Part shown: positions 1 to 29,011 of the stretch, piece by piece
How positions within the stretch are numbered: position 1 is the stretch's first letter
How the letters are laid out: each line of letters begins with the position of its first letter
Source: a virus
DNA length: 29,011 nucleotides
Virus record (IMG/VR): IMGVR_UViG_3300027782_000015
Span: 1 to 29,011 of that record
Direction: 5' to 3' (one strand)
The notes under the pieces: generated by a model
What the model was told of the DNA's origin: nothing
Seen by the model: only the letters and a program-made list of their open reading frames with translations
Databases searched by the model: none
Position numbers and translations under genes: made by a program

Positions 1-127
1 AACTTTACAAATATAATGGTAGTACTTTTACTTTAATAGCAGATAATTCAGCAAATCCTGAATACATAACTAATGGAACTGCGATTGATTTATATACAAC
101 TGCGGTTGCAGTACCTGAAACATCATT
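1..127. repeat. 127-bp exact terminal repeat, left copy (contig closure)
   Basis: Bases 1-127 are identical to 28885-29011. The repeat lies inside the tail-fibre gene, and joining the ends keeps that gene in frame. A repeat of exactly 127 bases equals a commonly used largest k-mer of de Bruijn assemblers, so this is best read as an assembly overlap of a circular or circularly permuted genome, not a biological end repeat. The unique length is 28,884 bases. Confidence 0.95.
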
Positions 128-2816
128 GACAATTACTGATAGGTTAGCTATAAGGGTTTATGTAACTCACGCAAGTAAAACAATCACATTACATACTCAA
201 GATTCTCATTTGTGCCAAGTTATAACAACTTTCTCAACAGGAATTACTGCGTTGAATGGTTTAACTGCACAAGTGCAATACTTTGCGACAGGAACAAGTG
301 GAACTGATTTTAATATCTCTAGTGCAACGGCTACGCATACTTTTAACTTGCCTGTGGCTTCGGCTTCAAATACTGGTAAGTTGAGTTCAACAGATTGGAG
401 TACATTTAATGGCAAAGTTCCATACACAGGAGCAACTGCAAATGTTGATTTAGGTTTAAATTCTTTATTTGCTTATGATTTATATGCAAATGGTAATGGA
501 ACTAATAATGCAAATCTTTATTTAAAACAAGGAACTTTATCTTTATTAATTCAAAATGGATATAGTAATATTTTAGCAACAGGAACTAAAATAGGGTTTC
601 AAGTAGCAACAAGTGCAATAGCAGCATATTATGCAGATTTTCAATTTTCATCTTTGACTGCTCAAAGAACTTACACACTTCCAGATGCAAGTGGTACTTT
701 AGCTTTAGTAGGTGGTTCAGGTGTTGGAACTGTTACTTCGGTAGCTGCTTTAACTTTAGGTACAAGTGGAACGGATTTATCAAGCACAGTTGCAACAAGT
801 ACAACAACTCCTGTAATTACTTTAAATGTTCCTACGGCAAGTGCAACAAATAGAGGTGCATTAAGTTCTACGGATTGGAGTACATTTAATGGCAAAGAAA
901 GTGTATTAACATTTTCTAGTCCTTTGGTAAGAACTACAAATACAATATCTATTCCTGCTGCTACAACTTCAGTAAACGGATATTTAAGTTCTACGGATTG
1001 GACAACATTTAATTCAAAAATATCATATACAGGAACAGGTATTTCGGTTTATGGATTATCAGCTATTGGAGAATATGATGGTGGTGCGCAAATACCTGCT
1101 GGTTATGGTGGAAGCTATGCTCTTACTTTAGGAAATGGTGCAATAGGTAATGGATTAAGTTTATATACAACAGGATATATAAATGCAGGTGCAATAACAA
1201 CTGCTGGATTTTCCAGAGTAACAAATGCAACGGCTTCAACTTCTACAACAACAGGTGCTTTTGTAGTAACTGGTGGAGTAGGAATAGGTGGTGCATTATA
1301 TGGTGCAAGTATTATTTTATCAGGAACAATAGGAAACGGAACTTATACATATACTTTGCCGAGTGCAACAGGTACTTTGCCTGTTGGGACAGGAACAAGT
1401 GGTTATGTAACATATTTTAGTGGAACTAATACAATAGCAGGTGCAGTTAACCATTTTTGGGATAATACAAATAGTAGATTAGGTATTAATACAAGTACTC
1501 CTCTTTCTCCTTTGCAAGTTGTTATAGGTGCAGGGTCAGGAACAGTTGCAAGATTTGGGGAAGCATCAGGAACTACAGGTAAGCAATTATTAATAGGTGT
1601 TGATACGGCAACAGGTCGTTCGGAGTTACAATCGGTACATCAAGGTACAAGTGCAACTCCTTTAGCATTGAATCCTTCTAGTGGTTCAGTATTAGTTGGG
1701 ACAACTGTTGATTCAGGGTATCGTTTAGATGTAAATGGTACAGGTAGATTTAGTGCTGGTGCTGCAGGAACAATAACTTTAACAACTAATGGCTCTGCTA
1801 ATAACTGGACTTCAGCAATAACTGGCAGTAGTACAACAAGTCAATCTTATGGATTATTAATTCAAGCTGGTACTAATTCTACTGATGCAGCTTTAAGAGT
1901 AAGAAATCAAGCAAATAGTTTAGATTGGTTATTTGTAAGAGGAGATGGTAATGTAGGTATTGGAACAGCAAGTCCTAATGCAATTTTAGCCGTAAGAGGT
2001 GATAATGGTACAAGTACTTCTGCTTTAGTAAGATTAAGAGATACAAATGCAACTGCTAGAACAACAAGAATACAATTTGAAGATTATAATGGTACAATAG
2101 CAGATGGGTTAATTGATTTTGTTATACCAACCGCTGGAAGTGGAACAGGTGCAAGATTAAGTTTAGGAGTAAATAGTGGAGCATTACATATAATTAATGG
2201 GGGTAATGTATTAATAGGAACAACAACGGATAATGGTGCTAGATTACAAGTAAATGGTACAACTACATTATCAAGTACTTTAAGTATTAATTCAAGTATA
2301 TTTTTACAAAATGGTGGTGCAAATAAATGGGAACTTTATGCTGGAAGTGGTGGTGATTTTGTTGCATATTGTACATTAAATGTTGGGTATTTTATTTATA
2401 CTAATTCAGCAGAAAGATTTAGTGTTTCTGGAAGTGGAGTTGTAAAAATTAATCAATTAGGAAGTGGAACTGTTACGGCAACAAGTGGAACATTATCTGC
2501 TGTTTCTGATATGAATTTAAAAATAGAAGATGGATTTATAGATAATGCTTTAGAAAAAGTATTAAATTTAAAACCAAGATATTTTCTTTGGAAAGAGGAA
2601 ACAGGGTTACCTACTGATTTAAGACAATTAGGATTTTATGCTCAAGAAGTTAATGAAGCATTAGGCGAAGAAGTTGCAAATACACCTAAAGCAGAAAATG
2701 ATAGTTGGGGTATTTATGATAGAGGTATAATTGCTATGTTAACTAAAGCTATGCAAGAGCAACAAGCATTAATAACGTCATTACAAGAGCAGATAAACGA
2801 ATTAAAAAATAAATAA
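1..2816 (+). CDS. Tail fibre with C-terminal S74 chaperone domain (C-terminal part)
   Basis: This is the 3' portion of a gene that begins at 27957 and crosses the contig join; the whole protein would be 1247 residues. The frame is open from base 3, so an apparent TTG start at 126 is internal. The sequence is low-complexity and rich in Gly, Thr, Ser and Asn, with repeats of the type SSTDWSTFNGK and later GNVLIGT...RLQVNGT units expected of beta-structured fibres. The last roughly 100 residues match the peptidase S74 intramolecular chaperone family: SDMNLKI, then ALEKVLNLKPRYFLWK, then GFYAQEVNEAL, and a C-terminal coiled coil. In that family the domain trimerises the fibre and cuts itself off just before the conserved Ser. 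The role is inferred to be host recognition at the tail tip. Confidence 0.9.
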   Translation, partial: LYKYNGSTFTLIADNSANPEYITNGTAIDLYTTAVAVPETSLTITDRLAIRVYVTHASKTITLHTQDSHLCQVITTFSTGITALNGLTAQVQYFATGTSGTDFNISSATATHTFNLPVASASNTGKLSSTDWSTFNGKVPYTGATANVDLGLNSLFAYDLYANGNGTNNANLYLKQGTLSLLIQNGYSNILATGTKIGFQVATSAIAAYYADFQFSSLTAQRTYTLPDASGTLALVGGSGVGTVTSVAALTLGTSGTDLSSTVATSTTTPVITLNVPTASATNRGALSSTDWSTFNGKESVLTFSSPLVRTTNTISIPAATTSVNGYLSSTDWTTFNSKISYTGTGISVYGLSAIGEYDGGAQIPAGYGGSYALTLGNGAIGNGLSLYTTGYINAGAITTAGFSRVTNATASTSTTTGAFVVTGGVGIGGALYGASIILSGTIGNGTYTYTLPSATGTLPVGTGTSGYVTYFSGTNTIAGAVNHFWDNTNSRLGINTSTPLSPLQVVIGAGSGTVARFGEASGTTGKQLLIGVDTATGRSELQSVHQGTSATPLALNPSSGSVLVGTTVDSGYRLDVNGTGRFSAGAAGTITLTTNGSANNWTSAITGSSTTSQSYGLLIQAGTNSTDAALRVRNQANSLDWLFVRGDGNVGIGTASPNAILAVRGDNGTSTSALVRLRDTNATARTTRIQFEDYNGTIADGLIDFVIPTAGSGTGARLSLGVNSGALHIINGGNVLIGTTTDNGARLQVNGTTTLSSTLSINSSIFLQNGGANKWELYAGSGGDFVAYCTLNVGYFIYTNSAERFSVSGSGVVKINQLGSGTVTATSGTLSAVSDMNLKIEDGFIDNALEKVLNLKPRYFLWKEETGLPTDLRQLGFYAQEVNEALGEEVANTPKAENDSWGIYDRGIIAMLTKAMQEQQALITSLQEQINELKNK
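381..416 (+). repeat. Fibre internal repeat, copy 1 (LSSTDWSTFNGK)
   Basis: This is a 36-base in-frame unit encoding LSSTDWSTFNGK. Related copies are at 861-896 (same peptide) and 984-1019 (LSSTDWTTFNSK). They look like repeated structural modules of the fibre shaft. Near-identical DNA between copies could allow recombination between units. Confidence 0.85.
861..896 (+). repeat. Fibre internal repeat, copy 2
   Basis: Second 36-base in-frame copy of the LSSTDWSTFNGK unit. It differs from the copy at 381-416 only at a few third-codon positions and is preceded by a similar SATNRGA segment. Confidence 0.85.
984..1019 (+). repeat. Fibre internal repeat, copy 3 (diverged)
   Basis: Third in-frame copy, encoding LSSTDWTTFNSK. 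It shares its first 19 bases with copy 2 and then diverges, which is consistent with tandem module duplication followed by drift. Confidence 0.8.
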
Positions 2817-2819
2817 CCT

Positions 2820-2912
2820 ATGATAGCATTATTAATTGTAATTATTATTTTTATTATTTCATATTATTGTGCTAAATGGCATACTAAAACTTATGATGAC
2901 CCATTTTTATAA
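2820..2912 (+). CDS. Tiny membrane protein (30 aa)
   Basis: ATG at 2820 lies 3 bases after the fibre stop and gives 30 residues. Residues 2-17 are almost entirely hydrophobic (MIALLIVIIIFIISYY) and are followed by a polar tail, CAKWHTKTYDDPFL. This is one predicted membrane helix with a short soluble C-terminus. It is the first of several small membrane proteins between the fibre and the lysozyme, so a lysis or membrane role is possible but unproven. Tight spacing and a sensible start context favour a real gene; its very small size is the main doubt. Confidence 0.5.
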   Translation: MIALLIVIIIFIISYYCAKWHTKTYDDPFL

Positions 2913-2938
2913 ACAAACATTATTAATAAATAAATAAA

Positions 2939-3247
2939 ATGAAAACAATACAACCAGTACAAAGTTGGGCTAACGGACAAGTAGTAGAAGCAACAATACT
3001 TGATGCTTATGCAATACAAGACAATCTAACATCAAGTGCTACATTTTGGTATGGCATTTTTGATAATGCTATGGAACAAGTATCTCAAGGAAATTTAATA
3101 ATGAGTGGTAGTGATTATACTGCTTATCAAACTAATGAATTTGCTTGGGATTGGGTAGCGAGTACTTTAAAACTAACTATTACAGGAGATTATGTGCCAC
3201 CTGTGGTAGAGACTCCAATAGTAAGCGAAGAAATTATAACGGAATAA
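2939..3247 (+). CDS. Hypothetical protein downstream of tail fibre (102 aa)
   Basis: A soluble, acidic protein of 102 residues with no signal peptide or membrane segment. It starts MKTIQPVQSWANGQ and has a C-terminal tail rich in Pro, Val and Glu (VPPVVETPIVSEEII). The ATG is preceded by an A/T-rich stretch (aataaataaat). I do not recognise a characterised family. The position right after the fibre, in the same direction, suggests a fibre-associated or late virion protein, but this is inference from order only. Confidence 0.75.
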   Translation: MKTIQPVQSWANGQVVEATILDAYAIQDNLTSSATFWYGIFDNAMEQVSQGNLIMSGSDYTAYQTNEFAWDWVASTLKLTITGDYVPPVVETPIVSEEIITE

Positions 3248-3250
3248 TCT

Positions 3251-3258
3251 TATATTTG
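3251..3258 (+). promoter_or_regulatory. TAnnTTTG box (possible -7 promoter element)
   Basis: TATATTTG sits 15 bases before the ATG at 3274. It matches the Bacteroidetes -7 consensus TAnnTTTG. I see no clear TTTG -33 element at the right distance. Such octamers also occur by chance in A+T-rich DNA. Confidence 0.3.
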
Positions 3259-3273
3259 TAAAAAATCAATATT

Positions 3274-3420
3274 ATGATAACAATTAACGAACAACAAATC
3301 AAAGATTTAGAAGCATTTATCAACACTATCCCAACTGCTTATGGTTTACCATTATTGCAGTTCTTAGGTAAATTAAATGCAGAACAAAATCCTCCAATAG
3401 AGGAAGCAAAAGAAGTATAA
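3274..3420 (+). CDS. Small hypothetical protein (48 aa)
   Basis: Forty-eight residues: MITINEQQIKDLEAFINTIP, then a helical segment AYGLPLLQFLGKLN and an acidic tail. The stop overlaps the next start (TAATG at 3418-3422), indicating translational coupling to the holin-like gene at 3420. No membrane helix or catalytic motif is visible. It is probably a real phage gene because of the coupling and the good start context. Function unknown. Confidence 0.65.
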   Translation: MITINEQQIKDLEAFINTIPTAYGLPLLQFLGKLNAEQNPPIEEAKEV

Positions 3421-3593
3421 TGACTCCACATAGCAATCAAGCCGACTTTGGAATGATACTGAGTATCACAAGTGCTGCAATAAGCATCGCAAGTATTCAA
3501 CCTATTGTAACATTCTTTGGTAGTTTGGTTGCTATTGCATCTGGACTTTTCGCCATTAGATATTATTGGAAAGCAGCTAAAAAGTTTAAGTAA
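3420..3593 (+). CDS. Holin-like two-helix membrane protein (57 aa)
   Basis: A 57-residue protein with a short polar N-terminus (MTPHSNQADF), two hydrophobic segments (about residues 11-29 and 31-47) and a basic C-terminal tail (YYWKAAKKFK). This matches class II holin architecture: two helices, small, charged end. The start overlaps the previous stop and its own stop overlaps the next start (TAATG at 3591-3595), so three genes are translationally coupled. With a lysozyme 800 bases downstream, holin is the most economical role, but at least two other small membrane proteins compete for that label. Confidence 0.65.
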   Translation: MTPHSNQADFGMILSITSAAISIASIQPIVTFFGSLVAIASGLFAIRYYWKAAKKFK

Positions 3594-4126
3594 TGAGAGA
3601 CATTGTAATTACTTTAGTGATTGCAGTAGTTCTTATCTTCATCTTTAACGGAAGGTACAACGGAAACGAACCTACAATAGTAACTCACATAGATACTATT
3701 TATAAGCACGACATAACGAAGAAATATATTAAAGGGGATTCTATCCCTTTTGTCGTTTTAGGTATTGATACGGCCATTATTCACGATACTGTACGGATAG
3801 TTCAAGATTATGCGTATGTACGAGCCTATTCGGACACTATTAAGATAGATTCAAGCACCTTTATAATCAACGATACAATCAGCCAAAACAAGATAAAAAA
3901 TCGTGGTTTTTACGCAGACATAAGTCAAAAAACGATAAAAGTGGAAACGATTAGGACAATACCATCCAAAAATGAGCTTTTTTGGGGTGTATTAGCCGAT
4001 TTAAGGGCAATTGACAATAAAGTGGGGATAGGAGTTGGTTTAGCGTTTAAAACCTCTCAAAAGGGCTTATTTACAATATCAGCAACAACTAATCAATATT
4101 CAATCGGATTTTACACTAAATTTTAA
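3593..4126 (+). CDS. Membrane-anchored periplasmic protein, spanin-like candidate (177 aa)
   Basis: The N-terminus (MRDIVITLVIAVVLIFIFNG) is a typical uncleaved signal anchor. The remaining roughly 155 residues are polar and rich in Thr, Ile and Asp with repeated THIDTIY / IIHDTVRI / AYSDTIKIDSS patterns, suggesting beta structure outside the inner membrane. The C-terminal 50 residues (GVGLAFKTSQKGLFTISATT) look like an outer-membrane-style or beta-sandwich strand set. The lysis-block position makes an inner-membrane spanin component plausible, but I see no lipobox partner. It may belong to one of the Bacteroidetes phage domain-of-unknown-function families. Confidence 0.6.
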   Translation: MRDIVITLVIAVVLIFIFNGRYNGNEPTIVTHIDTIYKHDITKKYIKGDSIPFVVLGIDTAIIHDTVRIVQDYAYVRAYSDTIKIDSSTFIINDTISQNKIKNRGFYADISQKTIKVETIRTIPSKNELFWGVLADLRAIDNKVGIGVGLAFKTSQKGLFTISATTNQYSIGFYTKF

Positions 4127-4130
4127 TATT

Positions 4131-4334
4131 ATGTTCAGCTTTAAAGATTTTATTCTATCTACCTTTTCAGATGAGAGAGGTTCTATTTCCCACAAGAGAA
4201 TTTTAGCTACAATTGGTGCAATTATTCTTTTTGTAGTTTATTGCTTTTCTAAGGATTCTCATTTAGCAGACTTAATATTTTATTTCGTTTGTGCTTGTAT
4301 GGGATTGGCCACAATTGATAAGTTTACAAAATGA
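4131..4334 (+). CDS. Small membrane protein, alternative holin candidate (67 aa)
   Basis: Sixty-seven residues: a polar N-terminal 22 residues (MFSFKDFILSTFSDERGSIS), then two hydrophobic segments (about 25-40, ATIGAIILFVVYCF, and 47-62, LIFYFVCACMGLATI) and a short basic end (DKFTK). It starts 4 bases after the previous stop. Its own stop overlaps the start at 4331 (ATGA). It is directly upstream of the lysozyme and could be the holin or an antiholin paired with the protein at 3420. Confidence 0.65.
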   Translation: MFSFKDFILSTFSDERGSISHKRILATIGAIILFVVYCFSKDSHLADLIFYFVCACMGLATIDKFTK

Positions 4335-4402
4335 AACAAGAAACAATCTTAAAGGGTGGGTTAATTCTTTGGATTGTTTTATTAATATTATTTCTATGTT
4401 AA
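4331..4402 (+). CDS. Micro membrane peptide linking holin and lysozyme (23 aa)
   Basis: MKQETILKGG followed by a hydrophobic stretch, LILWIVLLILFLC, then stop. The ATG overlaps the upstream stop (ATGA at 4331-4334) and its stop lies inside the lysozyme start region (lysozyme ATG 4396, this stop 4400-4402). Overlap on both sides and a single clean membrane helix argue for a translated coupling peptide. It could equally be a leader that carries ribosomes to the lysozyme start. Confidence 0.5.
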   Translation: MKQETILKGGLILWIVLLILFLC

Positions 4403-5001
4403 GTAAAAAAGCAATAGAACTCATCATTCAGTTTGAGGTAGGTGGCAGAACCTACTATGATAAGAAACTACAATCCCCTATTTGGGCAGGTGGCGAATCA
4501 GGAATCACTATCGGAATGGGATATGATTGTGGTTATGTAAACGAAAAGCAGTTCTTTTTAGATTGGGGTAATATGCTTACACCTAACTTTTTAGAGCCAT
4601 TAAGAAAGACTATTGGACTTAAAGGCATACAAGCCAAGCAAATGCTAAGAGGGGAATTAATGCAAGTTAAAATCTCATACAATACGGCATACGAAGTTTT
4701 CGTTAAGTGTTCAGTACCTAAGTATTTCAAGATGACTAAGAAGATATATCCAGAACTAGAATTGTTAAATGAGGACACTCAAGGTGCTTTGGTTTCTATG
4801 GTTTACAATAGAGGTAATAAGTTAGAAGGAGATTCTAGAGTTGAAATGAAGGCAATAGTTGAAATGGTTAAGAATAAAGATTACGATGGTATTGCGGAGG
4901 AGATTGAAAAGAGTAAGAGACATTGGGAACATAAAAATCTTGATGGCTTGGTAGTGAGAAGGGAAGCGGAAGCGGATTTGATTCGTGATTCATTAGCATA
5001 A
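4396..5001 (+). CDS. Endolysin, pesticin-like lysozyme fold (201 aa)
   Basis: Peptidoglycan hydrolase of the lysozyme superfamily, resembling the pesticin C-terminal / phage glycoside hydrolase group. Visible landmarks are FEVGGRTYYD (Glu14, the likely general acid), PIWAGGESGITIGMGYDCGY (the family's G-x-T-I-G-x-G-Y-D block, residues 29-46), QGALVSMVYNRG in the middle and KRHWEHKNLDGLVVRREAEA at the C-terminus. I chose ATG 4396 (MLSKKAIELI); an upstream in-frame ATG at 4291 would read through the coding sequence of two small genes and adds no domain. There is no signal peptide, so export should depend on a holin. It closes the lysis block. Confidence 0.88.
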   Translation: MLSKKAIELIIQFEVGGRTYYDKKLQSPIWAGGESGITIGMGYDCGYVNEKQFFLDWGNMLTPNFLEPLRKTIGLKGIQAKQMLRGELMQVKISYNTAYEVFVKCSVPKYFKMTKKIYPELELLNEDTQGALVSMVYNRGNKLEGDSRVEMKAIVEMVKNKDYDGIAEEIEKSKRHWEHKNLDGLVVRREAEADLIRDSLA

Positions 5002-5015
5002 CAAAAACCTAAAAT

Positions 5016-5762
5016 ATGGCAACTCCACAACTGCGTACAAAACGCAGGAGACTTTTCTTTGATATAGAAACAAGTCCAAACATCGGATTGTTCTGGGAGG
5101 CTGGATATAAAAAGAACATAGATTACTCAAATATTATTCAAGAACGAGCAATCATTTGCATTTGCTACAAGTGGGAAGATGAAAAAGAAGTTTACTCTTT
5201 ACAATGGGATTCTAAGCAGAATGATAAGACAATGCTTCTTAAATTTATTGAGGTGGCAAATCTATCTACGGAAATGGTTGGACACAATGGCGACAAATTT
5301 GACTTGGCTTGGATTAGAACAAGATGTTTATTTCATCATATCCCAATGTTCCCTAAGTATTTAACCATTGATACTTTAAAGGTAGCAAGACAAAAGTTTA
5401 GATTCAATTCAAATAGACTTAATTACATAGCAGATTTTTTAGGCTTAGGTCAAAAGATAAAGACCGAATATTCATTGTGGAAAGACATTCTTTTACACAA
5501 GGATAAAATTGCTATGGAAAAGATGATTAAGTATTGCAAAAAGGATGTTATTTTGCTAGAGAAAGTATTTGCAGAATTAAAGAATCATATAGAGCCTAAG
5601 ACACATTACGGAGTTGTTTTTGGCGAGGATAGAGGAACTTGCCCTGAGTGTGGAAGTGATGATTTAATAAAAAATAATAAAGTAGTAACTGCTACTGGAT
5701 TAACAAGGATTCAATATAGATGTAATACTTGCTACAAATATCATAGTAAAACCGATAAATAA
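5016..5762 (+). CDS. DnaQ/RNase H-fold 3'-5' exonuclease with C-terminal zinc ribbon (248 aa)
   Basis: A predicted single-strand 3'-5' exonuclease of the DEDDy type. Exo I is FDIETSP (Asp16, Glu18), Exo II is GHNGDKFD (residues 89-96, Asp96) and Exo III is YCKKDVILL (Tyr173, Asp177). After residue 200 there is an added zinc ribbon: CPEC at 209-212 and CNTC at 236-239. Such stand-alone proofreading-like nucleases occur in many phages that lack their own polymerase. The ribbon probably binds nucleic acid. It is odd to find it after the lysis genes, away from the replication block. Start ATG 5016 gives a normal N-terminus just ahead of Exo I. Confidence 0.85.
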   Translation: MATPQLRTKRRRLFFDIETSPNIGLFWEAGYKKNIDYSNIIQERAIICICYKWEDEKEVYSLQWDSKQNDKTMLLKFIEVANLSTEMVGHNGDKFDLAWIRTRCLFHHIPMFPKYLTIDTLKVARQKFRFNSNRLNYIADFLGLGQKIKTEYSLWKDILLHKDKIAMEKMIKYCKKDVILLEKVFAELKNHIEPKTHYGVVFGEDRGTCPECGSDDLIKNNKVVTATGLTRIQYRCNTCYKYHSKTDK

Positions 5763-5763
5763 A

Positions 5764-5949
5764 ATGAAAATGCCTAAGAATTGGAATAAACTTAATTTAA
5801 GCGAACAGGAAAGCTGGTTAGTAAAGAAGTATCAAGAAATGATTAGCGAAGTAGAATCAGTAAGTAAGATGTTAGCCAAGATAAGAGGTGGCAATAAAAT
5901 CGTAGTAAAGGAGATTGAAAGACCAGATGAAGCCTTACTGAAATCGTGA
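5764..5949 (+). CDS. Small hypothetical protein (61 aa)
   Basis: Sixty-one residues, mainly helical and charged: MKMPKNWNKLNLSEQESWLV, then a likely coiled-coil stretch EMISEVESVSKMLAKIR and a basic-acidic tail. It starts one base after the exonuclease stop. Its end overlaps the following GTG start (GTGA at 5946-5949), so it is part of a coupled trio. No recognised domain. Confidence 0.65.
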   Translation: MKMPKNWNKLNLSEQESWLVKKYQEMISEVESVSKMLAKIRGGNKIVVKEIERPDEALLKS

Positions 5950-6215
5950 GAATCAAAATAATATATCGTAAACTTGGTAAGGAACAGGCTTACGGCATAT
6001 CTTCTAGCGATGGTGTAATAGAGATTGATGAAAGGCTAAAAGGTAAGAAAATGATGGAGATATTGATTCACGAGATATTACATTTACTAAACCCAAAGGA
6101 TGATGAAAAAACCATAATTCGCAAAAGTGTAACTTTGACTAAGGTCTTGTGGAGTGAAGGGTATCGGAAAATTGATGATACAATCGACTTGCCTTTACAA
6201 GATGGGTCAATTTAG
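5946..6215 (+). CDS. HExxH-containing putative metallopeptidase (89 aa)
   Basis: Uses a GTG start overlapping the previous stop (GTGA). The central motif is EILIHEILHLLNP; HEILH fits the HExxH zinc-metallopeptidase signature and is preceded by a hydrophobic helix, as in IrrE- or SprT-like minimal proteases. A third zinc ligand is not obvious in 89 residues; an acidic residue in the segment PKDDEKTI is a candidate. The substrate is unknown. The location at the end of the late transcript, just before two hairpins, suggests late expression. Start choice: no in-frame ATG precedes the conserved part. Confidence 0.6.
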   Translation: MRIKIIYRKLGKEQAYGISSSDGVIEIDERLKGKKMMEILIHEILHLLNPKDDEKTIIRKSVTLTKVLWSEGYRKIDDTIDLPLQDGSI

Positions 6216-6239
6216 GTTGTTTTTTCTTGTTCATAGGTT

Positions 6240-6269
6240 CTCCCTAGCCCTAAAAAGCTGGGGAGTTTT
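6240..6269 (+). terminator. Stem-loop terminator after the late operon
   Basis: CTCCCTAGC (6240-6248) pairs with GCTGGGGAG (6257-6265), 9 pairs including one T-G pair, with an 8-base loop and then TTTT. It lies 24 bases after the stop at 6215. The T run is short, so termination may be partial; a stronger hairpin follows at 6304. Confidence 0.65.
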
Positions 6270-6272
6270 GCT

Positions 6273-6336
6273 TATATTTGTATTTAGATATACTAATGGT
6301 TACGGAGGTACGTTTCTACGTTGCCTCCTTTTTTTT
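6273..6336 (+). ncRNA. Possible short RNA with own promoter box and terminator
   Basis: TATATTTG (6273-6280) matches the Bacteroidetes -7 box. About 24 bases later a strong terminator hairpin begins (6304-6336). Transcription from this box would give an RNA of roughly 50 bases made up of a short A/T-rich leader and the hairpin. No good -33 element is visible. The alternative is that this is simply a second terminator in tandem and the box is chance. Confidence 0.3.
6304..6336 (+). terminator. Strong intrinsic terminator
   Basis: GGAGG (6304-6308) pairs with CCTCC (6324-6328). An inner ACGT/ACGT stem (6310-6313 with 6318-6321) has loop TTCT. The hairpin is followed by eight Ts (6329-6336). 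It prevents rightward late transcription from running into the convergent minus-strand gene that ends at 6354. Confidence 0.8.
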
Positions 6337-6353
6337 GCCATTATGTTATAACA

Positions 6354-6824
6354 TTATTTTGCTCTATTTTGATATTTATAACCCATAGCAGATAATGCTT
6401 TAAAAATAGCACCAATAGTTATATTACCTTGAGCATCTCTTAATTCCATATCATAAACACCTTGTTTTGTTATACCCATCATTTCGCCTAATTCCTCCAT
6501 ACTCAAATTCTTTTCTAATCTGCATTGTTTAATAAGTCCTATTGGGGTAAATGTATCTTTACCAAATCCATATCTCCATAATAAATCATCACTTAATGCT
6601 TCTACAAATATTTGAAGTTCTTTATTATATTCAAACCATTCGCCATTACTACCAGCAAGTTTAAACATATTGTGGTATTTTCTTTCATCTTCTCTACTAC
6701 CTTCAATTAATCCAATAACTTCTAATTTAACTGGACAACTAATTTGCAATGTGCTTAATCTTGGTTTAATTCTATTTGTGTAACCAATTTTTACATACTC
6801 TGTATGCTTAATAAAATATATCAT
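6354..6824 (-). CDS. GIY-YIG nuclease domain fused to XRE-type HTH, putative regulator (156 aa)
   Basis: The only minus-strand gene. The N-terminal half is a T5orf172/MUG113-type GIY-YIG domain: IYFIKHTEYVKIGYTN, then RLSTLQISCPVKL, then EDERKYHNMF and GEWFEY, containing the expected Tyr pair, Arg, His/Glu and Glu positions. The C-terminal half is an XRE/Cro-like helix-turn-helix (LIKQCRLEKNLSMEELGEMM, then GITKQGVYDME). I start it at ATG 6824 (MIYFIK). The frame stays open to 6977, but that extension is not domain-like and runs through a promoter box and repeats. Divergent orientation to the early genes is the classic position for a phage repressor. Whether the nuclease half cuts DNA or only binds it cannot be seen from sequence. 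Confidence 0.8.
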   Translation of the reverse strand: MIYFIKHTEYVKIGYTNRIKPRLSTLQISCPVKLEVIGLIEGSREDERKYHNMFKLAGSNGEWFEYNKELQIFVEALSDDLLWRYGFGKDTFTPIGLIKQCRLEKNLSMEELGEMMGITKQGVYDMELRDAQGNITIGAIFKALSAMGYKYQNRAK

Positions 6825-6826
6825 AA

Positions 6827-6862
6827 CTTTACTTTTGGTCAAATATAAGGAAAAAAGTAAAG
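6827..6862. promoter_or_regulatory. Inverted repeat operator candidate flanking the regulator promoter
   Basis: CTTTACTTTT (6827-6836) and AAAAGTAAAG (6853-6862) form a perfect 10-base inverted repeat with a 16-base spacer. The spacer contains the minus-strand -7 box. A further copy, AAAGTAAAGC, lies at 6876-6885, exactly 22 bases (two helical turns) from the one at 6854-6863. This arrangement fits a dimeric HTH repressor controlling its own gene (inference). Confidence 0.6.
6840..6847 (-). promoter_or_regulatory. Promoter -7 box for the minus-strand regulator
   Basis: Read on the minus strand, 6847 to 6840 is TATATTTG, matching TAnnTTTG, and lies 15 bases before the ATG at 6824. A TTG trimer (CAA at 6863-6865 on the plus strand) is a weak -33 candidate with a 15-base gap. 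It supports the internal start at 6824. Confidence 0.5.
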
Positions 6863-7018
6863 CAATAGCTTTAGGAAAGTAAAGCCCACAGATTACTTTT
6901 TTACTAATTTCCTTAATATTACTACCTATTTTGTTCCCAATTTGGTTACAAAAGTTCTCTAATAGTAAACTTATCAATCATAAAAGTTACCCAATAAGGC
7001 AACTTTGAGTCGTATTTG

Positions 7019-7048
7019 ACCGATAATCGGCTCATTTATGACCGATAA
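7019..7048. promoter_or_regulatory. Direct repeat pair ACCGATAA, 22-bp spacing
   Basis: ACCGATAA at 7019-7026 and 7041-7048. The first copy extends into a palindrome, CCGAT-A-ATCGG (7020-7030). Two-turn spacing upstream of the rightward early promoter suggests a second, different DNA-binding protein; the ribbon-helix-helix product at 7840 is one candidate (inference). Confidence 0.5.
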
Positions 7049-7115
7049 ACCTAAACCTTAACATAACTTTAACAAAGTAATTTAAAAAATTTAATGTTAG
7101 TATTGTAATTGTTTG

Positions 7116-7123
7116 TATCTTTG
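7116..7123 (+). promoter_or_regulatory. Early rightward promoter -7 box
   Basis: TATCTTTG fits TAnnTTTG and lies 44 bases before the ATG at 7168. The expected leader (about 7128-7167) includes a small hairpin, GGAG-aggca-CTCC. The -33 element is not clear; TTAG at 7097-7100 (15-base gap) is the closest. Position at the head of the long rightward early gene block makes this the most likely early promoter. Confidence 0.5.
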
Positions 7124-7167
7124 TGTAACAAAAGGGAGAGGCACTCCATAAAAACTGCACCATTAGT

Positions 7168-7407
7168 ATGAAAACAAGTACATCAAAACAATTATCACAA
7201 CCTCTTTATGTAATATTAAGAGAAGATAATGAAACAAAAGAAGTTCAAATTTTATCATTGTCTAGGGCTAAGGAATTACTTAGTAATTATTGGAAAGTTC
7301 AAGACATAGAAAAAATGTTAGACAAAGGACAGGAACTTTTTACTCCTTATGCTACATATTCAAAAGAAATTATGGCTTTTTATACAGAACCTAAAATTAT
7401 AAAATAA
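7168..7407 (+). CDS. First early gene, hypothetical (79 aa)
   Basis: Seventy-nine residues, soluble: MKTSTSKQLSQPLYVILRED, a helical middle (LSRAKELLSNYWKVQDIEKMLDKG is split here by charged residues) and an end YTEPKIIK. I do not recognise a family. As the first gene after the switch-region promoter it could be a host-takeover or regulatory protein, judged by position alone. The ATG follows an A/T-rich leader without a Shine-Dalgarno sequence. Confidence 0.7.
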   Translation: MKTSTSKQLSQPLYVILREDNETKEVQILSLSRAKELLSNYWKVQDIEKMLDKGQELFTPYATYSKEIMAFYTEPKIIK

Positions 7408-7410
7408 ATA

Positions 7411-7441
7411 ATCCCTCGCAGGGATGCGACTGCTCAACGCA
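7411..7441 (+). other. Tandem hairpins in the early operon leader/spacer
   Basis: ATCCCT-CGC-AGGGAT (7411-7425) is immediately followed by TGCG (7425-7428) pairing with CGCA (7438-7441). The element lies in a 51-base spacer between two small genes and is much richer in G+C than its surroundings. No T run follows directly, so it is more likely a processing, stability or translation-control structure than a terminator. Confidence 0.45.
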
Positions 7442-7458
7442 TATTTTAAATAACCATT

Positions 7459-7638
7459 ATGAAAACACTATTAAGCCTTAACACAAATTTCTATCCCTAC
7501 AATGGAAACTTTATCCCACAAGCTGGAGATAACATTTTCTTAGACTATTCCATAGAAGAAACTAAATTCTTTGTAGTAAAGTTTAGGACTATTGACCTAG
7601 CCAACAATCAAATCATTATCTCAATTGAAAAAATCTAA
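7459..7638 (+). CDS. Small hypothetical protein (59 aa)
   Basis: ATG at 7459 gives 59 residues: MKTLLSLNTNFYPYNGNFIP, then QAGDNIFLDYSIEETKFFVV and a strand-rich end. It appears to be a small beta-rich protein. Start context (aaccattATG) and end-to-start spacing of 3 bases with the next gene are the same as for neighbouring genes. Function unknown. Confidence 0.65.
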   Translation: MKTLLSLNTNFYPYNGNFIPQAGDNIFLDYSIEETKFFVVKFRTIDLANNQIIISIEKI

Positions 7639-7641
7639 ATT

Positions 7642-7728
7642 ATGACAGACCAACAAAACAAGAATTTTCAGGCAATCGTTATTTTAATCTTTGTCTTTAT
7701 TGTAACAGGAATCTTACAAAACATTTAA
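7642..7728 (+). CDS. Tiny membrane protein (28 aa)
   Basis: MTDQQNKNFQ followed by a single hydrophobic helix, AIVILIFVFIVTGIL, and QNI. It starts 3 bases after the previous stop in the early block. Probably a membrane-inserted early peptide; superinfection or host-membrane roles are common for such genes, but nothing in the sequence proves it. Confidence 0.5.
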   Translation: MTDQQNKNFQAIVILIFVFIVTGILQNI

Positions 7729-7737
7729 ACTAAACCT

Positions 7738-7836
7738 ATGAAATTATTTATAATTGGTTTTATTTTAGGATTAATTACAGGTGTAGTATTATTTATAATT
7801 GCTTTAATTCAATACCATACAAACCAAAACAAATAA
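7738..7836 (+). CDS. Tiny membrane protein (32 aa)
   Basis: MKLFIIGFILGLITGVVLFI followed by IALIQYHTNQNK. One long hydrophobic helix with a GxxxG-like spacing of Gly residues and a polar C-terminus. It follows another single-helix peptide (7642), so the pair may act together in the membrane (inference). Confidence 0.55.
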   Translation: MKLFIIGFILGLITGVVLFIIALIQYHTNQNK

Positions 7837-7839
7837 CTT

Positions 7840-7986
7840 ATGAAAGTAGAAAAAAAAGAAGTAGTCTGCATCCGACTGCCAGAATCAATCAAGAAAAAAG
7901 TAGATGCCGAAGCTAAAAAGATGTACTTAGCACCAAGCAAATTAGTATCAATTATCGTACAAAAATATTACGAATCTAAAAACTAA
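7840..7986 (+). CDS. Ribbon-helix-helix DNA-binding protein (48 aa)
   Basis: Forty-eight residues: MKVEKKEVVCIRLPESIKKK followed by VDAEAKKMYLAPSKLVSIIV and QKYYESKN. The pattern of a short strand (VVCIRLPE), helix, turn with SK and a second helix is the CopG/MetJ/Arc ribbon-helix-helix fold, which acts as a dimer on DNA. A small early phage regulator is the likely role. Candidate targets are the ACCGATAA repeats at 7019-7048, by position only. Confidence 0.7.
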   Translation: MKVEKKEVVCIRLPESIKKKVDAEAKKMYLAPSKLVSIIVQKYYESKN

Positions 7987-7989
7987 ACT

Positions 7990-8295
7990 ATGCAACCATT
8001 AATCTATCAAGGAAAACAACTTAAACTACACCAGAGAGCAACTTGCCTTTTGGAACTCTTAAAGAAGGCTCAATCAAGGCAATCTAGCATTGAATCAGAC
8101 CTAACTAAATGGAGAGGAGCAACTTGGGATAACCCTATCAAACTAATGAATAAGTACGAAGATGACTATCTTATTAAGATTGCTAGAATGAACCAAATAC
8201 AAAAGAGAATCTTAAAGTCTTATCACTTCTTGATACTGGACCTTTATGAGATAACCGAAGATTTTATGTTACCTATTAACCTTTTACATTTTTAA
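7990..8295 (+). CDS. Hypothetical helical protein (101 aa)
   Basis: One hundred and one residues, mostly alpha-helical and charged: RATCLLELLKKAQSRQSSIE in the middle and KIARMNQIQKRILKSYHFLI near the end. It starts 3 bases after the RHH gene and ends 2 bases before the next. No catalytic or metal-binding motif is visible. Confidence 0.7.
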   Translation: MQPLIYQGKQLKLHQRATCLLELLKKAQSRQSSIESDLTKWRGATWDNPIKLMNKYEDDYLIKIARMNQIQKRILKSYHFLILDLYEITEDFMLPINLLHF

Positions 8296-8297
8296 AT

Positions 8298-8513
8298 ATG
8301 ACACCAAAAGAAAAAGCAACAGAACTATCAAATAAATATTTTGAGCAATTTTTAGCATTTGGAGAATATTTAAGTATTGAACAAGCTAAACAATGTTCAT
8401 TAATAGCAGTAGATGAGATATTAACTTGGCTTAAAGTTCATTCTTATAGCAATAAAAACTATGATGCTTTTGTATTTTACAATGAAGTTAAACAAGAAAT
8501 AGAAAAATTATGA
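8298..8513 (+). CDS. Small phage protein with AKQCSLIAVDEIL core (71 aa)
   Basis: Seventy-one residues: MTPKEKATELSNKYFEQF, a core of AKQCSLIAVDEILTWL, and a C-terminal EVKQEIEKL. From memory this pattern is widespread among Bacteroidetes phage hypothetical proteins; its function is not known to me. Its stop overlaps the next start (ATGA at 8510-8513). Confidence 0.7.
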   Translation: MTPKEKATELSNKYFEQFLAFGEYLSIEQAKQCSLIAVDEILTWLKVHSYSNKNYDAFVFYNEVKQEIEKL

Positions 8514-8680
8514 GTTACATAGACAATACCAAGTTCAGCCTACAAAGAGAAATCTACATTTTAGAAGTAGAGAATGAGATGCTAAGAAACCAAATTATTA
8601 AACTTAAAATAGAAAAGAATGAACTACTGGTCAATGCCCAGCCTACGAGAGAGGCAAAAGGCGATGAAAGAAAAGATTAA
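8510..8680 (+). CDS. Small coiled-coil protein (56 aa)
   Basis: ATG at 8510 overlaps the previous stop and gives 56 residues with a heptad-like central region (REIYILEVENEMLRNQIIKL) and a charged tail. The end overlaps the DnaA-like gene. Coupling on both sides supports translation. It may be a dimeric partner or chaperone of a neighbour. No recognised family. Confidence 0.55.
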   Translation: MSYIDNTKFSLQREIYILEVENEMLRNQIIKLKIEKNELLVNAQPTREAKGDERKD

Positions 8681-8975
8681 TTATGTAGAAAATATAATTA
8701 AGGAGATATGCAAATACTATTCTTTAACTGGAGATCAAGTCAAAGGCAAGAGTCGAAAAAGAGAAATAGTAAAAGCAAGATTTATAGCTATCTATATTAT
8801 CAGGACTGAGACTGACTTTAAATTAAGTGCTATTGGTAGGATATTCAATAGAGATCATTCAACAATTTTACATTCTATTAGAATTATTAACGATACTTTA
8901 ACACTCAAGTACGATACTGATATTTCAGATGAATTAACTGAAATAAAAAAGATTATAAATAATTTGACTTATTAA
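8664..8975 (+). CDS. DnaA domain IV-like DNA-binding protein (103 aa)
   Basis: The C-terminal two-thirds match the DNA-binding domain of the chromosomal initiator DnaA: KARFIAIYIIRTETDFKLSA, IGRIFNRDHSTILHSI, where RDHSTILHS corresponds to the DnaA signature that reads the DnaA box. There is no AAA+ ATPase part. A longer start at 8619 adds 15 residues but overlaps the previous gene by 62 bases; 8664 overlaps by 17. Likely role: origin recognition, or interference with or use of host DnaA sites. It sits just before the ERF recombinase in the early replication block. Confidence 0.75.
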   Translation: MKEKINYVENIIKEICKYYSLTGDQVKGKSRKREIVKARFIAIYIIRTETDFKLSAIGRIFNRDHSTILHSIRIINDTLTLKYDTDISDELTEIKKIINNLTY

Positions 8976-9020
8976 CAAAATAGTCTTAATTTTAATTATT
9001 ATTTACCAAAAAACCATAGT

Positions 9021-9575
9021 ATGATTCAGTTACAAACAAACTCACTTATCAACATTTACAAGGCTTTAGCATCCTTTCAACAGGATTGCCCTGTAATTCA
9101 CAAGGGAACAACTGGGCATAATTACACCTATGCCGACTTTCCTACAATTCTTGAAGTAATTAATCCTTTGCTCAAGAAACACAATCTAGGATTTACCCAG
9201 CTTCTTATTGAGGATGGATTAAAGACAGTTATTTTTCACACTATTAGTGGAGAATCAATTGAGTCTAATGCAACCATTCCACAAATTACTCTTAGAGGTA
9301 TGAATGAGTATCAATCATTTGGAAGTGGGATAACCTATTACAGGAGATATGCTTTAAGTGCTGCTCTTGGGTTGGTAACTGATAAAGATACCGATGCCTC
9401 TGGAGAGAAAGCTGCCTCCGTATTTATTAAGAAACACAAGTCAATACTAGATTTAACATTAGCTATTGATATGTGCGAAAACTTAAATGAATTATCTAAA
9501 CTACATTCTTTGAATAAAGATTTAATGAATGAAGGGATAACTGCATTATTCACATCTAAAAAATCTAAATTATGA
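9021..9575 (+). CDS. erf: ERF-family single-strand annealing protein (184 aa)
   Basis: Matches the essential recombination function family: YADFPTILEVINPLLKKHNL (residues 37-56), a middle segment SGESIESNATIPQ, then QSFGSGITYYRRYALSAALG (residues 98-117) and LVTDKDTDA. These proteins anneal complementary single strands for phage recombination and genome circularisation or concatemer formation. The C-terminal 55 residues are variable. It is followed with a 4-base overlap (ATGA) by a small gene. A 45-base spacer upstream has no clear promoter. Confidence 0.88.
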   Translation: MIQLQTNSLINIYKALASFQQDCPVIHKGTTGHNYTYADFPTILEVINPLLKKHNLGFTQLLIEDGLKTVIFHTISGESIESNATIPQITLRGMNEYQSFGSGITYYRRYALSAALGLVTDKDTDASGEKAASVFIKKHKSILDLTLAIDMCENLNELSKLHSLNKDLMNEGITALFTSKKSKL

Positions 9576-9802
9576 TTGACCAAAAACTAATTAAACTAAG
9601 AGACTTGGTTTCTTATTGGGAATGGAAATCTAGTTCCTGTCATAAGTTTTGGATTAATGAAACTTATCAAGAACTTAAAAAGGCAAGACAAAACCTAAAG
9701 GAATATAAGACTAAGCATTATCCATCAACCCCATTATTAACCCAGCCTAAGCCATTCTCAAGAATGAATGATTGGACTGAAAACTACGAAAACTATGAAT
9801 GA
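9572..9802 (+). CDS. Small hypothetical protein (76 aa)
   Basis: Seventy-six residues: MIDQKLIKLRDLVSYWEWKS, then a helix YQELKKARQNLKEYKTKHYP, and a polar end NDWTENYENYE. It overlaps both neighbours by a few bases (start in ERF, end in the 9795 gene). It may be an accessory of the annealing protein. No domain recognised. Confidence 0.65.
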   Translation: MIDQKLIKLRDLVSYWEWKSSSCHKFWINETYQELKKARQNLKEYKTKHYPSTPLLTQPKPFSRMNDWTENYENYE

Positions 9803-9974
9803 ATTTCCTAGCATTGACTTAATGATAGGTCAATTAAATAAATCAATCAAGGATATTGAAGCTACATCTATGTCAAGCGAAAACTATGTACTAAGAACAT
9901 TAAACGCTGCGTTAAGACTAGCTTTGGATATTAAGAACGAAGAAATGAATTATTTTAAATCTAAAAACAATTAA
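9795..9974 (+). CDS. Small hypothetical helical protein (59 aa)
   Basis: Start chosen at ATG 9795 (MNEFPSIDLMIGQLNKSIKD), which overlaps the upstream stop by 8 bases. A longer reading from 9768 would run 35 bases into the previous gene. The product is helical and amphipathic (RTLNAALRLALDIKNEEMNY). Function unknown. Confidence 0.6.
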   Translation: MNEFPSIDLMIGQLNKSIKDIEATSMSSENYVLRTLNAALRLALDIKNEEMNYFKSKNN

Positions 9975-9975
9975 T

Positions 9976-10143
9976 ATGTTAATAAACACTTGTTGCAGTT
10001 ATGAAAGCCGAATAGCTTATGATTTATGTCCTGAATGCCAAGAGCATTGCGACTGGGAAGATTTAGAGGAAGATGAGTTGGAAGAAGATAGGCAAACTGA
10101 AAACCAAATTGATGAAGATTTAATTAATAAACAAAACAAATAA
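9976..10143 (+). CDS. Small acidic Cys-rich protein, possible zinc binder (55 aa)
   Basis: Fifty-five residues: MLINTCCSYESRIAYDLCPE, then CQEHCDW and a strongly acidic stretch DLEEDELEEDRQ. The CC...CPEC...C spacing suggests a small zinc knuckle, followed by an acidic DNA-mimic-like tail. Starts 1 base after the previous stop and ends 2 bases before the SSB-like gene. An opposite-strand frame covering 10017-10355 is a shadow of this and the next gene. Confidence 0.6.
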   Translation: MLINTCCSYESRIAYDLCPECQEHCDWEDLEEDELEEDRQTENQIDEDLINKQNK

Positions 10144-10145
10144 AA

Positions 10146-10382
10146 ATGGAAAAAGCAGAAAAAATCGGTGCTTGGACAAACAAGACCAAAACAGGTAAAC
10201 AAGTAATTAATTTTACTATTGATGGCAAAAAGTATGATATGTATGTAAACGATTTTAAGAAGGAGGAAAAGCATCCTGATTATCAAATCGTAGAAAATAC
10301 CTACAAACCTAAAGCCGAAACTAAAATGGAGTATGCATCTCCAGTAAACCAACAAGAAAGCGAAGATGATTTGCCGTTTTAA
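10146..10382 (+). CDS. Small protein with SSB-type acidic C-terminal tip (78 aa)
   Basis: The N-terminal about 45 residues form a short strand-rich domain (GAWTNKTKTGKQVINFTIDG, KKYDMYVNDF), followed by a flexible linker and the end SEDDLPF. The DDLPF tip resembles the C-terminal peptide of bacterial SSB (DDIPF) that recruits repair and replication enzymes. The protein is far shorter than a full OB-fold SSB (usually 110 residues or more), so it is either a minimal ssDNA binder or a protein borrowing the SSB tip to reach host partners. Confidence 0.6.
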   Translation: MEKAEKIGAWTNKTKTGKQVINFTIDGKKYDMYVNDFKKEEKHPDYQIVENTYKPKAETKMEYASPVNQQESEDDLPF

Positions 10383-10405
10383 TTAACTATCTAAAAACAA
10401 AAACT

Positions 10406-10600
10406 ATGAGTCAAAACAAACAAATTGCAGACTACCTAAACAAAGGTAAAAAGCTAACTACATTAGATGCCTTAAACAAATTCGGATGCTTTAGATTAGC
10501 ATCAAGAATAAACGATTTAAGGAATGAAGGAATGCATATTGTAACAAAAACAATCAAGCTAGAGAACAAGAAGCAGATTGCTCAATATTCAATCAAATGA
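10406..10600 (+). CDS. Small helix-turn-helix protein (64 aa)
   Basis: Sixty-four residues: IADYLNKGKKLTTLDALNKF, then GCFRLASRINDLRNEGMHIV and a wing-like end TKTIKLENKKQIAQYSIK. This is the winged-helix pattern found in small phage HTH proteins (HTH_39 type in my recollection). The last codons overlap the methyltransferase start (10597) by 4 bases, so the two are coupled. A role in DNA binding or regulation is likely; the target is unknown. Confidence 0.7.
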   Translation: MSQNKQIADYLNKGKKLTTLDALNKFGCFRLASRINDLRNEGMHIVTKTIKLENKKQIAQYSIK

Positions 10601-11697
10601 CACACGCATCATTATTTAGTGGAATCGGTGGGTTTGATTTAGCAGCAGAATGGATAGGATGGAATAATATATTTCATTGCGAATGGAATCCATTTGGTCA
10701 AAGAGTTTTAGCCCACCATTTCCCAAATTCAAAATCTTACAATGACATTACCAAAACAGATTTCTCAATTCACGCAGGGGAAATTGATGTTCTCACAGGA
10801 GGATTCCCTTGCCAACCATACTCAAGTGCAGGAAAACGACTTGGGAAAGCCGATGAAAGACACCTCTTTCCACATATGCTTAGATGCGTTAAAGAGGTCA
10901 AACCCAAATATGTTATTGGCGAAAATGTTCGTGGACTTGTTAACTGGAATGGGGGATTGGTATTCCACGAGGTGCAAGATGACTTGGAAAGGGAAGGATA
11001 TGAAGTCCAATCGTTTCTTATTCCAGCTGCAAGTGTCAACGCTCCCCACCAAAGATATAGAATTTGGTTTGTTGCCTACTGTAAAGACTTTGGATGTAAG
11101 TCCTCAAAGACCACTAACAAATGGGAAGAACATATCCAAAACGACAGGAACGGAATACGGACTTCATCTGAGCCAAATGGCGAGATATGGAATGTTACCG
11201 ACTCCAAATTGCACGAGAATAAATATACCAACAATGGAGGAAGTAAACAAAAGGAAGGAGATATATGGAGGGGAGAAAAGAGCAATGTACCTGACACATA
11301 TTATAGCGATGGGATTACTCCCAACTCCTTTAGCATCGGAAGGAACAAAATTGACAGGATCACCAAAGGAAAATCAAATGTCATTAACCAAATTGGCGAG
11401 GCAAGGGATGTTACCAACTCCGACTTTACAAGATTACAGCAACAGCACTTTGCCTCCGAGTCAATTGAAAAGGAAAAATTTAGCAGGACATCTTTTGAGA
11501 GAAGGGATTTTGCCTCATTCCCAACTAAATCCCCAATTTGTGGAGGAAATGATGGGATTCCCAGAGAATTGGACTCTATTACCTTTTCTAAATGGAGAAA
11601 CCAATCAATCAAAGCATATGGAAACGCAATAGTTCCTCAAGTAGCTTATGAGATATTCAAAACCATACAAAGTTTTGATGATTTAGTAAATGTTTAG
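10597..11697 (+). CDS. dcm: DNA (cytosine-5) methyltransferase, Dcm type (366 aa)
   Basis: Transfers a methyl group from S-adenosylmethionine to C5 of cytosine in DNA. Motif I is LFSGIGGFDLAAEWIGW (residues 6-22). Motif IV is GGFPCQPYSSAGKRLG with catalytic Cys72. Motif VI is GENV (108-111). Motif VIII is HQRYRIWFVA (151-160). Motif X is YGNAIVPQVAYEIF (341-354), preceded by PICGGNDGIPRELDSITF. The region between VIII and X is long, polar and repetitive (NVTDSK, NVPDTY, DVTNSD) and should contain the target recognition part. No restriction enzyme gene is adjacent, so this is an orphan enzyme, probably protecting phage DNA. The +1 frame is open for 891 bases inside it (see 10742-11632). Confidence 0.93.
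   Translation: MTHASLFSGIGGFDLAAEWIGWNNIFHCEWNPFGQRVLAHHFPNSKSYNDITKTDFSIHAGEIDVLTGGFPCQPYSSAGKRLGKADERHLFPHMLRCVKEVKPKYVIGENVRGLVNWNGGLVFHEVQDDLEREGYEVQSFLIPAASVNAPHQRYRIWFVAYCKDFGCKSSKTTNKWEEHIQNDRNGIRTSSEPNGEIWNVTDSKLHENKYTNNGGSKQKEGDIWRGEKSNVPDTYYSDGITPNSFSIGRNKIDRITKGKSNVINQIGEARDVTNSDFTRLQQQHFASESIEKEKFSRTSFERRDFASFPTKSPICGGNDGIPRELDSITFSKWRNQSIKAYGNAIVPQVAYEIFKTIQSFDDLVNV
10742..11632 (+). CDS. Embedded +1-frame ORF inside dcm with methyltransferase-like C-terminal motifs (296 aa)
   Basis: This ORF lies wholly inside the methyltransferase gene, in the +1 frame. It is not a featureless shadow. It contains spaced repeats GLLPTV (109-114), GMLPTPN (150-156), GLLPTPL (191-197) and GMLPTPT (222-228). 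It ends with LNPQFVEEMMGFPENWTLLP (262-281), which closely resembles the LNPxFVExMMGFPxxWT segment that I recall from C-termini of many phage DNA cytosine methyltransferases. The repeats coincide base for base with the NVTDSK-type repeats of the main frame. It lacks motifs I and IV, so on its own it cannot be an active enzyme. It may be a second protein, a frameshift product or a conserved by-product of the main coding sequence. Confidence 0.4.
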   Translation: MTLPKQISQFTQGKLMFSQEDSLANHTQVQENDLGKPMKDTSFHICLDALKRSNPNMLLAKMFVDLLTGMGDWYSTRCKMTWKGKDMKSNRFLFQLQVSTLPTKDIEFGLLPTVKTLDVSPQRPLTNGKNISKTTGTEYGLHLSQMARYGMLPTPNCTRINIPTMEEVNKRKEIYGGEKRAMYLTHIIAMGLLPTPLASEGTKLTGSPKENQMSLTKLARQGMLPTPTLQDYSNSTLPPSQLKRKNLAGHLLREGILPHSQLNPQFVEEMMGFPENWTLLPFLNGETNQSKHMETQ

Positions 11698-11705
11698 TAA
11701 ATTTG
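11673..11705 (+). promoter_or_regulatory. Canonical Bacteroidetes promoter (TTTTG-N20-TAAATTTG)
   Basis: TTTTG at 11673-11677 and TAAATTTG at 11698-11705 with a 20-base gap match the -33 TTTG / -7 TAnnTTTG architecture known for Bacteroidetes. This is the best-formed promoter in the window. It overlaps the end of dcm (stop 11697) and would start RNA around 11709-11712, directly at the structured leader. Confidence 0.65.
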
Positions 11706-11785
11706 TAACGAGTGTCGGATACTCATTAAGAACTTATTGCCCTTGCGATGAACTACCAATCCGACTGGTAGGGATTCAATGGGGC
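11706..11785 (+). ncRNA. Structured leader RNA with a perfect 7-base kissing-loop pair
   Basis: Hairpin 1 is GAGT (11710-11713), loop GTCGGAT (11714-11720), ACTC (11721-11724). The stem extends through one mismatch to TAA/TTA (11706-11708 with 11726-11728). Hairpin 2 is CTACCA (11753-11758), loop ATCCGAC (11759-11765), TGGTAG (11766-11771). The two 7-base loops are exact reverse complements, so they can pair as a kissing complex. GCCC (11739-11742) may further pair with GGGC (11782-11785), just before a T run; alternatively ATTG-CCC (11736-11742) pairs with GGG...CAAT (11771-11780). It lies between a good promoter and the start of the replication gene at 11797. Riboswitch-like control, attenuation or a stability element are all possible. 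Confidence 0.6.
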
Positions 11786-11796
11786 TTTTTTATTTT

Positions 11797-12447
11797 ATGG
11801 CTAAAGACCCTGCTTTTTTATTTTACCCTAATGATTACATAGGTGGTACAATGGGTATGACCTTTGAGGAAAAAGGTGCATACATAGAAATTTTAATGCT
11901 TCAGTTTAATCGTGGTCATATGACCTCACATATGATATGTCAACTCGTAGGTCAACTATGGGATTCTATCAGGTGCAAATTTGTTCAAGATGAGCAAGGT
12001 TTATGGTATAATATCCGTTTAGATCAAGAAAAAGATAAAAGAATGTCTTTTACTCAGTCTAGAAGGAATAATATTAAAGGACTTAACCAACATACGATAG
12101 GTCATATGACCTCCCATATGGAAAATGAAAATGAAGATGTAAATAGAAATATAAATAAAGTTAAAATTATAGATACTCAGTTTGAGGAATTTTGGGATAT
12201 GTACGATTATAAGAAATCTAAGGATAAAGCAGAAAAGGTATGGAAAACTTTAAATAAAGAGGAAAAGGCTTTAGCTTTACAACACGCACCAGTATATGCT
12301 CAATCAACACCTGATAAACAATTCCGTAAACATCCTACAACCTATCTAAACAACAAATCTTTCAACGATGAAATTATTGAACGAACTATTAGTACAAAAC
12401 TTAGCTACGCAGAACTTGAATGGGAACGACTTAAAAATCTTGGATAG
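11797..12447 (+). CDS. DUF1376-like phage replication protein / replisome organiser (216 aa)
   Basis: Start chosen at ATG 11797 (MAKDPAFLFYPNDYIGGTMG), the usual N-terminus of this family; an ATG at 11779 would lie within the leader structure. The N-terminal domain (TFEEKGAYIEILMLQFNRG) is the DUF1376/YdaU-type winged helix, and the middle includes GLWYNIRLDQEKDKR. The C-terminal part, QFEEFWDMYDYKKSKDKAEK and FRKHPTTYLNNKSFNDEI, is the conserved domain of replication initiator/organiser proteins that load the host helicase. The peptide HMTSHM occurs twice (encoded at 11917-11934 and 12103-12120). This protein is the likely replication initiator. Confidence 0.82.
   Translation: MAKDPAFLFYPNDYIGGTMGMTFEEKGAYIEILMLQFNRGHMTSHMICQLVGQLWDSIRCKFVQDEQGLWYNIRLDQEKDKRMSFTQSRRNNIKGLNQHTIGHMTSHMENENEDVNRNINKVKIIDTQFEEFWDMYDYKKSKDKAEKVWKTLNKEEKALALQHAPVYAQSTPDKQFRKHPTTYLNNKSFNDEIIERTISTKLSYAELEWERLKNLG
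11914..11934. repeat. Palindromic repeat in the replication gene, copy 1 (origin candidate)
   Basis: Contains GGTCATATGACC (11914-11925), a perfect 12-base palindrome, followed by TCACATATG. A near-identical copy is at 12100-12120, 186 bases downstream. Phage initiator genes often contain their own origin as iterons, so these are candidate binding sites for the encoded protein. Confidence 0.5.
12100..12120. repeat. Palindromic repeat in the replication gene, copy 2 (origin candidate)
   Basis: GGTCATATGACC at 12100-12111 followed by TCCCATATG. It differs from copy 1 at one base over 21. The region around it is A+T-rich (12121-12180), which would suit strand opening. Both copies encode the same peptide (GHMTSHM), so protein-level constraint is the alternative explanation. 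Confidence 0.5.
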
Positions 12448-12472
12448 GGATGAATTAAAGGTTTATAAGGCA

Positions 12473-13066
12473 ATGGAATCTATGCACATTGGTAAATGCT
12501 CAAGAATAGAAGTAACAGAGCATCTAAAGACTTGTATTGCTTTGAGTGGGATGCAAGTGCCAACAAATCAAATATTTAATTTATGCGTTTCTTTTACGAT
12601 AGAATCTTATGGACAATACAAACTAAAGGAACTAGGAGTAGCATTTAAGATGTTTGCAGAGGATAAGTTTACTATTGGCAATCATATAAATTTTTCTCCT
12701 AAGTTAATTGGGGAGGTAATGAATGCCTATAAGAAGATAGCAGTACAAGTAAGAAATAAAACAATTGAAGAACCTAAAGAAATAGTTATGCAAGTAGATG
12801 AAGAACAAGTAATGCGAGAGGAAGCCGAGTATTGGAAAACATCTAAGAAAGATTGGAGGTTCTTAAACTATCAATGCTTTGATTATCTATGGAAAAGAAA
12901 ACTACTAAAAATAACTCCTGAGAAAGCAGAGTTTATAAAATCAAGAGTAAAAGCCTATCATTTGGCACAGGCTAAGAAACCTGAAGATATGTTAGTAGAT
13001 GAGGAAACTATGAGACAACAATGCAAAAAATATTCCCTTAAACTTTATTACGACAACGAACTATGA
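12473..13066 (+). CDS. Hypothetical protein of the replication block (197 aa)
   Basis: Start uncertain: ATG 12473 (MESMHIGKCSRIEV), TTG 12440, or ATG 12368, which would overlap the previous gene by 80 bases. The product is helical: a segment KELGVAFKMFAEDKFTIGNH in the first half, an acidic linker (EEPKEIVMQVDEEQVMREEA), and a tryptophan- and tyrosine-rich C-terminal part (WKTSKKDWRFLNYQCFDYLW). Its position after the replication initiator suggests a helicase-loader or primosome accessory role, but I recognise no motif such as Walker A. Confidence 0.7.
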   Translation: MESMHIGKCSRIEVTEHLKTCIALSGMQVPTNQIFNLCVSFTIESYGQYKLKELGVAFKMFAEDKFTIGNHINFSPKLIGEVMNAYKKIAVQVRNKTIEEPKEIVMQVDEEQVMREEAEYWKTSKKDWRFLNYQCFDYLWKRKLLKITPEKAEFIKSRVKAYHLAQAKKPEDMLVDEETMRQQCKKYSLKLYYDNEL

Positions 13067-13248
13067 TAGAGAATTATATACCAATGGAAGATGTGCTTAT
13101 CAGGATCAAGTACCATCCAGACATAACCAAAGAAGAAAAAGAGCAATTTAAGGAAGCCATTAAAGGAATCTATATGACCGAGAAAGGCAAAGTAAAGATG
13201 AATAAACCTAAAAAATACCAAAATGAAAGAAACACTAGGAATGATTAA
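13063..13248 (+). CDS. Small hypothetical protein (61 aa)
   Basis: Starts with an ATGA overlap to the previous gene. Sixty-one residues: MIENYIPMEDVLIRIKYHPD, then ITKEEKEQFKEAIKGIY and a basic C-terminal tail. Mostly helical and charged. Its end overlaps the next small gene by 26 bases. No family recognised. Confidence 0.6.
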   Translation: MIENYIPMEDVLIRIKYHPDITKEEKEQFKEAIKGIYMTEKGKVKMNKPKKYQNERNTRND

Positions 13249-13342
13249 ATTTTTTTTTATCTCAGTTCCAGTATTCCTTTGTGTTTACTGCTCAGTAATG
13301 ATTTACATAGAGATTAAAGAATACATAAAAAAATATGAGTAA
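13223..13342 (+). CDS. Tiny membrane protein (39 aa)
   Basis: Thirty-nine residues: MKETLGMIKFFFISVPVFLC, then VYCSVMIYIEIKEYIKKYE. One membrane helix (about residues 8-28) followed by a charged amphipathic end. It overlaps its neighbours at both ends (13248 and 13335), which supports coupling in the operon. Role unknown. Confidence 0.5.
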   Translation: MKETLGMIKFFFISVPVFLCVYCSVMIYIEIKEYIKKYE

Positions 13343-13541
13343 GATAAGAGGACACGAGAACGCACAACCAGTAAGATTAATATTCATAGATACAAAAGAA
13401 GAAATAGAATTTAAGTCAGTAGCTTACGCAAAAAGAGTAACAGGAGTAAACGAATATCAAATAAAGGAAAGCCTAAACCCAGTCAAGAAGAAACGATTTG
13501 AGTACCAAAATAGACAAATAGCGTTCCGTATTAAGAAATAA
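13335..13541 (+). CDS. Small basic protein, possible DNA binder (68 aa)
   Basis: Sixty-eight residues, very basic: MSKIRGHENAQPVRLIFIDT, then a short helix-turn-helix-like stretch SVAYAKRVTGVNEYQIKESL and an Arg/Lys-rich end. The AYAKRVTGVN...IKESL portion recalls small NUMOD-type DNA-binding modules that accompany HNH enzymes, and an HNH-like gene (13556) follows. This is suggestive only. Confidence 0.6.
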   Translation: MSKIRGHENAQPVRLIFIDTKEEIEFKSVAYAKRVTGVNEYQIKESLNPVKKKRFEYQNRQIAFRIKK

Positions 13542-13544
13542 TCT

Positions 13545-13552
13545 AATTTTGT
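13545..13552 (+). promoter_or_regulatory. TAnnTTTG box upstream of the NinG-like gene
   Basis: TAATTTTG lies in the 14-base gap before the ATG at 13556, only 3 bases from it. If it is a real -7 box, the mRNA would be essentially leaderless. No -33 element is visible. Chance match possible. Confidence 0.25.
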
Positions 13553-13555
13553 GCT

Positions 13556-13939
13556 ATGGCATTACAAACCATTCCAAAACTTACAGGAAAGACACAAACA
13601 ATTTTTAATCGTTATATACGACAAAGAGATAGTCAAAATGGTTACTTTACTTGCATATCGTGTGGCACTACTAAAGATACATCCCAAATGGATGCAGGTC
13701 ATTATGTGCCTGTCAAAAATAGTTCAGCTTTAAGATTTGATGAGTATAATGTAAACGGAGAGTGCAAGGCTTGTAATGGATTTGACCAATTCCACCTAAT
13801 AGGCTACCGAAAAAACCTAATAGATAAGATAGGCGAAAGAATGGTAATGCAATTAGAAAGTCAGTCCAGACTAATAAAGAAATGGACTAGAACAGAATTA
13901 AACGAAATAATCGAAACTTATGGCGAAACTAAATCCTAA
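13556..13939 (+). CDS. ninG: NinG-like recombination nuclease (127 aa)
   Basis: Shows the Cys pattern CISC (33-36) and CKAC (70-73), with DAGHY at 46-50 and NGECKACNGFDQFHLIGYRK in the centre, matching the lambda NinG/HNH-type zinc finger family. In lambda this protein helps resolve recombination intermediates. Here it would work with the ERF annealing protein encoded at 9021. The frame is fully open, with no alternative start needed. Another ORF at 13551-13733 is an overlapping shadow. Confidence 0.82.
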   Translation: MALQTIPKLTGKTQTIFNRYIRQRDSQNGYFTCISCGTTKDTSQMDAGHYVPVKNSSALRFDEYNVNGECKACNGFDQFHLIGYRKNLIDKIGERMVMQLESQSRLIKKWTRTELNEIIETYGETKS

Positions 13940-14042
13940 TGGCAAGGTTTCCTTTGGTGCTAGAAAAAAAGGAAAGGCTAAAAAGAACTCTGGTCCTAAA
14001 GACAAACCTACTAAACCTTATAACAGACAAGGAAGATGCTAA
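13920..14042 (+). CDS. Very basic small peptide (40 aa)
   Basis: ATG at 13920 gives 40 residues: MAKLNPNGKVSFGARKKGKA, then KKNSGPKDKPTKPYNRQGRC. Eleven of the 40 residues are Lys, plus three Arg. It overlaps the end of the NinG-like gene by 20 bases and the start of the ParB-like gene by 7. The composition suggests a nucleic acid binder. A competing ATG at 13939 in another frame gives a less convincing 42-residue product. Confidence 0.5.
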   Translation: MAKLNPNGKVSFGARKKGKAKKNSGPKDKPTKPYNRQGRC

Positions 14043-14464
14043 TTACTCAAATCAAATCAAATCCTAATAATCCTAGATTAATTAAGGATCATAAGTTTAA
14101 GCAACTTGTAAAGTCTATTCAGGATTTCCCCCAAATGCTAGAACTTAGACCTATTGTAATAGATGAGAATAATATGGTTTTAGGTGGCAATATGAGACTA
14201 AAGGCTTGTCTTGAAGCTGGGTTAACGGATGTTCCAGTAATACACGCTAACAATCTAACCGAAGCACAAAAGAAAGAATTTATTATTAAGGATAACATAT
14301 CATTTGGCGAACACGACTGGGATGCTTTAGCAAATGAATGGAACATTATAGAACTAGATGAATGGGGTTTAGATATACCAGCTTTTGCTAATAATGATAT
14401 AGAAGAACATAAGGACAATACAGTAGTTGGCAAGAGTTGTCCTAATTGTGGAGTAACTTTGTAA
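14036..14464 (+). CDS. ParB-like nuclease domain protein (142 aa)
   Basis: The N-terminal about 75 residues are the ParB/Spo0J N-terminal fold: NPNNPRLIKDHKFKQLVKSI, then LRPIVIDENNMVLGGNMRLK, AGLTDVPVIHA. In phages such modules are often placed just before the terminase genes, alone or fused to adenine methyltransferases; here the methylase part is absent. The C-terminus carries a single CPNC pair in its last nine residues. A role in packaging-linked DNA processing is possible. In ParB this domain is a CTPase; whether that holds here is unknown. Confidence 0.8.
   Translation: MLITQIKSNPNNPRLIKDHKFKQLVKSIQDFPQMLELRPIVIDENNMVLGGNMRLKACLEAGLTDVPVIHANNLTEAQKKEFIIKDNISFGEHDWDALANEWNIIELDEWGLDIPAFANNDIEEHKDNTVVGKSCPNCGVTL
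14454..14461 (+). promoter_or_regulatory. TAACTTTG box upstream of terminase operon
   Basis: TAACTTTG overlaps the end of the ParB-like gene, 27 bases before the terminase small subunit start. The same octamer occurs at 15986, 18324 and 27235, each just before a structural gene. No well-spaced -33 box, only TTG at 14437-14439. Confidence 0.4.
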
Positions 14465-14488
14465 GAATTAAGAAAGAGATTAGAGAAT

Positions 14489-14836
14489 ATGGCAAACGAA
14501 CAAAATTTAATACCTGCTCAAAAAGGGGAAATTAGAAACCCTAATGGCAGACCGAAGGGAATACCAAACTCAAAGACTAGATTGCTAAGATTGTTAGAAT
14601 TGGTCCAAGTAAAGACTAATCCTATTACAGGAGAGAAAGAGGAGTTTACTGTGGCAGAGCAATTAGATATGATGGTACTACAAAAGGCATTTAAAGGGGA
14701 TTTAAAGGCTTACCAAGAGATTCTTGATAGACTAGAAGGCAGAGCAAAACAAACAACCGATATAAACGCAAACATTCAAGGGAATGTCCAAATAGTAATA
14801 CAAGAAGATGACAGATGTAAACCAATTGAAGATTAA
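14489..14836 (+). CDS. terS: Terminase small subunit (115 aa)
   Basis: DNA-recognition subunit of the packaging motor. It shows the NPNGRPKGIPNSKTRLLRLL segment near the N-terminus (residues 17-36), typical of the DUF5681-like terminase-associated family, and a helical central domain (KAFKGDLKAYQEILDRLEGR). The end overlaps the large subunit start by 29 bases, the usual terS-terL coupling. Assignment is by order plus motif; the DNA-binding site is not visible. Confidence 0.75.
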   Translation: MANEQNLIPAQKGEIRNPNGRPKGIPNSKTRLLRLLELVQVKTNPITGEKEEFTVAEQLDMMVLQKAFKGDLKAYQEILDRLEGRAKQTTDINANIQGNVQIVIQEDDRCKPIED

Positions 14837-15974
14837 TGCTACACCAGTATTCTTTGCCAACAAAAAAGCATATGAAGGTAGTTATCCAGTTATATGCAAT
14901 GAGGGTGGCACTCGTTCTTCAAAGTCTTATTCCATAGTTCAATTACTTATTGAGATTGCCTTCAACAATCCAAAGACTAGAATATCAATAGTATCGCATT
15001 CACTCCCACATATTAAGCGAGGGGTTTATAGAGACTTTAAAAGCATAATGGAGAATTGGGGTTTATGGTCAGATAATGACTTTAGCTTTTCTGATTTTAT
15101 ATATACTTACCCAAATGGATCATACATAGAATTATTTGGATTAGAGGATGAAAGCAAGGCAAGAGGACCAGCAAGGGATGTTCTATTCATAAATGAGGCT
15201 AACTTAATTAAGCGTACACTTTACGACCAATTACTAATGAGAACAACAGGTAAGGTATTCCTTGATTGGAACCCTGCTGACTTTATTAATTGGGTTTATG
15301 AAGTAGCCGACAATCCAGAGAATAAACGCATTCACTCTACCTATCTAAATAACATACCAAACCTATCTGAATCACAAATAAAGAATATAGAGCAATATCA
15401 AAAGCTACCAGATGACTTTATGTGGAAGGTTTATGGATTAGGTCAAAGAGGAGCAGCAAAAGAACTTATATATACTCAATGGAAGCAATATGATACGGCA
15501 CCTGAAGGAGATGTATTCTATGGGTTAGACTTTGGATATGTCCATCCTGCTGCACTAATTAAGGTTACCCATTACGAAGGAGAGAACTATTTTGAGGAAA
15601 TAATCTATCAAAGTGGGCTTACCTTATCCGACCTAACAAGATTGATAAAAGAGAAAGTGCCAGAGAGAGCAACAATATATGCAGATGCAGCCGAACCTAA
15701 ATCAATAGAAGAACTTTACCGACAAGGATTTAATATTAAACCTGCTCAAAAAGATGTATGGGCAGGGATAGTTAAAATGAAATCTTATCCTATCAACATT
15801 CATTTCCATAGTCAAAACTTACGCAGAGAGTTTATGAGTTACAAATGGAAAAAGGATAAAAATGATAATGTGATAGAAGAACCAGTAAAAGCAAATGATG
15901 ATGCTTTGGATGCTTCAAGGTATGCAGTATTTACTCATTTAACTAAACCTAAATTTCAAGTAAGTGTATTTTGA
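14808..15974 (+). CDS. terL: Terminase large subunit, PBSX-like (388 aa)
   Basis: ATP-driven DNA packaging motor and nuclease. The Walker A-like loop is GGTRSSKS (33-40). Walker B is DVLFINEAN (124-132) with catalytic Glu130. The RNase H-like nuclease domain shows GLDFGYVHPAAL (Asp241), YADAAEP (Asp293) and NDDALDASRY (363-372). The length of 388 residues is typical of the PBSX/Terminase_3 family. Packaging type (headful or other) cannot be determined, but a circularly closing assembly would fit headful packaging. Confidence 0.93.
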   Translation: MTDVNQLKINATPVFFANKKAYEGSYPVICNEGGTRSSKSYSIVQLLIEIAFNNPKTRISIVSHSLPHIKRGVYRDFKSIMENWGLWSDNDFSFSDFIYTYPNGSYIELFGLEDESKARGPARDVLFINEANLIKRTLYDQLLMRTTGKVFLDWNPADFINWVYEVADNPENKRIHSTYLNNIPNLSESQIKNIEQYQKLPDDFMWKVYGLGQRGAAKELIYTQWKQYDTAPEGDVFYGLDFGYVHPAALIKVTHYEGENYFEEIIYQSGLTLSDLTRLIKEKVPERATIYADAAEPKSIEELYRQGFNIKPAQKDVWAGIVKMKSYPINIHFHSQNLRREFMSYKWKKDKNDNVIEEPVKANDDALDASRYAVFTHLTKPKFQVSVF

Positions 15975-15985
15975 TGTAAAAATCA

Positions 15986-15993
15986 TAACTTTG
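15986..15993 (+). promoter_or_regulatory. TAACTTTG box upstream of portal gene
   Basis: TAACTTTG lies in the 35-base gap after terL, 16 bases before the portal ATG. TTTTG at 15969-15973 is nearby, but with only a 12-base gap, shorter than the usual 17-23. Confidence 0.4.
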
Positions 15994-16009
15994 TTTAAAT
16001 TCTAATAAT

Positions 16010-17395
16010 ATGGCATTTTTTGACTTCTTAACTAAAAAGAAGATAAACACTCTATTACCTAATATTCCTTTTGATACAAGTGTCGCTATTCAACGAGGTA
16101 TCGTTACTTGGCAAGGTGGTGATTCAAGAGCATTCGTAAGAGATGGATATATAGCTAACGATATTGTTTACTCAATTGTAAAACTAATTACTGATAAAGC
16201 AAAACTTGCTCCATTTCATGTTTATAAAGTTAAAGATGAAGTATCTGCAAAAAGATACAAATCATTAATGAAACAACCAGATAAGATTACTAACTGGCAA
16301 GAGGTAAATGATTTACATAAGAAAGCATTTGAGATATATACAGGAGACCAAAGATTAAACGACCTTTTAAAATATCCTAATGGAGAAGATACTTGGGCAG
16401 ATTTAGTTGAGCAATGGTGTGGTTTTAAGTTAATAACTGGTAATTCATTTATATATGGAAAACTTATTGAAACAGGAAACAATCAAGGTAAGCCGTTTGA
16501 ATTATTTGCTTTACCTGCTCAGTATATGGCTATTATTGCAAATATCGAAATGTTCCCACCAACCAGAGTTGGCTACCAATTATACTACGGAGCAATGTGG
16601 TCATTTGACCCAAAAGAAATATTACACGACAAATACTTTAATCCTGAGTGGACAGTTACAGGTGGACAATTATACGGACAAAGTCCATTATTAGCTGCTG
16701 CAAGAACTTTAACTAGAAGTAACGAAGCTAAGACTGCTGCAGTTGCATCATTCCAAAATGGTGGACCAGCAGGAGTTCTATTTATGAACGATGAAAGATT
16801 TGACCCTATAAGTGGACAAGCACAAGCACAAGCACTAAAGAGAGCAGTAAGCGAGAAAGGTGGTGCAGCTAATTTTAACTCTATTGCAGTAAGTGGTTAT
16901 AAGGTAGATTGGAAACAAATAGGTTTAAGTCCTGTAGAACTTAATATCATTGAATCAGAGAAATGGGATATGAAGGCACTTTGTAATATTTACGGAGTAC
17001 CATCTCAACTATTAAACGATGCAGATAACAAGACTTACAATAACCAAATAGAGGGAGAGAAGGCATTGACTTTAAGATGTGCTATTCCTTTGTTAGATGC
17101 TTTAACTGATAACTTAAATAGAAAATTACATACCGACTGGGGTTATAGAAATAGTGGATTGTATGTAGGATATGATATTCAAGTATATCAAGAATTAGAG
17201 GCTAATAAGACAGAGCAAGTTGCTTGGTTAAATACGGCTTGGTGGATTCCACCTTCTCAAAAGAATGAGATTATGGGTATTAAAACTCCTGATTATATTC
17301 CACAAGAGGAAATGGAGAAACTTTACATCCCTTCATCTTTGCAACCTACTGACCAATTTCAACCCTTGAATATTCCTGATAACCTAAACCCATAA
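16010..17395 (+). CDS. Portal protein, HK97 family (461 aa)
   Basis: Dodecameric ring at the head vertex through which DNA passes. The sequence has the HK97-type portal course: an N-terminal VAIQRGIVTWQGGDSRAFVR, a core HDKYFNPEWTVTGGQLYGQS with PLLAAARTLTRSNEAKT, then FQNGGPAGVLFMNDERFDP, and a clip/stem region GVPSQLLNDADNKTYNNQIE. It is followed one base later by the minor head protein. Length is normal for the family (about 400-500). Confidence 0.9.
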   Translation: MAFFDFLTKKKINTLLPNIPFDTSVAIQRGIVTWQGGDSRAFVRDGYIANDIVYSIVKLITDKAKLAPFHVYKVKDEVSAKRYKSLMKQPDKITNWQEVNDLHKKAFEIYTGDQRLNDLLKYPNGEDTWADLVEQWCGFKLITGNSFIYGKLIETGNNQGKPFELFALPAQYMAIIANIEMFPPTRVGYQLYYGAMWSFDPKEILHDKYFNPEWTVTGGQLYGQSPLLAAARTLTRSNEAKTAAVASFQNGGPAGVLFMNDERFDPISGQAQAQALKRAVSEKGGAANFNSIAVSGYKVDWKQIGLSPVELNIIESEKWDMKALCNIYGVPSQLLNDADNKTYNNQIEGEKALTLRCAIPLLDALTDNLNRKLHTDWGYRNSGLYVGYDIQVYQELEANKTEQVAWLNTAWWIPPSQKNEIMGIKTPDYIPQEEMEKLYIPSSLQPTDQFQPLNIPDNLNP

Positions 17396-17396
17396 A

Positions 17397-18311
17397 ATGA
17401 TTTGGCAAGATTACAGGAAACTCTATGCTAATGCCTTAAAACAATATTCGCCTAAGTTCAAGAAAGAACTGCAAAATCAGGTGAATACCTATTGCCGTAC
17501 ACAAGACTACAACAAAATCAGCGACAAAGCACTTAAAAAGACCATTTACAAGCTCCATTTAGCTATGGGTACTAAGATGGCTCTAATAAGCGAAAAAGCC
17601 GTTAAAAGGTCTGTAAAGGGGGTTTATGTGCCTATGGAGTTTAAATCTGCTAAGACAGATGCTTTTCAGTTTGCTATTATCCAAGTCCTACAAAATGATG
17701 GCTTAGATAAATTGGCAGCAGATATTACCGATACAACCAAAGAACAAATAAGAAGATACCTAATTCAATCAGCAGAGAAAAACTTAACTCTACCTGAAAC
17801 AATTGTTTTATTAAGAGGTGCTGGAATAACAGATTATCGTGCCGAACTTATTGCTAGAACGGAAACAGGCAGAGCAGCAAACATAGGTTCACAAGTAGGA
17901 GCAACTGCAACTGGATTAGTAACTTTAAAAGAATGGATTGCTTCACAAGATGCTAGAACGAGAAGGCAACCAAAAGACCAAACAGACCATTATAATATGG
18001 ATGGGGTCAAACTTCCTATGAATGCAAAGTTTCAAGTGCCAAATATAAATGGTAGTCTAATGGGCGAGAATGGGAGATACGACCCAATGGACCATCCTTG
18101 CGATTCAAAAGGTAATAGTACTAAATATGGTGCAGCCAATGTTTGTAATTGCCGTTGCACTTTAGGATATGAAGCAGTAAGAGGTGCAAATGGTAAACTT
18201 TTAACCCTTGCAGACAATCCTCCAATGGGTAGAATGGGAGTTATTTGGAATGCCTTACAAAATGTAATCGGTCAGTCAATAGGAAAACTTATAGCATCAT
18301 TAATACAATAA
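17397..18311 (+). CDS. Minor head / morphogenesis protein, SPP1 gp7-Mu F type (304 aa)
   Basis: Helical N-terminal half, then the conserved C-terminal part: ARTETGRAANIGSQVGATAT (an Arg-Thr-Glu motif), EWIASQDARTRRQPKDQTDH and a Cys pair in NVCNCRCTLGY. This is the Mu F-like / SPP1 gp7 head morphogenesis family, which binds the portal and stays in the capsid. Starts one base after the portal stop (ATG 17397). The DARTR...DH..MDG core and the final NCRC make the assignment safe. Confidence 0.85.
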   Translation: MIWQDYRKLYANALKQYSPKFKKELQNQVNTYCRTQDYNKISDKALKKTIYKLHLAMGTKMALISEKAVKRSVKGVYVPMEFKSAKTDAFQFAIIQVLQNDGLDKLAADITDTTKEQIRRYLIQSAEKNLTLPETIVLLRGAGITDYRAELIARTETGRAANIGSQVGATATGLVTLKEWIASQDARTRRQPKDQTDHYNMDGVKLPMNAKFQVPNINGSLMGENGRYDPMDHPCDSKGNSTKYGAANVCNCRCTLGYEAVRGANGKLLTLADNPPMGRMGVIWNALQNVIGQSIGKLIASLIQ

Positions 18312-18323
18312 CAAAAAAAATAA

Positions 18324-18331
18324 TAACTTTG
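18324..18331 (+). promoter_or_regulatory. TAACTTTG box upstream of prohead protease
   Basis: TAACTTTG lies 5 bases before the ATG at 18337. The sequence TAACTTTGTCAATATG here is almost identical to TAACTTTGCAATATG at 27235-27249. If used as a -7 element, the transcript would begin at or near the start codon. Confidence 0.4.
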
Positions 18332-18336
18332 TCAAT

Positions 18337-19092
18337 ATGAAAACATACTCATCAAAAGACACAATTGTTGAAAAACAAGATATTGGTTACGAGGTAATGG
18401 ATGTTGATACCGAAACTCGTAGAGTAAAAGCAGTTTGGGCAAGAACAGGAAACATAGATTTAGATAATGACATTATAGTTCCTGAAGCCTTTACTAAGAC
18501 TCTAAAAGAAAGAGGTCCAGCAGGTAAAAACTTAATATGGTCTTTAGTTGACCATTGTGCTGAAATGGAAGCCGTAATCGGTAAGCCTGAGCAATTATAC
18601 ATTGAGGGAGATATGCTTATCGCAATCACTCCAATAGTAGAAACTGAGAAAGGAGAAGATATGATTAAGATGTACGATGCAGGTCTTATCAATCAGCATT
18701 CAATTGGATTTAGTACAATTAATTCAAGCGTAGATAAAAACGGAATAAGAACAATTAGTGAACTTAAACTTTATGAAGGTAGTGCAGTATTATGGGCAGC
18801 AAACCCAGAGACACCAACTATTTCAGTAAAGAGTGAATTTAAAAGAGAGCAATTAGCAAATAGGCTAGAGAAACTCTTGAAAGCGTTTAAAGGTGGTCGT
18901 TTCACAGATGAGACCTTTGCGTTGATGGAGATTGAAATAAAAAGGATTCAATCAGAATTATTAGAAATTGAAGTCATTAAAGAAATCACTCAGACCGAGC
19001 AATCACTTGAGCCGATTATTGAAGAAATTAAAAACAATGATGAACAAGTCCTGAAGGCAATTAAAGAATTTAATAAAATATTAAAAAAGTAA
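18337..19092 (+). CDS. HK97-type prohead protease (251 aa)
   Basis: Serine protease of the U35/HK97 gp4 family that trims the capsid scaffold domain. Residues 1-160 carry VWARTGNIDLDNDIIVPEAF, LVDHCAEMEAVIGKP (His73) and AGLINQHSIGF (Ser122), which supply the catalytic His and Ser. The C-terminal about 90 residues are helical (EIEIKRIQSELLEIEVIKEI) and may act as part of the internal scaffold. The major capsid protein follows 2 bases later, as expected. Confidence 0.88.
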   Translation: MKTYSSKDTIVEKQDIGYEVMDVDTETRRVKAVWARTGNIDLDNDIIVPEAFTKTLKERGPAGKNLIWSLVDHCAEMEAVIGKPEQLYIEGDMLIAITPIVETEKGEDMIKMYDAGLINQHSIGFSTINSSVDKNGIRTISELKLYEGSAVLWAANPETPTISVKSEFKREQLANRLEKLLKAFKGGRFTDETFALMEIEIKRIQSELLEIEVIKEITQTEQSLEPIIEEIKNNDEQVLKAIKEFNKILKK

Positions 19093-19094
19093 AA

Positions 19095-20183
19095 ATGGAA
19101 AACATTATTAACGAAATGGCTGAGAACCTTAAAGGTTTTCAAGCTAACATTGAAGCTAAGTTAGAAGAAACTAAAGCTGAGATTAAAGTTGTAAGAGATG
19201 AAGCACAAAAACAATTTGATGCTCAAGCTGCTGCAACAAAAAAAGCTGCAAAGCGTGAAGTAAAACATCTTGACGAAGTTATCATTGAGAAATTAGATGG
19301 TAAATTAGATGAGATGGAGAAATCAATGAAATCAAATGGTAAATTCCGTTTAGATTTAAGAGATGTAAAGTCTATGACTTTAAGTGCAAGTTTAACAGGA
19401 GATGCTCAAGCATCTTATGCTCTTAATGCATCTGTATTGCCAAGTCAAGCAATCAACTTTAGAGATTTAATCCCTACTGTTCGTTCTGAAAGTGGTTTGT
19501 ATGTATTCTACAAAGAAACTGCAACAACTAACAACATTGCTGCTCAAACTGAAGGTTCTAACAAAGGTGAGAACAACTACGCATTAAGCGAAGTGAAAGT
19601 AGTTAATGACTACATCGCTGGTTTCTCAACTTTCTCAAAGCAAATGGCTAGAAGTTTACCTTTCTTGAGTACAACTTTACCAAGAATGTTAACTAGAGAT
19701 TTCTACAAAGCTGAGAATGCTGCGTTTTTCTCTACTGTTTCTGCTGCTGCAACTGGTTCTACTACAACTGCTGAAACTGTTGATTTAAAGCAATTAGTTG
19801 ACTATATTGGCAACCAAAAGAGTGCAAACTTTGTATCTTCTGTTGCTTTAGTAAGCCCTGCACAATTAGGTCGCTTATTGAAAGAAACTATCACTGCTGG
19901 TTATTATGCTGGTTCTGGTAGTGTTATCGTTAATCCTAATGGTGGTATGACAATCTGGGGAACTCCAGTAATTGCTGCATCTTGGGTTACTGACGATAAG
20001 GTTCTTATCTTAGATAACAACTTTGTAGAAAGAATTGAGGTTGAAGGAATGGCTATTGAGTTCTCTTATGAGAATGCAAGTAACTTCCAACAAAATATGG
20101 TTACTGCTCGTATTGAGTGTTATGAAGATATTAACTTAATGCAACCAACTTCAGCTATTTATGCTGACTTAGGAAACGTATAG
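19095..20183 (+). CDS. Major capsid protein, HK97 fold with N-terminal delta domain (362 aa)
   Basis: Residues 1-85 are a charged coiled coil (LEETKAEIKVVRDEAQKQFD and AKREVKHLDEVIIEKLDGKL), the scaffold-like delta domain removed by the preceding protease. The HK97-fold core follows: LPSQAINFRDLIPTVRSESG, YKETATTNNIAAQTEGSNKG (the region homologous to the E-loop) and LKQLVDYIGNQKSANFVSSV. The likely cleavage point lies around residues 85-110. Codon choice in this gene is slightly richer in C/G, consistent with high expression, and a strong terminator follows. Confidence 0.93.
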   Translation: MENIINEMAENLKGFQANIEAKLEETKAEIKVVRDEAQKQFDAQAAATKKAAKREVKHLDEVIIEKLDGKLDEMEKSMKSNGKFRLDLRDVKSMTLSASLTGDAQASYALNASVLPSQAINFRDLIPTVRSESGLYVFYKETATTNNIAAQTEGSNKGENNYALSEVKVVNDYIAGFSTFSKQMARSLPFLSTTLPRMLTRDFYKAENAAFFSTVSAAATGSTTTAETVDLKQLVDYIGNQKSANFVSSVALVSPAQLGRLLKETITAGYYAGSGSVIVNPNGGMTIWGTPVIAASWVTDDKVLILDNNFVERIEVEGMAIEFSYENASNFQQNMVTARIECYEDINLMQPTSAIYADLGNV

Positions 20184-20207
20184 TTCTAATCTTACATAGA
20201 TATAAAG

Positions 20208-20236
20208 ACCCCTTGCTATTTAGTAGGGGGTTTTTT
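20208..20236 (+). terminator. Intrinsic terminator after the capsid gene
   Basis: ACCCCTTGCT pairs with AGTAGGGGGT (20208-20217 with 20222-20231), a 10-pair stem with two G-T pairs and loop ATTT, then a T run to 20236. It would reduce read-through so that capsid exceeds the tail proteins. A TAnnTTTG box follows immediately at 20250. Confidence 0.8.
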
Positions 20237-20249
20237 ATTATAAATAATG

Positions 20250-20257
20250 TAAATTTG
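20250..20257 (+). promoter_or_regulatory. TAAATTTG box after terminator
   Basis: TAAATTTG lies 14 bases after the terminator T run and 12 bases before the connector ATG at 20270. A terminator followed directly by a -7 box indicates a new transcription unit. No clear TTTG -33. Confidence 0.45.
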
Positions 20258-20269
20258 TAAAAAAGATGT

Positions 20270-20803
20270 ATGGCATATTCTAATTTTATAATAGATTTTA
20301 CTTTAACTGATATAGGTACTGTGGTTGAACCAGTAACATTAGCAGAGGCTAAATTGTATTGCAGAGTAACTACTTCCGTTGATGATAACCAAATTACATT
20401 AATGATTAAACAAGCAAGAGAAGCCATTGAAGTAGGCACAGGCTTGAGTTTAATACCTAAGACTGCCGTTGTTTGGTTTACTAATTTTGATGGTAGTTTT
20501 AACCTTCCTTATGGACCAGTGAATAGTTTTACTTCATTAATAGATGAAAATAACGATACAATAGTAGCTGCTGATTATACTTTAGTAGGTGGTAAGTTCC
20601 CACAATTACAAAGACCTCCTTTTAGGAACTTAAAGGCTACTTATGTTGTTGGATATGCAACTGTCCCTAATGACTTAAAGATTGCTATTTTAGACCAAGT
20701 AAGCTACGATTACGAGAATAGAGGATTAGATTCAAATACAGGTATTTGTGAAAAGTCTTGGAAAGCCTGTCAACGCTGGACAAGAATAAGCCCAATATTA
20801 TGA
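20270..20803 (+). CDS. Head-tail connector, gp6-like (177 aa)
   Basis: Early residues VEPVTLAEAKLYCRVTTSVD, then DDNQITLMIKQAREAIEVGT, match the phage gp6-like head-tail connector family (the LxEAKxYLRV...DD..I..LI..A pattern). The middle has the Pro-rich strand LPYGPVNSFTSL; the C-terminus is helical (AILDQVSYDYENRG). These proteins form a ring below the portal. The stop overlaps the next start at 20800. Confidence 0.82.
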   Translation: MAYSNFIIDFTLTDIGTVVEPVTLAEAKLYCRVTTSVDDNQITLMIKQAREAIEVGTGLSLIPKTAVVWFTNFDGSFNLPYGPVNSFTSLIDENNDTIVAADYTLVGGKFPQLQRPPFRNLKATYVVGYATVPNDLKIAILDQVSYDYENRGLDSNTGICEKSWKACQRWTRISPIL

Positions 20804-21141
20804 GATTAGGAAGCAAGAAAGCAAATTATGTGGATGCCAATACAATGTACTCTGAAATAGGCTTATATGTGCCTACAAGGACTGCTGATGGACAAGGTGG
20901 TTATACTACTACCTTTGCCTTGCAAGAGGTTGTATTTGGAGATTTTAGACCACAAGAGCAAAGCAGAGCATTATTAGAGGCTGAATTAAGTTTTACTCGT
21001 GCAGCTAAGTTATTTATCAGATATGATGTAACAATCAATGATAACTACCAAATTGAGGCTGAAGGAGAAATGTACACGATTCACTCTATTAAAGATGTAG
21101 AGAATCAGTTTAGATTTTACGAAATATTAATGTACGCATAA
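20800..21141 (+). CDS. Head closure / head-tail adaptor protein (113 aa)
   Basis: Start chosen at ATG 20800 (MRLGSKKANYVDANTMYSEI), which overlaps the upstream TGA; an earlier ATG at 20758 would add only 14 non-conserved residues read inside the previous gene. The beta-rich body GLYVPTRTADGQGGYTTTFA and EAEGEMYTIHSIKDVENQFR fits the SPP1 gp16-type head-closure family (Phage_H_T_join). The order after the connector supports this. Confidence 0.78.
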   Translation: MRLGSKKANYVDANTMYSEIGLYVPTRTADGQGGYTTTFALQEVVFGDFRPQEQSRALLEAELSFTRAAKLFIRYDVTINDNYQIEAEGEMYTIHSIKDVENQFRFYEILMYA

Positions 21142-21728
21142 TGGCAGGAATATTTTTTAATGTTACTCAATTTGATGAGGCAATAATTAAGTTAGAAAGC
21201 CTAACTCAAAAAGTTAAAAATCAAATTATTGATGAAACAAATGCATCTGCATTAAAGATTCAATCAGAGGCAAAAAAGAATGCTCCTGCTAACTTTGGAA
21301 CATTAAGAGGTTCAATACATTTAAAAGAAGAAGGTGGAATAGATAAGAAGGTTTACATAGTTGGTTCGGATTTATCTTATGCACCTTATGTAGAATTTGG
21401 CACAGGTGGTAAGGTTAATACTCAAGGATATAACGAGTTTGCTAATACCTTTAGAGGTAAGACTGGTGGTACATTTCAAGATATGCTAAAAGCATTGGTA
21501 TTGTGGGTAAAGAGAAAAGGTATTACAGGAACTTATAGTATTAAAACACAAAGAAGAACTGGTAGCAGAAAGGTACAAAGTAAAGAAAATGATTCAGCAG
21601 CTTATGCAATAGCATTGAGTATTCTAAGGAAAGGATTAAGACCACAACCTTATTTAATACCTGCTTATGAGACTGAAGTTTCATTATTAAAAGATAGAAT
21701 TAAAAACATAGTAAATGCTCAATCCTAA
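21141..21728 (+). CDS. HK97 gp10-like tail completion protein (195 aa)
   Basis: Shows the family signature: an N-terminal helix FDEAIIKLESLTQKVKNQII, then AKKNAPANFGTLRGSIHLKE, SYAPYVEFGTG, and near the end GLRPQPYLIPAYE. This is the HK97 gp10-like family, thought to act at the head-tail joint. An inserted segment (about residues 90-150, with a Lys/Arg-rich stretch) makes it longer than the usual 120-150 residues. ATG overlaps the previous stop by one base. Confidence 0.85.
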   Translation: MAGIFFNVTQFDEAIIKLESLTQKVKNQIIDETNASALKIQSEAKKNAPANFGTLRGSIHLKEEGGIDKKVYIVGSDLSYAPYVEFGTGGKVNTQGYNEFANTFRGKTGGTFQDMLKALVLWVKRKGITGTYSIKTQRRTGSRKVQSKENDSAAYAIALSILRKGLRPQPYLIPAYETEVSLLKDRIKNIVNAQS

Positions 21729-22122
21729 CATAGAAATAAAGAAGTGGTTTTATACCGAATTAGTTAGTGCTACTAGCTTAGGTGTTTACGATGGTTTTGC
21801 TCCAGATGGAGTAGGCAATGAATACATTATTTTAGATGGCAGAAGTTCAAGCCAAGAACAAGGCAAAGCAGGTTACACAAATGGTATTACTATCATAGTT
21901 GACATTGTTACAAAAAATGCTAACTTTGGCTATAAACGAGCTGAAGAAATAAGCAATTTAGTGTTGGCTGACATAAATTCAGATACTACAATTACTTTAA
22001 GCAACGGATTTACTTCCTCTGCTTTAAGTGTTCAAAGTGTTAGAAATTTAGATGGCTTAAACCCTATTGATAATGTCTTTAGAACGATTATAACATATAA
22101 TATAATAATAACTCAAAATTAA
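21715..22122 (+). CDS. Tail terminator-like protein, DUF3168-like (135 aa)
   Basis: Overlaps the previous gene by 14 bases. Residues include WFYTELVSATSLGVYDGFAP, then EYIILDGRSSSQEQGKAGYT and ITIIVDIVTKNANFGYKRAE, the strand-helix pattern of DUF3168-type tail terminators that cap the tail tube. Its position between the gp10-like and tail tube genes is exactly where the tail terminator sits in siphovirus maps. Medium confidence on the family, high on the role by order. Confidence 0.7.
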   Translation: MLNPNIEIKKWFYTELVSATSLGVYDGFAPDGVGNEYIILDGRSSSQEQGKAGYTNGITIIVDIVTKNANFGYKRAEEISNLVLADINSDTTITLSNGFTSSALSVQSVRNLDGLNPIDNVFRTIITYNIIITQN

Positions 22123-22127
22123 ATAAA

Positions 22128-22568
22128 ATGGCAGAAACAAAAGTATCAGCAAGAGATTATATCCTTTTAGCTGACATAGACGGAGACTCAACATTTAAAC
22201 CTGTTGCTTGTCTTACGACTAACTCAATGACTTCAGTAGTAAACACTATTGATGCAACTTCTAAATGTGGAGACCAATATCAAGCTGGTCCTTCATTTAC
22301 TCAATCATTTAAAGGCGATGGTTTTGCAATTGATGAAACAGGAACTCCAAGTAAGGATTCTTACCAACAATTGTATGCTGCTCACGCTGCAAAAACATCT
22401 TTTAATATGAAGATGGGTAAAGCAACTCCAACAGCAGGTGATATTGTGTATTCAGGTCAAGTATTTATTTCAAACTTTGATGTAAACGCTGCTGATAAAG
22501 ATGATGTTAAATTCTCTGCGACTTTCGTAGTTACTTTACCACCATTAACACAAACTGAAACTGCATAA
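22128..22568 (+). CDS. Major tail tube protein (146 aa)
   Basis: Small beta-rich protein: DYILLADIDGDSTFKPVACL, TSVVNTIDATSKCGDQYQAG, PSFTQSFKGDGFAIDETGTP, matching the TP901-1/phage tail tube family pattern (internal name tail protein). It forms stacked hexamers of the tail tube. Followed by the two tail-assembly chaperone frames and the tape measure gene, the normal order. Codon use is richer in C/G at third positions, like the capsid gene. Confidence 0.85.
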   Translation: MAETKVSARDYILLADIDGDSTFKPVACLTTNSMTSVVNTIDATSKCGDQYQAGPSFTQSFKGDGFAIDETGTPSKDSYQQLYAAHAAKTSFNMKMGKATPTAGDIVYSGQVFISNFDVNAADKDDVKFSATFVVTLPPLTQTETA

Positions 22569-22578
22569 AAAATAACCT

Positions 22579-22950
22579 ATGTTTGAATTAAGACTGAACA
22601 ACAAAACTATACTCCTTAACTGGGGTACTTTGGCGATGCGTTTATTTACCACTAAAAACAATACAGATATTAGTGGCTATTTTGACCTTATGGCAAAGGC
22701 TGGAACGGATATAAATACTTTGGTTTCTTTAGTACATTGTGGCTACGAAGCTGCTTGTATTAAGAATAACCAACCAATAGAATACAATGAAAATGATGTA
22801 TGCGATTGGATAGATGAAATTGGAGGAGTATTTAAAACAGAAGGTCAGCTAGTTGATTTCATTAAATTTATAGTTGATAAAACAATTCTAAATGTATCTA
22901 ATGAAGTAAAAGAAGAAAAAAAAAAGCCTAGTAAAGCTAAGTTGGGATGA
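22579..22950 (+). CDS. Tail assembly chaperone, first frame (gpG-like, 123 aa)
   Basis: Lies between the tube and tape measure genes, as do lambda G and its relatives. The fold is helical: LNWGTLAMRLFTTKNNTDIS, then LVSLVHCGYEAACIKNNQPI. Its C-terminus is Lys-rich (EEKKKPSKAKLG), encoded by a run of ten A bases (22916-22925). The next frame (22910-23245) has no usable ATG start, so a shift in this A run is expected to produce a longer G-T type product. Confidence 0.78.
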   Translation: MFELRLNNKTILLNWGTLAMRLFTTKNNTDISGYFDLMAKAGTDINTLVSLVHCGYEAACIKNNQPIEYNENDVCDWIDEIGGVFKTEGQLVDFIKFIVDKTILNVSNEVKEEKKKPSKAKLG

Positions 22951-23245
22951 TGTCTTAGTTAAGGCTGCTGAATGTGGGGTAAAACCCAATGAGTTTTGGG
23001 ATATTACTTGGAAAGACTTTTCAATTATCGTATTAGGTAATGAAAGAAAAGAATTAAATCAATGGGCAAGGACTAGAAACCTTGCCTATATTATATACCT
23101 AAGTAATAGTGCAGAAAAATCTCCTAAGTCATTGAAAGCATTTTGGCATATACCAGCGATTGATGATTTAGAAGTAGAAGAAGAAAAGCTAATGTTAACG
23201 GATGACCAATTAGCAAGGACATTAAAATTGTACGGAGTAAATTAA
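22910..23245 (+). CDS. Tail assembly chaperone, second frame (gpT-like, frameshift product part)
   Basis: Open from 22910 (after an in-frame TAA at 22907) to TAA at 23243-23245. The translated part after the overlap reads SWDDVLVKAAECGVKPNEFW, DITWKDFSIIVLGNERKELN, then FWHIPAIDDLEVEEEKLM. The only in-frame ATG is very late (in LMLTDD), so it must be entered from the first frame. The frame is +1 relative to 22579, so a +1 or -2 shift is needed; a -1 shift would meet TAG at 22929. The fused product would be about 220 residues. The domain is a typical tail chaperone T region by position. Confidence 0.75.
   Translation, partial: KKKKKSLVKLSWDDVLVKAAECGVKPNEFWDITWKDFSIIVLGNERKELNQWARTRNLAYIIYLSNSAEKSPKSLKAFWHIPAIDDLEVEEEKLMLTDDQLARTLKLYGVN
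22916..22926 (+). other. A10-G slippery run, frameshift site candidate
   Basis: Ten A bases followed by G, read GAA-AAA-AAA-AAG in the first frame. Long A runs allow tRNA-Lys slippage. It is the only obvious slippery sequence within the 41-base window (22910-22950) where both frames are open. A sequencing error in the run is an alternative: nine As would fuse the frames directly. Confidence 0.6.
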
Positions 23246-23251
23246 AATAAG

Positions 23252-25270
23252 ATGGCAGAGAATATTGGTTTTAATGTAAAAGTTGGAATGGATGTTGCAG
23301 AGATACAATCTGAACTGCAAAAAGCTGAAAACCAACTTAGACAATTTCAAGGACAATTAAAAAAGTCTACCAATACTATTGAGATTAATATGCTCAATAG
23401 AGAAATTGCTGCTTTAAATCCACAAATTGATGCATACAGAGCTGCTTTACAGAAAGTAGGTAAACCAGCAGGGGATGCTACTCAATCTCTTATAAACTTC
23501 TCAAGAATTGCTCAAGATGCTCCATTTGGTATGATGGGTATTGCGAATAACTTAAACCCTATGGTTGAGTCATTCCAAAGATTAGCTGCTACTGAAGGAG
23601 GCACTAAGAAAGCATTAGCTGCAATGGCACAAGGATTAGTTGGTCCAGCAGGTATTGGAGTAGCCATTGGTCTATTATCTGCTTTACTTTCTACATATAG
23701 TAAAGAAATAGGTAATTTCTTTAAAGGTGCAACAGGAGAATTAGATGATTTTATTAAAAAGATTAATACTCTTAATGATGAATTATTTAAGATAGCTGGT
23801 AAAACTGAAGCTAAAAAATTAAAAGCAGAAGTTTTAATTGGGATAATTGGTTCTAAAGCTGATATGCAAGAAAGACAAACTGCATTAACAGAATTAAAGA
23901 AATTATATTCAGATAGTGAAGCTATTAATAATTTAACTATTGCATCTGATAAAAAGGCAATGGATGCTGCATTAGCTAATGCATCTATACAATATTCAGT
24001 AATAGAGAAAGAAAAAAATAATAATACAAAATTAGAAGAAGCATTAGCAGAAAAAGAAAGATTAACAGCAAAAAGAAAAGCTGAATTAGATAAAATAACA
24101 GGACCTAGATTAGTATCTAGTGTTCAAGGAGTTACATCTGAATTTTCAGTAGAACAACAAAAAGAATCAATAAATCTAAAATATGCTAAAGATTTTGAGA
24201 AAGTAAATGCAGAGATTACTTTATTTAAAGCTGGTGTAAAAGAATTAAATACAGAATTATCAAAATATGAAAAGGTTGATAATAAAGAAAATAAGATTAG
24301 TGAACTTGATAAGGCATTAAAAGAATTTAACAAAGAAATTTTAGAAGGGGAGAATAAATTAAAAAGAAATAAATTATTTGCAGCTTCAGGAGAAAATTCT
24401 TTTGCTTTAAATCAATTAAATGCAATACAAAAAGCTATTAATACAATAGCAGGAATATCAGGTCCAGCAGCAGATGCAGCAATAGCTAAGTTATTAGCAC
24501 AAGAAAATGCTATATATGATAAGTATTATAGTGGGAAACCAAAGGTAGCAATGGGCGATTTAGATGCATCAAATATACCTACAAGTACTTCTTATAGAAC
24601 TACTGATAAATATACTGGTGGAGGATTAAAATCATTAGACCCAGCAAGAACTGCAAGAGCAATGGCAATGCTTGACAAAGAAGCTAATACTATTTTTATT
24701 AGAGGAGAAATTGATAAAGAAAAGGAAGTTAGTAAGTTATTAAAAAAGCAACAACAAGCATACGAAAATTTTGCAGGTACAATTTCAAATAGTGTAACTA
24801 ATGCATTTATGGGATTATTTGATGCTATGGAAAGAGGTCAAAATATAGGTCAAGCACTTGAGGATATGTTTAAAAACTTAGTTAAACAAATTGCAGCAGC
24901 AGTTATTCAAGCAGCTATATTCCAAGCTATAATGGCAGCAATATCAGGAGGTACAAGTGCAGGAGCAGGAGCATCAACTGGATTAGCAAGTATAGCTGAT
25001 ATGATAATGGCAGGTGTATCACAAAATGCAGAAGGAGGTATTACAACAAGAGCAAGTATTGGAATGATAGGAGAAGCTGGACCAGAGGCAATTATGCCTT
25101 TAAGTAAGTTGTCTAGTTTCTTAAATACTTCTTTTAACGCAGGTGCTATGAGTAGTGGTGGTTCAAGTAATGGTGGTCAATTTATACTAAGAGGTCAAGA
25201 TTTATTACTTGCAGTAAATAGAAGTCAAAAGGCATCTAATCTTAAAGGACAAAATATTAGTTTAGCATAA
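23252..25270 (+). CDS. Tail tape measure protein (672 aa)
   Basis: Long helical protein that sets tail length. The N-terminus is a coiled coil (EIQSELQKAENQLRQFQGQL), hydrophobic segments lie at about 128-150 (VGPAGIGVAIGLLSALLST) and about 545-585 (IAAAVIQAAIFQAIMAAISG), and the C-terminal part is Gly/Ala-rich with a GEAGPEAIMPLSKLS motif (common near the end of tape measures). Length of 672 residues suggests a tail of roughly 100 nm at 0.15 nm per residue (family rule). Follows the chaperone pair, ends in a one-base overlap with the next gene. Confidence 0.9.
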   Translation: MAENIGFNVKVGMDVAEIQSELQKAENQLRQFQGQLKKSTNTIEINMLNREIAALNPQIDAYRAALQKVGKPAGDATQSLINFSRIAQDAPFGMMGIANNLNPMVESFQRLAATEGGTKKALAAMAQGLVGPAGIGVAIGLLSALLSTYSKEIGNFFKGATGELDDFIKKINTLNDELFKIAGKTEAKKLKAEVLIGIIGSKADMQERQTALTELKKLYSDSEAINNLTIASDKKAMDAALANASIQYSVIEKEKNNNTKLEEALAEKERLTAKRKAELDKITGPRLVSSVQGVTSEFSVEQQKESINLKYAKDFEKVNAEITLFKAGVKELNTELSKYEKVDNKENKISELDKALKEFNKEILEGENKLKRNKLFAASGENSFALNQLNAIQKAINTIAGISGPAADAAIAKLLAQENAIYDKYYSGKPKVAMGDLDASNIPTSTSYRTTDKYTGGGLKSLDPARTARAMAMLDKEANTIFIRGEIDKEKEVSKLLKKQQQAYENFAGTISNSVTNAFMGLFDAMERGQNIGQALEDMFKNLVKQIAAAVIQAAIFQAIMAAISGGTSAGAGASTGLASIADMIMAGVSQNAEGGITTRASIGMIGEAGPEAIMPLSKLSSFLNTSFNAGAMSSGGSSNGGQFILRGQDLLLAVNRSQKASNLKGQNISLA

Positions 25271-27237
25271 TGGCTTACGGATTAAGATATACAATAACTC
25301 AAATTTTAAGGAATGGTACAAACCAAGTACTTGAGATTTATGAGAGAGATTATGTTGCTGGAGTAGTTAAAACCTATAAGCCAGTATCAATAATAGTTCA
25401 GCCTAACTCAAACGAGGAATATCCCTATCCTACAATAATATCAACACAGGTTAATTTTTCTATATTATTAGAAACGCAAGATGATTACGACCAATTCCCT
25501 AATGTACTTAGTCAAGATGATAGGAAATATTATGTAGTACTAAGTGAAGGTGCAAATGTAATGTGGAGAGGTTTTATGTTTAATGATTATACCCAAATGG
25601 GTTTTTCAACAGGCATAACTCAAGCAGACTTTACTTGTATTGATGGTCTTTCATTTATTCAAAATATTCAATATGTAAGAGATGATAGTATTAATCAATT
25701 AGACACTCAATTAAATGTAATTAGTGCTGGATTAAGATTATTAGGTTACCCAGATGTGTTAAATTTAGTTGTGGCTTGTTCATACTTTGCAGGTGGAATG
25801 AATGATAGGCAAGATGGCGTAAGTAACGAGCCATTTAGCCAAATATATCAATATAGAAGGGATTTTATGGGCGAGTCTTATTATGATATTATTGGTAAAA
25901 TAATGAAATCATTTAATTGTAGAATGTTTCAAGCAAATGGAGATTGGTGGGTATGTTCTATGAATGAAATGGCATCAGCTACAAATTATTATACTGAATA
26001 TAATATTTTATCTACTCCTACAATAACAAGTAGTGGTGTTTTAAGTAATACAGTTAACATAGTTCCTTATGCAAATGGTAATGTTCATTTTATTAATAAT
26101 ACTCAAGTAAAATTATTAAAGAAAGGGTTTTATAATATTCAAGGAAGAGGTGCTTATGAATCAGCTTTAAATTATTGTGATAATGCAAATTTAAAGTTAA
26201 ATGGTTATCCATCTACTAATACTGCAACTGGGTTTATTTTAGGTGCAACAGGAACTTCAACTACAACAATAGTACCAGATACAACTACTCAATTTGATAC
26301 AGTTTCTTTATCAAGAGGAACAAGTGGAACTGCTAGTTTTGAAAATGGTAATTTAGCTGCTCCAAATTATTTCCTTCCTTATATTGGAGAAGTACCTTTT
26401 AAGTTAAGTTTTGAACATAAAACAATAATAGGTGCTAAATTGCAAATAACAGTCAATACATCATTAGGACTTAGATATTTAGACACAAATGGAGTATGGC
26501 AATCTTCTGTACAAAATTTAACAATAGATGCAACTAATAATGTATTCTCAACATATTCTAAAGATATTCCAGCTTATATTGTATCAAATGTTCCAATTTT
26601 TGGGTATTTAAAGTTTAAGATATTATGTGATACATCTGGGCAATCAACAACACTTAAAAACTTTATTATTCAAAGAGGGGATAGTCAAGTAAAATTTATT
26701 GAGGCAAATTTTGTAGCTGATAATACAATTCAATCTACTTTACAAGTATTTGAACAACCTTATGGGAATAACTATCCTACTGCATATAATTATTCATCTA
26801 ATAAAGGGGTATTATGTGCTTCAGATGGTACATTTTTAAAAGATTGGTATTCATCATCTACAATGGGAACTCCTAACTTTGCAACTGATTTAATTACTTA
26901 TATCACCTATCAAAACATTAGAAACTTAAATAAGAATGTGGCAACTGTAGAATGTGATTTAGGCGAACATACTAGCGATGTAGGTTTTGTTTACTTAGAT
27001 AAAGTATTTACAACAACGGACATAGTTACAGGTAATTTATCTTATAGTGGTAAGAAATTCATTTTAAATAGAGTAAGCCAAAATGCCAATGTAAATGAAT
27101 TAAACTCAGTTCAGTTAATTGAGGTAAGTAATGCTCAAATATATGAACCTCCATTCCTAATTATTCCTACTTATATAACAGATGCAGGTCAACTTGGTCC
27201 ATTCTGGAACTTTCAATTTAATATTAATATAGTTTAA
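25270..27237 (+). CDS. Distal tail / baseplate protein (655 aa)
   Basis: Large protein directly after the tape measure, where siphoviruses encode the distal tail and hub proteins. The N-terminal 110 residues (YTITQILRNGTNQVLEIYER, VNFSILLETQDDYDQFPNVL, VMWRGFMFNDYTQMGFSTGI) are beta-rich and resemble distal-tail/hub start domains; the central region KIMKSFNCRMFQANGDWWVC is a conserved-looking core seen in Bacteroidetes phage tail proteins. The C-terminal half contains a beta-sandwich-like stretch (about 340-480), possibly carbohydrate binding. Exact class (Dit or Tal) cannot be decided. Confidence 0.72.
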   Translation: MAYGLRYTITQILRNGTNQVLEIYERDYVAGVVKTYKPVSIIVQPNSNEEYPYPTIISTQVNFSILLETQDDYDQFPNVLSQDDRKYYVVLSEGANVMWRGFMFNDYTQMGFSTGITQADFTCIDGLSFIQNIQYVRDDSINQLDTQLNVISAGLRLLGYPDVLNLVVACSYFAGGMNDRQDGVSNEPFSQIYQYRRDFMGESYYDIIGKIMKSFNCRMFQANGDWWVCSMNEMASATNYYTEYNILSTPTITSSGVLSNTVNIVPYANGNVHFINNTQVKLLKKGFYNIQGRGAYESALNYCDNANLKLNGYPSTNTATGFILGATGTSTTTIVPDTTTQFDTVSLSRGTSGTASFENGNLAAPNYFLPYIGEVPFKLSFEHKTIIGAKLQITVNTSLGLRYLDTNGVWQSSVQNLTIDATNNVFSTYSKDIPAYIVSNVPIFGYLKFKILCDTSGQSTTLKNFIIQRGDSQVKFIEANFVADNTIQSTLQVFEQPYGNNYPTAYNYSSNKGVLCASDGTFLKDWYSSSTMGTPNFATDLITYITYQNIRNLNKNVATVECDLGEHTSDVGFVYLDKVFTTTDIVTGNLSYSGKKFILNRVSQNANVNELNSVQLIEVSNAQIYEPPFLIIPTYITDAGQLGPFWNFQFNINIV

Positions 27238-27242
27238 CTTTG
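27235..27242 (+). promoter_or_regulatory. TAACTTTG box upstream of second tube-like gene
   Basis: TAACTTTG includes the stop codon (TAA) of the previous gene and ends 4 bases before ATG 27247. It shares CAATATG with the box at 18324. No canonical -33; TTTC at 27211-27214 has a 20-base gap. Confidence 0.35.
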
Positions 27243-27246
27243 CAAT

Positions 27247-27951
27247 ATGGCAGACAAAGTACAGGGTAAAAATATAATGCTTTATTATCACGAACCAGCT
27301 TCGGAGACATATCCGAGTGGTAGAGATATAGCATTTGCTTGTTCAACAAATTGTTCATTTTCAGTTAATGTTGACCAAAAGGAAGTAACTTCTCAAACAA
27401 GTGCTTGGTATCGTGAATACAAGAACGACATAGCATCTTGGAGTGTAAATTGCGATGGTTTAATAACCTTAGATGGTTATGGCTATCTTTTCTTACTTCA
27501 GCAGCAACAAAATAGAACGCAAATTCTTATTAAGTTTGTTATTGATAACGGAGTAGATGGTTTAGTTATTATAAGTGGTAATTGCAATCTAACAAGTTTG
27601 CAAATAAATGCACCTTATAAAGACATAGCTACTTATTCGGTTAGCTTACAAGGTTCAGGTGCTTATGGTACAACAGGAACAACAATAAATCCTTCAGGTG
27701 TAGTAATAGTAGCAGGTGGAGCAGTTTATATGAAACAATACACGGCAGCAGGTGGAGAGAACTCTATCACTTGGACTGATATGATAGGTAAGAGTTGTTT
27801 AGGCTTTACAAGAGGTGGTGTAGAGGTAAGAGAGATTTACTCAAGTGGAACGCCAACAGGAGACCAGATAGTCTTTGTAAGTGCGACAGGAGAGGTTAAG
27901 TTTGGTAGAGCATTAGAAAGTGATGAATTTATAAGAGGAATATTTCAATAA
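27247..27951 (+). CDS. Tail tube-like protein near tail tip (234 aa)
   Basis: Residues 1-140 look like a TP901-1-type tail tube domain (GKNIMLYYHEPASETYPSG, VDQKEVTSQTSAWYREYKND, IASWSVNCDGLITLDGYGYL). The remaining 90 residues form an added beta-rich domain (VYMKQYTAAGGENSITWTDM, GFTRGGVEVREIYSSGTP). It is separate from the main tube gene at 22128 and lies between the baseplate and fibre genes. A tail-tip adaptor ring built from a tube-like fold is the likely role (inference). Confidence 0.68.
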   Translation: MADKVQGKNIMLYYHEPASETYPSGRDIAFACSTNCSFSVNVDQKEVTSQTSAWYREYKNDIASWSVNCDGLITLDGYGYLFLLQQQQNRTQILIKFVIDNGVDGLVIISGNCNLTSLQINAPYKDIATYSVSLQGSGAYGTTGTTINPSGVVIVAGGAVYMKQYTAAGGENSITWTDMIGKSCLGFTRGGVEVREIYSSGTPTGDQIVFVSATGEVKFGRALESDEFIRGIFQ

Positions 27952-27956
27952 TTAAT

Positions 27957-29011
27957 ATGAGTCAACAATTACAAATAACAGGTGGTGCTAAAGTAAGAGA
28001 TTTACAAGATGTAATCATTGGAACAAGTGGTGTATTAAGTTCATTAGCTTTTAATGTGGCTAATGGAGTTCCTAAGTTAGATTCTAGTGGAAAGATATTA
28101 GTATCTCAATTACCTAACTCTGTAATGGAGTATCTAGGAACTTGGAATGCAAATACAAATACTCCTACTCTGGTAAACGGAACAGGTAATGCGGGAGATG
28201 TTTATTTATGTAATGTAGCAGGAACAACAAACTTTGGTGCTGGTCCTATATCTTTCTTTGTAGGAGACCAAGTTATTTATAGTGGTAGTATATGGCAAAG
28301 AGCAAGTGGTGCAACAGGAACAGTTACAAGTGTAGCAGTTACTGAAACAGGAGATTCATTAAATATTACAGGTTCTCCAATTACAACAAGTGGAACAATA
28401 AACATAGGCTTTAACGGAACAAATCTTCAGTACATAAATGGTGCAGGAGATTTGACCACATTTCCGACTTTAATATCTAGCATAGGTTTATCTATGCCAA
28501 GTGCTTTTAGTGTCTCTAATAGCCCTTTAACGAGCAATGGAACGATTTCAGTAACAGGAGCAGGTAATGCTTCTCAGTATATTAGAGGAGATGGTACTTT
28601 AGCAGCTTACAATCCAAGTACAGGTGGTGGTGGTTCTTCAGTTTCGTATTATCTTAACGGAGGAACAAATCAAGGCACATTTGTAGGAAACACTTATTAT
28701 GAAATGAGTAAAACTGCCGTAATAGGCACAGGAGTAGATTTTACTATAAATGCTAATGGATATATAAGTCAATTTATAACAGATGCTAACGACCCTGCAC
28801 AATTAGTTATCCCAGCAGGAAATTGGAACTTTGAAATGTACTTTAGTGCATCTTCAAGTGGAGGCTCACCTAGTTTTTATGTAGAACTTTACAAATATAA
28901 TGGTAGTACTTTTACTTTAATAGCAGATAATTCAGCAAATCCTGAATACATAACTAATGGAACTGCGATTGATTTATATACAACTGCGGTTGCAGTACCT
29001 GAAACATCATT
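27957..29011 (+). CDS. Tail fibre, N-terminal part (continues at base 1)
   Basis: Starts with ATG 27957, 5 bases after the previous stop, and stays open to the end of the window; closing the contig at 28884/1 continues in frame to the stop at 2816. The N-terminus MSQQLQITGGAKVRDLQDVI, then LDSSGKILVSQLPNSVMEYL, GTWNANTNTPTLVNGTGNAG and GDVYLCNVAGT, is typical of fibres that attach to the tail by a small N-terminal module followed by beta-rich repeats (SVAVTETGDSLNITGSPITT). The window-end truncation is an artefact of where the circle was opened. Confidence 0.88.
   Translation, partial: MSQQLQITGGAKVRDLQDVIIGTSGVLSSLAFNVANGVPKLDSSGKILVSQLPNSVMEYLGTWNANTNTPTLVNGTGNAGDVYLCNVAGTTNFGAGPISFFVGDQVIYSGSIWQRASGATGTVTSVAVTETGDSLNITGSPITTSGTINIGFNGTNLQYINGAGDLTTFPTLISSIGLSMPSAFSVSNSPLTSNGTISVTGAGNASQYIRGDGTLAAYNPSTGGGGSSVSYYLNGGTNQGTFVGNTYYEMSKTAVIGTGVDFTINANGYISQFITDANDPAQLVIPAGNWNFEMYFSASSSGGSPSFYVELYKYNGSTFTLIADNSANPEYITNGTAIDLYTTAVAVPETS
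28885..29011. repeat. 127-bp exact terminal repeat, right copy
   Basis: Identical to 1-127 (see that entry). Reading from 28884 into base 1 preserves the fibre frame (928 bases plus 2816 bases equals 1248 codons). Confidence 0.95.

Follow-up and report, generated by a model that had tools for sequence, protein, structure and literature searches.

Does the short segment between a promoter and a phage replication gene encode a regulatory RNA and, if so, how might that RNA act? The question arises from a 29-kb record of an uncultivated virus, analysed here over its whole length of 29,011 nucleotides (the window). A sequence-only reading of this record had proposed that a leader RNA with kissing loops lies between the promoter and the replication gene, and covariation among homologues supports that proposal.

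Layout of the leader

All features described here lie on the plus strand. The promoter consists of a -33 element, TTTTG (11673-11677), and, 20 nt after it, a -7 element, TAAATTTG (11698-11705); we take TTTTG-N20-TAAATTTG to be a promoter of the Bacteroidota type. The RNA 5' end is predicted, without transcript data, at about 11709-11711. Hairpin 1 (P1, GAGT-GTCGGAT-ACTC, 11710-11724) carries loop L1, GTCGGAT (11714-11720), and is followed by a 14-nt linker (11725-11738) whose conserved AACTTATT (11731-11738) occupies nearly invariant columns of alignment A1. Next come the 5' strand of an outer stem P2 (GCCCT, 11739-11743) and the 5' strand of the inner pairs P2b (11747-11748), which pair with 11776-11777. 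These enclose hairpin 2 (P3, CTACCA-ATCCGAC-TGGTAG, 11753-11771), whose loop L3, ATCCGAC (11759-11765), would kiss L1. After the 3' strands of P2b (11776-11777) and P2 (GGGGC, 11781-11785), a T tract, TTTTTTATTTT (11786-11796, with T6 at 11786-11791), forms a terminator-like tail that reaches the start codon of a replication-initiator gene (11797-12447); its product has a weak DUF1376 N-terminus and a primosomal/initiator-like C-terminus. The leader is about 88 nt long. Upstream and outside it lies a C5 DNA methyltransferase gene (10597-11697), preceded by an HTH_39 winged-helix gene (10406-10600) that stands directly before the leader in many relatives.

These coordinates bear out the two hairpins with exactly complementary 7-nt loops that had been reported, as well as their position after the promoter and before GGGGC-T6 and the ATG at 11797. 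Two points are new relative to that reading: a terminator-like stem encloses hairpin 2, and genes of other kinds can follow the leader. Pseudoknot-free folding of the window leader recovered P2 and hairpin 2. In single-strand folding hairpin 1 closes to a 3-nt loop, which makes the kissing state an alternative fold.

The kissing loops covary in homologous leaders

About 280 loci were collected from relatives of the downstream protein (80), relatives of the HTH_39 protein (80) and matches to the linker pattern, and a search of 100 loci by a covariance model that left out the kissing pairs recovered 73 leaders. Once those pairs were included, 97.9% of cells in these 73 leaders were paired, compared to 76.0 ± 0.6% in shuffles (0/500), and the covariation score was 0.589, whereas slid versions reached no more than 0.129. 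In the same leaders, the kissing helix was 99.8% paired, with two-sided changes in 6/7 pairs and no one-sided changes. P1 (92% paired), P2 (99.1% paired) and P2b (98.5% paired) covary as well, and P2 occurs as GCCC/GGGC, GGCTC/GAGCC, GGCC/GGCC, GGGG/CCCC and AGGGA/TCCCT. Hairpin-1 loops in the window lineage include GTCGGAT, GTAGGAT, GTCGTTT, GTCGTAT, GTCAGAT, GTACGAG, GTTGCAG, GTCGCAT, ATGCGAC and GTGAGAT; hairpin 2 carries the exact complement in every case.

Since the model seeds had been picked for perfect complementarity, the test was repeated with a loop-independent anchor. This gave 89 candidates, three of which were not leaders, and we found at least 7 nt of complementarity in 85 of the 86 true leaders. 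The lone exception, L028, has lost its promoter and hairpin 1. In addition, a generic detector applied to 154 loci selected without regard to the element found 14 matches on the sense strand and one on the antisense strand, with about 0.17 per dinucleotide shuffle; a looser finder, which returned many AT-rich chance pairs, was replaced by this stricter version with shuffles. As judged by comparison of sequences, the loop complementarity is not due to chance, and the predicted RNA structure is well supported.

The sequence-only reading had asked for covariation of both loops and both stems in homologous leaders, and this test was passed. It had also named two alternative pairings of the GCCC at 11739. 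One of them, GCCC (11739-11742) with GGGC (11782-11785), is conserved and covaries; no conserved second pairing was found. Its refuting case, a leader that keeps the gene and loses complementarity, was met once: in L028, promoter and hairpin 1 have been lost jointly. Some homologues lack a leader immediately before the gene or have it one gene further up. At L028:938-1020 the promoter and most of hairpin 1 are missing and the remainder is fused to a truncated HTH_39 gene, which reflects a deletion or an assembly error.

Promoter register and terminator-like tail

The -7 motif TAnnTTTG ends 2-5 nt ahead of hairpin 1 in 50/54 leaders. At the other end, a T run of at least 5 precedes the ATG in 79% of leaders, compared to 4.3% of 1504 other genes of the same contigs, which are A-rich ahead of the ATG. 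P2 adjoins this T tract, placing a conserved stem between promoter and start codon as in intrinsic-terminator attenuators generally. P2 and the T tract together look like an intrinsic terminator; termination itself is inferred, without transcript data. A simple terminator scan did not flag P2, because the stem is interrupted.

An antisense promoter over the 3' part of the leader was not enriched, with the antisense -7 motif in 4/82 leaders compared to a 14% background; therefore, a plasmid-type antisense partner is not indicated, and an antisense-RNA attenuator of the pT181 type was rejected. A leader-peptide attenuator was rejected as well: micro-ORFs are present in 62/82 leaders, but with unrelated peptides and frames.

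The leader precedes several kinds of genes

In the window lineage, the leader precedes initiators whose N-terminal domains are of several kinds and whose C-termini are for the most part related; Pfam Lin1244_N was found in four of the initiators behind it. Compared to the window gene (11797-12447), loci such as L024, L032 and L054 have a swapped initiator N-terminus (DUF1376, Lin1244_N or others) and a related C-terminus, and keep the leader. Occasionally the gene behind the leader is GIY-YIG, NUMOD4-HNH, methyltransferase, HNH or ABC-GNAT. Autoregulation by one initiator was rejected, as these genes come from several unrelated families.

A search of 50 whole contigs gave a match in 41, of which 39 have one copy and two have two; the second copies lie upstream of NUMOD4-HNH-type genes and have different loops. 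NUMOD4-HNH homing-type endonucleases with their own kissing-loop leader were seen at L150:4026, L162:7532, L467:13398 and L469:22396. At L002:1766-2911, a fusion-like ABC-ATPase and GNAT acetyltransferase protein with its own leader is inserted between the HTH_39 and replication genes.

Leaders in cultured phages and other lineages

Blast of the leader against phage isolates returned short chance matches only; the isolates were reached via the helicase instead. Flavobacterium phage hattifnatt9-1 has three leaders, at 9372 before a helicase operon (GCTTCGAC/GTCGAAGC), at 13304 before a NUMOD4 endonuclease (GTCGTCG/CGACGAC) and at 14349 before the replication module (GTGAGACG/CGTCTCAC). Phage snusmum6-1 has the same three, the third with GTGGAACG/CGTTCCAC. 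Over the first 95 nt, the third leaders of the two phages differ at 10 positions, four of which are two exact compensatory loop pairs. Leaders were also found in phage morran9-1 (GTGAGAAG/CTTCTCAC, upstream of a small gene followed by a DUF1376 gene), Flavobacterium phage FCV-1.01 (two leaders, GTAGTGC and GTAGAGAG), Cellulophaga phi19:1 (GTACGAC/GTCGTAC) and Flavobacterium phage 11b (CGGGCAGG/CCTGCCCG). The genes behind leaders in cultured phages encode DUF6291 or DUF7833 primosomal/initiator-like proteins and HNH endonucleases, with a small ORF between leader and gene in several phages. No leader was found in Bacteroides phage B124-14.

A divergent copy stands ahead of a SNF2-type helicase on a phage-like contig of a Lutibacter MAG; the helicase was named from its sequence, and its homologues are annotated as helicase. 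Searching from homologues of this helicase, and from those of another initiator, uncovered leaders of the same plan whose sequences are unrelated, among them L394 (GTAGAAG/CTTCTAC), L406 (GTTGCGG/CCGCAAC), L463 (GTTGCAG/CTGCAAC), L458 (GTGGAAG/CTTCCAC) and, both read by eye, L421 (CTGGAAC/GTTCCAG) and L390 (GATGCGG/CCGCATC). Leaders of this plan but of unrelated sequence stand ahead of replication initiators, the SNF2-type helicase and NUMOD4-HNH endonucleases. In a second subclass (L050-L080), a 16-nt hairpin-1 loop pairs with the 7-nt loop of the terminator stem; this kissing helix is 100% paired, with two-sided changes in 2/7 pairs. The linker of this subclass, GGTTA...TAACC, could compete with its terminator stem AACCC/GGGTT, a possible classical antiterminator.

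Searching some 790 Bacteroidota genomes (397 from the family of the Lutibacter MAG and 395 from its phylum) with model R2, which is lineage-specific, under strict filters matched only the phage-like contig of that MAG. A home in bacterial chromosomes was rejected on this basis, though absence is not proof.

The leader as a putative attenuator

Comparison of homologous leaders establishes, as far as sequences can, the two hairpins and their kissing helix, the outer stem and T tract, how far the promoter lies from hairpin 1, and that the leader stands ahead of the gene. Termination at P2 and the U tract, read-through favoured by kissing, and a trigger that sets the balance are inferred. We consider it probable that the leader acts in cis as an attenuator of phage transcription, with kissing either competing against the completion of P2 or tuning it. 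Transcription would start at the 5' base of hairpin 1, making this hairpin the first RNA that the polymerase produces and the first to fold. The loop of the next hairpin would then meet it while the distal strand of P2 has yet to leave the polymerase, and form a 7-bp kissing helix. Hairpin 2 would be the top of an intrinsic terminator, with P2 closing onto the U tract directly before the start codon. By competing with or tuning P2, kissing would allow only a regulated fraction of polymerases to enter the replication operon; a small molecule, a phage or host protein, or polymerase speed may be the trigger. P1, the kissing helix, P3 and P2, if stacked, would make about 30 pairs and about 85 Å by our estimate. 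A 14-nt linker, when stretched, spans about that distance; kissing and a complete P2 therefore likely strain each other unless the stack is bent. The earlier suggestion of a switch is plausible but unshown, and the direction of regulation could be the reverse.

A precedent is the guanidine-IV riboswitch (mepA motif), in which a kissing loop hinders formation of the complete terminator stem and so gives read-through (PMC11611296). Both are 5' leaders in which a kissing loop is set against a full terminator stem with a poly-U tail, and the covarying kissing helix and the P2/T tract show that a phage leader with a kissing loop also has a terminator-like stem; because the logic is alike, a cis attenuator with kissing-favoured read-through is preferred. 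Unlike the riboswitch, the phage leader stands before replication genes, and its loops vary freely yet remain complementary. No guanidine-IV hit was returned by Rfam, although the presence of this model in Rfam 15 is unconfirmed. Purine riboswitches also have two hairpins joined by complementary loops, but the phage leader lacks their enclosing P1 and three-way junction, as had been said of the window: its sole conserved outer helix encloses hairpin 2 alone. The attenuators of pT181-type plasmids (PMC4878617) likewise place a leader with a terminator before a replication gene and use a loop-loop contact. Their partner is an antisense RNA, whereas the phage leader contains its own complement and shows no antisense promoter.

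In the P4 CI and P1 C4 antisense RNA immunity systems, complementary segments in one phage transcript can terminate it early. The phage leader is alike in being a phage RNA with complementary segments in one transcript; unlike these systems (c4 antisense RNA in Rfam), it has no Rfam match and relies on exact loop-loop kissing of neighbouring hairpins. HK022 put RNA is a two-hairpin RNA made right after a phage early promoter. It gives read-through of later terminators, whereas the phage leader has its own terminator-like stem and kissing loops.

The attenuator reading has its own weaknesses: P2 is short and interrupted, and start and termination lack transcript data. The P2 end also lies only about 12 nt before the ATG in nearly all leaders, a constant closeness that would equally suit translational control, the main rival. 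Here, the kissing structure would control ribosome access, perhaps bound by the initiator or the HTH_39 protein, and the conserved GAA/GGA internal loop and AACTTATT linker would fit this reading. We nevertheless think this unlikely, as the genes behind the leader are unrelated, which speaks against one protein regulating its own gene, and the T tract resembles that of a terminator and is unusual ahead of starts in these phages. An immunity or copy-number RNA acting in trans (P4/P1 or ColE1-type), in which the terminated leader kisses nascent leaders of its own type, would account for loops that are diverse between phages and not cross-complementary within a genome, as well as for the replication gene that follows. 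It is improbable: the same complementarity in cis, mostly 13-16 nt away, should win, most contigs have one copy (39/41 of those with a match), and no antisense promoter was seen.

The remaining readings fare worse. A promoter-proximal two-hairpin RNA at phage operon starts could be a put-like RNA for processive antitermination, acting on RNA polymerase, or a replication primer at an origin, yet it finishes with a terminator-like stem of its own and also precedes homing endonucleases and methyltransferases, which is unsuited to an origin; we give this very little weight. Two complementary loops in one RNA, with letters that change together, recall multimerising RNAs such as phi29 pRNA, in which the loops join different molecules. 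That is scarcely credible for an element that is always a leader adjoining an ORF, with up to three different ones per genome, and belongs to replication rather than packaging modules. A protein operator in DNA would also keep two half-sites of a dyad complementary, but the separate stems covary too, the signal is on the sense strand (14 compared to 1) and the register to promoter start and T tract is fixed, leaving an inverted repeat at the DNA level similarly hard to defend.

Novelty and regularities of the kissing sequences

The view that no described family has this layout held in the Rfam covariance-model search it had called for: Rfam 15 at the gathering threshold gave no match in the window, the divergent loci or the cultured phages, and at E ≤ 10 the region 11600-11900 of the window gave chance hits only. 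No description of the leader family was found in the searchable open-access literature, a scope that leaves out many journals and a 2017 survey of candidate RNAs (224 RNAs). Attenuators and kissing-loop leaders are already known as kinds; a phage family whose loops vary freely yet always stay complementary appears undescribed. It would be a family of cis-regulatory RNAs upstream of replication genes, present in freshwater phages that have not been cultivated as well as in cultured phages of Flavobacterium and Cellulophaga, and its occurrence in the cultured phages makes the leaders directly testable. If kissing gives antitermination, viruses would be using guanidine-IV-like logic to time genome replication. 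Since the loops are free to change while pairing, they form a natural series of orthogonal kissing-loop switches.

On the hairpin-1 side, 24/41 distinct kissing sequences start with GT, including those of otherwise unrelated leaders. The predicted kissing duplex energy averages -9.2 kcal/mol, compared to -5.9 kcal/mol for random 7-mers of phage composition, a difference partly due to 8-9 nt stretches and the G+C requirement of the detector. The linker is 13-16 nt in most leaders, and leaders within one genome show no strong cross-pairing of loops. Tentatively, kissing-loop terminators in Flavobacteriia phages may make up one large class, flexible in sequence and serving as switches at operon starts (replication, homing endonucleases), with loop 'addresses' insulating leaders of the same genome from one another; we regard this as possible and no more. 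In the window, the GT start is at 11714-11715, and the matching AC ends loop 2 at 11764-11765. Past the capsid gene, at 20206-20240, the window also has a plain terminator, ACCCCTTGCTATTTAGTAGGGGGTTTTTTATT, with a T tail of the leader's kind.
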